From positions 1 through 57,932 of the forward strand of contig JAFZSI010000022.1 of NCBI GenBank assembly GCA_017619445.1: a stretch of 57,932 nt of DNA. The letters run 5' to 3'. The stretch's first letter is position 1. Every line of letters begins with the position of its first letter. Below the pieces are notes generated by a model that worked only from the letters and a program-made list of their open reading frames with translations, was not told where the DNA came from and searched no databases. The stretch is from Prevotella sp. (GTDB taxonomy: Bacteria > Bacteroidota > Bacteroidia > Bacteroidales > Bacteroidaceae). The position numbers and the translations under genes were made by a program. Of this stretch, positions 1 to 57,932 are shown one piece after another.

Positions 1-896
1 ATGAACTCTACCGCGTGATCGGTCCCGATGAGGACGTTCCCGCTGGTGATATCGGCGTAGGTGGCCGTGAGGTTGGCTATCTGTTCGGACAGTACAAGAA
101 ACTCACCCACCAATTCCAGGGTGTGCTGACCGGTAAGGGAATCCCCTTCGGTGGTTCACTGATCCGTCCTGAGGCTACTGGTTATGGTACCGTATATTTC
201 CTCACTTCCATGCTCGCCACACGCGGCATTGAGCTCGCAGGCAAGAAAGTGCTCATCTCGGGTGCTGGTAACGTGGCACAGTATGCTGCTGAGAAGTGTC
301 TGCAGCTGGGTGCTACCGTGCTGACCATGAGCGACTCTGACGGTTACATCTACGACCCCGACGGAATCGACCGTGCAAAGCTCGACTACATCATGGAGCT
401 GAAGAACGTGGAGCGCGGACGTATCAAGGAGTATGTTGAGGAATATCCGACAGCTGTTTATCACGAGGGCAAGCGCCCCTGGTATGAGAAGGCCGATATT
501 GCCCTGCCTTGTGCAACACAGAACGAAATCAACGGCGAAGAGGCAGCCGCACTCGTTAAGAACGGAGTTATTGCCGTTGCAGAGGGTGCCAACATGCCTA
601 CCCTTCCCGAGGCCATCAAGATATTCCAGGATGCCAAACTGCTCTACTCTCCGGGTAAGGCCAGCAACGCCGGTGGTGTATCGGTATCAGGTCTTGAGAT
701 GAGCCAGAACTCTGAGCGTCTGTCTTGGACAGCCAAGGAGGTTGACGACTATCTGAAGCGCATCATGAACGACATTCACGAGAACTGCGTGAAGTATGGC
801 ACTGAGAAAGACGGCTACATCAACTACGTGAAGGGTGCCAACGTGGCAGGCTTCATGAAGGTTGCCAAGGCCATGATGGCTCAGGGCATCGTATAA
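1..896 (+). CDS. gdhA: NADP-type glutamate dehydrogenase, 3' part (5' end outside window)
   Basis: The frame is open from base 3, so about 298 C-terminal residues are visible; the family is near 445 residues, so roughly a third is missing upstream. The enzyme interconverts 2-oxoglutarate plus ammonium and glutamate in the cytoplasm, the main ammonia assimilation step in this group. The visible part begins with the conserved segment RVIGPDEDVPAGDIGVGGRE, then the Rossmann dinucleotide-binding motif (SGAGNVAQYA), and PCATQNEINGEEA and SNAGGVSVSGLEMSQN, typical of hexameric bacterial GdhA. NADP rather than NAD preference is inferred from overall similarity to GdhA and cannot be settled without the N-terminal half. 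A strong terminator follows at 963-1007, so the gene ends its transcript alone. Confidence 0.95.
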   Translation, partial: ELYRVIGPDEDVPAGDIGVGGREVGYLFGQYKKLTHQFQGVLTGKGIPFGGSLIRPEATGYGTVYFLTSMLATRGIELAGKKVLISGAGNVAQYAAEKCLQLGATVLTMSDSDGYIYDPDGIDRAKLDYIMELKNVERGRIKEYVEEYPTAVYHEGKRPWYEKADIALPCATQNEINGEEAAALVKNGVIAVAEGANMPTLPEAIKIFQDAKLLYSPGKASNAGGVSVSGLEMSQNSERLSWTAKEVDDYLKRIMNDIHENCVKYGTEKDGYINYVKGANVAGFMKVAKAMMAQGIV

Positions 897-962
897 GCAA
901 TTTGCAAGCCATAGCAAAGTAAGTATAACAACATCGAAAATTTTCTAAGAACTAATTCAGCA

Positions 963-1007
963 GAGCCGCGGACAGACACATGATGTGTTGCCCGCGGCTC
1001 GCTTTTT
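963..1007 (+). terminator. Rho-independent terminator after gdhA
   Basis: A nine-base-pair perfect stem (GAGCCGCGG with CCGCGGCTC) has the inner palindrome ACACATGATGTGT in its loop and is followed by GCTTTTT. Confidence 0.85.
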
Positions 1008-1080
1008 ATCTGCCCTATTACATCGTTCAGAGAAATGAAACCTCGTTCTGGAGTAGTAACGCTATGCTTTATTTCCGTAA

Positions 1081-1190
1081 ACCTATGAGTTACGAGAACA
1101 AAGTGCCTCTTTACAATTCCAGAGTGCCACTTTACGAGAACAAAGTGCCACTTTACGTTCAAATTTTCTAGAAAATTCGTACGTAACGTT
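1081..1190. repeat. Dispersed repeat family 1, copy 1 (TCTAGA-centred palindrome)
   Basis: AATTTTCTAGAAAATT (1162-1177) is a perfect 16-bp palindrome. It is preceded by three imperfect units of the form AAAGTGCCACTTTACG and followed by a GTAA-containing arm. The same architecture recurs at six other places in the window, always in gaps at gene 3' ends. With the terminators either side, this accounts for the gap 897-1322. Confidence 0.8.
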
Positions 1191-1218
1191 TGGAGATATA
1201 AAACTGGTGTTGGAAGAC

Positions 1219-1287
1219 ACAAAAACAACGCTCGGCGTTGCAAGCAAATTCTCAAGTGGAATTTGGAAACAACGCCGAGCGTTGTTT
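1219..1287 (-). terminator. Terminator of the bamD-rpoZ-DUF4293 operon
   Basis: An 18-bp perfect inverted repeat (1223-1240 with 1270-1287, built on ACAACGCTCGGCGTTG) lies downstream of the DUF4293 stop codon. Read on the minus strand the stem is followed by a run of five Ts. Confidence 0.8.
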
Positions 1288-1322
1288 ATGGTTTCGGCAG
1301 TAGGCTGCTTATCTGCTTATGC

Positions 1323-1772
1323 TCATCTAATCCTGTCGGCTGCCCTGACCAGGGCTTCGTCTGCGAGGATGGCCCTGCGGGCCATGAAATAGAAGATGAG
1401 TGCAACGAGCGGGAAGGCTGCGGCAATGGCCACCCGGAAGGAGCCTGCCGAAGCAATCTTGCTGAACACGGCATAGATGGCATACCATCCAAGAATAAGC
1501 ATCATGAGCAGCAGACACAGGCGAGCCTGCAGCTTGCGATTCTTATAAGCGAAAATGGTGGCCACGTTGATGGGTGCCGTGGTCAACAAAACGGCGAACA
1601 AAGGCCAAACTGCGAGGTGGCGCGCTCCGTTGCCGTCAACGAGCCACAGATTGAACATCTGGTCGCTCACGCCCATGCCTTGCGGCACGAAGGTTGCTAC
1701 GGGCATGCACAGACATGCAATGGTGAGCACCAATGCAACGAGCAGAAAGAGTGTTTGTTTGCGCTGTATCAT
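1323..1772 (-). CDS. DUF4293 family membrane protein
   Basis: A roughly 149-residue protein with four predicted membrane helices (about residues 6-26, 53-75, 82-104 and 111-130) and a short charged C-terminus. It matches the Bacteroidetes family DUF4293, whose members sit behind rpoZ; no biochemical role is established. The ATG at 1772, giving the family-typical start MIQRKQT, is preferred. A GTG at 1778 would instead overlap the rpoZ stop codon. Third gene of the bamD-rpoZ-DUF4293 operon, ending just before the terminator at 1219-1287. Confidence 0.85.
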   Translation of the reverse strand: MIQRKQTLFLLVALVLTIACLCMPVATFVPQGMGVSDQMFNLWLVDGNGARHLAVWPLFAVLLTTAPINVATIFAYKNRKLQARLCLLLMMLILGWYAIYAVFSKIASAGSFRVAIAAAFPLVALIFYFMARRAILADEALVRAADRIR

Positions 1773-1774
1773 AA

Positions 1775-2110
1775 TCACTCGATATTGTCTTTATCCTTCG
1801 ACGGGTCGCGGAAATAGATGTTTCCGTCGATGAACTCCTGCGTTGCCAAGAGTGTGGGCTTCGGCAGTTTCTCGTAGTAGCGCGAGATTTCAATCTGCTC
1901 GCGGTTTTCAAACACTTCTTCGAGGCTATCGTTGTAAGAGGCAAACTCTGCCAGTTTCTTGCTCAAGTCTTGCTTGATTTCAACTGAAATCTGGTTGGCG
2001 CGCTTTGCAATAATGGCAACACTCTCGTAAATATTGCCGGTTTCATCGCAAAGATCCATGATGTTGCGGGTAACGGTGTTTACTGGAGCTTTTGATTTCT
2101 TGTAATCCAT
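1775..2110 (-). CDS. rpoZ: RNA polymerase omega subunit (RpoZ/Rpb6 type)
   Basis: A 111-residue protein starting MDYKKSKAP with the central segment IIAKRANQISVEIKQDL, the signature of the Bacteroidetes omega/Rpb6-like subunit. Omega wraps the beta-prime C-terminal region and helps RNA polymerase assembly. The tail ISRYYEKLPKPTL is also typical of the Bacteroidetes form, which is longer than proteobacterial omega. It is the middle gene of the operon, 63 bp after bamD and abutting DUF4293, the usual arrangement in this phylum. Confidence 0.93.
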   Translation of the reverse strand: MDYKKSKAPVNTVTRNIMDLCDETGNIYESVAIIAKRANQISVEIKQDLSKKLAEFASYNDSLEEVFENREQIEISRYYEKLPKPTLLATQEFIDGNIYFRDPSKDKDNIE

Positions 2111-2173
2111 AAATCTTTTTCTGTGATATTATTAAATAGCTTTTTCTTGTTATTTCAAACGGTAGTTTGCGGC

Positions 2174-3040
2174 TTAAGAGTCGGGTGTCAGGTCGGCTTC
2201 ATCCTCATCTGTTACGTTGCCAGTATGCTTTTTGCACGATTTTATCAGCTTTTCAGCCAGCTGTCGCTGTGCAGATTCGGGATATTCGTTGATGAAACCG
2301 TAGCATTCGTCCTCTGCGTCGCGATAACGGTCGAGTTTTTTGGCCTCAATACTGTTCTGAGCCAGCGCATACTTGCTTTTCATGATGAGCAGGGCAAAGT
2401 CTTCGCGGTGGCTTGAGTAGGGATAGTCTTTCAAAGCGTTCTGCGCCGTCACGATACAAGCCTCGTAGTTGCTCTCGCCAAAGCCGTTGCAATTGCCGAA
2501 ATAGGGACCGAGGTTGTAATAGAGCTGCGCGGAGAACAGTTCCTTGAGCACCAGTTTGTCTTGCAGCGAGAACAGGCGTTCCTGAGCCTTGCGCCGGAGG
2601 GGTGACTGTGAGAACAAATCCAGGAATTCCTGGAAAGCTGCTATCGACTGTACGGTTGGCGTCTGGTCAAGTCGCGGTTCGGGCGTGCTTTTGTAGAGAC
2701 TCTCGCCGGTATAGAATGAGGAGAGTTCTGCATAGGTGCCTTTGGGGTAGGACTGATAGTATTTGCGGAAGGTCATCGAGGCACTCTCATAGTCGCCATA
2801 GCAATACTGAGCCATAGCAAGCATGTAGAGACACTCCTCGCCGTTGTCGGTGCCTTTGGTTATGTGGATGAGCGGTTCAAGCAGCGTGATGGCACGCTGG
2901 TATTTGCCACGGACGAAACATTCCTTGGCATACTCGTATTTATATTCGCTATTATCTGATTTATATACCTGATTGAATTCGTTGACACACCCAGTAAGAA
3001 TGGCGGCAACGACCATCAGTAAACACGATATTTTCTTCAT
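2174..3040 (-). CDS. bamD: Outer membrane assembly lipoprotein BamD
   Basis: A 288-residue lipoprotein with signal MKKISCLLMVVAAILTGC (lipobox LTGC, cysteine 18) followed by TPR-like helical repeats such as AKECFVRGKYQRAITLLEPL and AMAQYCYGDYESASMTFRKYY. It matches BamD/YfiO, the periplasmic partner of BamA in outer membrane protein insertion. The ATG at 3040 is chosen because a -7 box lies at 3059-3066, which puts the longer frame (from 3088) upstream of the transcript start. It is longer than E. coli BamD and has an acidic C-terminal tail (DEDEADL), as is usual in Bacteroidetes. First gene of the operon with rpoZ. Confidence 0.93.
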   Translation of the reverse strand: MKKISCLLMVVAAILTGCVNEFNQVYKSDNSEYKYEYAKECFVRGKYQRAITLLEPLIHITKGTDNGEECLYMLAMAQYCYGDYESASMTFRKYYQSYPKGTYAELSSFYTGESLYKSTPEPRLDQTPTVQSIAAFQEFLDLFSQSPLRRKAQERLFSLQDKLVLKELFSAQLYYNLGPYFGNCNGFGESNYEACIVTAQNALKDYPYSSHREDFALLIMKSKYALAQNSIEAKKLDRYRDAEDECYGFINEYPESAQRQLAEKLIKSCKKHTGNVTDEDEADLTPDS

Positions 3041-3058
3041 ATACTGCAATTTGACTTG

Positions 3059-3066
3059 CAAAAGTA
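3059..3066 (-). promoter_or_regulatory. -7 box of the bamD operon promoter
   Basis: On the minus strand it reads TACTTTTG, matching Bacteroidetes TAnnTTTG. It implies a leader of about 15 nt before the ATG at 3040 and decides the bamD start. Confidence 0.7.
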
Positions 3067-3152
3067 CATATAATTCCAATAATGACAAAGCAAACTAAAG
3101 TTTTTTTTGCAAAAAACACCGTCTATGCAACCTATATTACGATGTTTTTTAC

Positions 3153-3160
3153 TATTTTTG
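3153..3160 (+). promoter_or_regulatory. -7 box of the uvrB promoter
   Basis: TATTTTTG matches TAnnTTTG and lies divergent from the bamD promoter about 90 bp away. It falls inside the longest uvrB frame, so the true start is at or after 3181. Confidence 0.65.
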
Positions 3161-3213
3161 CAAGCCAAAGCACCCGCAAAATGGTGTTTCAACTGAACAA
3201 TTCAACCGGACAG

Positions 3214-5271
3214 ATGAATTTCAAGCTCACTTCAAAATTCAAACCCACAGGCGACCAGCCGGAGGCAATACGCCAGCTTACAGAAGGGCTCAACCGGGGC
3301 GACCGGGCACAGGTGTTGCTCGGCGTAACTGGCTCGGGAAAGACCTTCACGGTGGCAAATGTCATTGCCAACATCAACCGCCCTACCCTCATTCTGAGCC
3401 ACAACAAAACACTTGCGGCGCAACTGTATGAGGAAATGAAAGGATTTTTCCCCGAAAACGCCGTTGAATACTACGTTTCTTACTACGATTACTATCAGCC
3501 GGAGGCCTATCTGCCCGCCACCGACACTTATATTGAAAAAGACCTCTCAATCAACGATGAAATCGACCGTTTGCGACTCTCGGCAGTCTCTGCGCTGCTC
3601 TCCGGACGCAAGGATGTGGTGGTGGTGTCTTCCGTGTCGTGCATCTACGGCATGGGTGGCCCCACAAGCATGGCCAATAGCGTCATCACGTTGCAAAAAG
3701 GACAGCGGCTCGACCGCAATATGTTTCTCCGGCAGCTGGTTGATGCCCTTTATGTGCGCAACGACATCGACCTGCAACGAGGCAATTTCCGTGTGAAGGG
3801 CGACACAGTGGATGTGTTCATGGCCTATAGCGAGAACATTCTGCGCGTAACGTTCTGGGACGATGAGATTGATGCCATAGAAGAACTCGATGCGCTGACC
3901 ATGCACCGACTCGGCTCGTTCAACGATTATCAGGTCTATCCCGCCAATCTGTTTGTCACTTCCAAAGAGCAGACAGAAAAGGCTATCCGACAGATTCAGG
4001 ACGACCTGGTGCAGCAAATTGAATTCTTTACCGAAATTGGCGATAGCATTAAGGCTCAGCGAATTAAGGAGCGAGTTGAATACGATATTGAAATGATAAA
4101 AGAGCTTGGCCATTGCTCAGGCATTGAGAACTATTCGCGCTATTTTGACGGCCGCGAGGCTGGACAAAAGCCCTATTGTCTGCTCGACTTCTTCCCCGAC
4201 GACTATCTGCTGGTTATTGATGAAAGCCACGTCAGCGTTCCCCAGCTCAACGCTATGTATGGCGGCGACCGGGCGCGCAAGACCAATCTGGTGGAATTTG
4301 GATTCCGCCTGCCGGCAGCCTTCGACAACCGTCCGCTGCGCTTCGAGGAGTTTCAGCAGATGGTAAACCAGGTAATTTATGTTTCTGCTACGCCCGCTGA
4401 CTTCGAACTGAACGAGGCTGAAGGCATTGTAGTCGAACAACTCATCAGGCCTACGGGATTGTTGGACCCCGAAATAGAGGTTCGGCCAAGCGAAAACCAG
4501 ATTGACGACCTGCTGGAGGAGATTTTGGTGAGAAGCGAGCGCGACGAGCGCGTGCTGGTAACCACCCTCACTAAACGCATGGCTGAGGAACTGACCGAGT
4601 ATCTGCTGAACCACGACATTCGCGCCAACTATATTCATAGCGATGTGGCCACCCTCGACCGCGTACAAATCATGAGCGACCTTCGCGCCGGACGTTACGA
4701 CGTGCTCGTCGGCGTTAATCTGCTTCGCGAGGGGCTTGACCTGCCCGAAGTCTCGCTCGTGGCCATTCTGGACGCCGATAAAGAGGGATTTCTTCGCTCT
4801 CACCGCAGTCTCACACAGACAGCTGGACGCGCGGCAAGAAATGTGAACGGAAAGGTGATTATGTATGCCGACACCATTACGCAAAGTATGCAACTGACCA
4901 TCAACGAAACGCTGCGCAGACGCTCAAAACAGCTGAAATATAACGATGAACACGGCATAACGCCTCAACAGATAGTCAAGGATATCAAGCATACGCTGTC
5001 GGCAAAAACGGAAGATTTGTCGCCCGATGCCCGCGAAATCAGATTGGCAGCCTTTAAATCACAAACAGAAAGACAAGGCGGCATTGCCGCAGAAAGCGGT
5101 GTATTCGCAGCCGACCCGATTGTGCGCCGCATGACTCGCGAACAACTCGAGAAAAGCATCCAGGAAACAACCCGTTTGATGAAACAGGCTGCCAAGCAGC
5201 TTGATTTTATTCAGGCTGCCCAATACCGCGATGAAATCATCAGGTTACAGAACCAATTGGAAATGAAATGA
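3214..5271 (+). CDS. uvrB: Excinuclease ABC subunit B
   Basis: A 685-residue DNA-damage-recognition helicase of nucleotide excision repair; it receives the lesion from UvrA and recruits UvrC. It shows the N-terminal MNFKLTSKFKPTGDQPEAI, the Walker A motif GVTGSGKT (37-44), the beta-hairpin region YYDYYQPEAYLP, the Walker B-like DESHVS, helicase motifs in the C-terminal half (LREGLDLPEVSL, QTAGRAARN), and a C-terminal UVR motif near residues 645-685 that contacts UvrC. The ATG at 3214 gives the family-typical start; the frame extends to 3082, but the -7 box at 3153 rules out most of that. An ATG at 3181 remains possible. Monocistronic. Confidence 0.97.
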   Translation: MNFKLTSKFKPTGDQPEAIRQLTEGLNRGDRAQVLLGVTGSGKTFTVANVIANINRPTLILSHNKTLAAQLYEEMKGFFPENAVEYYVSYYDYYQPEAYLPATDTYIEKDLSINDEIDRLRLSAVSALLSGRKDVVVVSSVSCIYGMGGPTSMANSVITLQKGQRLDRNMFLRQLVDALYVRNDIDLQRGNFRVKGDTVDVFMAYSENILRVTFWDDEIDAIEELDALTMHRLGSFNDYQVYPANLFVTSKEQTEKAIRQIQDDLVQQIEFFTEIGDSIKAQRIKERVEYDIEMIKELGHCSGIENYSRYFDGREAGQKPYCLLDFFPDDYLLVIDESHVSVPQLNAMYGGDRARKTNLVEFGFRLPAAFDNRPLRFEEFQQMVNQVIYVSATPADFELNEAEGIVVEQLIRPTGLLDPEIEVRPSENQIDDLLEEILVRSERDERVLVTTLTKRMAEELTEYLLNHDIRANYIHSDVATLDRVQIMSDLRAGRYDVLVGVNLLREGLDLPEVSLVAILDADKEGFLRSHRSLTQTAGRAARNVNGKVIMYADTITQSMQLTINETLRRRSKQLKYNDEHGITPQQIVKDIKHTLSAKTEDLSPDAREIRLAAFKSQTERQGGIAAESGVFAADPIVRRMTREQLEKSIQETTRLMKQAAKQLDFIQAAQYRDEIIRLQNQLEMK

Positions 5272-5337
5272 GCATCAGCAAAGGGTCAAAATAGCGTTAA
5301 ATAATGCTTAATCTGCCGATGTTCAGCCATAAATTAG

Positions 5338-5345
5338 TACTTTTG
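5338..5345 (+). promoter_or_regulatory. -7 box of the DUF4468 gene promoter
   Basis: TACTTTTG ends only eight bases before the ATG at 5354, so the transcript is nearly leaderless. Confidence 0.65.
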
Positions 5346-5353
5346 CAACTGTT

Positions 5354-6226
5354 ATGAGAAAATTCTTTTTCACATTGATGCTTTGTCTGCCGCTTTTAGG
5401 ACATGCACAGACAACAGTTACCGAGGCTCAACAGAAAGCTGCCGAGGCTAAACGAATGGCTGAAGAGGCTGCTCGCAAGGCCGAGGAAGCCCGCATTGCC
5501 GCGCTGAAAGCTGAGGAGGCCGCAAAAGAGGCTGAGGCTGCCCGCGCCCTGGCTGAAAAAGCACAGGCTGAGGCAGAAGCCAACGCTGCCCGCAACGTGG
5601 CAAAAGAGGTTGAGCAGAAAACTGTAATCGAGAAAACTTCTGAGGAAAAGAATGCCGAAATAAGCAAATGGGCTGAGCAAGCCAAGGCTGCTCCCAAATC
5701 CCCATCGGCACCTGAAGTGAATTACATGGAAGGGGCTGTGCCAGAAAATGACGGAAAGGTGGAGTGGAAACTTTCTCTCGACATTCCAGGACTCGGTGCC
5801 AACGACATTTTCGACAAGACCGGACAGCTTATCTATGAAATGACCCAGGGCGCAAACCAGACGGAGAACAGCCGAATTGTAATTACCGACAAGGAGAACC
5901 ACACCATAGCTGCCACATTTCAAGAAATGCTGGTTTTAGCCAAACGCGCGCTGTCGCTCGACGAGACAGAATTCCACTACACCTTGCATGCACAATGCCA
6001 GGACGGCCATCTTGACCTTACCATGTGCCGCATCAGCTACCTCTACGAGGCCAACCGCGGCAAGGGTACGCGCTATAAGGCCGAAGAGTGGATTACCGAT
6101 AAGTATTCGATGAACAAAGCCAAGACCAGGCTATTCCCCGTGTCGGGAAAATTCCGCAGAAGTACCATCGACCGAAAGGACGAAATCTTCAACATGGTAA
6201 AGGCAAGGTTCAACGCAACCAAATAA
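5354..6226 (+). CDS. Secreted DUF4468 protein with Ala/Glu-rich coiled coil
   Basis: A 290-residue exported protein: signal peptide MRKFFFTLMLCLPLLGHAQ (1-19), then an Ala/Glu/Lys-rich heptad-like stretch (about 24-115) predicted to be a long helix or coiled coil, then a globular domain (about 135-290) resembling DUF4468. The globular part has a beta-rich pattern, SRIVITDKENHTIAATFQEM and HYTLHAQCQDGHLDLTM. The family is Bacteroidetes-specific and of unknown function. It leads a short cluster with a small membrane protein (28 bp downstream) and a putative porin, so an envelope role is plausible by context only. A tether or spacer role for the helical tract is an inference. Confidence 0.8.
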   Translation: MRKFFFTLMLCLPLLGHAQTTVTEAQQKAAEAKRMAEEAARKAEEARIAALKAEEAAKEAEAARALAEKAQAEAEANAARNVAKEVEQKTVIEKTSEEKNAEISKWAEQAKAAPKSPSAPEVNYMEGAVPENDGKVEWKLSLDIPGLGANDIFDKTGQLIYEMTQGANQTENSRIVITDKENHTIAATFQEMLVLAKRALSLDETEFHYTLHAQCQDGHLDLTMCRISYLYEANRGKGTRYKAEEWITDKYSMNKAKTRLFPVSGKFRRSTIDRKDEIFNMVKARFNATK

Positions 6227-6254
6227 TAACATTCATTCAGCCACATACATCATT

Positions 6255-6443
6255 ATGCACAGAAACGACCGTAAGGAAGACAAATATCTGAAAGTAAGAA
6301 ACATTCTGAACACCATTTTCGTGGTGGGAGCTGCCGTAGGAATGGGCGTCTATTTTTGGGGCAGCAGAACCGTTGGCACCATCATCATACTTGTTTCAAT
6401 GGCCATCAAGATGGTTGAGTGCGTATTGCGTTTCATGAAATGA
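6255..6443 (+). CDS. Small two-helix membrane protein
   Basis: A 62-residue protein with a charged N-terminus (MHRNDRKEDKYLKVRN) and two hydrophobic helices, about 17-35 and 40-58. No function is recognised. It lies 28 bp after the DUF4468 gene and 38 bp before the putative porin on the same strand, so it is probably co-transcribed. Its reality is supported by position, a sensible ATG and membrane-protein composition rather than by a known family. Confidence 0.65.
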   Translation: MHRNDRKEDKYLKVRNILNTIFVVGAAVGMGVYFWGSRTVGTIIILVSMAIKMVECVLRFMK

Positions 6444-6481
6444 ATGCACCAGTCTTTGCCATCCAACCAAAGCATCATGCA

Positions 6482-8809
6482 ATGAACAGACTTTCCTTTT
6501 TATTCATATTGTTCATAATTGTTGTCACCGCAAGTGCTCAAGACTTCAACGAGCTAAGGGATGACGGCACCTTCACGTCGGCTGATGACAACCGCACCAC
6601 CATGAACCGCGACACAACAAAGACTAAAAAGGAAATACCCATCGGACTGAAAGTTTGGACAGTTGACGGGCGATTTGGTGACCGCACGCCTGCTGTACCA
6701 GATACCCTGTCAGAGATGTTCATGAACACCATTTTCACAACCGGATTGCGTGGCGAGTACAACACGACGGGCAATTTAGGTGCCCCGCGCCTCAACCGCA
6801 TCTTCACAGACAGGGCTGAGCCCCAGCAATTCATTTTCACACAACCCTACGACTACTTCGTGATTGATCCGGACAAGTATCATTTCACCAACACCCTCTC
6901 GCCCATCACCAACCTCAACTACAACACTTGTGGCGACCGCACCAACGGCGAAGACCACCTGAAAGTGAGGTTTGCCGTCAATGCTGGCCAGCGCATAGGC
7001 ATAGGTTTCAAATTCGATTACATCTATGCGCGAGGCTACTATGCCAACCAAAGTGCCGCACACTTCAACTACACGTTCCACACCTCCTATCTTGGCGACC
7101 GCTATCAGGCCCACCTGCTCATGAGCACCAACCACCAGAAAGTGGCTGAAAACGGCGGAATCACCGAGGACGACTACATCACGCACCCCGAAATCTACAG
7201 CGAGAACTACAGCACGTTGGAAATACCCACCACCCTCCAGAAAAACTGGAACCGCAACGACAACCAGCACGTGTTTTTCAGCCATCGCTATAGCTTGGGA
7301 TTCAACCGCGAGGTTCCCATGAACGATGAGGAAATCGAGGCAAGGAAATTCGCCATTGCCGCCGAGAAAGCCAAAGAGGCGAAAAAAGAGCGTGAGAAGC
7401 TCAGAAAAGAGGCAAAGAAAAAAGGCATCTCGGTGGCCGACCTGCAAAAAAGAAACAGCGGAAAGGATTTCTCCGGACGACCCGATAATGCCAAGATTGT
7501 GGGCATGGAAGCACCTGCAGACTCAACGGCTTCAGACACCACCCGCATCAAGATAGACGGCGAGGAAGCGCTCGCCAAGATGGTGGAAAAAGAAAAAAAG
7601 AGCGAGGACACTACGTGGATGAAAAAAGAGTTCGTCCCCGTGACAAGCATCATCCACACCGCCACGCTCGACAACTACCGACGCATTTTCCAGGCATACG
7701 AAACGCCCGCTTACTTCTATCGCAACACCTATATCAATAACGGCATTCTTGCCGGCGACTCCATCTACGACAAGACCAAACACCTGCGTCTGCGCAACAC
7801 GGTAGCACTCGCCATGCTCGAAGGTTTCAACAAATGGATGAAAATGGGACTGAAAATCTTTGCCACCCACGACATGCGCCGCTTTGAGATGCCCGACACA
7901 GCCGAGACACAATTCCGCACATTCAACGAACACACCGTGAGCATCGGCGGACAGTTGGTTAAGACACAAGGCTCGTTGCTTCACTACAACATAACCGCAG
8001 AAACATGGGTTGTGGGCGAAGATGCCGGACAGCTACACATCGACGGCAACGCCGACGTGAACTTCAAATTCCTTGGCGACACCGTGCAGCTTGCCGCCCG
8101 TGCATACGTACACCACAACAACCCCACTTTCTTCTACCGCAAATACCACTCGAAGCATCTCTGGTGGGATAACGATGACATGAAGAAAGAGCTTAGGACC
8201 CATATCGAAGGCATTTTCAGCTACAGCAAGACCGACACACGCCTGCGCATTGCCGTTGACGACATAGAAAACTACACCTATTTCACCAACAGCTATACGC
8301 TCGACAAAATGGACCAGCAACGGTACAACACAGTCGCCGTCAAACAAAGCTCCGAGAACATCGCGCTTTTCACGGCTGCCCTCGAGCAAAACCTGAAACT
8401 GGGCATCATCAACTGGCAGAACGTCATCACCTACCAGAAATCAAGCAACAAAGACATACTGCCCGTGCCCGACCTTAACATCTACTCCAACCTGTTCCTC
8501 AAGTTCAGGGTGGCACACGTGCTCGATATTGACCTCGGAGCCGATGTGCGCTACTTCACAAAATACTACGGCCACAGCTATTTCCCACTGCTCGGCCAGT
8601 TCACCGTACAAGACCCCGAGAACGAACGCGTGGAAATTGGCAACTACCCCGTCGTGAATGTCTATGCCAACATGAACCTCAAGCACACCCGCTTCTTCAT
8701 CATGATGAGCCACGTCAACGCCTCGGCCGGCAACTATTTCTACACCCCCCACCATCCCCTCAACGGCAGCATCATCCGCTTCGGTCTCAGCTGGAATTTC
8801 TTCAACTAA
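6482..8809 (+). CDS. Putative porin (Porin_10-like outer membrane barrel)
   Basis: A 775-residue outer membrane protein with a signal peptide (MNRLSFLFILFIIVVTASAQ) and many alternating aromatic/polar strands ending in an amphipathic strand with C-terminal Phe-Phe-Asn (RFGLSWNFFN), as for beta barrels. It resembles the Bacteroidetes putative porin family. A lysine/glutamate-rich segment (about residues 280-335, EKAKEAKKEREKLRKEAKKK) interrupts the barrel and is probably a large periplasmic or extracellular helical loop. The ATG at 6482 is chosen because it begins the signal peptide; the frame opens earlier, at 6419, overlapping the upstream gene. Substrate unknown. Confidence 0.8.
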   Translation: MNRLSFLFILFIIVVTASAQDFNELRDDGTFTSADDNRTTMNRDTTKTKKEIPIGLKVWTVDGRFGDRTPAVPDTLSEMFMNTIFTTGLRGEYNTTGNLGAPRLNRIFTDRAEPQQFIFTQPYDYFVIDPDKYHFTNTLSPITNLNYNTCGDRTNGEDHLKVRFAVNAGQRIGIGFKFDYIYARGYYANQSAAHFNYTFHTSYLGDRYQAHLLMSTNHQKVAENGGITEDDYITHPEIYSENYSTLEIPTTLQKNWNRNDNQHVFFSHRYSLGFNREVPMNDEEIEARKFAIAAEKAKEAKKEREKLRKEAKKKGISVADLQKRNSGKDFSGRPDNAKIVGMEAPADSTASDTTRIKIDGEEALAKMVEKEKKSEDTTWMKKEFVPVTSIIHTATLDNYRRIFQAYETPAYFYRNTYINNGILAGDSIYDKTKHLRLRNTVALAMLEGFNKWMKMGLKIFATHDMRRFEMPDTAETQFRTFNEHTVSIGGQLVKTQGSLLHYNITAETWVVGEDAGQLHIDGNADVNFKFLGDTVQLAARAYVHHNNPTFFYRKYHSKHLWWDNDDMKKELRTHIEGIFSYSKTDTRLRIAVDDIENYTYFTNSYTLDKMDQQRYNTVAVKQSSENIALFTAALEQNLKLGIINWQNVITYQKSSNKDILPVPDLNIYSNLFLKFRVAHVLDIDLGADVRYFTKYYGHSYFPLLGQFTVQDPENERVEIGNYPVVNVYANMNLKHTRFFIMMSHVNASAGNYFYTPHHPLNGSIIRFGLSWNFFN

Positions 8810-8846
8810 GACTCACATTACCTAAAGACAATCCACATTAAACACG

Positions 8847-9212
8847 ATGATAAAAAACATTTTGCTTGTAGGGGCAGGTAGTTTCTTGGGAGGTATAGCC
8901 CGCTATCTCGTATCTATAGCAATGAAAAACATGAGTACAACCTTTCCGTGGGCAACCATGACCGTCAACATTGTCGGCTGTTTGCTTATTGGTATCCTGT
9001 GGGGCTACGAAACACGCATCAACACCCCATCACAAATCAATCTGTTTTTCGTAATGGGTTTTTGCGGCGCTTTCACCACATTTTCAACCTTCTCCAAGGA
9101 AAGTCTGGCACTCCTCCAAGCAGGCAGCACCGTTGCATTCTGCCTCTATACACTTGGCAGCGTCATCTTGGGCATTCTCGCCGTCATTCTTGGCTTTGCC
9201 ATTGCAAAGTGA
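8847..9212 (+). CDS. crcB: Fluoride ion exporter CrcB
   Basis: A 121-residue, four-helix membrane protein of the CrcB/Fluc family, a fluoride channel acting as an antiparallel dimer. Family marks are GGIARY near the N-terminus, TMTVNIVGCLLIG with the conserved Asn in helix 2, and GFCGAFTTFSTFSKE with the phenylalanine/threonine track in helix 3. It starts 37 bp after the porin, so it may be read through from it. No fluoride riboswitch was seen in the 37-bp gap. A single gene rather than a tandem pair fits the homodimeric form. Confidence 0.93.
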   Translation: MIKNILLVGAGSFLGGIARYLVSIAMKNMSTTFPWATMTVNIVGCLLIGILWGYETRINTPSQINLFFVMGFCGAFTTFSTFSKESLALLQAGSTVAFCLYTLGSVILGILAVILGFAIAK

Positions 9213-9340
9213 GTATTTCTCTCGCAGAAAGACAAGGATTAAAGGATACTAGTATTCTCTGTATATCTAAAGGATCTGTAACCATAAACCTATCCATTAA
9301 TTTCACATACCTACATTTCACGATACACAACCCATTAATT

Positions 9341-9410
9341 TATGTTCAAATTTTCTAGAGAATTTGCACGTAAACATACACTTTGCACCCGTAAAGTGCA
9401 GGTATAGGAA
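9341..9410. repeat. Dispersed repeat family 1, copy 2
   Basis: The palindrome AATTTTCTAGAGAATT (9349-9364) is followed by GCACGTAAA and a CTTTGCACCCGTAAAG unit. It lies downstream of crcB and upstream of the duplicated promoter block. The rest of 9213-9480 shows no gene. Confidence 0.75.
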
Positions 9411-9688
9411 AACGAAGCATATAGATACGAATCCAAAGCATACATATCTGAACAGCAAGCGGTCAATTGTCGTCACAATACATTTTTGTGCACATATTGT
9501 GCACACTTTTCTCGATTTTAACATTTCCCATTTTTCTCACACAGAGATATAGAGGTTAAGGAGTCGTCTTTGTCATTTATGTCTAATTATCTACTATCAA
9601 TTATTTAAACTCTTTGTCTCTCTGTCAAAAACTCTCTCTGTCGAAGAAAAAAGTGGCGCTGATTGCACCAACTTTCAGAAACTTTTCT

Positions 9689-9696
9689 TATCTTTG
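9689..9696 (+). promoter_or_regulatory. -7 box of the DUF285 surface protein gene
   Basis: TATCTTTG matches TAnnTTTG and is identical to the box at 56207-56214 in the other copy. Transcription from about 9701 gives a leader of about 405 nt. Confidence 0.75.
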
Positions 9697-9759
9697 CCCC
9701 AAGAATCATTCATACACAACATATATAAACCATTAAACATATTGCCCATGACATAAATT

Positions 9760-9985
9760 TCTGACCAAGACATATAGAAATTGAAGCGTCCGCTTGAATC
9801 TTGTTTCCGAAAATCTGCAAATTAATGGAACAACCAAGAGTAAAGGCAAGGATGCTCACGCCCGAAGGCGTGGGCTTTTACTCGTTAATGGTTGTTAGGT
9901 GTTTGCAGATACCTCGGAAACGTAGACGAAGTAATCAGTCCACGTTTTCTTTTTCTGTCTTTTTTCGCGCGACCTTTGGACTGAA
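9760..9985 (+). ncRNA. Candidate structured cis-regulatory RNA, copy A
   Basis: Within the leader, five helices stack into one long hairpin: P1 9803-9810/9914-9921, P2 9813-9821/9902-9910, P3 9829-9836/9889-9896, P4 9838-9844/9877-9883, P5 9854-9862/9867-9875. A small hairpin (AAGCG with CGCTT, near 9783-9795) precedes it and a sixth helix (CAGTCCA 9936-9942 with TGGACTG 9977-9983) follows. Copy B at 56282-56509 preserves all helices with different sequences in P1, P2 and P3, while internal loop AGGTG and the segment GTAATCAGTCCACGTTTTC are invariant. I do not recognise the motif as a named riboswitch; the ligand or partner is unknown. Confidence 0.65.
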
Positions 9986-9988
9986 TTC

Positions 9989-10075
9989 ATGGTACGCAGG
10001 TGTCTCACCTGCGGTTGCCGCAGGCTTTCATCAGCAGGTGTTGCGATTGCCGCGGGTGAGACACCCACGTACCAT
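9989..10075 (+). promoter_or_regulatory. Start-proximal hairpin with competing folds, copy A
   Basis: ATGGTACG...AGGTGTCTCACC pairs at long range with GGGTGAGACACC...CGTACCAT, ending 32 nt before the ATG at 10108. The 5' arm can instead fold locally (CGCAGGTG with CACCTGCG). The two folds exclude each other. The same module lies at 56517-56571 in copy B. Confidence 0.55.
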
Positions 10076-10107
10076 TACACTAATCAAAACTTAAAACACA
10101 AATAATC

Positions 10108-12066
10108 ATGAAAAAACAAGTATTATTATTTCTGATGACGCTGCTGTCGTTTACAGCACTCGCACAATCCGAGCCCTACGCCGTGCTGAGCGATGATGGC
10201 CAGACCGTTACGTTTTATTACGATGACCAAAAGACGAGGCGTGGAGGAATTGACATTCTGGACAATTACCCTTATGGTAATCCCACTACTGCAGTCTTCG
10301 ATGCCTCTTTTGCCAACTATAGGCCTGAAAGTACCGCTTTTTGGTTTATGCATTGCTCCTCGCTTACTACAATCAAAAACATTTGGAACCTCAATACGTC
10401 TGAGGTGACAGATATGCGTTACATGTTCTATGGTTGTTATGGTTTGACAAGCCTTGACGTGAGCGGTTTCGATACGTCCAACGTGAAGGATATGAGTTAT
10501 ATGTTTTATGATTGTTTTGGTTTGACGAGCCTTGATATGAGCGGCCTCAATACGTCCAGCGTGATGTATATGCAATATATGTTCTGGTGTTGTTCTGGTT
10601 TGACGAGTCTTGACGTGAGCGGTTTCGATACATCCAACGTGACAGATATGCGTTACATTTTCTATGGTTGTTCTGGTTTGACAAGCCTTGATGTGGGTGG
10701 CTTCGATACGTCCAATGTAACAGATATGTGCCAGATGTTCGGTGGTTGTTCTGGTTTGACAAGCCTTGACTTAAGCGACTTCAATACGTCCAACGTAACG
10801 AGAATGGATTGGATGTTCGCTGGTTGTACTGGTTTGACAAGTCTTGATGTGAGCGGCTTCAATACGTCAAACGTGACGAGGATGGATTGGATGTTCAGTG
10901 ATTGTTCTGGTTTGACGAGCCTTGACTTGAGCAGCTTCAACACGTCCAATGTTATAGCAATGGATTGGATGTTCGCCTATTGTTCTTGTCTGTTGAGTCT
11001 TGACTTGAGCGGTTTCAATACGTCAAATGTGACGAGTATGGGGGTAGTATTTGCTAATTGTTCCAGTCTGACGAGCCTTGACTTGGGCGGCTTCGATACG
11101 TCCAACGTGACGTATATGTCTTCTATGTTCTATGGTTGTTCCAGTCTGACGAGCCTTGACTTGGGCGGCTTCGATACGTCCAACGTAAAGGCAATGGATT
11201 GGTTGTTCGGTAATTGTTCTGGTTTGACTTCCATCTATACTGATGAGGCAAAATGGAGTACAGAAAGTGTAACCGAAAGTGATGGTATGTTCAGTAGCTG
11301 TTTATCTCTCGTCGGTGGCAACGGAACGTTGTATGACGAGAATCACATTGATGCTGAGTACGCCCGCATCGACAAGCCCGGGCAGCCAGGATACTTTACG
11401 GCTAAACAACCGGAAATGGAACCCGTTGAACAGGGCGAGACCATTAACATCGGCGACGAGATTGACGAGAACACCAACCTTGACGGCAACGTGGTGGATA
11501 ATGTGTATTTCAACATCAACGACGGCAGCTATGATGCTACGGGAGGCTGCATCGTGGTGAACTCACCCACGGACGACTCGTTTATCAACGGCCAGGACAT
11601 CTTTGGCGACGACTTCAAGGAAGGCTACAACGGCATCGTGTTTATGGTTCCCGCGGGTGAGGGCACGATAAACGTGGAGGCCGAGACGACTGGCGACATG
11701 GTGCTGAAGGTGAAGATTGGCAACAAAAAGCCCATCACAATGGTGCTGAACGGCAAGCTGACCATCTCGTTCCCGTATGATGTGACGGAAGATACATACG
11801 TTTATATCTATGGCGGCACAAGCTCGGCCGGTGCCAAGGGCATGAAGAAGGCCAGCGGCAGCGGTTCGCTGAAGATCTACGGCATCGAGGTTGTAGGCGG
11901 AGAGAACGGCATTGAGGCAATTGATAATGGACAATTGACAATTGATAATTCGCCAGTGTATAACCTGAACGGTCAGCGGGTTATTTCCTCTCCTTCGGGG
12001 AGGCCAGGAGGGGTTCCTACGAAGGGCGTGTTCATCAGGAACGGCAAGAAAGTGCTGGTGAAGTAA
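10108..12066 (+). CDS. Secreted BspA-like surface protein with DUF285 repeats
   Basis: A 652-residue exported protein: signal peptide MKKQVLLFLMTLLSFTALAQ; about eleven 26-residue DUF285/BspA-type leucine-rich repeats (about residues 85-395) of the form SGLTSLDVSGFDTSNVTDM plus an aromatic/Cys end; a C-terminal beta-rich domain (about 440-600); and the tail YNLNGQRV...GVFIRNGKKVLVK shared with two CotH proteins in this window. Such repeats occur in adhesins such as BspA; ligand unknown. The 78-bp DNA repeats are close to identical, so copy number can change by recombination. The linker before the tail (11919-12015) is made of simple intergenic-type repeats. Expression is probably governed by the structured leader. 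The tail may be a secretion/anchoring signal (inference). Confidence 0.88.
   Translation: MKKQVLLFLMTLLSFTALAQSEPYAVLSDDGQTVTFYYDDQKTRRGGIDILDNYPYGNPTTAVFDASFANYRPESTAFWFMHCSSLTTIKNIWNLNTSEVTDMRYMFYGCYGLTSLDVSGFDTSNVKDMSYMFYDCFGLTSLDMSGLNTSSVMYMQYMFWCCSGLTSLDVSGFDTSNVTDMRYIFYGCSGLTSLDVGGFDTSNVTDMCQMFGGCSGLTSLDLSDFNTSNVTRMDWMFAGCTGLTSLDVSGFNTSNVTRMDWMFSDCSGLTSLDLSSFNTSNVIAMDWMFAYCSCLLSLDLSGFNTSNVTSMGVVFANCSSLTSLDLGGFDTSNVTYMSSMFYGCSSLTSLDLGGFDTSNVKAMDWLFGNCSGLTSIYTDEAKWSTESVTESDGMFSSCLSLVGGNGTLYDENHIDAEYARIDKPGQPGYFTAKQPEMEPVEQGETINIGDEIDENTNLDGNVVDNVYFNINDGSYDATGGCIVVNSPTDDSFINGQDIFGDDFKEGYNGIVFMVPAGEGTINVEAETTGDMVLKVKIGNKKPITMVLNGKLTISFPYDVTEDTYVYIYGGTSSAGAKGMKKASGSGSLKIYGIEVVGGENGIEAIDNGQLTIDNSPVYNLNGQRVISSPSGRPGGVPTKGVFIRNGKKVLVK
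10363..11240 (+). repeat. Tandem 78-bp coding repeats
   Basis: Units start at 10441, 10519, 10597 and every 78 bp to about 11221, each beginning GGTTTGACRAGCCTTGA or its variant AGTCTGACGAGCC. They encode the 26-residue DUF285 repeats; the first and last units are more diverged. Confidence 0.85.
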
Positions 12067-12086
12067 TTACGTTATTGTTAACTTAG

Positions 12087-12170
12087 GAAAGAAATTAGAA
12101 TAATTAGTATAATTATCCAAAGAATTATTGTATTTCTGATGAAATTATGCTAATTATTCAAATTTCTTTC
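12087..12170. terminator. Long AT-rich hairpin between converging genes
   Basis: Arms 12087-12114 and 12143-12170 are complementary at 26 of 28 positions plus one wobble, with a loop of about 28 nt. It lies between the DUF285 protein gene and menA and probably terminates one or both transcripts. Confidence 0.6.
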
Positions 12171-12241
12171 TTGAACCTTATTTCCTGTTTTTTCGCAGTT
12201 TTGTTTTCACTCAACTCATCAACTCCTTCTCTCCTCAACTC

Positions 12242-13153
12242 CTAAGCAAACACACTGCTAAGCAGCACGCCGATGGCAAAAAGTAGGCCATAGACGAACA
12301 TATTGCGGGCATTCTCGGCGAGGATGAGGTTGAGGGCTTTGCCGTGCTTGATGCCAAGCATCTTCCGCCAGGTCTTGGTGTGGAGGAACAGATAAATGAA
12401 GGGGAAAACGAAGGCAAGCAGATGGCCGGAGAAGACGCAGACAACACCTAACAAGACTGCCATAAGACCGAGGGCCAGGAAGAGGCGTTCGGTGGCGCGC
12501 TCGCCGATGCGGAGCACAAGCGTGTTCTTGCCGGCGCGCAGGTCGGTGTCGCGATCGCGGTAGTTGTTGACAATGAGCAGGGTGTCGATGACCAGTCCGC
12601 AGGCAACGGAACAGACAACCACCTCGACGGTCACGGTGTGTAGCTGCAAGAAGTAAGTGACGCAGACAGGCACAAGGCCGAAGAACACCAACACAAGCAC
12701 ATCGCCCAGCCCCATATAAGAAAGGTGGGTGGTGTATAGAAAACAGAAAAGAACGCACAACACGCCGACAAGCACCATCGGCCAGCCTCCATAGAAAACC
12801 AACGGCAGACCGACAACACACGCCGCAGCAGTTGTAAGGACGATGACGCGGCGCATAGACGCAATCCTCACCCACCCTTGCGCACAAGCGCGGCGCGGTC
12901 CCAGACGGTTCTCATCGTCGGTTCCCTTGCGGAAATCGAAATAATCGTTGATGAAGTTGGCATCAATCTGCATGATGAAGGCAAAGAGCAAACAGAGAAC
13001 TGCGGGCAACCATTGGAAAGCCACACCTGCGGCGCGACAGTCGGCCCATGCAAGTGCGAGTGCCATCATCACAGGCACCGCAGCCCCGCTGAGGGTCTTC
13101 GGACGTGCTGCCAACAGCCATGCTTTGAGGGAATCTGTGCGAATATCTTCCAT
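12242..13153 (-). CDS. menA: 1,4-dihydroxy-2-naphthoate polyprenyltransferase MenA
   Basis: A 303-residue UbiA-superfamily membrane prenyltransferase that attaches the polyprenyl chain to 1,4-dihydroxy-2-naphthoate in menaquinone synthesis. The first Asp-rich motif is NDYFDFRKGTD (69-79), followed by the MenA-like ENRLGPRRA; the second is NNYRDRDTD in the middle of the protein. About eight or nine hydrophobic helices are visible. The ATG at 13153 is chosen because a -7 box lies at 13173-13180, so the longer frame from 13234 would begin upstream of the transcript. No other men genes are adjacent. Menaquinone fits the anaerobic respiratory lifestyle and the cytochromes encoded at 19-26 kb. Confidence 0.93.
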   Translation of the reverse strand: MEDIRTDSLKAWLLAARPKTLSGAAVPVMMALALAWADCRAAGVAFQWLPAVLCLLFAFIMQIDANFINDYFDFRKGTDDENRLGPRRACAQGWVRIASMRRVIVLTTAAACVVGLPLVFYGGWPMVLVGVLCVLFCFLYTTHLSYMGLGDVLVLVFFGLVPVCVTYFLQLHTVTVEVVVCSVACGLVIDTLLIVNNYRDRDTDLRAGKNTLVLRIGERATERLFLALGLMAVLLGVVCVFSGHLLAFVFPFIYLFLHTKTWRKMLGIKHGKALNLILAENARNMFVYGLLFAIGVLLSSVFA

Positions 13154-13172
13154 TTTTCTTTGGTTTTGCTTG

Positions 13173-13180
13173 CAAAAATA
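13173..13180 (-). promoter_or_regulatory. -7 box of the menA promoter
   Basis: Minus strand TATTTTTG, 20 bp upstream of the chosen ATG and divergent from the HD-domain gene. Confidence 0.65.
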
Positions 13181-13255
13181 CAACTTTTTGCAAAAAAACT
13201 TGTCGTTCGGCAAAGAAAACAAGTTTTTTTGCACGCACTTAATCAGAATTTTTTA

Positions 13256-13263
13256 TATTTTTG
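13256..13263 (+). promoter_or_regulatory. -7 box of the HD-domain gene promoter
   Basis: TATTTTTG, about 28 bp before the ATG at 13292, back to back with the menA promoter in a 138-bp gap. Confidence 0.65.
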
Positions 13264-13291
13264 CAACAACTAAACTATTTTTCCTCCGCCT

Positions 13292-13939
13292 ATGATTGAC
13301 AACCGAGTGAGCCTCGACCTGATGGAATTTGTGGAGACCAAGATTCTGCCACGCTACAACGAGTTCGACAGCGCGCACAACCTGACGCACGTCACGCATG
13401 TCATCAACCGCTCGCTGCAGTTGGCGCGCCAGTTAGGTGCCGACATGAACATGGCTTATACAATTGCTGCCTATCACGACTTGGGACTTGAAGGTCCGCG
13501 CGCCATCCACCACCTCACCAGCGGGAAGATTCTCATAGCCGACTCGCGCCTGCATCGTTGGTTCAGCAACGAACAGCTGAAAATCATGAAGGAAGCCGTT
13601 GAAGACCACCGTGCCTCTGCCAGCCACTCGCCACGCAGCATCTACGGCAAGATTGTGGCCGAGGCCGACCGCGACCTCGACCCCGAGCACGTGTTCGGGC
13701 GCACCATTGCCTACGGACTGGACCATTATCCTGAGAAAAACAAGCAGGAGCATTGGGAGCGTTTCATGGAGCACATGCAGAACAAGTATTCCAACCACGG
13801 CTACATCAAACTGTGGATTCCAGGCTCGCCCAACGAGAAAAGCCTCAAACAGATACGCGAGCTAATCAACCAACCGCAAACGCTGCGCCGCATGTTTGAC
13901 GAGCTATTTGACCGTGCTGTTACGGCGAAACAAACGTAG
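13292..13939 (+). CDS. HD-domain metal-dependent phosphohydrolase
   Basis: A 215-residue cytoplasmic protein with an HD-superfamily metal site: H33 (HNLTHVTHV), H62-D63 (AAYHDLGLEG), H106 and D126 (AEADRDLD). Such enzymes hydrolyse phosphate esters of nucleotides or related compounds, but the substrate cannot be read from sequence. The gene stands alone between menA (divergent) and the DUF3737 gene, separated from the latter by a family 1 repeat. The Bacteroidetes HD family of this length is common and uncharacterised. Confidence 0.85.
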   Translation: MIDNRVSLDLMEFVETKILPRYNEFDSAHNLTHVTHVINRSLQLARQLGADMNMAYTIAAYHDLGLEGPRAIHHLTSGKILIADSRLHRWFSNEQLKIMKEAVEDHRASASHSPRSIYGKIVAEADRDLDPEHVFGRTIAYGLDHYPEKNKQEHWERFMEHMQNKYSNHGYIKLWIPGSPNEKSLKQIRELINQPQTLRRMFDELFDRAVTAKQT

Positions 13940-13943
13940 CGCT

Positions 13944-14012
13944 TTCCAAAGTGCAAAGTTAGCATCAAATTTTCTAGAAAATTTCATCATAAAGCATCGC
14001 TTTATCACAGTA
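13944..14012. repeat. Dispersed repeat family 1, copy 3
   Basis: Perfect palindrome AATTTTCTAGAAAATT (13968-13983) flanked by an AAAGTGCAAAG unit on the left and ATAAAGCATCGCTTTAT on the right, just after the HD-domain gene. Confidence 0.75.
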
Positions 14013-14094
14013 ACTCCTTACTATAGTTTTCCAAAGGCGGCAATTATGAATTCAACACACCACACCAACCAACAGAAAACATAAACTAAGAGGA

Positions 14095-14940
14095 ATGAAA
14101 GAAATAAGAGACCGAGAATATGGGGGTGAACGCCCGTTGTTTGAGTCACATGGCGTGAGGCTCATCAACGTCACCATCACCGACGGCGAGTCGGCCATCA
14201 AGGAATGCTCGGACATCGAAGCCGACGGTTGCCATTTCTATGGAAAATATCCCTTGTGGCACGTGCGCGGCTCGAAAATCACCAACTGCTATTTCGCTCC
14301 CGGCTCAAGGTCGGCCATCTGGTATTCTCGCGACATGCTGATGAAAGATTGTGTGATTGACGGCCCCAAGTTTTTCCGCGAAATGGAGAACCTCGAACTG
14401 GAGAACGTGACCATCAACGATGCCGACGAAACCTTCTGGCGGGTGAAGGGCCTCAAGGTGCGCAACGTCAGACTGCACGAAGGCACCTACCCGTTCATGT
14501 TCTGCGAGAACGTGTTCGTCGATGGATTGGAAAGCGACTCGAAATATGTGTTCCAATACTGTAAGAACGTGGAGATTCACAACGCAAACATCGTCACCAA
14601 GGACTCGTTTTGGGAGTGCGAGAACATAACCATCTACGACTCCACCATCGACGGAGAGTACCTGGCTTGGCACTCCAAGAATGTGCGCCTTGTAAACTGC
14701 CATCTGGCAGGCGAGCAACTGCTCTGCTATGCCAAGGACCTGGTGTTGGAGAACTGCACTTTCGATGCCGCCTGCGACCGTCTGTTTGAATACTCAACCG
14801 TCAACGCCGACATCCGCGGAGCGATTACCAACATCAAGAATCCTGCCAGCGGGCAAATTGTGGCCGACCATATCGGCAGCATCACCATCGACGAGAACAT
14901 AAAAGGTCCCGCCGACTGCAAAATCATTACCCGACTATGA
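14095..14940 (+). CDS. DUF3737 family protein (beta-helix-like)
   Basis: A 281-residue cytoplasmic protein of the DUF3737 family, made of short repeating strands rich in N, C and aromatic residues (for example VTIND, LHAGEQLLCY-like turns and ENITIYDSTIDGEYLAW), consistent with a right-handed beta-helix. Function unknown. AAGAGG just before the ATG is a possible ribosome binding site. Its stop overlaps the start of the downstream aminotransferase by four bases (ATGA), so the pair is translationally coupled; together they suggest a shared metabolic role, though none is established. Confidence 0.88.
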   Translation: MKEIRDREYGGERPLFESHGVRLINVTITDGESAIKECSDIEADGCHFYGKYPLWHVRGSKITNCYFAPGSRSAIWYSRDMLMKDCVIDGPKFFREMENLELENVTINDADETFWRVKGLKVRNVRLHEGTYPFMFCENVFVDGLESDSKYVFQYCKNVEIHNANIVTKDSFWECENITIYDSTIDGEYLAWHSKNVRLVNCHLAGEQLLCYAKDLVLENCTFDAACDRLFEYSTVNADIRGAITNIKNPASGQIVADHIGSITIDENIKGPADCKIITRL

Positions 14941-16145
14941 CCTACGACTTCGACACCATCACCAACCGCCGCAACACCAACTGCGTGAAATGGGACGAGA
15001 ACGGTACTGACGACATCATCCCCATGTGGGTTGCCGACATGGACTTCCCCACCGCGCCTGCCATCGTAAGCGCGCTGAAAGAGCGCGTCGCACATGGCGT
15101 TTTCGGCTACACATTTGTTCCTGACAGCTATTACGAAGCCATCATCAACTGGTTCAGCCGCCGCCACAATTGGCACATCAGCCGCGAATGGATTCAATAT
15201 ACAAGTGGTGTGGTGCCTGCGCTGAGCGTTGTCATCAAGGCACTCACCTCGCCGGGCGACAAAGTCATCATTCAGTCACCCGTCTATAACTGTTTTTTCT
15301 CCTCCATCCGGAACAACGGCTGCGAAATTGTGGAAAACCCGCTCATCCCCACCCCAATTACAGAGGAAAAAGGCAACGATACAGCAGCCGCTTCGTTCAC
15401 CTACCGCATGGACTTCGACGACCTGGAACAAAAAGCAGCCGACCCGAAGGCCAAGCTGCTCATCCTTTGCAACCCGCACAACCCTGCAGGACGCGTTTGG
15501 CACCGCGACGAACTGCAACGACTCAACGACATCTGCATGCGCCATCAGGTGCGTGTGGTGGCCGACGAAATCCATTGCGAGCTCATCATGGGCAACAACA
15601 AGTTCGTGCCTTTTGCCTCAGTTTCGCAGGAATGCCAGGACAACAGCATCACCTGCAACTCGCCAAGCAAGTCGTTCAACACGGCTGGCCTGCAAATTGC
15701 CAACATCATCTGCAACGACGCCGAGACACGGCAGCAGATTGACCGCGCCATCAACATCAACGAAGTGTGCGATGTGAATCCTTTCGGCGTAATTGCCCTC
15801 CAGGCGGCCTACAACGAAAGTGAGGAGTGGCTCCGTCAGCTCTGCAACTATCTCAATGCCAACTATCAGGCCTTGTGCCGTTTCTTTGACGAACGGCTGC
15901 CCCATCTGCCCGTTGCACGACTTGAAGGAACCTACTTGGTGTGGGTTGACATACGACCGACAGGCATAACCTCCGACGAGCTGACCGCCCGTCTGATGAG
16001 CGAATGTAAGGTTCAGGTGAACACAGGCACCATGTATGGAGAGCAAAGCGGCGAGGGTTTCATCCGCATCAACATTGCCTGTCCACGACGCATCATGATG
16101 CAAGGGCTCGAACGGATGTTGCCCCTGCTAATTACGAACGCCTAA
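14937..16145 (+). CDS. MalY/PatB-family PLP aminotransferase (probable cystathionine beta-lyase)
   Basis: A 402-residue fold-type I PLP enzyme. Family marks are PMWVADMDFPTAPAI near the N-terminus, the substrate-binding YTSGVVPALS, NPHNPAGRVW with the Asn that contacts PLP, VADEIHCELI with the cofactor Asp, and the Schiff-base lysine K245 in SPSKSFN. MalY/PatB enzymes are C-S beta-lyases acting on cystathionine or similar; the exact substrate is an inference. ATGA overlap couples it to the DUF3737 gene. Downstream (16160-16200) lies an ACAATTT simple repeat and GC-rich intergenic repeat DNA. Confidence 0.9.
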   Translation: MTYDFDTITNRRNTNCVKWDENGTDDIIPMWVADMDFPTAPAIVSALKERVAHGVFGYTFVPDSYYEAIINWFSRRHNWHISREWIQYTSGVVPALSVVIKALTSPGDKVIIQSPVYNCFFSSIRNNGCEIVENPLIPTPITEEKGNDTAAASFTYRMDFDDLEQKAADPKAKLLILCNPHNPAGRVWHRDELQRLNDICMRHQVRVVADEIHCELIMGNNKFVPFASVSQECQDNSITCNSPSKSFNTAGLQIANIICNDAETRQQIDRAININEVCDVNPFGVIALQAAYNESEEWLRQLCNYLNANYQALCRFFDERLPHLPVARLEGTYLVWVDIRPTGITSDELTARLMSECKVQVNTGTMYGEQSGEGFIRINIACPRRIMMQGLERMLPLLITNA

Positions 16146-16281
16146 CACTTAACACTATTTACAATTTGACAATTTACAATTTACAATTTGCAATTGATCC
16201 CCGTCCCTTTGGGAGGGCTGGGGGTGGATTCCAACACCCATCATCCAACACCCAACCGGGCAAACCTGCTAACAAGCGCAG

Positions 16282-16428
16282 CTAAAGAAACAAATAATAG
16301 TAAACCACACCAAGAACCGCAATCAATATGAGGGTCTTGATGAGACAGCCAACAGCTTTTTTCACAGCCAGCACTACAGCCAAAATGGCCAATGCCGCTA
16401 TGACGTAAATCATGTAATCTGATAACAT
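16282..16428 (-). CDS. 48-residue hydrophobic membrane protein
   Basis: A short frame encodes MLSDYMIYVIAALAILAVVL, then KKAVGCLIKTL, then a second hydrophobic stretch ending YYYLFL. This gives two membrane helices (about 6-22 and 30-45) around a short basic loop. It starts 29 bp after the RluA-type gene on the same strand and is probably co-transcribed with it. Function unknown. No competing long frame occupies this DNA, and the two-helix pattern with a positive loop is hard to get by chance. Confidence 0.6.
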   Translation of the reverse strand: MLSDYMIYVIAALAILAVVLAVKKAVGCLIKTLILIAVLGVVYYYLFL

Positions 16429-16457
16429 AGTCTTTATCTCGTTTATATTTGTTCAAC

Positions 16458-17357
16458 TCAAACCTCGCCACCTTTCAAAACGCTGCGGAACGACTGGGGA
16501 ATGGGGGTTTCAAACTCCATGCGCTCGCGTGTAATGGGATGCCAGAAGCAAAGCAGATAGGCATGAAGGCAAAGACGATGCAGCGGATTGTCTCCATTGC
16601 CATACTTCACATCGCCACAGACAGGAAAGCCCATGTCGGCCGAATGCACGCGAATCTGATTCTTGCGCCCCGTCTCCAATTTGTATTCCACCAACGAATG
16701 GCCATTGCCACGGCCGAGCGTATAGAAATGGGTCACGGCATATTTGCCGCCATTATCCACAGGCGACGAATAGGTAACGTAAGCCTTGTTGTCCTTCAGC
16801 CAATTGGCCACCGTACCTTCGTTCTCAGTCATCTCACCACTTACCACAGCCACATAGCGGCGGTCATAGACAATATTATGCCAGTTGTGCTCCAGAATCT
16901 GCTCGGTTTGCATGTCCTTGGCATAAACCATGAGGCCGCTGGTGTCGCGGTCCAGCCGGTGAACTACATGCGCCCGGCACTTCTGATGTGTCTTCAGGAA
17001 ATAGTCGTCCAACACACCCTTCACGTTCAGCGACGAATGGCCTGCCGCCATCGATAGAATGCCGATGTTCTTTTCAATCACCACCAGATACTGGTCCTCG
17101 TAGATGAGTTTCACGTAGCGGCTTTTGAACTTATCGTTTCGCTTCGACTTGCTCACTTCGAGTGTCATGCCCGGCTTAAGCTGATAGTCGAACTGTGTAA
17201 CCGTCTTTCCGTTTACCTTAATGCCCCGTCCCTGCAAGGTAGCCTTAATCTTTGTGCGGCTGCCTTTCAGCGTTTCTATCAGGTAATCGAGCAACGGAGC
17301 CTCCCGGTTAACCACATAACGGTCGTATTTGTTTTGGTTGTTGAAGTTGGTTCTCAT
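16458..17357 (-). CDS. RluA-family RNA pseudouridine synthase
   Basis: A 299-residue protein with an S4-like RNA-binding region (about 20-70) and the pseudouridine synthase domain. The catalytic motif HRLDRDTSG has its nucleophilic aspartate at D136; other marks are LVVIEKNIGILSMAAGHS, LETGRKNQIRVH and GDVKYG. It converts uridine to pseudouridine in rRNA or tRNA; whether it corresponds to RluA, C or D cannot be told. Divergent from the TrmH-family gene, so two RNA-modifying genes share a roughly 180-bp gap. A TATCTTTT box (near 17379-17386, minus strand) is a weak promoter candidate. Confidence 0.92.
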   Translation of the reverse strand: MRTNFNNQNKYDRYVVNREAPLLDYLIETLKGSRTKIKATLQGRGIKVNGKTVTQFDYQLKPGMTLEVSKSKRNDKFKSRYVKLIYEDQYLVVIEKNIGILSMAAGHSSLNVKGVLDDYFLKTHQKCRAHVVHRLDRDTSGLMVYAKDMQTEQILEHNWHNIVYDRRYVAVVSGEMTENEGTVANWLKDNKAYVTYSSPVDNGGKYAVTHFYTLGRGNGHSLVEYKLETGRKNQIRVHSADMGFPVCGDVKYGNGDNPLHRLCLHAYLLCFWHPITRERMEFETPIPQSFRSVLKGGEV

Positions 17358-17460
17358 TTCATTCTTCTTTTCTTCTGAAAAGATACAAAAAAGTTCAAAG
17401 TTAAAAGATCATAGTTCAAAGTTTTCTATTCTTTTTGCCACAAAACTCGCTTTTTTGCAT

Positions 17461-17468
17461 TACCTTTG
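17461..17468 (+). promoter_or_regulatory. -7 box of the TrmH-family gene promoter
   Basis: TACCTTTG. The leader to the ATG at 17539 is about 65 nt and contains CAACAC/CTCAAC simple repeats. Confidence 0.65.
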
Positions 17469-17538
17469 CACAAAATACATAATTTCATCGGGAAAAATCA
17501 AACCACTCAACAACCAACACCCAACTCTCAACACCCAA

Positions 17539-18342
17539 ATGCCCATCATTGAGATTTCAACATTAAGTGACCCACGAGTGCAGATGTTCAGCACACTCAC
17601 CGAGGCACAGTTGCGCAACCGGCTTGAGCCCCAGAAAGGCATCTTTATTGCCGAGAGCCCGAAAGTCATCGACGTGGCTCTTCGTGCAGGCTACGAGCCC
17701 GTTGCCTTGCTTTGCGAAAAGCGCCACATAGACGGCGATGCGGCCGACATCATCAGCCGTTGCGGCCCAGATATGCCCGTTTATACCGGAGAGCGCGAGC
17801 TTCTCGCAACGCTCACAGGCTACACACTCACTCGTGGCGTGTTATGCGCCATGCGGCGCCCCTTGCCGCCAACTCCCGAGCAAGTGTGCAAAGATGCAAG
17901 GCGCGTGGTGGTCATCGTAGGCGTTACCGACACCACCAACATCGGGGCCATCTTCCGTTCTGCAGCAGCATTGGGTATTGATGCGGTACTCCTCACGCCT
18001 AACGCATGCGACCCGCTCAACCGCAGAGCCGTAAGGGTGTCCATGGGCTCCGTGTTTCTCGTGCCGTGGGCTTGGCTTCCCGACAACAGTCTCAACCATC
18101 TCCACAGCATCGGCTTCCGCACCGCCGCAATGGCCCTCACCGACGAATCCGTTTCCATCGACCACCCTGCCTTACGCGCTGAGCCACGCCTGGCAATTGT
18201 CATGGGAACCGAGGGTGACGGACTTCCTCACGAAACAATCGCCGAGGCCGACTATGTGGTGCGCATCCCTATGGCCCATAGCGTTGATTCACTCAACGTA
18301 GCGGCGGCCGCCGCCGTTGCATTCTGGGAACTGAGCAAATAA
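17539..18342 (+). CDS. TrmH-family (SpoU) RNA 2'-O-methyltransferase
   Basis: A 267-residue SPOUT methyltransferase. It has an N-terminal substrate-binding part (LRNRLEPQKGIFIAESPKV) and the knot with the three SpoU motifs: VGVTDTTNIGAIFRSAAALG, IVMGTEGDGLPHE and RIPMAHSVDSLNVAAAAAV. It methylates a ribose 2'-OH in tRNA or rRNA using SAM; the target is unknown. The ATG at 17539 follows the -7 box at 17461 and begins the family-like region, whereas the open frame from 17329 runs through the divergent promoter region and is rejected. Confidence 0.9.
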   Translation: MPIIEISTLSDPRVQMFSTLTEAQLRNRLEPQKGIFIAESPKVIDVALRAGYEPVALLCEKRHIDGDAADIISRCGPDMPVYTGERELLATLTGYTLTRGVLCAMRRPLPPTPEQVCKDARRVVVIVGVTDTTNIGAIFRSAAALGIDAVLLTPNACDPLNRRAVRVSMGSVFLVPWAWLPDNSLNHLHSIGFRTAAMALTDESVSIDHPALRAEPRLAIVMGTEGDGLPHETIAEADYVVRIPMAHSVDSLNVAAAAAVAFWELSK

Positions 18343-18404
18343 ATTCTTGCCACCTTTATCCCATCTGCCCACTTTGCGACAACAAACCATCACTTTAGAA
18401 CAAC

Positions 18405-18438
18405 AAACCCATGCTTTGTGATTGTAAAGCATGGGTTT
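18405..18438. terminator. Bidirectional terminator between trmH-family gene and regulator
   Basis: A 13-bp perfect stem (AAACCCATGCTTT with AAAGCATGGGTTT) lies between two converging genes. The flanking TTTAGAACAACAAA units resemble the half-units of repeat family 1. Confidence 0.7.
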
Positions 18439-18466
18439 ATTATGTTGAAGAACATCAACTGTTTTT

Positions 18467-19429
18467 TCAGAGTTTTACAGAGGAGATATCCACGAGATTG
18501 TTGACGATGGCGTAGATGGTGAGGCCCGCCGGACTGTGTATCTGCAACTTGCGAGCGATGTTGCGACGATGTGTAATTACCGTGTTCACAGAGATGCAGA
18601 GATGGTCGGCAATTTCCTTGTTTGACATGCCTTGCACCAACGAGATAATCACGTCTTTCTCCCTATCGGAAAGCGCTTCAGGATTCTGACCGCCACCTGC
18701 CTTGAACACCATGTCAGATATGTTGCGGGTCACGTCGCTCTGCTTCGTCTGTTGCTCCAGTCGCCTGATGGCAGGCACAAAGATATGGTCTTCTACCATT
18801 GCATGCTGGCGGAGCCACACCTCGTTCTCATAGATGTCGTGTAGGGTGGCTGTGAGCTGGTTGTTGTGAAGACCGTCTTGTGGCAGATATTTAATGATGA
18901 GCAGTTTCAGCTCGCGGAGTTTCTTGTCGGCGGCCCCATGATGTTTTGAGAATGTTTCCACATTATAGTCGTTCGCTGGACGCCCCTCTATCAACGATTG
19001 TACGTATGGGAAGAGTGTCTTTTGCTCATAGCGCATGTGCCGCCGAATCTCGTGGGCATACTCATCATAGAAACGCAGTATCAGCTTTGCCAACGAATCG
19101 TGCTCGTTGAGCGATTCCTGCAATTCCCTTCGAATATAAGGCAACTGAAAGTCGAGAAAATAGGCATGGCTGGCCTCAAGGTAATGAAGCAAGGTGGGAA
19201 CGGAAATCTTCTCGTCCGCCTCAAACTCTCCATAACCATTTGCCGCAAAGTTTACTACAGCCAGGAAGGTGTAAGTGTCAACATGATTGTCCTCACACGT
19301 TTCCTTTACCGTCTTATCACCAAATCCGAGACTGATGCCAAAACTCCCTAATGACTGCAACAGGTCATAATTGTCGCGTATCATCGAAATCATCTTGTCG
19401 TCTGCCTCATAATACTTCTGATTTTTCAT
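18467..19429 (-). CDS. Hemerythrin (RIC-like) domain fused to LuxR-type HTH regulator
   Basis: A 320-residue cytoplasmic protein in three parts. Residues 15-65 resemble the ScdA/RIC N-terminal domain but lack its CCGG motif (LGFGDKTVKETC instead; a single Cys45). Residues 78-225 form a hemerythrin-like four-helix bundle with candidate di-iron ligands H82, H88, H131, E135, H163/H164, H209 and E213. Residues 250-315 are a GerE/LuxR DNA-binding domain (LSDREKDVIISLVQGMSNKEIADHLCIS in parts). It probably couples oxygen, NO or iron status to transcription; the ligand is an inference. It is divergent from the porin-imelysin-cytochrome operon, its likely target. The fused layout differs from repair-type RIC, which has no DNA-binding domain. 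Confidence 0.85.
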   Translation of the reverse strand: MKNQKYYEADDKMISMIRDNYDLLQSLGSFGISLGFGDKTVKETCEDNHVDTYTFLAVVNFAANGYGEFEADEKISVPTLLHYLEASHAYFLDFQLPYIRRELQESLNEHDSLAKLILRFYDEYAHEIRRHMRYEQKTLFPYVQSLIEGRPANDYNVETFSKHHGAADKKLRELKLLIIKYLPQDGLHNNQLTATLHDIYENEVWLRQHAMVEDHIFVPAIRRLEQQTKQSDVTRNISDMVFKAGGGQNPEALSDREKDVIISLVQGMSNKEIADHLCISVNTVITHRRNIARKLQIHSPAGLTIYAIVNNLVDISSVKL

Positions 19430-19544
19430 ATCTGTAAACCCTATACTACCAACTTATGATTATCTGAAGCAACGATGGTGCATACCAAATGCAATCGAAA
19501 TGGCCCGAATTGCTGAGGTGCAGCCCATCTTTACTAATTTTTTG

Positions 19545-19579
19545 CAAAGGTAGTCATTATTTTCGACTTGTGAAATAAT
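19545..19579 (-). promoter_or_regulatory. Promoter and overlapping inverted repeat of the hemerythrin-LuxR gene
   Basis: The minus-strand -7 box TACCTTTG is at 19545-19552. Immediately upstream, ATTATTT (19556-19562) and AAATAAT (19573-19579) form an inverted repeat with a 10-bp spacer, the placement expected of an autoregulatory operator. Confidence 0.5.
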
Positions 19580-19585
19580 CACAAT

Positions 19586-19731
19586 TAGGTATTTTCAACG
19601 ATGCCTATTTGCTCAAAACACCGTTTTCAGGCGATTTCACTATTTTTAGGTATTGGCAAAACAGAGAAACAGCTATACTTTTGCACAAAAAATTGAGGTT
19701 TTGACATAGTAACCGGGTTTTAGACATAGTA
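19586..19731 (+). promoter_or_regulatory. Promoter region of the porin-imelysin-cytochrome operon
   Basis: The -7 box is TACTTTTG (19676-19683), with TTGG at 19653-19656 at the right distance for a -33 element. TAGGTATT occurs twice (19586-19593 and 19647-19654), the second overlapping the -33 element. Downstream of the start, GACATAGTA occurs twice exactly 20 bp apart (19703-19711, 19723-19731). These are candidate binding sites for the divergent regulator. Together with the preceding entry this accounts for the gap 19430-19791. Confidence 0.55.
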
Positions 19732-19791
19732 TCATACTAACAAATTTCAATAATCTTTGAGATTTAAGATTTGATTTTTAAAGAAAAGGAA

Positions 19792-21174
19792 ATGAAAACA
19801 ATCATGCTCACAGCTGTTCTTGCCTTTGTGGCATATTCCGCAAAGGCTCAAGAGAACGTTGACGGTATAACAGGAGCCACACGGCAAGCCGTAAAGACGG
19901 AAAAGCAGAACAACACATTGTCGCGCCTGCAAATCGGCGGCTATGGTGAGGCCGTGATGACGAGGAATTTTTACAGCCAGAGTTTCAATCGCTACAAACA
20001 ACCCGAGAACTATGCTGACGACAAGAGCCACGGACGCTTTGACCTGCCACACGTGTGCCTGAACCTCGGCTATGATTTCGGCAAGGGTTGGACCTTGGGC
20101 ACGGAGATTGAGTTTGAGCATGGCGGCAACGGTACCGCTGTGGAAATAGAGGCCGAAGAAGCTGGTGAATACGAGGCTGAGGTGGAGAAAGGCGGCGAAG
20201 TGAACATCGAACAATTCTGGATAAACAAAGCGTTCGGGAATGGAGAGTTCAACATCAAGGCCGGTGAGATTATCGTACCCGTCGGCTATAGTAACGCGTA
20301 CCATGAGCCAAACCAATTCTTCACAGCCTATCGTCCTGAGGGCGAGGCAACTATCATGCCTAACACTTGGCATCAGGTGGGAGTGTCGCTGTGGGGAAGA
20401 CTGAAGGATTGGCGCTATGAGGTGGAGTTTCTTTCGGGACTAAACTCTGAGAGTTTTACGGCCGAGAACTTCGTGCACTATGGTGCCACCAGCCCTTATG
20501 AGTTCAAAGTTGCCAACAACTATGCTGGAGCCGTGCGCATCGACAACTATTCCATCAAGGGCATGCGCATCGGCCTGAGCAGCTATTACGGATACTCCTT
20601 CCGCAACACCCTGCGCACGCCTGGCAGTCAATATGACAACGTGACAGGTGCGCTGAGCATCGTGGCACTCGACTTTTCACTAAATCGCTGGAACTGGATT
20701 GTGCGAGGCAATATCGATTATGCTCATCTGAGCGATGCAGATGCCATTTCGGCCTACAACCAGGCGAACTGGACGCACCACAAATATCAGGACGGCAACC
20801 CCCACCACTACACCAACATCGGCAGAAACGCCCTTGCCTATGCTGTTGAGGCCGGCTACAACATTTTCTCGCAAATCTCCAACCGAAAAGTGAAAAACGA
20901 GAAATTCTACGTCTTCGGCCGTTTTGAGCACTACAACACGATGGCGTCGGGCACTTACGAATCAATGTATAAATACGCAAAAAAGTACCGCTGGGCAGTT
21001 GGTCTGAACTACTCGCCCGTGAAACAGATTACCATCAAAGGAGAATACTCCTACCGCTTCTTTGAGAAGCCAAACAACAACGGTCTTAACCCCGACAGTC
21101 CGCTATACAAGCAACCCTATAACAACGAGCCAAGCATCAGTTTAGGCGTCACTTATTGCGGATGGTTCCTTTGA
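19792..21174 (+). CDS. Outer membrane porin-like beta barrel
   Basis: A 460-residue exported protein: signal peptide MKTIMLTAVLAFVAYSAKAQ, then about 16 alternating strands and a C-terminal aromatic (CGWFL). It resembles phosphate-selective porin-type barrels of Bacteroidetes (LQIGGYGEAVMTRNFYS, KAGEIIVPVGYSNAYHEPNQ). A Glu-rich loop around residues 112-132 (EIEAEEAGEYEAEVEKGGE) could bind cations at the mouth. It heads an operon with the imelysin lipoprotein (32 bp downstream), the di-heme cytochrome and CcsBA, so it may be the outer membrane entry point of that system (inference). ATG 19792 begins the signal peptide; upstream in-frame ATG 19771 is less likely. Confidence 0.82.
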   Translation: MKTIMLTAVLAFVAYSAKAQENVDGITGATRQAVKTEKQNNTLSRLQIGGYGEAVMTRNFYSQSFNRYKQPENYADDKSHGRFDLPHVCLNLGYDFGKGWTLGTEIEFEHGGNGTAVEIEAEEAGEYEAEVEKGGEVNIEQFWINKAFGNGEFNIKAGEIIVPVGYSNAYHEPNQFFTAYRPEGEATIMPNTWHQVGVSLWGRLKDWRYEVEFLSGLNSESFTAENFVHYGATSPYEFKVANNYAGAVRIDNYSIKGMRIGLSSYYGYSFRNTLRTPGSQYDNVTGALSIVALDFSLNRWNWIVRGNIDYAHLSDADAISAYNQANWTHHKYQDGNPHHYTNIGRNALAYAVEAGYNIFSQISNRKVKNEKFYVFGRFEHYNTMASGTYESMYKYAKKYRWAVGLNYSPVKQITIKGEYSYRFFEKPNNNGLNPDSPLYKQPYNNEPSISLGVTYCGWFL

Positions 21175-21206
21175 GAAAATACATTAACAAAAATTACTAA
21201 ATAATT

Positions 21207-22400
21207 ATGACAAAGACTCTTTTGAAGATGGCAGCCCTTGCTGCCGTACTTTCTGCAGGCTTCGCCGCCTGCTCAAGCGACGACGATGCCAAAACAACTA
21301 CTGTAGAGGGTTCACAAGCTGCCCTCGATCAGGCTTGTGCCGACTGGAAAACAGCCCGTGCCAACTGGGAAATCACCGAGGCTTTCCTCTTCGGAGCAGC
21401 AGACGTGTATTCCATTGACCCTCACACCGACACATGGCCTGTAGCTGCCAACGACCTTGCCGAAGTCTTGCGCGACGAAAAGGCCATGAGCAACCTTGAC
21501 AACTTCATCAAGACTGCCAACTCTGGCATTTTGGGCTATCACGGACTGGAGTATGTGCTCTTCCGCGAGGGCAATCCACGCCAGATTAGTCAGATTACAA
21601 ACCTGGAGTACAATTACATCTGTGCCGTGGCCAAAGACCTCTACAATGCCACAGCTACCTTAGAGGCTGCGTGGGATTCAAAAGAGAGTAACGCCGACCG
21701 CCACCAGATAGCGTTGAACTATGTATCTACTCACAACGCCATTAATGACGACGGTGATGCTGAAGGCTCGCTTGCAGCATTCCAGAACTTCGGAAAGGCA
21801 TTCAAGACTCCTGGCACAGGCGACTGGAACACGGCGCTCGACGCTACGCTTGAGATTATCTCGGGCTGTCAGGACATCATCGGCGAAGTGGGTGACTCGA
21901 AGATTGGCCTGCCCTATACAGGTGAAGACAAAACTTACATAGAGTCGCCCTATGCCTACAACTCCATTACAGACTTCTACGACAACATCATCAGTTGCAA
22001 GAACGCCCTCTACGGTCAGATGCAAGCAGCCACTCCCCAAGAGAAATCGCTGATTTACTTCTGCCAGCATGCGGGCAACGCCACGCTGGCAAGCCAGGCC
22101 AACACCGTAGTATCGAAACTCGATGCCGCCCTCAGCAAAATCAAGGCCATGAAATATCCGTTTGCCGTTTATTATGCCGATGCTTCCTGCAAGACTGCCA
22201 TCGACGCGTTAGGCGAACTTGACGATGCGCTCGGTGCCCTCGCAGAAACGCTGGGTGGATATGCCGGTAATGCAACCGTTGAAGCACAATGCCAGGCTAT
22301 CAACGAGAACTATGTTGACAACGTTGTGTTGGCTTCCTACCGCACGCTGGCCGACAATGCCTACAAGCTCTATCAGTCTATTGTAAAGATTAAGAAATAA
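21207..22400 (+). CDS. Imelysin-family periplasmic lipoprotein
   Basis: A 397-residue lipoprotein (lipobox FAAC, Cys22) of the imelysin/M75 family, with the family GxHxxE motif at 110-115 (GYHGLE) and WEITEAFLFGAADVYSIDPH upstream. Imelysin-like proteins occur in iron-regulated uptake loci (IrpA, EfeO-type) and are thought to bind iron; peptidase activity is not established for most. It lies between the porin and the di-heme cytochrome in a tight operon (11 bp to the next gene). A metal-binding role near the outer membrane fits the context. Confidence 0.9.
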   Translation: MTKTLLKMAALAAVLSAGFAACSSDDDAKTTTVEGSQAALDQACADWKTARANWEITEAFLFGAADVYSIDPHTDTWPVAANDLAEVLRDEKAMSNLDNFIKTANSGILGYHGLEYVLFREGNPRQISQITNLEYNYICAVAKDLYNATATLEAAWDSKESNADRHQIALNYVSTHNAINDDGDAEGSLAAFQNFGKAFKTPGTGDWNTALDATLEIISGCQDIIGEVGDSKIGLPYTGEDKTYIESPYAYNSITDFYDNIISCKNALYGQMQAATPQEKSLIYFCQHAGNATLASQANTVVSKLDAALSKIKAMKYPFAVYYADASCKTAIDALGELDDALGALAETLGGYAGNATVEAQCQAINENYVDNVVLASYRTLADNAYKLYQSIVKIKK

Positions 22401-22411
22401 ACCGTTAAGCT

Positions 22412-24121
22412 ATGAACAGACTATCAATTATTGGTAGTATGCTGTTGGGCGCATTCATCACCGTCGGTTGTTCCGATGGTGATGATGCCGTTAATCCTAC
22501 CACGTGGGAAATAGGCGACCCAACCACAACCGACTACCCAGAAGAATACTATGCGGGCGGACTGCTTGGCACCACTGCTGTGAACACCTCTACTGCTTTC
22601 AAACAACCCTCAAAAGCAGTTGAGAATGCCGGGATGATGACGGCCTTCAACGAGGGCGAGTATCTCTTTGAGAAAGACTATAACACCAACACCGACGGTG
22701 CTTTTCACGGTCTTGGACCTGTCTATGTTCGTCGCGGTTGTCTCTATTGTCATCCTGGTTATGGTCATGGGGCCCGACAGACAGACTATAAGGCCGATAC
22801 CCACCGCAACGGTTATTTGCTCGTCATCTACGACAAGACCACCAACGCCTATATACGCTCAGTGGCGGGAATGCCACAGACAGGAGCCGTAAAGCCATTC
22901 AAGGCACCCATCGACGAGAAGCAAATCAAGATTGCCTGGAACAACTACACCGACGAATGGGGCAACCAGTTTCCCGACGGTGAGACCTACACGCTCATCT
23001 ACCCCGAAGTTTCAATCCCCTACGATGCCTACTACGCTCCTGTTGTAGTTGCTCGTGGTGGAAAGGACATCACGCTCAACGAGGCTGAGTATAACAACGA
23101 GATAGGCGTGCTGCTCGAGTCCACCATCGGCATCTATGGCACCGGCCTGGCCGACGCCATTCCCGACGAGGAGATTACTGCTCAATGGAAGTCTGAGAGC
23201 GAATACTATAACAGCATCGGGCGCACCGACGCGCTGAATCCGGCCATGTGGAACCAGGCCACAAACACCTGGAACAGCTACTACAGCAACTCGCTGCAGG
23301 GCGATGGCACGAAATATGTGCGCCGCTACACCTACGCCTTGTCGCGTGGTCCCATCCTCGATGCTGCTGGTGCCAACGCCATCTGGAACATCACCAACGT
23401 GACACGTTCCGACCGTCGCTACCACTACCTCGACCTGGCTGGTACTTACTATGCGACAAAGTCGTCGCAAGACCCTGAAGTACAGGCTGGATTCAACGAG
23501 TACATCAACCGCATAGACCCCACGAAAGCGCATCCCGAGTGGCATACTGGCAACGTGGAAAAGGACATCTACACCTACCTGACCAGCAAGAGTCTGGACG
23601 CTGAGATGACCGACGCACAATATAAAAACCTGATGATATGGCACCGAGGGCTGGCTGTGCCTGCTGCACGCAACACCACCACAGAGGACTTTAAGAAAGG
23701 TAAACAACTCTTCACGCAGATTGGTTGTGCCAATTGCCACCGTCCCTCTTGGGAGACAGGTGAAGACCATATTCAAGACCCTGCCCGTTTCTTCACCTCT
23801 GACAGCGACATGCCCCGCTATCCCCATCAGAAGATTTGGCCCTACACCGATTTCGTGCAGCACCGGCTGTGGATGAAGAACGATATACGTACCGGATGGT
23901 GCCGCACCACCCCGTTGTGGGGACGCGGCCTGGCAGCAAAATGCGGCAGCGGTGTGGAGCGTCTGCACGACTGTCGTGCGCGCAATGTGCTGGAAGCCAT
24001 CATGTGGCACGGCTGTAGCAAAGAAGGTGGAACGAGCGATGCCTACAATACCGTTGTGAAGTTCCGCAACCTGACGAAGAAAGAGCGCAATCAAGTGGTC
24101 TTATTCATCGAATCCATTTGA
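22412..24121 (+). CDS. Di-heme oxidoreductase-family lipoprotein (cytochrome c)
   Basis: A 569-residue lipoprotein (lipobox TVGC, Cys20) with two c-type heme sites, C110-x-x-C113-H114 (CLYCH) and C439-x-x-C442-H443 (CANCH), as in the di-heme oxidoreductase (DHOR, DUF1111-like) family related to MauG/cytochrome c peroxidase. The conserved C-terminal TTPLWGRGL and the LHDCRARNVLEAIMWHG region are present; in relatives the latter often reads LHDGR, here it is LHDCR with an extra Cys. Such proteins accompany imelysins in Bacteroidetes. It may oxidise or reduce iron at the outer membrane (inference). The next gene probably supplies its heme attachment. Confidence 0.9.
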   Translation: MNRLSIIGSMLLGAFITVGCSDGDDAVNPTTWEIGDPTTTDYPEEYYAGGLLGTTAVNTSTAFKQPSKAVENAGMMTAFNEGEYLFEKDYNTNTDGAFHGLGPVYVRRGCLYCHPGYGHGARQTDYKADTHRNGYLLVIYDKTTNAYIRSVAGMPQTGAVKPFKAPIDEKQIKIAWNNYTDEWGNQFPDGETYTLIYPEVSIPYDAYYAPVVVARGGKDITLNEAEYNNEIGVLLESTIGIYGTGLADAIPDEEITAQWKSESEYYNSIGRTDALNPAMWNQATNTWNSYYSNSLQGDGTKYVRRYTYALSRGPILDAAGANAIWNITNVTRSDRRYHYLDLAGTYYATKSSQDPEVQAGFNEYINRIDPTKAHPEWHTGNVEKDIYTYLTSKSLDAEMTDAQYKNLMIWHRGLAVPAARNTTTEDFKKGKQLFTQIGCANCHRPSWETGEDHIQDPARFFTSDSDMPRYPHQKIWPYTDFVQHRLWMKNDIRTGWCRTTPLWGRGLAAKCGSGVERLHDCRARNVLEAIMWHGCSKEGGTSDAYNTVVKFRNLTKKERNQVVLFIESI

Positions 24122-24174
24122 ATAGAATAAAAATCGTAAATAGTAAATAGAAAAAATAAATAGTAAATAGTAAA

Positions 24175-26154
24175 TTGTTTAGATTGTCAAAGCAATTGTT
24201 TTCATGGTTCATCTTGGCCCTATACACGCTCATCATAGTGTGTATAGGGTTTGCAACGGTCATAGAGAAACACTACGGCACATCGTTTGTTGGAGAGCAA
24301 ATCTATGGTGCGTGGTGGTTCTCTGTGCTGTGGGCTATGCTCACCGTAGCGGCCTGTGCTTATATGTTCCAGCAACGTCTGTATAAGCGAGTGGCAGTCA
24401 TGTTGCTCCACATGTCGTTCGTCGTGATATTGGCAGGCGCACTTACCACTCATCTCTTTGCCAAGCGAGGAACAGTAAGGCTGCGTGCCGACATCGCCGA
24501 GACAAACTACGTTGATAAAAAAGGGAGTGTGGAAAGATTTCCTTTCACCTTGACCCTGAAAGAGTTCCGCATTGTGAACTATCCCGGCACAGATGCCCCG
24601 CTCGACTACCAGAGCGTCATCAACTATGGAGACAAGGAAGTGCTCGTATCCATGAACCATATTGGCTATATCAACGGCTACCGATTGTTTCAGCAAAGCT
24701 ACGATAGCGATGGAGAGGGTGTGACGCTGGGCGTCAGTCATGATACCTGTGGGATTGCCATCACCTACACGGGCTACCTCATGTTGCTCGCCGGCATCAT
24801 CGCCACATTGCTCTCACGACGCACAAACATGCGCACACTTTACAGGAAAGCCATGCTGACCATGCTGTTCTTTGTAAGCATCAACGCTCATGCCGTAGAT
24901 AAGCTGCCAACCGTAGATAAGGACATCGCCCACCGCATGGGCACCATCAATGTGCTCTACAACAACCGCATCTGTCCGCTCAACACCGTTGCTACCGATT
25001 TTGTCATCAAAATGACTGGGAGCGCCTCATGGCATGGGTATTCTGCCGACGAGATATTCTTCAGTTGGATGATATACTACACGCCGTGGGAAAAAGAGCT
25101 GCTGCAAAACAACAGCAAACGGAAAGGTGCTGATGAAAGAAATGCCCTGGTGGAGATGTTCTATAACGGACAGTTCACAAAGATTTTCCCTTATCGCCTC
25201 GCAACTCGCACACCTCAACCCTCAACCCTCAAATCTCAACCCACCAACGTCACCTGGTATTCGCCTGGTGGCCAGTCGTTGCCGAGGGAGATACCCGTCA
25301 AGGAGCAGTTCTTCATCAAGCAGTCTATGGACTTCCTCACGGAGAGCATCGTCACAGGTCAGCGCGACCGGGCATTCGAAATCATCGCGAAGATAAAGCT
25401 CTTCCAGCGCGACATGATTGGCGACCTGCTGCCCAGCGAGAGCAAAACGAAGGCAGAATTGTTCTACAACAAGTTGCGAAGCATCAAATTTCCTGTACTC
25501 ATCACCCTGCAACTTGGCTTGCGTTGGTGGCTGAGCGGCCACATACCTCTCAGCAACGGCTACGAAACCATGCTTGTTATGGCCTGGATTCTTCTCGTGC
25601 TGACCATCGTGCTGTTCCGAAAGGTTCGTGTCATCATCGTTTTAGGGCCGCTTGCCGCCTTGTGTTGTCTGCTGGTGGCCATGATGACTGGCAGCAACAC
25701 GCAAATCACCCCGCTCATGCCTGTACTCCAATCGCCGCTGCTCTCTTTCCACGTGATGACGGTAATGTGCGCATACGCCCTGTTTGCGCTTCAACTGTTG
25801 TTGGGCATCTACACGCTCATATTGATAAAGAAACAAGCACAATCGTCAATAGAAAAAGCCACCGCCCTGTCGCAATTGTTGCTCTATCCCGCCGTGTTCC
25901 TGCTCGCCATCGGCATTTTTCTCGGAGCCGTCTGGGCCAACGTGTCGTGGGGCAACTACTGGTCGTGGGACCCAAAGGAAACGTGGGCGCTCATCACCCT
26001 CATGGTTTATGCCGTCCCCTTCCACAGCACCTCCATCCCCTTGTTCCGCAAGCCCCTCGCCTACCACCTCTACATGGTCTGCGCCTTCCTCTCCGTGGTC
26101 ATCACCTATTTCGGAGTCAACTACCTGCTGGGAGGCATGCACAGCTACGCCTGA
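24175..26154 (+). CDS. Cytochrome c biogenesis protein CcsBA (ResB-CcsA fusion)
   Basis: A 659-residue System II cytochrome c synthetase with an N-terminal ResB/CcsB-like part (four helices, ATVIEKHYGTSF) and a C-terminal CcsA/CcmC-like part with the heme-handling motif WGNYWSWDPKETW (about 592-604) and several conserved His in helices. It translocates heme and ligates it to CxxCH motifs, here most likely of the upstream di-heme lipoprotein. The start is TTG 24175, with AAATAGTAAATAG direct repeats just upstream; a second TTG at 24184 is possible. The linker at about residues 343-358 (TRTPQPSTLKSQPT) is encoded by a CTCAACC simple repeat (25213-25243) typical of intergenic DNA here. Confidence 0.9.
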   Translation: MFRLSKQLFSWFILALYTLIIVCIGFATVIEKHYGTSFVGEQIYGAWWFSVLWAMLTVAACAYMFQQRLYKRVAVMLLHMSFVVILAGALTTHLFAKRGTVRLRADIAETNYVDKKGSVERFPFTLTLKEFRIVNYPGTDAPLDYQSVINYGDKEVLVSMNHIGYINGYRLFQQSYDSDGEGVTLGVSHDTCGIAITYTGYLMLLAGIIATLLSRRTNMRTLYRKAMLTMLFFVSINAHAVDKLPTVDKDIAHRMGTINVLYNNRICPLNTVATDFVIKMTGSASWHGYSADEIFFSWMIYYTPWEKELLQNNSKRKGADERNALVEMFYNGQFTKIFPYRLATRTPQPSTLKSQPTNVTWYSPGGQSLPREIPVKEQFFIKQSMDFLTESIVTGQRDRAFEIIAKIKLFQRDMIGDLLPSESKTKAELFYNKLRSIKFPVLITLQLGLRWWLSGHIPLSNGYETMLVMAWILLVLTIVLFRKVRVIIVLGPLAALCCLLVAMMTGSNTQITPLMPVLQSPLLSFHVMTVMCAYALFALQLLLGIYTLILIKKQAQSSIEKATALSQLLLYPAVFLLAIGIFLGAVWANVSWGNYWSWDPKETWALITLMVYAVPFHSTSIPLFRKPLAYHLYMVCAFLSVVITYFGVNYLLGGMHSYA

Positions 26155-26166
26155 ATCCGCCGCCGT

Positions 26167-26925
26167 TTATTTCCTGACAATCACGCTGCCGCTGGCCTGA
26201 TGCGTGGCAAGCACAAGCACCTCGGCTATCTGCACGTGAGCAGGTGCGTTGGCGGCAAACACTGCCACATCGGCTATATCATCGCCCGTAAGCGGCTGAA
26301 TGCCTTTATACACGTTGGCAGCGCGGTCCGTATCACCGTGAAAACGCACGTTACTGAAATTGGTTTCCACAAGCCCCGGCTTCAGGTTTGTCACGCGTAC
26401 AGACGTATTGGCCACATCGATGCGCAGACCGTCAGAAAGCGCCTTCACGGCCGCTTTGGTGGCGCAATACACATTTCCCCCAGCATAAGCGGCATCGCCA
26501 GCCACAGAGCCTATATTAATGATGTGACCGCAGTCGCGTGCCACCATCCCAGGCACCACCAAGCGCGTCATCGTGAGCAGTCCCTTGATGTTCGTGTCAA
26601 TCATCGTGTCCCAATCCTCGATGCTGCCCTCATATTCAGGCTCCAGTCCCAAAGCCAATCCGGCGTTGTTCACCAGAACGTCAATCTCTTGCCACTCAGC
26701 AGGCAGTCCTTCAATGGCCTGCCGCGCTTTCACACGGTCTCTCACGTCGAAAGCCAGCGTCAGCACCTTCGTGCCCCTCTCTTCCAACTCCTGTTTAATC
26801 TCAGCCAGCCGCTCTTCGTTTCTGCCCGTCAGAATCAGCCTGTCGCCGTTTTCAGCAAACTTCCTTGCACAAGCCAGCCCGATGCCGCTCGTGGCTCCTG
26901 TTATCAACACATTCTTCTGTTTCAT
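26167..26925 (-). CDS. Short-chain dehydrogenase (YdfG-like)
   Basis: A 252-residue classical SDR: cofactor motif TGATSGIG (9-16), NNAG (86-89), catalytic S140, Y153 and K157 (YCATK). Overall resemblance is to YdfG-type NADP-dependent 3-hydroxy acid (serine/threonine) dehydrogenases, and Arg35 after the second strand (LTGRNEERL) fits NADP preference. Substrate assignment is an inference. It converges on the CcsBA gene with only 12 bp between stop codons and is transcribed alone from the promoter at 27009-27016. Confidence 0.9.
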   Translation of the reverse strand: MKQKNVLITGATSGIGLACARKFAENGDRLILTGRNEERLAEIKQELEERGTKVLTLAFDVRDRVKARQAIEGLPAEWQEIDVLVNNAGLALGLEPEYEGSIEDWDTMIDTNIKGLLTMTRLVVPGMVARDCGHIINIGSVAGDAAYAGGNVYCATKAAVKALSDGLRIDVANTSVRVTNLKPGLVETNFSNVRFHGDTDRAANVYKGIQPLTGDDIADVAVFAANAPAHVQIAEVLVLATHQASGSVIVRK

Positions 26926-27008
26926 ATTCCTCTGTTTCCTAAATAATTGTTTTTTCAGCGCGTTTTCAGCACACAGCCAACCATCATCTCGTTCTTTCCA
27001 CCACCATG

Positions 27009-27016
27009 CAAAGATA
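27009..27016 (-). promoter_or_regulatory. -7 box of the SDR gene promoter
   Basis: Minus strand TATCTTTG, giving a leader of about 80 nt before the ATG at 26925. Confidence 0.6.
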
Positions 27017-27390
27017 CAAAAAATTACTGAGACAGCAAAGAAAAACGAGTAAAAAAACTACGTGTAAAATTCCGAACGGAATCAAAAATATTACAATTAG
27101 TAACGAAAAAAATGATGTTTTACTTCCATTTTTTGCAACTTGCAAGTCTATTATGCACAAAATGCCCTCCGAATCAGGTAGTAACATGTGATTTTCGTAA
27201 TGCACTTTTATGCGCCAAGTACAAGGAAAAGCATCGGAACGAGGAGATTTTGCGCGTCTTTTGAGGCCTTTGAGAGAAGGACTTTGATGTTTTTTGTGAC
27301 TATTTTAAGGTTTTGTATCGAGGGTGCTGCGGGTTTCATATTTCGTATCTTATTGATATACTGCTTTTTAGATGAGAAATTTGATGATTG

Positions 27391-27541
27391 AATCTTCCAA
27401 TCTTCCAATTCCAATTCCTTTTTTTTGATGCCCCAATATCTATTATATATATATAACTACATATATATTAATTATTTACGTAATCTTTAGAAAGGGGTGC
27501 ATACCTTAATTGTACAAATGGAATTGGAAGATTGGAAGATT
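27391..27541. repeat. 151-bp inverted-repeat element with 23-bp perfect arms
   Basis: The left arm (27391-27413, built on AATCTTCCAATCTTCCAATT) is exactly complementary to the right arm (27519-27541). The 105-bp interior is AT-rich with TATATATATA runs and no frame of note. It could form a cruciform or be a small non-autonomous element. Between 26926 and this element I see only the SDR promoter and AT-rich DNA. Confidence 0.65.
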
Positions 27542-27589
27542 TTGAAGGTTCGGGTCTTAATACTCATTCATTCTCTACAGGGCCATTAA

Positions 27590-27860
27590 GCGCTCTGCGC
27601 AGTACGTCCGAACGAAGATGCCAGGAGTAAACTGGAGTAATCCGACGATGGGCAACCCCGTTAGGGTCGGGATACAGTCTGTTTGGTCTTGTCCGCAGGT
27701 CCTTCGGACACTACGGTTACTGATAGGAGATGCTTTCAGCATCTTTTTGCCTCCGTTCGCAGAGGTACAGAGACTTTTAAGAACTCCGCTTTCTCCGTTC
27801 CTCTGTATGGGAGGAAATCTCTGTGTGAGAAAGTCCGTCAGAACTGACAGAGAGTCGAAT
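27590..27860. repeat. Degenerate copy of the family 2 inverted-repeat element
   Basis: 27690-27752 matches the right half of the 55642-55834 element (CCGCAGGTCCTTCGGACACT, then GGTTACTGA and ATGCTTTCAGCAT). The left terminal repeat is not recognisable, so this is a decayed or recombined copy. Frames on both strands here (27575-27994) follow the repeat and are not credible genes. Confidence 0.55.
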
Positions 27861-27898
27861 AACGGTCTGAGAGGCCAATCTGCACATTTAAACGGCCA

Positions 27899-28070
27899 TA
27901 ATTGCCACTTGGTACTCGTAAAGTGCCATTTTGGTACTCGTAAAGTGCCATTTTGGTATTCGTAAAGTGCCATTTGGTATTCGTAAAGTGCCATTTTGGT
28001 ATTGGTAAAGTGCCATTTTACGGAAACAACTCTCGCATTTACGGTTGAATTTTATAGAAAATTTGAGATT
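27899..28070. repeat. Dispersed repeat family 1, copy 4, with five tandem units
   Basis: Five tandem copies of about 22 bp, of the form GGTAYTCGTAAAGTGCCATT (27911-28022), are followed by the variant palindrome AATTTTATAGAAAATT (28048-28063). It lies at the 3' side of the BrkB-family gene. Confidence 0.75.
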
Positions 28071-28176
28071 AATGCTGGCTCATCTTTCGAAAGTGTTCAA
28101 AAAGCTGACTACATGTTTGTTCGGATGCTTTTAGTTCTTGCGTAACCAACGGTTGGTGGCTGAAGGGGAAAGCGTG

Positions 28177-29412
28177 TCAGAGGTCTTTGAGCAGGATGTC
28201 GCGGCCGTTGTTGAGATAGTTGCGGCGGATGCTGAAGGCTTTTTCCCAGTTGGGGTTTGAGAACTGGTGGAGGTCCACCGTCAGGGTCCATTTGCCTAAG
28301 GCCTCGAGGCGGTCAACCATCTTGCCGAAACTGAGTTTGTCGATGGAGCCTACGGGCACAAAGACGGGTTCCTCGCTCTTCTCGTCGCTGCCCACATACT
28401 CCTTGAGCAGTCCTGCGCGGCAGAGGTCGTAGAGCAGGTCGTGGGTGATGCGGATGGGGATGTCGGTAGCCAGTTTCAGTTGCAGGGCCGTGTAGGGACT
28501 TCCCTCCTCGTCGGCCCGCTTGCAGATGAGGCTCATCAGGATGCCGCTGAGCATGATTCTGTAGCGGTGGCTCATTTCCGATGAATCGGCCAGGAATGCA
28601 TAGTCCTCAAGGTTCTGCGTGGTGTAGGTGAGCTCGGCTCCGAAGAGGCAGATGGACCACGAGAACTGCACCCAGAGCATGAACAAGGGCAGGGCCGCAA
28701 ACGAACCGTAGATGGCGTTGTAGCTGCTCACCCATATCTGCGAATGGATGTAGAGGTACTGCAAGAGCTGCATGGCGATGCCCGCCAGGATGCCCGGCAC
28801 GATGGCCGACTTGAGCTTCACTTTGGTGTTGGGGATGAACACGTACATGGCGATGAACACGCCCGACATAATAATATAAGGTGAGAGCTTGATGAGGAAG
28901 CGCCAGATGGGGCCGATGACGAGATACTGGTCAAGGTTGCTTGCTACGGTGGCCATGAAGATGGAGATACCGGCCATGAGAACGATGATGATGGGCACGA
29001 GAAACAGCATGGCAAAATAGTCGGTGAAGGTGCGGAAGAGGCCGCGCGGTATCTTCACCTGCCAGATGGCGTTGAACGTCTTCTCGACGTTGCTCACCAG
29101 CATCAGCACGGTCCACAGCATGAACAGCAGGCCCATTCCGAGAATGATGCCGCTCTTGGTGTGTACGAGGTAGGAGTTGACGAAGCCCACAAGAATCTCT
29201 GCCGCCTGCGGCTGGCTGGCCAGCGCGTTGCGAAACCAGTCCTCAATGTATTTGTTATAGCCGAAACCACGCGCCACCGCGAACACCACCGCCAGAATGG
29301 GCACGATGGCCAGCAGTGTGGAGTATGTGAGGGCTGCCGCGGAGTCGAACACCCTTTTGGCGGACAGCTCAGAAACAAGAAACTTGGCTATATCTACGAT
29401 TTTCTTCCACAT
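28177..29412 (-). CDS. YihY/BrkB-family inner membrane protein
   Basis: A 411-residue protein with six membrane helices in the N-terminal 290 residues and a cytoplasmic C-terminal domain. Family marks are FDSAAALTYSTLLAIVPILA near the start, SYNAIYGSFAALPLFMLWVQ and SICLFGAELTY. It was formerly called ribonuclease BN, an assignment since withdrawn for this family; it is now regarded as a membrane protein of unknown transport function. The extra C-terminal region (about 295-411), with a winged-helix-like pattern (ITHDLLYDLCRAGLLKEYV), is usual in Bacteroidetes members. Confidence 0.9.
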   Translation of the reverse strand: MWKKIVDIAKFLVSELSAKRVFDSAAALTYSTLLAIVPILAVVFAVARGFGYNKYIEDWFRNALASQPQAAEILVGFVNSYLVHTKSGIILGMGLLFMLWTVLMLVSNVEKTFNAIWQVKIPRGLFRTFTDYFAMLFLVPIIIVLMAGISIFMATVASNLDQYLVIGPIWRFLIKLSPYIIMSGVFIAMYVFIPNTKVKLKSAIVPGILAGIAMQLLQYLYIHSQIWVSSYNAIYGSFAALPLFMLWVQFSWSICLFGAELTYTTQNLEDYAFLADSSEMSHRYRIMLSGILMSLICKRADEEGSPYTALQLKLATDIPIRITHDLLYDLCRAGLLKEYVGSDEKSEEPVFVPVGSIDKLSFGKMVDRLEALGKWTLTVDLHQFSNPNWEKAFSIRRNYLNNGRDILLKDL

Positions 29413-29419
29413 TCTTTTT

Positions 29420-29600
29420 GGGGTTTGAGGGGTGAGAGTTGAGAATTGAGAATTGAGAGTTGAGAATTGAGAATTGAGAATTGAGAATTTCTAATAGTCT
29501 AATTGTCTAATTGTCTAATTGTCAAAAAACATCTCTATGTCTCTCTGTCGAAACATCTCTATGTCTCTCTGTCGAAACATCTCTCTGTCTAAAAAAAGAA
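29420..29600. repeat. Simple tandem repeats between brkB-family gene and rnpB
   Basis: Seven-base GAGAATT units alternate with GAGAGTT (29427-29490), then CTAATTGT units (29492-29522), then a 30-bp repeat ACATCTCTATGTCTCTCTGTCG in two full and one partial copy (29529-29589). The 62-residue frame over it (29511-29699) is a repeat artefact. Confidence 0.75.
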
Positions 29601-29601
29601 A

Positions 29602-30010
29602 GCAGTGTTCCTGTAAGCCGGGTTCTGTTCTCCGTGAGCCTCTCGGCCACGCGGAGCGCCTGCCATTTATCTAATCCGCAAGTCACCCTGCGGCTTTAGC
29701 ATTCTACCCTCCGCCGCGGTCTCCCCCGACATATCCCGAAGGAAGATGTGGGCGAGAGCCGTTGAGCGGGCAACTCTCTCTGACGGCGGTTTACATGAAC
29801 TTGCAGCCTCCAGATGGCACAGCACGACGATCACCCGTCGCCTGGTGGTCTCTTACACCACCTTCTCACCCTTACCCTTGCGGGCGGTTGTTTTCTTCTG
29901 CCAGATCCTACTGTCGCCAATAGCTTCTATTTTCGGAAGTGGAGCACCCTGTGCTGCCCGGACTTTCCTCTCGTGCCCTCAAGGCACCAGCGGCAGCGCC
30001 GGAACACTGC
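29602..30010 (-). ncRNA. rnpB: RNase P RNA (class A)
   Basis: On the minus strand the RNA begins GCAGTGTTCC and ends GGAACACTGC, which pair as P1. Near the 5' end is the conserved GAGGAAAGTCCGGGC followed by AGCACAGGGTGCTCC (P2-P3 side of the catalytic core). Near the 3' end is ACAGAACCCGGCTTAC, the universal CRV/P4 strand. The length is about 409 nt, fitting type A RNase P RNA, which cleaves tRNA 5' leaders. A -7 box is directly upstream. Frames drawn over this region (such as 29746-30120) are spurious. Confidence 0.96.
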
Positions 30011-30020
30011 GTTCGTGGTG

Positions 30021-30028
30021 CAAAGGTA
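30021..30028 (-). promoter_or_regulatory. -7 box of the rnpB promoter
   Basis: Minus strand TACCTTTG, placing the transcript start within a few bases of the 5' end of the RNA. Confidence 0.75.
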
Positions 30029-30199
30029 AGCATAAGCAAGCAGAAATCAAAGCGAAAAACGCTTTTTCTTTTCCTTTAGCCCTGAAATTGGCATCAGAGA
30101 ACATAGGACACAACTATTGAAGAAACGCGGACAAGGAAGAAAACTAAAAAATTTTAGAAAAAAAATGTTCAAGATAGTTGTTGTTTTCGGAAAATTATG

Positions 30200-30269
30200 T
30201 ATCTTTGCACTCGATTCGAGTTATCCAAAATGGAAAACTTTTGAAAACGATTTTCGAAAAAAGTTTCCC
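30200..30269 (+). promoter_or_regulatory. nrdD promoter and leader hairpin
   Basis: The -7 box TATCTTTG is at 30200-30207, with TTG near 30181 as a possible -33 element. The leader can form a stem (GGAAAACTTTT with AAAAAAGTTTCC, 30232-30269) enclosing GAAAA-CGA-TTTTC. No cobalamin riboswitch or NrdR-type box is evident. This covers most of the gap 30011-30325. Confidence 0.5.
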
Positions 30270-30325
30270 AAAACGGAAAACATTAGACGTCAACAATAAC
30301 TAAAAACTATACATACTCTGTTATC

Positions 30326-32422
30326 ATGGAAATTAAAAATTTCACTATTACCAAACGAGACGGCACGAAGGACCGTTTCTCTCTCGACAAGATTATGAAT
30401 GCCATTATCAAGGCGTTCGATAGTGTAAATGAGCCTGCCGACTTGGGAACTATCTCAAAGATTCTCAGTCACTTAGACATGCAGGATGATATAAAGGTTG
30501 AAGACATTCAGAACCAGGTTGAGGAGGCCCTCATGCGCGAGGGATTCTACAAGGTGGCCAAGTCGTTCATGCTCTACAGACAGCAGCACTCCGAGGACCG
30601 CGAGACGCTGGCCAAGCTGCAATTCCTGTCAGAATATTGTGAGTCGGTGAACGCGGCAACTGGTTCAAAATATGACGCCAACGCAAATGTTGAACACAAA
30701 AATATTGCAACGCTCATCGGAGAGTTGCCAAAATCGAACTTCATCCGACTGAACCGCCGTCTGCTGACCGACCGCATCAAGAAGATGTATGGAAAGCCAC
30801 TGGCCGATGAATACATCGACAAGCTGACCCACCACTTTATATATAAGAACGACGAGACATCGCTGGCCAACTACTGCGCTTCCATCACCATGTATCCCTG
30901 GCTCATCGGCGGAACGGCCTCCATTGGCGGCAACTCTACTGCCCCCACCAACCTGAAGAGTTTCTGCGGCGGATTCGTCAACATGGTGTTCATGGTGTCG
31001 AGCATGCTCAGCGGCGCATGTGCCACGCCCGAGTTCCTGATGTACATGAACTACTTCATCGGTATGGAATACGGCAAGGACTACTACCAGCACCCCGACG
31101 AGGTGGTGGACCTCAGTCTGAAACGCCGCACCATCGACAAAGTGATTACCGACTACTTCGAGCAAATCGTCTATTCGCTCAACCAGCCCACAGGCGCCCG
31201 CAACTATCAGGCCGTGTTCTGGAACGTGGCTTACTACGACCGTTACTACTTCGAGAGCATCTTCGGCGACTTCTATTTCCCCGACGGCTCGAAGCCCGAC
31301 TGGGAAGGACTGTCGTGGCTGCAGAAGCGATTCATGAAGTGGTTCAACAAGGAACGCACCAAGACGCTGCTCACATTCCCCGTAGAAACTATGGCGCTGC
31401 TCACCGACAAGAACGGCGAGTGCAAAGACTCCGAATGGGGCGATTTCACCGCAGAAATGTACTCAGAGGGCCACTCGTTCTTCACGTATATGAGCGACAA
31501 CGCCGACTCGCTTTCCAGCTGCTGCCGACTGCGCAACGAGATTACCGACAACGGTTTCAGCTATACGCTCGGAGCCGGCGGTGTGAGCACAGGCTCCAAG
31601 AGCGTGCTTACCATCAACCTGAACCGCTGCATTCAGTACGCCGTGAACAACGGGCAGGACTACCTGGAGTATCTGGGCCAAGTCATCGACCTTTGCCACA
31701 AAGTGCAGCTGGCATACAACGAGAACCTGAAGGAACTGCAGAGCCACGGCATGCTGCCCTTGTTCGACGCGGGCTATATCAACATTTCGCGCCAGTATCT
31801 CACCATCGGCATCAACGGACTGGTGGAGGCTGCCGAGTTCATGGGCCTCAAGATTACACCCAACGACGACTACCTGCACTTCGTGCAAAGCATTCTGGGC
31901 CTGATTGAGCAGTACAACAAGAAATACCGCACAAAGGACGTGATGTTCAACTGCGAGATGATTCCCGCAGAGAACGTTGGTGTGAAACACGCTAAATGGG
32001 ACCGCGAGGACGGCTATTTTGTGCCGCGCGACTGCTACAACAGCTATTTCTATGTGGTGGAAGACGACTCGCTCACCGTCATCGACAAGTTCAAACTGCA
32101 CGGAACGCCTTACATTGAGCACCTCACAGGAGGCTCGGCACTACACATGAACCTCGATGAACACTTGTCCAAAGAGCAGTATCTGCACCTGTTGAAGGTG
32201 GCTGCCAAGGAAGGCTGCAACTACTTCACGTTCAACATTCCCAATACGGTTTGCAACGAATGCGGAACCATCGACAAGCGCTATCTGCACGAGTGTCCCC
32301 ATTGCCACTCGAAGAACGTGGACTACATGACCCGCATCATTGGCTACCTGAAACGAGTGAGCAACTTCTCGCAGGCCCGTCAGGAAGAGGCTGCCCGCCG
32401 TTTCTACGCGCATGCAAAATAA
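30326..32422 (+). CDS. nrdD: Anaerobic (class III) ribonucleoside-triphosphate reductase
   Basis: A 698-residue oxygen-sensitive enzyme making dNTPs for DNA synthesis under anaerobiosis. It has an N-terminal ATP-cone (residues 5-95, TITKRDGTKDRFSLDKI), the large catalytic barrel with CSS/Cys-containing loops, a C-terminal zinc site with C643, C646, C657 and C660, and the glycyl radical site RIIGYLKR (Gly673). The radical is generated by NrdG, encoded 6 bp downstream. The chosen ATG directly follows the leader hairpin and gives the family-typical start. Confidence 0.96.
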   Translation: MEIKNFTITKRDGTKDRFSLDKIMNAIIKAFDSVNEPADLGTISKILSHLDMQDDIKVEDIQNQVEEALMREGFYKVAKSFMLYRQQHSEDRETLAKLQFLSEYCESVNAATGSKYDANANVEHKNIATLIGELPKSNFIRLNRRLLTDRIKKMYGKPLADEYIDKLTHHFIYKNDETSLANYCASITMYPWLIGGTASIGGNSTAPTNLKSFCGGFVNMVFMVSSMLSGACATPEFLMYMNYFIGMEYGKDYYQHPDEVVDLSLKRRTIDKVITDYFEQIVYSLNQPTGARNYQAVFWNVAYYDRYYFESIFGDFYFPDGSKPDWEGLSWLQKRFMKWFNKERTKTLLTFPVETMALLTDKNGECKDSEWGDFTAEMYSEGHSFFTYMSDNADSLSSCCRLRNEITDNGFSYTLGAGGVSTGSKSVLTINLNRCIQYAVNNGQDYLEYLGQVIDLCHKVQLAYNENLKELQSHGMLPLFDAGYINISRQYLTIGINGLVEAAEFMGLKITPNDDYLHFVQSILGLIEQYNKKYRTKDVMFNCEMIPAENVGVKHAKWDREDGYFVPRDCYNSYFYVVEDDSLTVIDKFKLHGTPYIEHLTGGSALHMNLDEHLSKEQYLHLLKVAAKEGCNYFTFNIPNTVCNECGTIDKRYLHECPHCHSKNVDYMTRIIGYLKRVSNFSQARQEEAARRFYAHAK

Positions 32423-32428
32423 ACCAGT

Positions 32429-32896
32429 ATGCTCAAATATGTGAATACCGGCGTAGTATTTCAGGAAATACCCGACGAAGTGACGCTGGCCATCAACATC
32501 TCCAACTGCCCCTGCCATTGCCCCGGCTGCCACAGCTATTATCTGTGGGAAGACGTCGGACTGCCATTGGACACCGACGCCCTGGACGACTTCGTGAAGA
32601 AATTCGGCAACGACATCACCTGCGTGGCGTTCATGGGAGGCGATGCAGACCCCAAGGGCATCAACATGCTGGCGCAATATGTGCACGAAGAATATCCCAT
32701 GCTGAAAGTGGCATGGTACAGCGGACGGCTGCGGGTGCCCTCCATGGTGTGCAAGGCCGATTTCGACTACATCAAAATTGGCCCGTTCCTGCGCCATTTA
32801 GGACCACTAAAAGAGCCAACCACCAACCAACGCCTTTACCGGCAGGCACCAGACGGCACATTTGAGGACATTACTGCCCGTTTTTGGAAGAAATAA
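32429..32896 (+). CDS. nrdG: Anaerobic ribonucleotide reductase-activating radical-SAM protein
   Basis: A 155-residue radical-SAM activase. The [4Fe-4S]-binding CxxxCxxC is C27, C31 and C34 (CPCHCPGC, with an extra Cys29). It uses SAM cleavage to install the glycyl radical on Gly673 of NrdD. AFMGGDADP corresponds to the GGE-type SAM-contacting motif. The gene starts 6 bp after nrdD, so the two form an operon. Short NrdG proteins of this length are normal in Bacteroidetes. Confidence 0.95.
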   Translation: MLKYVNTGVVFQEIPDEVTLAINISNCPCHCPGCHSYYLWEDVGLPLDTDALDDFVKKFGNDITCVAFMGGDADPKGINMLAQYVHEEYPMLKVAWYSGRLRVPSMVCKADFDYIKIGPFLRHLGPLKEPTTNQRLYRQAPDGTFEDITARFWKK

Positions 32897-32960
32897 CCTT
32901 TTTTGTGCTCATTTTGATATATTTGTCACTTTTTTGGTAACAAATAAACACAAATATTCG

Positions 32961-32968
32961 TAACTTTG
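32961..32968 (+). promoter_or_regulatory. -7 box upstream of the membrane protein-hisB pair
   Basis: TAACTTTG. GCACCATCTGAAG and CAGACGGTGCAAAG nearby form a short leader hairpin (ACCATCTG/CAGACGGT) before the ATG at 33030. Confidence 0.6.
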
Positions 32969-33029
32969 CACCATCTGAAGCGAACGCCACACGCCAGACG
33001 GTGCAAAGTTTTTCATTAACAGAACAATT

Positions 33030-33953
33030 ATGGACGCACAAGAAAGAAGCCACATCTTCAAACCACGCAGCTACGCTGCCTGCATACGCAATGGATTCAA
33101 ACTCATTGCCAACCATCCTGTGACTATTCTCAGGGCTACATGGCCCTACATCGTGCTGATGGCCATTTTCGCATGGTTCTACTACCACAGCGTATTCTCC
33201 ACCATCATTAGCCTGTTCTCACAGCAGGCTTCAAGCAGCAATGTGGTTGCCATCGTACTCTCGCTCATCCTGTTCGTAGCGGTAGAGCTGGTTCTCCTGG
33301 CACGGGTGATGATGCTGCTCAAGCATTTCCGCGACAACGGCACCCTGCCACACATCAACGCTTTCGCACGAATGCCTGAGACGTTCATCACAGCACTCCG
33401 TCAGTTGCCCTTCATCGTCATCGTGCTCATCGTCTCGGCCATCATTAGTTTCGCCTACGTAAAGCTGATTCCATTAGCCATCGCACAGCCTACAACCACC
33501 ATGTTCATCACCATCATTCTGGGTGTCACGGTTGCCAATGTGCTATTCCTTGTGTTCGTCATGCCGTTGTTGCAGACCTTCTACAGCTATGTGATGGACG
33601 GCGGCGACTTCGTGAAAACCCTGCGCGAGACCTATCCCAAGGGACTGCGCCACATCGGTAAAATCTTTGCTGTCAATCTGCTGACATGGGCGTTGCTTGC
33701 TGTGGCGGTCAGCGTCCTGTCACTGCCACTCATCGTACTCATGTTTGCATCAGGCATGTCGGTCATGGGAACGCTGGTGCTGGGCGACGCAAGCGGAATG
33801 CCGGGCTACATGCCGTGGCTTATGGGCATCACGGCCATTGTTTGCATCTCGCTCTCTGTGTTTGCATGCCTGGCCATTTACACCACCAACTTCTACGTTT
33901 ACGGCTCCATCGAAGCCATTGAATCTGAAAGGAAACAATTCAAGAATCTCTGA
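33030..33953 (+). CDS. Polytopic membrane protein of unknown function
   Basis: A 307-residue protein with about six hydrophobic helices (near 38-58, 70-92, 122-142, 155-178, 220-245 and 265-290). No catalytic motif is recognised. The N-terminus ([20 protein letters not shown]) and the spacing of helices recall Bacteroidetes hypothetical membrane proteins. It starts a probable two-gene operon; hisB begins 4 bp after its stop, although no functional link to histidine synthesis is apparent. Confidence 0.7.
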
Positions 33954-33957
33954 CACA

Positions 33958-35034
33958 ATGACACCACAACGCATACTTTTCATCGACCGCGACGGCACGC
34001 TCATTGAGGAACCTGCCGACGAACAGATTGACGCTTTTGAGAAACTGCGCTTCACACGAGGCGTATTCCGCAACCTGTCGTTCATACGTTCGAAACTGGA
34101 CTTCCGTTTCGTGATGGTGAGCAACCAGGACGGCCTCGGAACCGACTCATTTCCCGAGGATACATTCTGGCCTGTGCACAATTTCATCCTCCAGGCTCTG
34201 GAAGACGAGGGCATCACCTTCGACGACATTCTCATTGACCGCCATTTTCCCGAGGATAACCACCCTTGCCGCAAACCGGGCACAGGAATGCTGACAGAAT
34301 ACATCAACAATCCGCAATACGACCTTGCGAACAGCTACGTGATTGGCGACCGCGAAACTGACAAACAATTGGCGGAGAACATGGGCTGCAAGGCGCTGAT
34401 ATTGGGGCGCGACGGGATGGACTGGAACCGCATTGCCGAACTGCTGTTCGCCGGAGAGCGCACCGCCGAGGTGAAACGCACCACCAAGGAAACCGACATA
34501 TACGTCAGCCTGAACATCGACGGCACGGGCAAATGCGACATCAGCACCGGTCTCGGTTTCTTCGACCACATGCTCGAGCAGATTGGCCGTCACGGCATGA
34601 TGGACCTCACCATCCATACACGCGGCGACCTGCATGTGGATGAGCACCACACCATAGAAGACACGGCGCTGGCCCTTGGCGAATGCATTCTGAAAGCCCT
34701 CGGCGACAAACGGGGCATCGAACGCTATGGCTACTGCCTGCCTATGGACGACAGTCTCTGTCAGGTGGCACTCGACTTTGGCGGACGCCCGTGGCTCGTA
34801 TGGGATGCTGAGTTCCACCGCGATCGAATTGGTGAAATGCCCACCGAAATGTTCCTCCACTTCTTCAAGAGCCTCAGCGACGCCGCCCGCATGAACCTCA
34901 ACATCAAGGCAGAGGGCGACAACGAGCACCACAAGATTGAGGGCATCTTCAAGGCGCTCGCCCGTGCGCTCCGCATGGCTGTGCGCCGCGACATCTATCA
35001 CTTTGAACTGCCTTCCACAAAAGGAATGCTTTAA
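33958..35034 (+). CDS. hisB: Bifunctional histidinol-phosphatase/imidazoleglycerol-phosphate dehydratase
   Basis: A 358-residue fusion. The N-terminal HAD phosphatase (1-165) has DRDGT with nucleophile D10 and acid D12 and removes phosphate from histidinol-phosphate. The C-terminal IGP dehydratase (about 170-358) has the metal-binding [14 protein letters not shown] and a second EHHKIEG. The two domains catalyse steps 9 and 7 of histidine synthesis. The ATG at 33958 is chosen because DRDGT lies close to the start; the longer open frame overlaps the upstream gene. It stands apart from other his genes in this window. Confidence 0.95.
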
Positions 35035-35083
35035 AAACTCCATCGTCAAAGCTCCTCATCCGGTATGAAAGTTCAGCAGAACT

Positions 35084-35235
35084 ACGCTTTACAGCAATAA
35101 AGTGGCACTTTAAAACAATAAAGCAACACTTTACAACAACAAAGTCCCACTTTACACGTGCCATTGTTTATTTGGCTTTCATAAAGCAATGCTTTACGTG
35201 CAAATTCTCTAGAAAATTCGAGCGTAAAACTAAGA
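35084..35235. repeat. Dispersed repeat family 1, copy 5
   Basis: AAAGTGGCACTTTA-type units occur at 35098-35156, a near-perfect ATAAAGCAATGCTTTAC palindrome at 35181-35197, then the variant core AATTCTCTAGAAAATT (35203-35218) and GCGTAAA. It is downstream of hisB. The remainder of 35035-35411 holds a TTGTTGACAACAA palindrome (35317-35329) ahead of clpC. Confidence 0.75.
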
Positions 35236-35411
35236 GTTGTTTTCATCACGCAGAATGTCAATTCAGCAACGCTCAGGATTAATGACACAAATAACGAAAA
35301 AAAAGTGGCACGATGTTTGTTGACAACAATTATTACATCTCAATACGACAAAAAAGCGAAAAGAGAAAACAAAGAAAAAAGGACTTGAAAGGATAAGGAT
35401 AATAAGAGTAT

Positions 35412-37985
35412 ATGACCAATCAGTTTTCACCAAAAGTATCTCAGGTGTTGGCCTTCAGCCGAGAGGAAGCAGCACGCCTGGCCAGCCGCTCGGTTGGCCC
35501 GGAGCATCTGTTGCTGGGTCTGTTGCGCGAGAAGGACGGCCCCGTGAGAGACTTGTTCCTGAATTTTGATTTGAATCTGAAAAACGTCAAGTGGCTCCTG
35601 GAAGAGAAAGTGCGGGAGGACGATTTCATGCGCCCTGTCAACACCCAAGAACTGGTGCTCAACGAGCGCGCAAGCAACATTCTGAAGCTCGCTGTGCTTG
35701 AGGCGCGCATCCAGCACACGCAGATGGTTGACGTGCAACACTTGTTGCTGGCCATCTTGCACGACCAGGTGAACAACGGCGCAAAAGAAGTATTAGAAAA
35801 CAACAACATGAATTACGAAAACACATTAGCATTCTTACAAAGAGCCGCAAGCCCCACCCGCAACGGTCTGGGACTTCCTGACGAAGACGAGGATGACGAG
35901 GAGGGAATCAACCCGCAGGCAAACAACAGCAACGCCCAGCGTCAGCCAGGTACAGCCACACAAACAGCTCGCGGGAATTCCAAGACACCCGTGCTCGACA
36001 ATTTCGGCACAGACCTGACAAAGGCTGCTGCTGAAGGCAAGCTCGACCTTTGTGTTGGCCGCGAGCGCGAGATTCAGCGTGTCAGCGAGATTCTCTGCCG
36101 CAGAAAGAAAAACAATCCTATATTAATTGGTGAGCCCGGCGTGGGCAAAAGCGCCATTGTGGAAGGACTTGCCCAGCTGATTGTGAAACACCGCACCAGC
36201 CCCATTCTGTTCAACAAGCGCGTCGTAACACTCGACCTGACGGGTGTGGTTGCTGGTACAAAATACCGCGGACAATTTGAGGAGCGCATCAAGGCCCTGA
36301 TTAAGGAAATCGAGCAGAATCCCGAGGTAATCATCTTTATCGACGAGATTCACACGCTTGTGGGCGCAGGTTCTACGCCCGGCAGCATGGACGCCGCAAA
36401 CATTCTGAAACCCGCGTTGGCCCGCGGCACCATTCAATGCATCGGTGCCACCACACTCGACGAATACCGCAATTCCATCGAGAAAGACGGAGCTTTGGAA
36501 CGCCGTTTCCAGAAGGTAATGGTTGAGCCTACAACAACTGAGGAAACCATTCAGATTCTGCAAAACATCAAAGACCGTTACGAAGCCCACCATCACGTGC
36601 GTTATACCGATGATGCCATCATGGCATGTGTCAAATTGACAGAACGATATGTCACAGACAGATTTTTCCCCGACAAAGCCATCGATGCAATGGACGAAGT
36701 GGGCGCAAAGGTTCACCTGCAACACGCCGAGGTTCCTGCAGAAATTACAGACAAAGAGAAGGAAATCAGTCGGGTAAAGGAGAAAAAGCAGGCTGCCGTG
36801 AGGAATCAGAATTTTGAACTGGCTGCCGGCTACCGAGACCGTCAGGCTATGCTGGAGGAAGAACTGGCAAATCTACAGAAGAAATGGGAGGAAGGCGACA
36901 CAAGCAACTGCGAGACTGTGACAGAAGCCGAAGTGGCCGATGTCGTTTCGATGATGACGGGTGTGCCTGTGCAACGCATGGCTGAGGCAGAAGGCGTCAG
37001 GCTGAAGAACATGGGGCCCGCGCTGAAAGGCTCGGTCATCGGACAGGACAAAGCCATCGACAAGGTGGTTAAAGCCATTCAGCGCAACCGTGTTGGTCTG
37101 AAATCGCCCAACCATCCCATCGGCGTCTTCATGTTTCTCGGACCTACGGGCGTGGGAAAGACATATCTGGCCAAGAAACTGGCCGAACACATGTTCGGAA
37201 GCGACGAGGCGCTGATTCGAGTAGATATGAGCGAATTCACCGAGAGTTTCAATGTGTCGCGCCTTGTGGGTGCTCCTCCGGGATATGTGGGCTATGAGGA
37301 GGGCGGACAGCTGACTGAGAAGGTGCGTCGCAAGCCCTACAGCATCGTTTTGCTCGATGAAATCGAGAAAGCTCATGCCAATGTGTTCAATTTGCTGTTG
37401 CAAGTGCTCGATGAGGGCCGATTGACCGACGGCAACGGACGATTGGTGGATTTCCGCAACACGGTAATCATCATGACATCGAACGCCGGCACCCGCCAGC
37501 TGAAGGAGTTTGGCCGTGGCGTGGGCTTCAATGCTGGTGGAATGGGCATTAGTGCCGATGAAAAGGACAAAGAATACGCTCGCTCCATCATTCAGAAAAG
37601 CCTGAGCCGACAGTTCTCGCCGGAATTCCTGAACAGACTCGATGAAATCGTCACTTTTGACCAGTTGGACCTCGATGCCATCAAGCAAATTATCGACATC
37701 GAACTGCGTGGACTTTACAAGCGCTTTGGCGACATGGGCTATAAGATGGAAATCACCGACAAGGCCAAGGAATTTGTGGCAACAAAGGGCTATGATGTGC
37801 AGTTTGGCGCTCGTCCGCTGAAACGTGCCATCCAAAACTACATCGAAGACAGCGTCTGTGAAATGCTGCTCGACGACAGTCTGAAGCCTGGCAACACCAT
37901 CGTGGTTGACAAAAAGGAAGATGCCGAGGAACTGACTTTCGAAGTGAAAGCCGAAGCAGCACCTATTGCAGAGGAAGAGAGTTAA
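35412..37985 (+). CDS. clpC: ClpC-type AAA+ unfoldase (Clp protease ATP-binding subunit)
   Basis: An 857-residue protein with a double Clp-N repeat (1-145), an acidic/Gln-rich linker (155-195), AAA-1 with Walker A GEPGVGKS (240-247), a UVR-containing middle region (about 440-500), AAA-2 with Walker A GPTGVGKT (about 577-584), and a C-terminal Clp-D2 small domain. It unfolds substrates for ClpP and acts in heat and stress protein quality control. The start is preceded by an A/G-rich leader. No TAnnTTTG box is evident; a 13-bp palindrome lies at 35317-35329. The transcript ends at a terminator inside the converging tilS gene. Confidence 0.94.
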   Translation: MTNQFSPKVSQVLAFSREEAARLASRSVGPEHLLLGLLREKDGPVRDLFLNFDLNLKNVKWLLEEKVREDDFMRPVNTQELVLNERASNILKLAVLEARIQHTQMVDVQHLLLAILHDQVNNGAKEVLENNNMNYENTLAFLQRAASPTRNGLGLPDEDEDDEEGINPQANNSNAQRQPGTATQTARGNSKTPVLDNFGTDLTKAAAEGKLDLCVGREREIQRVSEILCRRKKNNPILIGEPGVGKSAIVEGLAQLIVKHRTSPILFNKRVVTLDLTGVVAGTKYRGQFEERIKALIKEIEQNPEVIIFIDEIHTLVGAGSTPGSMDAANILKPALARGTIQCIGATTLDEYRNSIEKDGALERRFQKVMVEPTTTEETIQILQNIKDRYEAHHHVRYTDDAIMACVKLTERYVTDRFFPDKAIDAMDEVGAKVHLQHAEVPAEITDKEKEISRVKEKKQAAVRNQNFELAAGYRDRQAMLEEELANLQKKWEEGDTSNCETVTEAEVADVVSMMTGVPVQRMAEAEGVRLKNMGPALKGSVIGQDKAIDKVVKAIQRNRVGLKSPNHPIGVFMFLGPTGVGKTYLAKKLAEHMFGSDEALIRVDMSEFTESFNVSRLVGAPPGYVGYEEGGQLTEKVRRKPYSIVLLDEIEKAHANVFNLLLQVLDEGRLTDGNGRLVDFRNTVIIMTSNAGTRQLKEFGRGVGFNAGGMGISADEKDKEYARSIIQKSLSRQFSPEFLNRLDEIVTFDQLDLDAIKQIIDIELRGLYKRFGDMGYKMEITDKAKEFVATKGYDVQFGARPLKRAIQNYIEDSVCEMLLDDSLKPGNTIVVDKKEDAEELTFEVKAEAAPIAEEES

Positions 37986-38000
37986 AGACGGATTGAAAGT

Positions 38001-39320
38001 TTACACAAGCTCCATACGGATGATGCCTTGCGTGTCATCCGTAATTTTTTGCCCTTCATTAGGCCGTTGGTTCACCACCCAGACAATCTCGCCTGAAGCA
38101 TCGGCAACCACAAGCTGGCGTTGCTTCTCGAAAAGCGTGAGTTTGCGGTCGGTAAGAAAATCTGAAAGCAATTTGCTGCCATGCATGCCCAACGGCACAA
38201 AACGGTCACCGGGCTCCAGAGTGCGAACTGTTAACGGGAAACGCACTTTTGAAGCATCCAAAAAGCACACGTCGGCCCGCTTGTCAAGGAAAAAATCATC
38301 GGATTTATCGAACTTTTCCACCCTGAAACGACGATTGTCATCGAGAACGTAAGTGCCAGGTTCAGGAATCCTGACTGCCCGTTTCTGTTCCTGTTTTGGC
38401 TCTATAAAGATGCATTCTCGGTCAATAAGCAAATGGTGAGTTGCAGAATTGAACACCCTACCCGACTCCGCTACGCCAAGCTTGTCAACAACCTGTCCGA
38501 TTTGAGCAGACATGAAACCATATTCCTTCAACAAACTGTGCAGCGTATAGAGCGGAGAGGCCGACTTCAACACTTGTGAAATAGGAATTTTGATACCCAT
38601 ATCTCCGTTCTGTTCTACGGAAATCAAAGCCGAATCGGCCATTTTCTCTGCTTCATGCAACAGATGAGCCGTTTTGCAGATATTATCTGAAACAGAGGGA
38701 TTTATTTCTTTTAGAAGTGGAACAACATTCAGGCGGATTTTATTCCTTAACACATCATCTGTCAGGTTGCTGCTGTCAGTTACAAACGACTGATGGCGCT
38801 TGTGCAACCAAGACTCAATCTCACTCCTTCTAACACAAAGCAATGGCCGCAACACATATCCATTTTGAGGAGCCATACCCGTAAGTCCGTGGATTCCTGT
38901 GCCACGAATCAGGTTGAGCAACACGGTTTCTACCTGGTCGTCTGAATGGTGAGCCACACAAATACCGTCCGCCCCGATGTCCTGTCGTAACTGCTCGAAA
39001 TAACGGTAACGCAAATCACGGGCAGCCATCTCAATGCTCACCTTATGCAGTTCCGCATAAGTTTTAGTATCGAAATGAATGCGGTGGAGAGGAATGTTGT
39101 TTTGCTCACAAAGCAATACACAGAAAGCTTCATCACGGTCTGACTCGCTGCCCCGCAAATTGAAGTTGCAATGCACAGCCTCGGTCTGATAGCCCAATTC
39201 ACCTAAAAGCAGCAACAAGGCAACGCTATCCGCACCTCCGGAAAGCGCCACAAGATACTTACCTTCTGGTTTCAGAAGGTTGTTTTTTGCGATGAAATCA
39301 GCTATTCTGTGTTTAATCAT
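38001..39320 (-). CDS. tilS: tRNA(Ile)-lysidine synthetase
   Basis: A 439-residue N-type ATP pyrophosphatase that converts C34 of tRNA-Ile2 (CAU) to lysidine so it reads AUA; normally essential. It shows the PP-loop SGGADS (about 29-34), the following GVAHHSDDQVET-type motif (CVAHHSDDQVETVLL) and RGTGIHGLTGM. The C-terminal tRNA-binding domain is present (TLEPGDRFVPLGMHGSKLLSDFL). It lies 59 bp downstream of the RlmI-like gene on the same strand and is probably co-transcribed with it. Its last codons contain the clpC terminator. Confidence 0.95.
   Translation of the reverse strand: MIKHRIADFIAKNNLLKPEGKYLVALSGGADSVALLLLLGELGYQTEAVHCNFNLRGSESDRDEAFCVLLCEQNNIPLHRIHFDTKTYAELHKVSIEMAARDLRYRYFEQLRQDIGADGICVAHHSDDQVETVLLNLIRGTGIHGLTGMAPQNGYVLRPLLCVRRSEIESWLHKRHQSFVTDSSNLTDDVLRNKIRLNVVPLLKEINPSVSDNICKTAHLLHEAEKMADSALISVEQNGDMGIKIPISQVLKSASPLYTLHSLLKEYGFMSAQIGQVVDKLGVAESGRVFNSATHHLLIDRECIFIEPKQEQKRAVRIPEPGTYVLDDNRRFRVEKFDKSDDFFLDKRADVCFLDASKVRFPLTVRTLEPGDRFVPLGMHGSKLLSDFLTDRKLTLFEKQRQLVVADASGEIVWVVNQRPNEGQKITDDTQGIIRMELV
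38015..38050 (+). terminator. clpC terminator embedded in the 3' end of tilS
   Basis: A perfect nine-base-pair stem TACGGATGA/TCATCCGTA (38015-38023, 38035-38043) is followed by ATTTTTT. The hairpin also encodes the TDDTQG part of the TilS C-terminus on the other strand. Confidence 0.75.
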
Positions 39321-39379
39321 GGGAATTTAATCGTAATCTATTGCTCGTGATGCGGCCTATACAGAATGCGCAGACATGC

Positions 39380-40561
39380 TCATTCAACATACAAGACAAG
39401 CCCTTTCAGGTATTCTCCTTCAGGGTGATAAATGTTGATGGGATGGTCGGCAGGCTGGTGAAGCTGGTGCAGGATTCGCACATTTCTGCCGCTCTGAGCA
39501 GCTGCAGTAAACACGGCGTTGCGGAAATTGTCTTTGCTCACCACCTGAGAACAACTGAACGTGAACAAGATTCCTCCCTTCTTAATTCGCTCAAACGCCT
39601 TCACATTCAAACGAGTATAGCCTTTCAGAGCGTTATGCAACGCAGCTCTATGCTTGGCAAACGCAGGAGGGTCAAGAATTATCAGGTCGTATTTGTCATC
39701 GGCAGCATCGAGGAACTTAAATGCGTCTTGGCAGAAAGCCTCATGCCGTTTATCACCTGGGAAATTCAGCTCAACATTCCTGTTGGTCAATTCTATTGCC
39801 TTAGCACTGCTGTCAACCGAATGAACGAGTTTGGCTCCGCCGCGCATAGCATAGAACGAGAAGCCACCTGTATAGCAGAACATGTTCAAAACCGAACGGT
39901 TGCGGGCATAACGCTCAAGGAGACTTCTGTTTTCACGTTGATCAACAAAAAAGCCCGTTTTCTGGCCCCGCAACCAGTCAACATAAAAACTCAAACCATT
40001 CTCAACAGCCACATTATCATCGCTTCCACCAACAATAAAACCATTCTCCTGTCCTAAACCAGCCTTGAACGGCAGCGTGGTTTCACTCTTGTAATAAATG
40101 TTCTCTATTCGCTGGCCCATCACATTAGCCAATTGTTGCGCAATTTCCTGACGGCAAACATGCATTCCAACACTATGAGCCTGCATGACAGCAGTCTTTC
40201 CGTAGCAGTCGATTACAAGACCGGGCAGATTGTCGCCTTCACCATGTATAAGCCTGTAAGTGTTGTTGTTAGGATTGTCTGCTATACCGATGCTTTTACG
40301 CATTTCAAGGGCTTCTGCTATTCTTTTTCTCCAGAAAGCACCATCTATTTCAATATCTTCGAAGGTGAGCACCCTAACCGCAATAGAGCCAATCTGGTAA
40401 TGGCCAGTTGCGATAAAATGACCGTTGGAATCGATGATTCTTACAAACTCTCCCTCCTCAATTCCATCATCCATTCGCTCAACAGCCCCGGAAAACACCC
40501 ACGGATGAAATCTCTTAAGGCTTTCTTCTTTGCCTTTTTTCAGGAAAACACTTTTATACAT
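39380..40561 (-). CDS. RlmI-like SAM-dependent rRNA (cytosine-C5) methyltransferase
   Basis: A 393-residue protein with an N-terminal PUA-type RNA-binding domain (1-75, KRFHPWVFSGAV), a linking domain (GEGDNLPGLVIDCYG) and a class I methyltransferase domain with VLNMFCYTGGFSFYA (SAM motif I), the motif IV LDPPAF and the Cys-containing FTFSCSQ. It matches RlmI/YccW-type enzymes. The ATG at 40561 is chosen over 40594 because it yields the family start, and it lies 29 bp from the upstream nuclease gene, forming an operon nuclease-methyltransferase-tilS. Confidence 0.9.
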   Translation of the reverse strand: MYKSVFLKKGKEESLKRFHPWVFSGAVERMDDGIEEGEFVRIIDSNGHFIATGHYQIGSIAVRVLTFEDIEIDGAFWRKRIAEALEMRKSIGIADNPNNNTYRLIHGEGDNLPGLVIDCYGKTAVMQAHSVGMHVCRQEIAQQLANVMGQRIENIYYKSETTLPFKAGLGQENGFIVGGSDDNVAVENGLSFYVDWLRGQKTGFFVDQRENRSLLERYARNRSVLNMFCYTGGFSFYAMRGGAKLVHSVDSSAKAIELTNRNVELNFPGDKRHEAFCQDAFKFLDAADDKYDLIILDPPAFAKHRAALHNALKGYTRLNVKAFERIKKGGILFTFSCSQVVSKDNFRNAVFTAAAQSGRNVRILHQLHQPADHPINIYHPEGEYLKGLVLYVE

Positions 40562-40590
40562 AGGTAAAAACGGATTATTCGACGAGATTA

Positions 40591-41247
40591 TCAAGAATCC
40601 TGCGGTTTCATCGCATTATCTTGAGTTTCTTCTGGTACTACAACAAGTTCAAAGTCATGCGTTTGTTCGAGCCTGGTAAGTTCCTCATATAGTTTGATGC
40701 AGGCCCAGGCATCTGTAGCCGCATAACGTTTCTGTTTTTCGTTGAGAACGCCTGTTTCCCAGTTGGTAAGTTGCTGTCCTTTGCTGATTTTCTGGCCAAA
40801 AAGATTGGCATAAAGTTTCTGGAGGCTCAGATCCTCAATACCAATTTCGCAGACATGTTTCTGAAGGTCAATAAAATAGCCTGGAGTAAACTCTGTGCGC
40901 TTATGCAAAGCCATCATGTCATCGTGAAGCGAAAGACCGATTTTAGGAACCGTTGTATCCTCCAGAAAACGGATGATAGCAGGGGTCATTCCCGTGTAAT
41001 TAAGGCGAAAAAGAAAGCAAGTGTTGTGCGTGGCCACTTGTAGAAGACTCACTATGTTGACCACGCCTTTTTTAAACGACGGGCGGGTTTCTGTATCTAT
41101 GCCAAGAATAGGCTGAGACAATAAGTAGTCAACAGCCCGTTCGGTTTCTCCTGGGCTAAGAATGACAATCACCCTGCCATCGAAAAGAACGCGCGGCAGA
41201 CTGGTAATTTTGTGTTTGTCAAACTTGTTATAAATCAATTTTTTCAT
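40591..41247 (-). CDS. RNase D-like DEDDy 3'-5' exonuclease
   Basis: A 218-residue protein with the three exonuclease motifs: LGIDTETRPSF (Exo I, Asp/Glu), IGLSLHDDMMAL (Exo II, Asp) and YAATDAWACIKLYEEL (Exo III, Tyr-x3-Asp). This is the catalytic domain alone, without the HRDC domains of RNase D, a form common in Bacteroidetes. It probably trims structured RNA 3' ends. The ATG at 41247 is preferred because the -7 box at 41257-41264 places the transcript start after the alternative ATG at 41259. Operon with the RlmI-like gene and tilS. Confidence 0.88.
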   Translation of the reverse strand: MKKLIYNKFDKHKITSLPRVLFDGRVIVILSPGETERAVDYLLSQPILGIDTETRPSFKKGVVNIVSLLQVATHNTCFLFRLNYTGMTPAIIRFLEDTTVPKIGLSLHDDMMALHKRTEFTPGYFIDLQKHVCEIGIEDLSLQKLYANLFGQKISKGQQLTNWETGVLNEKQKRYAATDAWACIKLYEELTRLEQTHDFELVVVPEETQDNAMKPQDS

Positions 41248-41256
41248 TACAGAGTG

Positions 41257-41264
41257 CAAAATTA
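41257..41264 (-). promoter_or_regulatory. -7 box of the nuclease-methyltransferase-tilS operon
   Basis: Minus strand TAATTTTG. It leaves a leader of only a few nucleotides before the ATG at 41247. Confidence 0.6.
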
Positions 41265-41307
41265 GAAAAAAGTTACGAATTTATGGCTATTTTTCAGCGT
41301 TTTTACT

Positions 41308-41315
41308 TACTTTTG
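41308..41315 (+). promoter_or_regulatory. -7 box of the ftsK promoter
   Basis: TACTTTTG, about 65 bp upstream of the ATG at 41380, divergent from the nuclease operon. Confidence 0.65.
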
Positions 41316-41379
41316 CAGAAAAATAATCCATCGGCCCAGCAAAGGGCTGCCAACAGTCTGCAAAAAACCGAACGAACAG

Positions 41380-43869
41380 ATGGCTAAGAAGAAAGCAACA
41401 CCCCGCCCTGCAAAGACTTTCAGCGAAGCAGTAGGGCTCAAAAATATTTTCGGCAACGACATTGTTAACTTCCTCATCGGAACGTTTCTGCTGTTCATAG
41501 CAATATATGTGACCATTGCCTTTGTTTCCTATTTCACTACAGGCCAGGCCGACCAGAGTATGGTGCTTGACCTGCGCCCTGGTGAGGTGTTGAACAGCAA
41601 CCGCGAATTTGCAAATTACTGCGGTTCCATCGGCGCTTTGCTCTCATGGTTTTTCATTGCGCGTTGTTTTGGAATCTCTGCATTTGCCATTCCCATCTTC
41701 ATCGGCTTGGTAGGTTTACGGCTTATGAAAGCCTACAAAGTGAATCTCCTGAAATGGTTTCTCTGTCTGGCGGTAATCATGATATGGTGCTCGGTAACCT
41801 TTGCCAAGTTCCTTACTCCCATCATGGGCGATCAGGTATTCAATCCCGGTGGCGACCACGGCCTGTTTATTTGTCAGACCATCGAAAACCTGATTGGTCC
41901 TCCTGGTCTGACGGCCGTCTTGGTTCTCATAGCGCTTATATTCCTTACTTATCTGAGTGCAGAAACCATCGATGTGGTGCGCAAAATGCTCAATCCGATG
42001 AAATACGTCAGCAGCAAGATACCATTTAAGATTACCAACAACGAAAAAGACAACGAGGACGAAAAGCCCTGGCAACCCATAGTGACACAGGACGACCCGA
42101 AAGTGTTCGACGACCCTGAGCCGCAGACGGTGGAGTTTAGTGAGGAAAATGGAACCATAGTAAACGCGCCAGAAAAAGCGAACTTTCTGAAGGACGACCT
42201 CGATGCTGATTCAGAAAATGGAGGAACCACCTCCACAGGCCGACGCCGCAGGAAAACAAACGGTGATGCCGATATGGAAATTGAGGTTGGCCAAGACGAG
42301 GAGGAGGCAAAGGGCAAGACTGTTGTGGGCAACTACGACCTGAACACGCCCATTAACCCCAAAGAGCCTTGGACCAAATACAAATATCCTACGCTCGACC
42401 TGCTGAAGAAATACGAAAGCGACGGCAAGCCCTACATCGACATGGACGAGCAGACCGCCAACAAGCACCAGATTGTGAATGTGCTCAACAGTTTCGGCGT
42501 GCAGATACGCAATATCAAGGCAACCGTTGGTCCGACCATCACGCTCTATGAGATACAGCCTGCAGAAGGTGTGCGTATTTCCAAGATTCAGAATCTCGAG
42601 AAGGACATTGCCCTGAGTCTTGCAGCCCTGGGCATCCGCATCATCGCCCCCATTCCCGGCAAAGGAACCATTGGAATCGAGGTGCCCAACAAGAAGTCGA
42701 ACATCGTGTCGATGGAGAGCATCCTGAACTCAAAGAAATTCCAAGAGTCAAGAATGGAACTTCCATTGGCCCTTGGTAAGACCATCACCAACGAGGTATT
42801 CATGGTCGATTTGGCTAAGATACCCCATCTGCTCGTTGCCGGAGCCACCGGACAAGGTAAGTCGGTTGGCCTGAACGCCATCATCACCTCCCTGCTCTAC
42901 AAGAAACACCCCAACGAACTGAAGATTGTGCTCATCGACCCGAAGAAGGTTGAGTTCAGCGTCTATACCCCTATCGAAAACCATTTCATGGCCAAGGTTG
43001 AAGGCGACGAAGAAGACGCCATTATCACAGATGTGACCAAGGTTGTGCGCACATTGAACAGCCTGTGTAAGCTGATGGACCACCGCTACGACATGCTGAA
43101 GATTGCAAAGGCCCGCAATATAAAGGAGTATAACGAGAAATACATCAACCATGAGCTGAATCCCGAACACGGCCACGAGTACATGCCTTACATCGTGGTA
43201 ATTATCGATGAATTCGGCGATTTAATCATGACGGCAGGCAAGGAAGTAGAATTGCCTATTGCCCGCATTGCCCAGCTGGCACGCGCCGTAGGCATACACA
43301 TGGTGATTGCCACCCAGCGTCCTACCACAAATATTATTACCGGAACCATCAAGGCCAACTTCCCGGGCCGCATTGCCTTCCGCGTAAGCTCAATGATAGA
43401 CTCACGAACCATTCTCGACCGTCCCGGAGCCAACCAGTTGGTCGGCCGAGGCGACATGCTCATCCTCAACGGCAACGAGCCTGTTCGCGTGCAATGCGCT
43501 TTTGTCGATACGCCCGAAGTGGAGCGCATCAACGAATTCATTGCCAGCCAGCAAGGACCTATTGCGCCACTCGAACTGCCTGCACCAGCCACAGACGATG
43601 GCGATGGCGGCAGCGGAGGCAGCAGCATGGATGTTGGCGTCCTCGACCCGCTGTTTGAGGATGCGGCCCATGCCATTGTCCTTTCGCAGCAAGGCTCCAC
43701 AAGCATGATTCAGCGGCGCTTTGCCATTGGTTACAACCGTGCGGGCCGTCTGATGGACCAGTTAGAGAAGGCCGGCATTGTGGGAGCAGCGCAAGGCAGC
43801 AAGCCCCGCGAAGTATTGCTGGCCGACGAAAGCAGTCTTGAAACCCTCCTTCTGGGTCTCAGACGTTGA
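41380..43869 (+). CDS. ftsK: DNA translocase FtsK
   Basis: An 829-residue protein with four or five N-terminal membrane helices (about 28-205), an acidic linker (about 220-320) and the RecA-like motor with Walker A GATGQGKS (about 488-495), Walker B VVIIDEFGD, and VIATQRPTTNIITG; a C-terminal gamma winged helix (about 765-829) reads KOPS-type sequences. It pumps chromosome DNA at the septum for dimer resolution. The linker is short compared with E. coli, as usual in Bacteroidetes. It is followed by lolA, a conserved neighbour in this phylum. Confidence 0.95.
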   Translation: MAKKKATPRPAKTFSEAVGLKNIFGNDIVNFLIGTFLLFIAIYVTIAFVSYFTTGQADQSMVLDLRPGEVLNSNREFANYCGSIGALLSWFFIARCFGISAFAIPIFIGLVGLRLMKAYKVNLLKWFLCLAVIMIWCSVTFAKFLTPIMGDQVFNPGGDHGLFICQTIENLIGPPGLTAVLVLIALIFLTYLSAETIDVVRKMLNPMKYVSSKIPFKITNNEKDNEDEKPWQPIVTQDDPKVFDDPEPQTVEFSEENGTIVNAPEKANFLKDDLDADSENGGTTSTGRRRRKTNGDADMEIEVGQDEEEAKGKTVVGNYDLNTPINPKEPWTKYKYPTLDLLKKYESDGKPYIDMDEQTANKHQIVNVLNSFGVQIRNIKATVGPTITLYEIQPAEGVRISKIQNLEKDIALSLAALGIRIIAPIPGKGTIGIEVPNKKSNIVSMESILNSKKFQESRMELPLALGKTITNEVFMVDLAKIPHLLVAGATGQGKSVGLNAIITSLLYKKHPNELKIVLIDPKKVEFSVYTPIENHFMAKVEGDEEDAIITDVTKVVRTLNSLCKLMDHRYDMLKIAKARNIKEYNEKYINHELNPEHGHEYMPYIVVIIDEFGDLIMTAGKEVELPIARIAQLARAVGIHMVIATQRPTTNIITGTIKANFPGRIAFRVSSMIDSRTILDRPGANQLVGRGDMLILNGNEPVRVQCAFVDTPEVERINEFIASQQGPIAPLELPAPATDDGDGGSGGSSMDVGVLDPLFEDAAHAIVLSQQGSTSMIQRRFAIGYNRAGRLMDQLEKAGIVGAAQGSKPREVLLADESSLETLLLGLRR

Positions 43870-43981
43870 GTAAAGTCAATTGTTGTGAAAAATCATCATA
43901 AAATGTTGACGTCATTAAACAATCTTATGCCTGTAGCGGTCTATATAAGTAAAAATGTTTAATGATTAAAAACTGACAACA

Positions 43982-44695
43982 ATGAAAAAGATTATATTTG
44001 TAATGACAACCATGCTGATGCTCTTCGCTGCCATCGGCACCCAGTCGGCTACGGCAAAGACATACTACCAGAAAAAGGCCGTCAGCAAGACAACCACGCA
44101 AAAGAAAACTTCCAGTAAGACCACCCAGAAGAAAACCGCCACAACCAACAGTGCCGCACAGGCACGAAAAGTGCTCGACAAGACGGCATCGGTGGTGGGC
44201 AACGCATCGGGTGCCACCGCCAACTTCACCATGAGCGGCAAGTACGGACAGTCGTCAGGCACGGTGTCCATCAAGGGTAACAAGTTCCTGGCCCGCACCA
44301 GTCAGGCCATCGTTTGGTACGACGGCAAGACACAATGGACATACGTGAAGGACAACGACGAGGTGAACGTGAGCAACCCCAACGAGGCCGAGCGTCAGGC
44401 AATGAACCCCTATCAGTTCATCAACCTCTACAAAACGGGATTCAACCTTTCGCTCTCCACATCGGGCAACAACTATCAGGTGCACCTCACCGCACAGGAC
44501 AAGAAGCGCACCATTCAGGAAATGTATATTCTCATTAACAAATCGACTTATAAACCCGCGCAGGTAAAAATGCGTCAGCAGAACGGATGGACAACCATCA
44601 ACATCAGCAACTTCAGAAACGCCAACCTGTCTGATGCAGCATTCCGCTTCAACGCTAAAGATTATCCTAACGCAGAACTCATAGACCTCAGATGA
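43982..44695 (+). CDS. LolA-like outer membrane lipoprotein carrier
   Basis: A 237-residue periplasmic protein: signal peptide (MKKIIFVMTTMLMLFAAIGT, cleavage near SATA), a Lys/Thr/Ser-rich linker (28-58), then a LolA-type half-barrel (about 60-237; FTMSGKYGQSSGTVSIKGNK, WYDGKTQWTYVKDNDEVNVS). LolA shuttles lipoproteins from the inner to the outer membrane. The basic linker is unusual relative to proteobacterial LolA. A 9-bp inverted repeat (CATTAAACA/TGTTTAATG, 43913-43964) lies in the gap after ftsK. The stop overlaps the next gene by four bases. Confidence 0.88.
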   Translation: MKKIIFVMTTMLMLFAAIGTQSATAKTYYQKKAVSKTTTQKKTSSKTTQKKTATTNSAAQARKVLDKTASVVGNASGATANFTMSGKYGQSSGTVSIKGNKFLARTSQAIVWYDGKTQWTYVKDNDEVNVSNPNEAERQAMNPYQFINLYKTGFNLSLSTSGNNYQVHLTAQDKKRTIQEMYILINKSTYKPAQVKMRQQNGWTTINISNFRNANLSDAAFRFNAKDYPNAELIDLR

Positions 44696-46191
44696 ACCGA
44701 TTTCAATTGCTCAGAGAGCTGCGCCGCCACATCCGTCTTTCGGAAAAGCGCAGCATGGCCTACAACCAAAACAAGACCGCCAAGGTGATTATGTACATCT
44801 TGGGCGGTTTTTCAGTTGTTTACCTCATTTTCCTGGCCGTCTTGTTTGCCTTGATTGCCAACGAAACCTCAACCTACACGCCCTACGAACTGTTGTACGG
44901 CCTGTTGCCATTCTTCTCGGCCGTGGATTTCGGCTTCCGGTTCATGGCACAGCAGACACCCTCGCAGCTTGTGAAGCCCTACATCCTGCTGCCCATTCCC
45001 AAGCATGCCTGCATTGAGACGTTCATCTTCTCGTCGATGATTACGCCCAACAACCTGCTCTGGTTGGCCATATTCCTGCCCTACTCCATCATGACCATCT
45101 TGTTCAGCGAAGGGCTGTTGGCCATGCTCGGATTCCTGTTGGGTTGGATTGTGCTCATCATCATCAACAGCCAGTGGTACATGATGGTTCGCACGCTCAT
45201 CAACGACCATTTCTGGTGGTGGATTCTGCCCGCAGCCGTCTATGCGCTGTTGCTGGCCCCGTGGTATCTGAAAGACTTCGACTTCATGATGAACTTATAC
45301 GGCTCGCTGGGCGAAGGTCTCACCTTCTGGCACATCCTTGCATGGTTGGGAGTCATCGCCCTGCTCGTGGCCTTCTTCTTCGCCAACCGCTCCATGCAGT
45401 TCGCCCACGTATATAAAGAGCTGGCCAACGTGGAGCAGACCAAGCTGCACAACGTCAGCCAGTTCAAATACCTCGACCGCTTTGGCGAGGTGGGCGAATA
45501 CGTGAAGCTCGAAATCAAGAGCATCATGCGAAACAAGAACATGCGCAAGGGATTCATCTCCTCGGTCATCATCGTCACCATCTTCAGCCTGCTGCTGTCG
45601 TTCACCGACATCTACGACGACAACTTCAACAGCAACTTCCTGGCATTCTACAACTTCGGCATATTCGGACTGATGGGCCTCTCAAAAGTCATGTCGGCCG
45701 AGGGCAACTACATCGACGGACTGATGGTGCACAAGGAAAACATCATATCGCTGCTCAAGGCAAAATATTTCTTCTACGTTGCCATGCTGCTGCTGCCCCT
45801 GCTGCTCATGATTCCCACCGTGGTGCAGGGCAAGTGCTCGGTGCTTATGCTCCTGTCCATCTTTGTGTTCACCGCAGGCATAGAGTATTTCCTCATTCTC
45901 CAGTGCGCAGTCTATAACAAGCAGACCATTCCGCTCAACAGCAAGTTCATTGCCAAAGGCTCCGTGGAAACCAACTACTGGCAGCTCGTCATTTCGATGG
46001 CGGTACTCTTTATACCCGTCATTCTCATCATCATCATGCTCTCCATCTTAAGCCGCAACACGGCCTACCTCGTGCTCATGGGCATCGGACTATTGTTTAT
46101 CCTCACCAACAGCCTGTGGATACGCAACATCTACAACCGTCTGATGCGCCGCCGCTACGAAAACATGGAAAGTTTCCGCGCAACACGATAA
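44692..46191 (+). CDS. DUF5687 family ABC-2-type permease
   Basis: A 499-residue protein with about 12 membrane helices, matching DUF5687, a Bacteroidetes permease family resembling ABC-2 exporters. An amphipathic segment (RFGEVGEYVKLEIKSIMRNK) sits between the two halves, where ABC-2 permeases contact their ATPase. It overlaps lolA by ATGA, so the two are co-translated. Such permeases usually precede an ATP-binding gene, but none follows here; a terminator and repeats come next. Substrate unknown. Confidence 0.82.
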   Translation: MNRFQLLRELRRHIRLSEKRSMAYNQNKTAKVIMYILGGFSVVYLIFLAVLFALIANETSTYTPYELLYGLLPFFSAVDFGFRFMAQQTPSQLVKPYILLPIPKHACIETFIFSSMITPNNLLWLAIFLPYSIMTILFSEGLLAMLGFLLGWIVLIIINSQWYMMVRTLINDHFWWWILPAAVYALLLAPWYLKDFDFMMNLYGSLGEGLTFWHILAWLGVIALLVAFFFANRSMQFAHVYKELANVEQTKLHNVSQFKYLDRFGEVGEYVKLEIKSIMRNKNMRKGFISSVIIVTIFSLLLSFTDIYDDNFNSNFLAFYNFGIFGLMGLSKVMSAEGNYIDGLMVHKENIISLLKAKYFFYVAMLLLPLLLMIPTVVQGKCSVLMLLSIFVFTAGIEYFLILQCAVYNKQTIPLNSKFIAKGSVETNYWQLVISMAVLFIPVILIIIMLSILSRNTAYLVLMGIGLLFILTNSLWIRNIYNRLMRRRYENMESFRATR

Positions 46192-46256
46192 GCACAGCAC
46201 AAACCGACAGCATTGCCCCGATTGCCAAATACCGGCAACCGAACATAAAGCCTATA

Positions 46257-46297
46257 AACGCCATTTTACGCACCGTAAAGTGGCGTTTCTTTTTTTC
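46257..46297 (+). terminator. Terminator after the ftsK-lolA-DUF5687 operon
   Basis: A 14-bp stem with one wobble (AACGCCATTTTACG with CGTAAAGTGGCGTT, loop CAC) is followed by TTTCTTTTTTT. The stem uses the CCACTTTACG/CGTAAAGTGG half-units of repeat family 1. Confidence 0.8.
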
Positions 46298-46299
46298 CT

Positions 46300-46500
46300 T
46301 TTTCTGCACCACTTTTCCAAACCTATACTTTACGGTAGAATTTTCTAGAGAATTTGGTCGTAAACCATCACTTTAGAAAAACTACTCTTCACATTACGGA
46401 CATAAAGTGCCACTTTACGAGCACAAAGAGGTACTTCACGGACATAAAGTGCCACTTTACGGAAACAACTCGCTGGGCTGCGCTCAAATTCTCTACCTTA
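46300..46500. repeat. Dispersed repeat family 1, copy 6
   Basis: CTTTACGGTAG precedes the core AATTTTCTAGAGAATT (46339-46354), followed by GGTCGTAAACCATCACTTTA and three ATAAAGTGCCACTTTACG-type units (46401-46463), then a half core (AAATTCTC) near 46487. Confidence 0.75.
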
Positions 46501-46510
46501 CATTATTAAC

Positions 46511-46664
46511 GGGAGTTAGCGGGAGTTAAATGAATTCTGCGAATTCATTGGGAGTTAGCGGGAGTTAACGGACAATAGCCAGAGTATTGTCAGTTAACTC
46601 CCTGAGCGGTCGCAGACCGCGATAACTTCAGTTAACTCCCGATAACTCCATGAATAATTCATGC
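46511..46664. repeat. Cluster of nested inverted repeats (GGGAGTTA family)
   Basis: GGGAGTTAGCGGGAGTTAA occurs at 46511-46529 and 46550-46568. Its complement occurs at 46632-46649, with a half copy at 46594-46602. Small hairpins sit between them: ATGAATTC-TGC-GAATTCAT (46530-46548), ACAATA/TATTGT (46572-46590) and GCGGTC-GCA-GACCGC (46606-46620). No frame is present. With the preceding entries this accounts for the gap 46192-46805. Confidence 0.65.
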
Positions 46665-46751
46665 TACAGAATTGCAAAATAGCGCGAGGAGTTCGTAAAC
46701 CTTTGCGTGAGTTTTTGACGCGAAAAGCAAACATTGTCTGCCAAAAATCAC

Positions 46752-46759
46752 TACCTTTG
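46752..46759 (+). promoter_or_regulatory. -7 box of the uxaB promoter
   Basis: TACCTTTG, about 47 bp before the ATG at 46806; it excludes the longer frame from 46734. Confidence 0.65.
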
Positions 46760-46805
46760 CATCAGAAAAAGAACACATAAAAACTGTCTAATAACAAAAC
46801 AAATC

Positions 46806-48284
46806 ATGAGCAACCTGAAATCATTAAGCAAACGGACAGCCCCTAAGAGCGTGATGCCCGAGAAAATCATCCAGTTTGGCGAAGGCAACTTCCTGCGCGC
46901 ATTTGTTGACTGGATTGTATGGAACATGAACCAGAAAACCAATTTCAACGGCTCGGTAGTTGTGGTTCAGCCCATCGAGCGCGGCATGGTGGATTGGCTC
47001 AACGGGCAGGACTGCCTCTATCACGTCAATCTGCAAGGCCGACAGAACGGTGAGGCGGTGAATACGCTCGAGCGTATCGACGTCATCAGCCGTGCCCTGA
47101 ACCCCTACTCGCAGTTCTGGGCTTATCAGGCGCTGGCCGAGCAGCCCGAAATTCGTTTCGTCATTTCCAACACCACGGAGGCCGGCATCGCTTTCGACCC
47201 TGCCTGCAAGCTGAGCGACGCTCCCGCAAGCAGCTACCCCGGCAAGCTGGTGCAGTTGCTGTTCCACCGCTACAAGACTTTCAACGGCGACCCCTCAAAG
47301 GGCCTCATCATCATGCCCTGTGAGCTGATTTTCCTGAACGGACATCACCTGAAAGAGTGCATCTACAAGTACATTGAACTGTGGAAGGACGATTTTGGAC
47401 AGGACTATGAGGGTTTCAAGGAGTGGTTCACTAAATATAATTATGTGTGCGCCACGCTGGTTGACCGCATCGTGCCGGGATTCCCGCGCAAAGAGATTGC
47501 CGACATTCAGCAGAAGATTGGTTACAAGGACAACCTGGTGGTTCAGGCCGAGATTTTCCACCTCTGGGTCATCGAGAAGGCCGAGAACATGACGTGCGAA
47601 GAGCTGCGCGAGGAGTTCCCCGCCGAGAAAGCAGGCCTGCACGTGCTCATTGCCGAGAGCGAGAAGCCCTATCACGAGCGCAAAGTGACGCTGCTCAACG
47701 GCCCGCACACCGTTCTCTCGCCCGTGACCTATCTTTCGGGTGTTGACATTGTGCGCGACGCCTGCAACCACCCCGTGCTGGGCAATTATATCCACAAAGT
47801 GCAGTTCGAGGAGCTCATGGAGACGCTCAATCTGCCCATGGACGAGCTGAAGAAGTTTGCTGCCGACGTGCTGGAGCGCTTCAACAACCCGTTTGTTGAC
47901 CATCAGGTGACGAGCATCATGCTCAACTCGTTCCCAAAGTTCCAGGCCCGCGACCTGCCAGGCGTAAAGACATACTTAGAGCGCAAGGGCGAACTGCCGC
48001 AAGGACTGGTGTTCGGACTGGCTGCCATCATCACCTACTACAAAGGTGGCAAGCGTGCCGACGGTGCAGAAATCACGCCCAACGACGACCCCAAAATCAT
48101 GCAGCTGCTCAAGGATTTGTGGGCTACGGGCGACACACAGAAGGTTGCCGACGGTGTGCTCTCAGCAGAATTCATCTGGGGCGAAGACCTGCACAACGTT
48201 GCAGGATTGGCAGAATTGGTGAAAAAAGACCTCGACCTGATTCAGGAAAAGGGAATGCTCGAGGCTGTGAAGACAATTTTATAA
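46806..48284 (+). CDS. uxaB: Tagaturonate reductase (altronate oxidoreductase)
   Basis: A 492-residue member of the mannitol dehydrogenase family that reduces D-tagaturonate to D-altronate with NADH in galacturonate (pectin) breakdown. The N-terminal dinucleotide-binding region has IIQFGEGNFLRAFVDW; central motifs are IISNTTEAGIAF-like (VISNTTEAGIAFDP), TLVDRIVPGFP and KVTLLNGPHT, the last carrying the catalytic-type Lys/Asn/His. It stands alone here without uxaA or uxaC. The ATG at 46806 is chosen from the promoter position. Confidence 0.92.
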   Translation: MSNLKSLSKRTAPKSVMPEKIIQFGEGNFLRAFVDWIVWNMNQKTNFNGSVVVVQPIERGMVDWLNGQDCLYHVNLQGRQNGEAVNTLERIDVISRALNPYSQFWAYQALAEQPEIRFVISNTTEAGIAFDPACKLSDAPASSYPGKLVQLLFHRYKTFNGDPSKGLIIMPCELIFLNGHHLKECIYKYIELWKDDFGQDYEGFKEWFTKYNYVCATLVDRIVPGFPRKEIADIQQKIGYKDNLVVQAEIFHLWVIEKAENMTCEELREEFPAEKAGLHVLIAESEKPYHERKVTLLNGPHTVLSPVTYLSGVDIVRDACNHPVLGNYIHKVQFEELMETLNLPMDELKKFAADVLERFNNPFVDHQVTSIMLNSFPKFQARDLPGVKTYLERKGELPQGLVFGLAAIITYYKGGKRADGAEITPNDDPKIMQLLKDLWATGDTQKVADGVLSAEFIWGEDLHNVAGLAELVKKDLDLIQEKGMLEAVKTIL

Positions 48285-48357
48285 AAAAAGCACAACCGTT
48301 TATAATAAATACTGCAAACTGACGTTATATTAAAAACTGAGGGAGAAATCCCTCTCG

Positions 48358-48415
48358 GCAGGGGCCTTATCCTCCTTCACCCTCTCCCACTTCCCAAAGG
48401 CCCCTGCTATTTTTA
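48358..48415 (+). terminator. Terminator after uxaB
   Basis: GCAGGGGCCTT (48358-48368) pairs with AAGGCCCCTGC (48397-48407), followed by TATTTTTAT. The loop is 28 nt. The rest of 48285-48599 contains only the cotH1 promoter and a CACGCATTAT/ATAATGTGTG hairpin. Confidence 0.7.
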
Positions 48416-48546
48416 TGCCTTTTCGGGAACGTGGGGAGCTTCTTCATACTTCATTATTTCTATCAAATACTTTATTATTTGTACATATTACACGCATTAT
48501 AATAAAATAATGTGTGAATCATGAATCAGCAACCAAGAAAATTGTG

Positions 48547-48554
48547 TAATTTTG
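48547..48554 (+). promoter_or_regulatory. -7 box of the first cotH gene
   Basis: TAATTTTG, about 45 bp before the ATG at 48600. Confidence 0.6.
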
Positions 48555-48599
48555 CGCGAAAATTAAACAATTTATCAACCAACATTTTTAAACATCTTT

Positions 48600-51068
48600 A
48601 TGGCACGTATTTTTACTGCAGCTCTTTTTTTGGCGCTGACAGCGCAAACAGCAAACGCGCAACTCAAAATCAACGAACTTATGCAGTCGAACATCGACTG
48701 CATCATGGACGACCTGAACGAATTTCCTGACTCTTGGGTTGAGTTGTACAACAGCGGCAACGAAGCCGTGAATCTTCAAGACTATAAGTTGGGAGTCAAA
48801 GATAAGGCAAGCAAAGCTTGGGATCTGCCTAACAAGACCATCAACGCCAAACAGTATGTCATAATCTACTGCGACAAGGAAGAAACCGGCCTGCACACCA
48901 GTTTCCGCCTCGAGTCGGGTAAGGACGGGTGCGTATATCTGTTCAAGGGCAACGAGATTATCGACAAGCTGGAGAACATGAAGAAGATGCCCGCTCCAAA
49001 CATTGCCTACGGACGCAAGACCGACGGTGCCGACGAATGGGGCTATCAGCTTACACCCACACCCGGTGCTGCAAACACAGGCGAGATTTGCGATGCAAAG
49101 AAAATCTTAGGTGCTCCCATCTTCAGCGAGACTGGCCGCGTAATGACATCAGGCAGCATCTCGCTCACACTTTCGCTTCCCGATGGTGCACCGAGCAATG
49201 CCGTCATCCGTTACACAACAAATGGCAGCGAGCCCACCAAGTCGAGCTCACAATATCAGTCGCCCATCAGCATCAGCTCAAGCAAAGTGATACGTGCCAA
49301 GGTGTTCTGCGACGGATACCTCTCACCCGTTTCTACGGCACAGTCGTATATCTTCCATCCAAGAAGCATGACGACTCCCATCTTCTCTGTCCAGACAGAC
49401 GACCGCTATCTGAACGACAAGAGCATCGGCCTTTTTGCAAACAACAACAGCAAGGAAGACAAGAAAACACATGACTGGCGCCGTCCCGTCAACATTGAAT
49501 TGTTCACCAGCGAGGGTTCGGAAAGCATCTTCAACCAACTCGGCGAGACTCGCATACAGGGCGGTGCATCGCGTGCGAATGCCCTCAAGTCAATGGTCTT
49601 CTATGCCAACAAACGATTTGACCCAGACCACAAACGATTCTCATACGAATTCTTCCCTGACCAAAAGCCCGGTGTCACAGAGTTTAAATCATTCTCCCTC
49701 CGCGATGGCGGCAATGACTTCGGTGACCTCTACTTCCGCGATCTCATCATCCAGCGCACCATGGGTCCGAACACCGACCTCGACTGGCAGGCCGGTCATA
49801 CGGCTGTGCTCTACATCAATGGCCAGTATATGGGTATGCTCAACATTCGCGAGCGCTCTAACGAGGACAACATTTACAGCAACTACGACGGCCTTGAGGA
49901 CATCGACATGATAGAAATCGGCCACGAACAAGTTAATGGCCAGAACCTGTTTGAAGAGGAACTGAAAGAAGGCAGCATCGACTTCTATGAAGATTTCAAG
50001 GCTTTCTACAGCGAGAAAGGCCATACCAAGGCTGAATATGAGCAGTGGATGGACGTCAGCGAATATCTAAGCGTGGTGGTGATGAACCTTTTCTATGGCA
50101 ATATTGACTTCCCCGGCAACAATCTCGTGTTCTGGCGCCCCAACGATGACGACACAGAGTCTGGTCTTCCCAAAATTTGGCGCGTCATCGTCAAGGACAC
50201 AGACTTCGGACTCGGACTCTATGGCAAAAAACCTGACTATAACACCATCGATTTGCTCTACAATCCCAGCAAGTACCAAAGTGACAACTGGGCATTCACC
50301 GAGCCTGCAACACGTCTTCTCAAAAACATGCTGGAAAACCAGGACCTGCAGAACATGTTCATCGACAAGAGCTGCGTCTTCATGGGCGACTTCATGAATG
50401 CAGAGGGAACAGGTGCCTCGATAGATGCCATCATGGACGAAGCATTGGATGAGTTTGTTGCTCACCGCAGCAAGTATAACACTTGGGGAGGAACCAGCCG
50501 TGATGAGATTATCAACAAGTTCAATGATGCAAAAAAATGGCTTGCTGGATACACCGAGCAAGGTTGGTGGGGCCAATCGACTACCTACCTTCCTCGCACA
50601 GATTACTTCCTCCAGCACATCAGCAAGCAGTTCCTGAATAACGTCAGTGCTATTCCCGTGACCATCAACAAGGGTGTCACCGTCCTGCCCGAAGTGCTCG
50701 TCAACGACATCAAACTTACAAAGGGTGTGTTCAACGGCAAGCTGTTCCTCAACCGCAAGATAACCTTGAAGGGCATGACAACAGATGCAGGTCAGGCGGT
50801 TACTGGTTGGGACATCGAAAAGACAACCTCCAGTGGTTCTGTTGAAAAGAGCCATGTTGATGGGGCCACCTATACATTCAACGTGCCTTCATGCAAGAGT
50901 CTGTCAATTAAGGCCGTTCTTGGCAGTACGGGCATTGACGAATTGCAGCGCACCGACAACAGCACACAGGCTGGTGCCTGGTACTCAGTCAACGGCATGG
51001 AGCTGAACGGCCAGCCGAAAGCAAAAGGAGTCTACGTACGCAACGGTAAAAAGGTTGTGATTAAATAG
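48600..51068 (+). CDS. Secreted CotH-kinase-family protein 1 with lamin-tail domain
   Basis: An 822-residue exported protein. It has a signal peptide MARIFTAALFLALTAQTANAQ, a lamin-tail-like domain (22-150, INELMQSNIDCIMDDLNE), a chitobiase/hexosaminidase C-terminal-type beta sandwich (about 175-255, IRYTTNGSEPTKSS), and a CotH kinase-like domain (about 310-640) with NGQYMGMLNIRERSNEDNI and VKDTDFGLGLY carrying the candidate catalytic Glu/Asp residues. The C-terminal tail is VNGMELNGQ...GVYVRNGKKVVIK. CotH enzymes are atypical secreted or spore protein kinases; extracellular phosphorylation by this protein is an inference. It is a paralogue of 52854-55271, with the aldo/keto reductase gene between them on the other strand. 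Confidence 0.87.
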   Translation: MARIFTAALFLALTAQTANAQLKINELMQSNIDCIMDDLNEFPDSWVELYNSGNEAVNLQDYKLGVKDKASKAWDLPNKTINAKQYVIIYCDKEETGLHTSFRLESGKDGCVYLFKGNEIIDKLENMKKMPAPNIAYGRKTDGADEWGYQLTPTPGAANTGEICDAKKILGAPIFSETGRVMTSGSISLTLSLPDGAPSNAVIRYTTNGSEPTKSSSQYQSPISISSSKVIRAKVFCDGYLSPVSTAQSYIFHPRSMTTPIFSVQTDDRYLNDKSIGLFANNNSKEDKKTHDWRRPVNIELFTSEGSESIFNQLGETRIQGGASRANALKSMVFYANKRFDPDHKRFSYEFFPDQKPGVTEFKSFSLRDGGNDFGDLYFRDLIIQRTMGPNTDLDWQAGHTAVLYINGQYMGMLNIRERSNEDNIYSNYDGLEDIDMIEIGHEQVNGQNLFEEELKEGSIDFYEDFKAFYSEKGHTKAEYEQWMDVSEYLSVVVMNLFYGNIDFPGNNLVFWRPNDDDTESGLPKIWRVIVKDTDFGLGLYGKKPDYNTIDLLYNPSKYQSDNWAFTEPATRLLKNMLENQDLQNMFIDKSCVFMGDFMNAEGTGASIDAIMDEALDEFVAHRSKYNTWGGTSRDEIINKFNDAKKWLAGYTEQGWWGQSTTYLPRTDYFLQHISKQFLNNVSAIPVTINKGVTVLPEVLVNDIKLTKGVFNGKLFLNRKITLKGMTTDAGQAVTGWDIEKTTSSGSVEKSHVDGATYTFNVPSCKSLSIKAVLGSTGIDELQRTDNSTQAGAWYSVNGMELNGQPKAKGVYVRNGKKVVIK

Positions 51069-51082
51069 TTTTTGGGAAACAA

Positions 51083-51165
51083 AATACCGACATTATTGTT
51101 CTGACAATAGCTCGGTATTACAACAATCGCGTCGAAGGAAGATTTACCTCGACGCGATTTTTTTG
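51083..51165. terminator. Double hairpin terminator between converging cotH1 and reductase genes
   Basis: Stem AATACCGA/TCGGTATT (51083-51090, 51112-51119) is followed by a stronger 11-bp stem AATCGCGTCGA/TCGACGCGATT (51125-51135, 51149-51159) with a run of seven Ts on the plus strand. Confidence 0.8.
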
Positions 51166-51186
51166 TTGCTTTTCTTTGTTCTTACT

Positions 51187-52587
51187 TCAGACGTTTATCA
51201 CCCGCAACGTCTCAACAATGCGGGCCATCTGGTTAGGAATGCGAATCTGCTGCGGACACTTCGAGAGGCATTCCTCACAGTCCTGACAGGCGTGTGCCCA
51301 CTCCGACTTGTTGGGCAGCGCTTTCTCCAAGCCTTCGGCAAACTGCTGAACACGGGCAGAATAGTCAGCCGCCTCCTTATCTGGCAACGGAAGGATGTGA
51401 CTGTTCACAGCCTCGTTATAGTAGGCAAAATTGCCCGGAATGTTCACACCGAAGGGGCAAGGCATGCAATATTCGCAGGTGGTGCAGGGGATGGTGGGGA
51501 AGCCAGCCATCACGTCGGCAATGTTTGCCAGAAGAACATTCTCGCTCTCCGTGCATGGGTCAAGCGGTGAAAAGGTTGCCACATTCTCCTCTAAATGGTC
51601 CATACGATTCATGCCGCTCAATGTGGTGAGGATATTGGTGTGCGAGCCAACCCAGCGGAAAGCCCAGCGCGCCGGACTATCGTCGGGACGCTTTTCCTGC
51701 ATCTGCTGAGCCTGTTCCTTCTGCACTTTGCCCAACGCACCGCCACGAAGCGGCTCCATGACGACGTTCTGAATGTCGAGCTTCTCGCATTTGTTGTACA
51801 GATACTCAGCATCAGCATCCTTTTTCCAGCCGCCCTTGTTGAGCGAGGCGTGCCGCCAGTCGAGAAAGTTCATCTGAATCTGCACGAAGTCCCAATGGTA
51901 GTCGTCGTTGTGGTCAAGCAGCCAGTCGAAAGCACTCACATCGCCATGATAGGAGAATCCAAGATGGCGTATGCGCCCTGCCTCGCGCTCCTTCAGCAGA
52001 AAGTCGAGCAGACCATTGTCGATGAACCTGCCCTGAAGGGCTTCCACGCCACCGCCACCGATGCTGTGCAGCAGGTAGTAGTCAATGTGGTCAACCTTCA
52101 GCCGCTGGAACGACTGGTAATACATGTTCTTCGAGTCCTCCAACGACCAAAGCCGCTGGTTTTGGTTCGACATCTTCGTGGCCACATAGTATTTGTCGCG
52201 CGGATGGCGCGAGAGCGCGTTGCCCGTGAGCACCTCCGACTGTCCTCCCATATACATCGGGGCCGTGTCGAAATAGTTCACGCCATGCTCAATGGCATAA
52301 TCCACCAGCTGGTTCACTTCTTCCTGATTGTTGGGCAGGCGCATCATGCCAAAACCAAGCAATGAAATCTGCTCACCGCTTCCATGCTGCACGCGATAGG
52401 TCATGCGGTTGGCAACGGGTTTCTTCTCATCCTTCTTTGCCAACACGCTGATTGGCTCCAAAGCCATGAGAGCCACGGCCGAGCCTACGCCCATGCCAAA
52501 CCGCCGTAGGAAGTCGCGCCGGTTCATGTCTTTACCATGACTTTCGTAGTGAATGCCATTCAAGTCTTTAGATTTGTGCTTCTTCAT
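51187..52587 (-). CDS. Tat-exported aldo/keto reductase with ferredoxin-like C-terminus
   Basis: A 466-residue protein. A twin-arginine signal (RRDFLRRFGMG at 23-33, then a hydrophobic stretch) suggests folded export. The AKR barrel (about 60-350) has YFDTAPMYMGGQSE, the catalytic-type Tyr/Lys region VATKMS and YYLLHSI. The C-terminal region has two cysteine clusters, CTTCEYCMPCPFGVNIP and CQDCEECLSKCPQQIRIP, resembling [4Fe-4S] ferredoxin motifs. Redox partner and substrate are unknown. An alternative ATG at 52527 would start directly at MNRRDF. The -7 box at 52621-52628 allows both. Confidence 0.88.
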   Translation of the reverse strand: MKKHKSKDLNGIHYESHGKDMNRRDFLRRFGMGVGSAVALMALEPISVLAKKDEKKPVANRMTYRVQHGSGEQISLLGFGMMRLPNNQEEVNQLVDYAIEHGVNYFDTAPMYMGGQSEVLTGNALSRHPRDKYYVATKMSNQNQRLWSLEDSKNMYYQSFQRLKVDHIDYYLLHSIGGGGVEALQGRFIDNGLLDFLLKEREAGRIRHLGFSYHGDVSAFDWLLDHNDDYHWDFVQIQMNFLDWRHASLNKGGWKKDADAEYLYNKCEKLDIQNVVMEPLRGGALGKVQKEQAQQMQEKRPDDSPARWAFRWVGSHTNILTTLSGMNRMDHLEENVATFSPLDPCTESENVLLANIADVMAGFPTIPCTTCEYCMPCPFGVNIPGNFAYYNEAVNSHILPLPDKEAADYSARVQQFAEGLEKALPNKSEWAHACQDCEECLSKCPQQIRIPNQMARIVETLRVINV

Positions 52588-52620
52588 GTTCTTGTGTTTT
52601 TGTATTGGTGTATTTGGTTA

Positions 52621-52684
52621 CAAAGATAATGCAAATCGAACGCAGAAGAACTTGTTCTTATGCTGTGATGCAGCTTATCTTATG
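52621..52684 (-). repeat. 64-bp promoter-bearing repeat, left copy
   Basis: It begins (minus strand reading out) with the -7 box TATCTTTG (52621-52628) of the aldo/keto reductase and includes the palindrome AAGAACTTGTTCTT. It matches 55280-55343 at 61 of 64 positions, in the same orientation, flanking the second cotH gene. Confidence 0.8.
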
Positions 52685-52810
52685 CAAAGATAATTATAAA
52701 AACGAAAAGTATGGCACGAAAAAAGAAGAAAATTGAACAAAGAACGAAAAAAAACATGTCATTCAGAAAGATTCTTCGCATTTCATTCCGCATTCTTCAA
52801 TTATTATTCG

Positions 52811-52818
52811 TATCTTTG
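52811..52818 (+). promoter_or_regulatory. -7 box of the second cotH gene
   Basis: TATCTTTG, about 36 bp before the ATG at 52854. Confidence 0.65.
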
Positions 52819-52853
52819 CGGCTATAGAAATACCATAAAGAACAAATACACTT

Positions 52854-55271
52854 ATGAAACGACATCTGACCACTATCATGCTATTTACCCTCACGGCAAT
52901 GATGGCGCATGGCCAACTCGTCATCAACGAGCTGATGCAGTCGAACATCGACTGTATTATGGACGACCTGAACGAATTTCCCGACTCTTGGGTAGAGATT
53001 TATAACCCTGGCACCTCAAGTGTCAGCCTCAGCGGCTACCGCATCGGACTCACCAACGATGCCTCTGAGTCTTGGGCACTGCCAAGCAAAAGCGTAGCGG
53101 CAGGCAAAACCATCCTGGTGTATTGCGACAAGGAGGGCAACGGCATGCACACCGACTTCCGCATAGATTCGGGCAAGGGCTCAGTCTATCTGTTCAAGGG
53201 CACCACCGTTGTTGACAAGGTGGACCTGAAGAAACAGCCCGCACCCAACATTGCCTACGGACGCAAGACCAACGGTGCCGACGAGTGGGGCTATCAGGAC
53301 ACACCTACGCCCGGCCAAGACAACTGCGGAACTACCTGCAAGGAGATCCTGGGCGAACCCGTGTTCAGCGAAACAGGAAGAGTCATCACCGACAACAGCA
53401 CCATACAACTCACACTCAGCCGACCCGACGGCGCGCCCATAGGCACATACATCTGCTATACCACCGACGGAACGGAGCCAACCTTCAACAGCACGCTCTA
53501 CCAAAGCCCCATCACCATCAACAAGACTACCACCATCAGGGCGAAACTGTTCTGCAGCGGCTATCTCTCACCCCGCTCCACAACCCACTCCTACATCTAT
53601 TTTCCCAACAACCGCGCGCTCACGCTGCCGGTCATCAGCATTGTTACAGACAGCCGCTATCTCTACGACCCGGGTATCGGCATCTATGTGGAAGGCAACA
53701 AAGCCGACGGCAAGAACAACTTCGAGCACGACTGGCGGCGCCCCATCAACTTCGAGTACTTCGAGAATGCGGGCACCAAAAGCAAGCTCAACCAGCTCTG
53801 CGAGACACGCATACAAGGCGGAGCCACACGCACGAACATGCGCAAGTCGCTCGCCGTCTATGCCAACAAGCGATTCGGTGAGAAGCGTCTGAAGTATGAG
53901 TTCTTCCCCGACCAGCGGCCCGGTGTCAACGACTTCAAGTCCATCGTACTGCGCAACTCGGGCAACGACTTCGACTACCTCTACATGCGCGATGCTGTCA
54001 TTCAACGAACCATGGCCACACACACCGACCTCGACTGGCAAGCGTGGCGACCCGCCATTATCTACCTCAACGGCGAATACACAGGCATCCTGAACATACG
54101 CGAGCGAAGCAACGAGGACAACATCTACACCAACTACGACGGCCTTGAGGACCTCGACATGATTGAGAACTGGTGGGAACTGAAAGAGGGCGACTGGAAC
54201 AACTGGAACCAGTTCAAGGACTTCTACGCCGGACACGGACAAACCAAGGAAGAGTTCGAGCAGTGGATTGACTGGCAGGAGTTCTTCAACCTCATGATTA
54301 TGAACATCTACTACGACAACCAGGACTTCCCCGGCAACAACATCGTATTCTGGCGCCCACGAACCGAAGACGGCCGGTGGCGCTTCATTGCCAAGGACAC
54401 CGATTTCGGACTCGCACTCTACACTTACAGCAAAGAAGATGCTGAAAACGTAGCTGCATTCAACTACATTGAATGGCTCTACAACCCCAACTACGACCCC
54501 AATCGCAACTGGGCCAACCAATACGACCACACGCGCCTCTTCCGCCGTATGCTCGACAACGAAGACCTGCAGCGCGAGTTCATCGACCGCTTTGCCATCT
54601 ACATGGGCGATTTCCTCAACTACAACGGAACTCACGAGGTGTGGGACCCCATGTACCAGGCCATCAGCACCGAATACCCCTACCACCGCGAACTCATCAA
54701 CAAGTGGTGGCCCAACTATAAAGAGGAGGTGGAACGTATTGACATCTTCCTCAGCAAACGCACCAACCACGTCTATCAGCACCTTGCCAGCCACTACAAT
54801 CTCGGCACGCCCATCCCGCTAACCATCAACAAGGAAAACAGCGCGGAAATCTCTCTCACCTTCAACGGCATCCAGCTGAGCAAGGGCGTCTTCGACGGCA
54901 AGTTCTACGCCAACCGCGCAGTCACCCTCAACGCGCAGTCGCTCAGCCCCGACAAGCAAATCAAGGGCTGGAACGTGCGCATGATAAACAACAATGGCAA
55001 CGTGGAGAACAACACCATCAACACCCCCGACTACACGTTCACCATGCCCTCATGCAAGAGCCTGACCATCAACCCCATCCTCGGCAACCCAACAGGCATC
55101 GACGCAGTTTCACCCCTCACCGGGGGGCAGGGGGACTTAACTCACAAGGTTCAGAGTGGCATCTACAACCTCAACGGCCAGCGCGTTGAAAGTTCGAAGT
55201 CCAATGCTCAAAGTCCCACACTCCCCAAGGGCATCTATATCAACAACGGCAAGAAGTTTGTAATACGCTGA
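52854..55271 (+). CDS. Secreted CotH-kinase-family protein 2 with lamin-tail domain
   Basis: An 805-residue paralogue of the 48600-51068 protein with the same order: signal peptide (MKRHLTTIMLFTLTAMMAHG), lamin-tail domain, chitobiase-type sandwich (ICYTTDGTEPTFNSTLYQSP), CotH-like domain (NGEYTGILNIRERSNEDNI, AKDTDFGLALY), and a C-terminal tail ending GIYINNGKKFVIR. The N-terminal lamin-tail segment is nearly identical between the two, the CotH part less so, consistent with duplication plus gene conversion or selection. The linker in the tail (about 55110-55230) includes a GC-rich repeat and an AGTCCAATGCTCAAAG-like simple repeat. Direct copies of a 64-bp repeat flank the gene. Confidence 0.87.
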   Translation: MKRHLTTIMLFTLTAMMAHGQLVINELMQSNIDCIMDDLNEFPDSWVEIYNPGTSSVSLSGYRIGLTNDASESWALPSKSVAAGKTILVYCDKEGNGMHTDFRIDSGKGSVYLFKGTTVVDKVDLKKQPAPNIAYGRKTNGADEWGYQDTPTPGQDNCGTTCKEILGEPVFSETGRVITDNSTIQLTLSRPDGAPIGTYICYTTDGTEPTFNSTLYQSPITINKTTTIRAKLFCSGYLSPRSTTHSYIYFPNNRALTLPVISIVTDSRYLYDPGIGIYVEGNKADGKNNFEHDWRRPINFEYFENAGTKSKLNQLCETRIQGGATRTNMRKSLAVYANKRFGEKRLKYEFFPDQRPGVNDFKSIVLRNSGNDFDYLYMRDAVIQRTMATHTDLDWQAWRPAIIYLNGEYTGILNIRERSNEDNIYTNYDGLEDLDMIENWWELKEGDWNNWNQFKDFYAGHGQTKEEFEQWIDWQEFFNLMIMNIYYDNQDFPGNNIVFWRPRTEDGRWRFIAKDTDFGLALYTYSKEDAENVAAFNYIEWLYNPNYDPNRNWANQYDHTRLFRRMLDNEDLQREFIDRFAIYMGDFLNYNGTHEVWDPMYQAISTEYPYHRELINKWWPNYKEEVERIDIFLSKRTNHVYQHLASHYNLGTPIPLTINKENSAEISLTFNGIQLSKGVFDGKFYANRAVTLNAQSLSPDKQIKGWNVRMINNNGNVENNTINTPDYTFTMPSCKSLTINPILGNPTGIDAVSPLTGGQGDLTHKVQSGIYNLNGQRVESSKSNAQSPTLPKGIYINNGKKFVIR

Positions 55272-55279
55272 GCACTCAT

Positions 55280-55343
55280 CAAAGATAATGCAAATCGAAC
55301 GCAAAAGAACTTGTTATTATGCTGAGATGCAGCTTATCTTATG
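55280..55343 (-). repeat. 64-bp promoter-bearing repeat, right copy
   Basis: Same sequence and orientation as 52621-52684 (three differences). Its TATCTTTG box points antisense into the end of the second cotH gene. No gene start is seen in that direction, so this copy may be inert or drive antisense RNA. Confidence 0.7.
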
Positions 55344-55405
55344 TAAACTCGCTTGCTGAGAGAACTCTTGCTGAAATAACAAAGTAAGAAATTCATTATC
55401 CAACA

Positions 55406-55443
55406 GCCCCCTTTACAAATCCGCAAAGGGGGCCTCTTTTTTC
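55406..55443 (+). terminator. Terminator after the second cotH gene
   Basis: GCCCCCTTT/AAAGGGGGC stem (55406-55414, 55425-55433) followed by CTCTTTTTT. Confidence 0.8.
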
Positions 55444-55445
55444 AT

Positions 55446-55590
55446 ACCTATGCTTTACGCCCAGATTTTCTAGAGAATTTATTCATAAACCTTCACTTTG
55501 CGCTCGTAAAGTATAGGTATGTATTTCTAAAGCGCAGCTTTGTGTTTCTAATGTATAGGTATGTGTTTCTAAAGCGCATATTATAGAAAA
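55446..55590. repeat. Dispersed repeat family 1, copy 7
   Basis: CTATGCTTTACGCCCAG precedes the core variant GATTTTCTAGAGAATT (55464-55479). Downstream are ATAAACCTTCACTTTG and TAGGTATGTRTTTCTAA units. Confidence 0.7.
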
Positions 55591-55641
55591 ACAAATCATA
55601 GGTCTATGCTCTCAACAGTTTTTTGAGAAGAATAATCTATT

Positions 55642-55834
55642 GACGCTGAAAGCGTCGCCGCTCAGTAACCGGGCGGTGCGCAGCACCCCCGGACAGCCAA
55701 GAACTGCGACACCGACCCAGAAGGGGTCGCCTTTCTCCCCAGTGGGGCACTCCGTCAGAGTGCTGTTTCCCGTTCATCGTTTACCGCAGGTCCTTCGGAC
55801 ACTGCGGTTACTGAGCGGTGACGCTTTCAGCGTC
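55642..55834. repeat. 193-bp element with 30-bp terminal inverted repeats (family 2)
   Basis: The ends 55642-55671 and 55805-55834 (outer part GACGCTGAAAGCGTC, itself a palindrome, then GCTCAGTAACCG) are complementary at 29 of 30 positions. The interior has further hairpins (GACCCAGAAGGGGTC; GTCCTTCGGAC) and no credible frame. This is MITE-like. A decayed copy lies near 27690-27752. Confidence 0.75.
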
Positions 55835-56206
55835 AACAATAGCATTGATTGACCAGAGAACCATAATAAGACTAACACCCGACAATGGAAACAAACCTTC
55901 TTTACACTTGCTTCTACAGTTTTTTGTGCACAAATTGTGCACACTTTTTTCGATTTTAACATTTTCTATTTATCACACTGAGGTATGGAGGTTATGGAGT
56001 CGCTCTTCGTCATTTATATCAAATTATGAATTTTTGGAGCAGCGAATGCCAACATGCTTGCATGATTGGCTGAGTCGTGACAAAAATCAACGAAGTTAAT
56101 TATCAATTGTCAATTATCAATTATCTAAACTCTTTGTCTCTCTGTCGAAAACTCTCTGTCGAAGAAAAAAATAGCGCAGACTGCACCGACTTTCAATTCT
56201 TTTTCT

Positions 56207-56214
56207 TATCTTTG
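56207..56214 (+). promoter_or_regulatory. -7 box of the LRR surface protein gene
   Basis: TATCTTTG, the counterpart of 9689-9696. It predicts a leader of about 383 nt to the ATG at 56603. Confidence 0.75.
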
Positions 56215-56281
56215 CAGCACAGAATCGTTATCAATCCATATAATAACCATTTAAAAACAATTTGCCCATGATATAACACAT

Positions 56282-56509
56282 TACTTAGACATATAGAAAT
56301 GGAAGCGTTAGCTTTATTCTTGTTCTTTTCGAAATCGCCAAATTGAAAAAGGAGCTACAGGAGTAGAAGTTAATGCTCACGTCGGTTCGGCGTGGGCTTT
56401 TACTCGTTTAGGTAGCTCAGGTGTTTGGCGATACCAGAAAAGAACGTAGGCGAAGTAATCAGTCCACGTTTTCTTTTTCTGTCTTCTTTCGCGCGACTTT
56501 TGGACTGGC
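56282..56509 (+). ncRNA. Candidate structured cis-regulatory RNA, copy B
   Basis: Helices: P1 56322-56330/56437-56445, P2 56334-56342/56424-56432, P3 56352-56358/56412-56418, P4 56361-56368/56398-56405, P5 56375-56384/56388-56397 (or closed one pair lower), P6 56460-56466/56501-56507. P1 is GTTCTTTTC/GAAAAGAAC against GTTTCCGA/TCGGAAAC in copy A. P2 is ATCGCCAAA/TTTGGCGAT against ATCTGCAAA/TTTGCAGAT. P3 is GAGCTAC/GTAGCTC against AACAACCA/TGGTTGTT. Pairing is kept while sequence changes, the mark of a selected RNA fold. Confidence 0.65.
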
Positions 56510-56516
56510 TTAATTC

Positions 56517-56571
56517 ATGGTACGCAGGTGTCTCACCTGCGGCAATCGCGGGTGAGACACCCACATACCAT
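56517..56571 (+). promoter_or_regulatory. Start-proximal hairpin with competing folds, copy B
   Basis: AGGTGTCTCACC pairs with GGGTGAGACACC, extended by ATGGTA/TACCAT, ending 31 nt before the ATG. The local alternative CGCAGGTG/CACCTGCG uses the same 5' arm. Confidence 0.55.
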
Positions 56572-56602
56572 TACCCCTAATTTATACCAAACACAAATAA
56601 TC

Positions 56603-57932
56603 ATGAAAAAACAAAACCTATCAACTACTGCGAAAAGCATCAGACGAATGCTGCTCGCCTGTGCGCTCATGCTGCTGCCAACGATGGCCGGCGCGCAATG
56701 TCCCGACAATAACCACCCCCACATGATTGACCTCGGCCTGCCTTCAGGCACCAAGTGGGCCTGCTGCAACGTGGGAGCCTCGAAGCCCGAGGGCTACGGC
56801 GGCTATTACGCCTGGGGAGAGACAGAGGAAAAAGACTACTACGATTGGAGCACCTACATCCACTGCGATGGAACAGAAGGCACTTGCCATGACATCGGCA
56901 CCGACATCGCTGGCACACAGTACGACGCTGCCACGGCCAACTGGGGAAGCCCTTGGGTGATGCCGAGTATTGACCAGATATTTGAGCTTTATGACAACTG
57001 CACCTGTGAGTGGACCAACGAGAATGGCGTGAACGGCTGTAGGTTCACCTCATCCAATGGTTCCTCTATCTTTATTCCCGCCGCAGGCTGCCGCCAGATA
57101 GATTTGTTGTTTGATACCGGCGAAATGGGCTACTATTGGTCTTCATCGCTCTACGAAAACTCCATGATAGATGCCTACGGAATGGGCTTCGAAATCAACT
57201 CGCAGGGCTATATCTTCCCCTGGCGCTACCTCGGTCACTCTGTCCGCCCCGTTGCCGTATCATCTACTTCTGGCATTATCATTGACAAGAACACCTTCCC
57301 CGACGACAATTTCCGCAACTGGGTGCTGGGACAGGACTACGGCCAGGACGGAGTGCTGACGGATGAGGAGATTGCAGGGGTAATCAGAATAGTTGTTAAT
57401 AATATGGGCATTGCTGATTTGAAAGGCATTGAGTATTTCACGGCATTGACACGGCTTTATTGCGAAAGCAACCAGTTGACCTCGCTAGACATGTCGAAGA
57501 ATACAGCATTGAAGTCACTTTATTGCAAATTCAACCAGCTGACCTCGCTTGACGTGTCGAAAAACACGGATTTGAAAGAACTTTGGTGCAACGGCAACCA
57601 ACTGGCCTCTCTTGACGTGTCAAAGAACACGGCATTGACGGAACTTTATTGTGAAAACAACCAGCTGACCTCGCTTGACGTGTCAAAGAACACGGCATTG
57701 TCGCAGTTTAATTGTTTCTTCAACCAACTGACCACGCTCGACATTTCAAAAAACGCGGCATTGACGAGGCTTGGTTGCAGCAACAACCAGTTGACCTCGC
57801 TCGACGTGTCGAAGAACACGGCATTGACATATCTTAATTGCGGCTGGAACCAGCTGACCTCGCTCGACGTTTCAAAGAACACGGCATTGACGCAGCTTGA
57901 TTGCTACAATAACCAGATTAAAGGAACTGCTA
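56603..57932 (+). CDS. Secreted leucine-rich-repeat surface protein (3' end outside window)
   Basis: 443 residues are visible and the frame is still open. A signal peptide with a long basic N-region (about 1-32, ending MLLPTMAGAQ) is followed by a domain of about 170 residues with MIDLGLPSGTKWACCNVGAS and GGYYAWGETE, resembling the FISUMP/major-paralogous domain of Bacteroidetes and Fibrobacteres secreted proteins. Next is a short segment (IIIDKNTFPDDNFRNWVLGQ), then 21-residue LRRs from about residue 283 of the form LTSLDVSKNTALTELYCENNQ. It is probably an adhesin-like surface protein. The leader is shared with the 10108-12066 gene although the repeat types differ, suggesting co-regulation. 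Confidence 0.87.
   Translation, partial: MKKQNLSTTAKSIRRMLLACALMLLPTMAGAQCPDNNHPHMIDLGLPSGTKWACCNVGASKPEGYGGYYAWGETEEKDYYDWSTYIHCDGTEGTCHDIGTDIAGTQYDAATANWGSPWVMPSIDQIFELYDNCTCEWTNENGVNGCRFTSSNGSSIFIPAAGCRQIDLLFDTGEMGYYWSSSLYENSMIDAYGMGFEINSQGYIFPWRYLGHSVRPVAVSSTSGIIIDKNTFPDDNFRNWVLGQDYGQDGVLTDEEIAGVIRIVVNNMGIADLKGIEYFTALTRLYCESNQLTSLDMSKNTALKSLYCKFNQLTSLDVSKNTDLKELWCNGNQLASLDVSKNTALTELYCENNQLTSLDVSKNTALSQFNCFFNQLTTLDISKNAALTRLGCSNNQLTSLDVSKNTALTYLNCGWNQLTSLDVSKNTALTQLDCYNNQIKGTA
57448..57932 (+). repeat. Tandem 63-bp coding repeats
   Basis: Units with the core ACCTCGCTTGACGTGTC encode the 21-residue LRRs. At least seven units are visible before the window ends, with high DNA identity. Confidence 0.85.

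What the first reader, a model, noticed from the sequence alone, without database searches (positions are those of the whole stretch)
9803..9921. Covarying five-helix hairpin in the leaders of two surface-protein genes
In two homologous leaders (here and 56322-56445) the same nested helices P1-P5 form from different bases. P2 shows two clean double substitutions (T-A to G-C and G-C to C-G), and P1 and P3 are almost wholly replaced yet still complementary. Meanwhile the internal loop AGGTG and AUACC are unchanged. Independent drift would have broken the stems, so an RNA structure is under selection. I do not know it as a named riboswitch or Rfam family. It precedes adhesin-like genes with quite different repeat types, which points to a common signal controlling surface display.
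Basis: partly seen in the sequence, partly recalled or inferred. Interest (0 to 1): 0.88.

Follow-up and report, generated by a model that had tools for sequence, protein, structure and literature searches.

The report
Phylum-wide RNA switch before exported-protein genes
The two hairpins are copies of an apparently unnamed RNA element, found in many related bacterial genomes, that can fold into alternative terminator and anti-terminator shapes in front of genes for mostly exported or surface proteins and so probably decides whether those genes are transcribed.

Summary
The own genome has 10 near copies plus two diverged ones. A covariance model finds the element in 199 of 299 same-genus, 161 of 251 family, 81 of 247 order and 23 of 247 phylum genomes (each includes the own genome). 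48 of 49 pairs show double changes on 101 mostly distant rows. No tested copy reaches an Rfam cut-off.

New here: (1) helix P6 plus a U-tract, terminator-like, with the U-tract in 176 of 182 copies, between promoter and start codon; (2) an anti-terminator (P4 3' strand with P6 5' strand) and an anti-P4 pairing (PK2), both covarying (swap z -12.8 and -14.1; 18 control pairs -3.3 to +1.8); (3) a start-stop mini-ORF (AUG, rarely AUA; 0-2 codons; stop) about 35 nt upstream in 151 of 180 copies, mostly from the own family.

Downstream genes are mostly exported: 63 of 75 versus 100 of 289 background ORFs.

Best reading: an unnamed class of transcription-attenuating leader RNA (P4+P6 off; PK2+anti-terminator+P7 on). 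The signal is unknown. Termination is inferred, and the minimum-energy fold of the window copies shows neither H0 nor P6.

The parts
9689..9696 (+). copy 1: promoter -7 box TATCTTTG (Bacteroidota TAnnTTTG type)
   Evidence: box 21-130 nt upstream in 155 of 256 distinct elements versus 14.3 after shuffling
9748..9756 (+). copy 1: start-stop mini-ORF ATG ACA TAA
9783..9795 (+). copy 1: 5' hairpin H0 (AAGC/GCTT); its GCGTCC (9786-9791) pairs GGATGC (9850-9855) = PK1
   Evidence: covariation; not in the minimum-energy fold
9797..9803 (+). copy 1: PK2 5' strand; TCTTG (9799-9803) pairs CAAGA at 9835-9839; competes with P4
9803..9921 (+). copy 1: long hairpin P1 (9803-9810/9914-9921), P2 (9813-9821/9902-9910), P3 (9829-9835/9890-9896), P4 (9838-9844/9877-9883), P5 (9854-9862/9867-9875)
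9878..9885 (+). copy 1: anti-terminator 5' strand TTACTCGT, pairs ACGAAGTAA at 9926-9934
9920..9954 (+). copy 1: P6 (ACGTAGAC 9920-9927 / GTCCACGT 9938-9945) and U-tract (9945-9954) = putative intrinsic terminator
   Evidence: covariation; weak, -5.5 kcal/mol, and not in the minimum-energy fold of the whole element
9935..9984 (+). copy 1: P7, TCAGTCCA (9935-9942) with TGGACTGA (9977-9984), alternative partner of the P6 3' strand
10108..12066 (+). copy 1: downstream gene, 652 aa, signal-peptide-like start, DUF285 and BspA-type leucine-rich repeats
56207..56214 (+). copy 2: promoter -7 box TATCTTTG
56268..56276 (+). copy 2: start-stop mini-ORF ATG ATA TAA
56302..56314 (+). copy 2: H0; GCGTTA (56305-56310) pairs TAATGC (56371-56376) = PK1
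56316..56322 (+). copy 2: PK2 5' strand ATTCTTG, pairs CAGGAGTA from 56358
56322..56445 (+). copy 2: long hairpin P1-P5
56400..56407 (+). copy 2: anti-terminator 5' strand, pairs GCGAAGTAA at 56450-56458
56444..56478 (+). copy 2: P6 (56444-56451 / 56462-56469) and U-tract (56469-56478)
56459..56508 (+). copy 2: P7, TCAGTCCA (56459-56466) with TGGACTGG (56501-56508)
56603..57931 (+). copy 2: downstream gene from ATG 56603 (open at the contig end, 443 aa seen), signal-peptide-like start, leucine-rich repeats (LRR_4)

Best explanation
It is a cis-acting transcription attenuator, an unnamed class of structured leader RNA in Bacteroidota. A Bacteroidota-type promoter starts the transcript upstream of the element (sequence evidence). 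The RNA can pair in two exclusive ways (covariation shown; the switching itself is inferred). OFF: P1-P5 with P4 closed, and P6 followed by a U-tract acts as an intrinsic terminator before the start codon. ON: the strand between H0 and P1 captures the 5' strand of P4 (PK2, with PK1 helping). This frees the P4 3' strand to pair with the 5' half of P6 (anti-terminator). After read-through, the other half of P6 is held by P7 near the start codon in the copies that have P7. The gene, usually encoding an exported or surface protein, is then transcribed. I think the choice is set by a trans-acting ligand (small molecule or protein) at the two conserved internal loops flanking P2 (AA/ACC and U-rich/GGU), because these are constant across the phylum while P2 itself is freely replaced. 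That step is inferred and about 55% likely within this model. In the own family a ribosome loaded on a start-stop mini-ORF about 35 nt upstream is probably an added input (inferred).
For: Covariation of P1-P6: 39 rows; top 15 pairs all in P1-P3; 101 rows, 48 of 49 pairs doubly changed. U-tract: 176 of 182 copies with 6 or more U in 9 nt, background 14 of 364. Promoter box upstream in 155 of 256 elements versus 14.3 shuffled; 0.37 versus 6.32 boxes per kb between terminator and first ATG, so by this promoter type the gene is reached through the terminator. Anti-terminator and PK2: cognate duplexes -5.26 and -5.47 versus -3.21 and -3.29 kcal/mol swapped, z -12.8 and -14.1; 18 control segment pairs z -3.3 to +1.8. 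PK1: 91.2% paired versus 81.5% shuffled over 100 copies, 81.2% versus 73.2% over 24 distinct combinations; z -9.5. P7: z -5.8 and -6.6. A same-strand ORF chosen downstream in 97 of 100 loci, median 63 nt after the element; nearest ORF on the same strand in 159 of 167. Exported by a simple rule: 82 of 92 and 63 of 75 versus 100 of 289. Mini-ORF: 74 of 75 in frame versus 12 and 24 in the other frames within four codons, other upstream ATGs 22 of 79; independent set 66 of 66 versus 5 and 10 within three codons.
Against: No expression, termination or probing data exist here. The minimum-energy fold of both whole window elements contains neither H0 nor P6; it pairs the 5' end with the U-tract region instead. 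P6 alone is weak there (-5.5 and -4.9 kcal/mol), and on the distant alignment P6 columns pair in only about 71% of cells (alignment error is possible). Many Prevotella-type anti-terminators are short (-4 kcal/mol). P7-like helices scoring 15 or more occur in 46 of 100 copies, against 28.6 by swapping and 15 by reversal, so many copies lack it. The swap tests count related sequences as independent. Some downstream genes are regulators or look cytoplasmic. The mini-ORF is missing in 29 of 180 copies and not enriched outside the order.
Confidence: 0.68

Rival explanations
1. A translation-capacity sensor: initiation or termination of a ribosome on the AUG-(0-2 codons)-stop mini-ORF is the input that sets the fold, with no small-molecule ligand. 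Initiation success would bias PK2/P4 and so termination.
For: Mini-ORF in 151 of 180 copies, mostly from the own family, start kept at a median 34-35 nt whatever the ORF length; 6 of the 151 use AUA (a permissive rule that requires the in-frame stop). 31 and 27 different ORFs with all three stop codons, in frame in 74 of 75 and 66 of 66.
Against: Not enriched outside the order (4 of 27, control window 2 of 27) and only 30 of 66 (control 6 of 66) in order-level rows, whereas the switch is kept there. A ribosome on the mini-ORF (footprint recalled) would end about 18 nt short of H0.
Confidence: 0.25
2. A protein-responsive leader: an RNA-binding or NusG-like antitermination factor binds the conserved loops and coordinates exported-protein genes.
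For: A large set of unrelated exported proteins downstream. Conserved loops at both ends of a replaceable helix.
Against: No candidate protein was tested. Processive factors need no terminator/anti-terminator pair, yet one is conserved.
Confidence: 0.3
3. The terminated about 200-nt RNA is itself a family of trans-acting small RNAs and the downstream gene is incidental.
For: Multi-copy, with promoter and terminator-like end defining a discrete RNA. Multi-copy sRNA families exist in Bacteroides (FopS, PMC11697453, passages seen).
Against: Few promoter boxes between terminator and gene (5 in 256 intervals), close spacing and bias to exported genes. The anti-terminator makes sense only in cis.
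Confidence: 0.1
4. A DNA mobile element or recombination site whose inverted repeats happen to be complementary.
For: Leaders in the own genome are 79-88% identical over 220-240 nt. A truncated leader (L011) is fused to another coding region.
Against: G-U pairs typical of the sense RNA (P5 U-G in 78 of 100). Same-strand placement in 159 of 167. Exact-pattern scan of viral contigs empty. Compensatory change across families. Plasmids were not searched.
Confidence: 0.03

Closest known systems
Transcription-terminating riboswitches (general class, recalled)
   Same: Conserved structured domain with constant internal loops, overlapping terminator and anti-terminator, 5' of the gene
   Different: No ligand known; no Rfam match; the regulon is mostly exported proteins of unrelated families; the switch uses the P4 strand inside the long hairpin
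Second-messenger riboswitches that control many surface genes (c-di-GMP classes, recalled)
   Same: Many copies per genome before diverse surface-protein genes
   Different: No match at an Rfam cut-off or in permissive scans; no messenger identified
Translation attenuator of tetQ in Bacteroides CTnDOT with a three-codon leader peptide (recalled, paper not seen)
   Same: Very short ORF upstream of a switching leader in the same phylum
   Different: That one acts on translation and responds to tetracycline; not compared by sequence here
FopS sRNA family of Bacteroides (PMC11697453, passages seen)
   Same: Multi-copy Bacteroidota RNA with sigma-ABfr promoter and terminator
   Different: FopS is a single-stranded 5' stretch plus terminator hairpin and acts in trans; the paper says it was deposited in Rfam, and the present RNA has no Rfam hit

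Membership tests
Any RNA family of Rfam 15 | Score at or above the family's gathering cut-off | tested here: not met
   Window (only RNase P elsewhere), 15 loci at gathering (one tRNA elsewhere), 9650-10110 and 19 order-level and 14 phylum-level loci with permissive E-values. Sub-threshold hits: HCV_J7880 (E 3) and Pseudomon-1 (E 9.5) overlap the hairpin and mir-8510 (E 0.007) lies on the downstream palindrome; AaHKsRNA41 lies about 1.1 kb from the element
Transcription-attenuating leader RNA | Intrinsic terminator between promoter and gene | tested here: met
   Sequence level only: P6 pairs covary, U-tract in 176 of 182, promoter upstream. Against: weak stem, absent from the minimum-energy fold of the window copies
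Transcription-attenuating leader RNA | Mutually exclusive anti-terminator kept by selection | tested here: met
Transcription-attenuating leader RNA | Termination and read-through change in vivo or in vitro | not testable with these tools
   no transcript data
Riboswitch | Direct binding of a metabolite or ion | not testable with these tools
   only conserved loops seen
Leader-peptide attenuator | Conserved leader ORF containing regulatory codons | tested here: not met
   ORF conserved but with 0-2 variable sense codons, so no codon-specific sensing
FopS sRNA family | Single-stranded seed followed by a terminator hairpin; Rfam entry | tested here: not met
   long multi-helix element, no Rfam hit
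Mobile DNA element | Independent insertions, both orientations, presence in mobile genomes | tested here: inconclusive
   same strand as the nearest ORF in 159 of 167, opposite in 3, no ORF in 5; exact pattern absent from viral contigs; plasmids and empty sites not examined

The most novel reading that the evidence does not exclude
A riboswitch class new to science, old enough to span the phylum Bacteroidota, senses one common cellular signal and gates the transcription of a large part of the exported proteome; in the Prevotella-containing family it is wired to translation through a start-stop ORF, so that ribosome loading and the ligand are read by one RNA.
Probability: 0.3. Interest if true: 0.95.

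Novelty: new variant of a known kind. Interest (0 to 1): 0.86.

Why it matters
Bacteroidota are dominant gut bacteria, and how they choose which surface and secreted proteins to make is poorly understood (recalled). If this reading is right, one RNA device, present in several copies per genome and not named in Rfam or in the papers searched here, controls a diverse set of those genes across the phylum. Its ligand or partner becomes a direct experimental question, and conserved start-stop ORFs of 0-2 codons would be an unusual translation input to transcription. A terminator/anti-terminator leader of this kind would also be a ready part for engineering gut commensals.

Tried and rejected
P0, a pairing of the 5' H0 strand with the U-tract suggested by energy folding, was only weakly favoured (z -4.0 and -2.9) and is not claimed, although the minimum-energy folds contain it. 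A pairing GGU with ACC around P2' is common (U with A in 185 of 295 rows parsed by a simple pattern over three overlapping alignments) but would clash sterically with P2; the loops are treated as conserved loops. Amino-acid sensing by the leader ORF was rejected because sense codons vary or are absent. The palindromic repeat between terminator and gene (9989-10075) is separate: it is absent from some leaders and occurs elsewhere in the genome. Literature: eight searches (listings of 5-25 papers each) and passages of PMC2864571, PMC8040213, PMC11697453, PMC10994844, PMC9723704 and PMC7366714, with no hits for the taxon names in PMC11109978 and PMC8632094, named no such element. The 2017 paper on 224 candidate RNAs was not among the 5 of 67 papers listed and was not read. 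Specificity: searching 718 kb of loci gave 102 hits at E 1e-5, all in the 100 targeted loci, two of which hold a second hit.

Rows dropped and limits: one search used 100 of the 146 loci then held (chance blast hits, duplicates, L031, L136, L138, L143 and L146 left out). One search dropped 20 of 102 rows (identical to earlier rows or under 150 nt). One search dropped 1 of 101 rows (the opposite-strand row of L280). One search kept 91 of 100 downstream ORFs for the Pfam and NCBIfam scans. The signal-peptide rule is home-made; background ORFs had to be at least 150 aa, downstream ones 60 aa. ORFs are mechanical choices. Genomes scored only 9-11 candidates each, so copy numbers are lower bounds, and E-values are rough.

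Full report
Check of the observation. The window is a whole contig of a 2.87 Mb genome in 81 contigs. The two leaders align over promoter, leader and start codon. A blast of one leader finds ten full-length copies (the query included) and one truncated copy in the same genome. A covariance model (R1) adds two diverged copies (C21 and C48, E 1.8e-8 and 8e-6).

Extent. R1 hits 199 of 299 same-genus genomes and 161 of 251 genomes of the family (22 of 30 genera). It hits 81 of 247 of the order (63 of 174 genera) at E 1e-4, and 23 of 247 of the phylum (10 of 122 genera) at E 1e-3. Each count includes the own genome, and the wider samples include nearer genomes. Named records holding an exact core pattern include Paraprevotella clara, Prevotella disiens, Hoylesella buccalis, and Muribaculaceae and Alistipes assemblies. 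The same pattern is absent from the viral contig collection. No Rfam family reaches its cut-off at any tested copy, and permissive scans show only chance-level hits.

Structure. On 39 copies, 92.1% of pair cells are standard pairs (shuffled 84.1%) with 161 double-change cells (shuffled 48.6). The top 15 covarying column pairs of a 100-row alignment all belong to P1, P2 or P3. On 101 rows, 8 of them from the own family and the rest order- or phylum-level, 48 of 49 pairs show changes on both sides and covariation is 0.621 versus 0.184 shuffled; slid structures pair at about 40%. That alignment was fitted to the model, so its counts lean towards the structure. One P5 pair is U-G in 78 of 100 distinct rows, which marks the mRNA-sense strand as the structured one. 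Constant unpaired positions are AA and ACC between P1 and P2, and GGU between P3 and P2.

A terminator-like end. The element ends in P6, whose central pairs covary (GAC/GTC with AGC/GCT), followed directly by a U-tract. 176 of 182 distinct copies have six or more U in nine positions, against 14 of 364 background stretches. A TAnnTTTG box lies 21-130 nt upstream in 155 of 256 elements (14.3 after shuffling). Between terminator and first ATG there are 5 such boxes in 256 intervals, 0.37 versus 6.32 per kb upstream. By this promoter type, then, the gene is reached through the terminator. Termination itself is inferred. Against it, the P6 stem in the window copies is weak (-5.5 and -4.9 kcal/mol), and the minimum-energy fold of each whole element forms neither P6 nor H0 but pairs the 5' end with the U-tract region.

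Alternative pairings. The P4 3' strand and the loop after it (TTACTCGT in copy 1) are complementary to the 5' half and loop of P6 (ACGAAGTAA). The strand between H0 and P1 (TCTTG) is complementary to CAAGA at the 5' side of P4. Across 100 rows the cognate duplexes average -5.26 and -5.47 kcal/mol, while swapped partners average -3.21 and -3.29 (z -12.8 and -14.1). Eighteen control segment pairs from the same rows give z from -3.3 to +1.8. Within the nearer 100-row set the anti-terminator averages -6.33 versus -5.72 swapped and -3.81 shuffled. Examples are ACUCUU/AAGAGU (anti-terminator, L129) and UCUCG/CGAGA, UCCUG/CAGGA and UGGUG/CACCA for PK2 (read). A loop-to-bulge pairing PK1 swaps GUCC/GGAU for GUUA/URAU (91.2% paired versus 81.5% shuffled). 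The P6 3' strand can also pair downstream (P7): helices scoring 17 or more occur in 34 of 100 copies, against 12.2 by swapping and 2 by reversal (z -5.8 and -6.6). P4 with P6, and PK2 with the anti-terminator, are mutually exclusive sets, which is the layout of a transcription attenuator. These tests treat related sequences as independent, so the z values are not probabilities.

A start-stop ORF. Of 99 copies with enough upstream sequence, 75 have GCN(N)ATG 25-47 nt before H0, and 74 of those have an in-frame stop after 0-2 sense codons. The other two frames give 12 and 24 within four codons, and 22 of 79 other upstream ATGs have a stop within four codons. In 82 new distinct elements, 66 of 81 have the motif and 66 of 66 are in frame, against 5 and 10 within three codons. 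With a wider rule that also takes AUA (6 cases), 151 of 180 copies have it, and the start stays at a median 34-35 nt from the element whatever the ORF length. By position alone it is found in 30 of 66 order-level rows (control window 6 of 66) and 4 of 27 rows from outside the order (control 2 of 27). It thus looks like a lineage-specific addition to a phylum-wide core.

Genes. A same-strand ORF follows in 97 of 100 loci, median 63 nt after the element; looking at both strands, the nearest ORF is on the same strand in 159 of 167 elements, opposite in 3 and absent in 5. By a simple signal-peptide rule 82 of 92 and 63 of 75 downstream proteins are exported, against 100 of 289 other ORFs on the same loci. 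Of 91 scanned, 25 match BspA-type leucine-rich repeats; others match dockerin, DUF285, Ig-like, beta-barrel, BACON and T9SS-tail models. In the window, the first gene matches DUF285 and BspA-type repeats and the second leucine-rich repeats. Three genes from outside the order that were scanned (L264, L268, L269) are TonB-dependent receptors with plug and carboxypeptidase-regulatory-like domains; L264 matches the SusC/RagA models. A minority are regulators or look cytoplasmic.

Verdict. It is best explained as an unnamed, phylum-wide transcription attenuator for mostly exported-protein genes with an unknown ligand, probably tied to translation in the own family. Steps shown: conservation, covariation, placement, and U-tract, anti-terminator and mini-ORF at sequence level. 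Steps inferred: termination, switching, the signal, and the role of the ribosome.

Noticed in passing
window 9989-10075 and 56517-56571: REP-like palindromic repeat (ATGGTACGCAGGTGTCTCACC...) between terminator and start codon; 15 matches at 13 places in the own genome at E 1e-6, including both window copies; six are full-length and lie after these leaders. Missing from the leaders of L004, L005 and L008.
   Followed up: partly
L011 (G000:C38:9006-9066, minus strand): A leader cut just after the P2 5' strand and running into another open coding region, apparently a deletion that removed the rest of the leader and a gene's N-terminus.
   Followed up: partly
window 29598-30010, minus strand: Bacterial RNase P RNA, class A.
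   Followed up: no
L265, L269, L272, L273, L275, L277, downstream of the element: In some rows from outside the order a GCCTATG-like start, in several cases with an early stop, lies roughly 80-150 nt after the terminator instead of upstream (by eye).
   Followed up: no
L130, L310, L314: Copies placed directly before small DNA-binding-like proteins rather than exported ones; L130 matches HTH_3 at E 0.0012, below the Pfam cut-off.
   Followed up: partly
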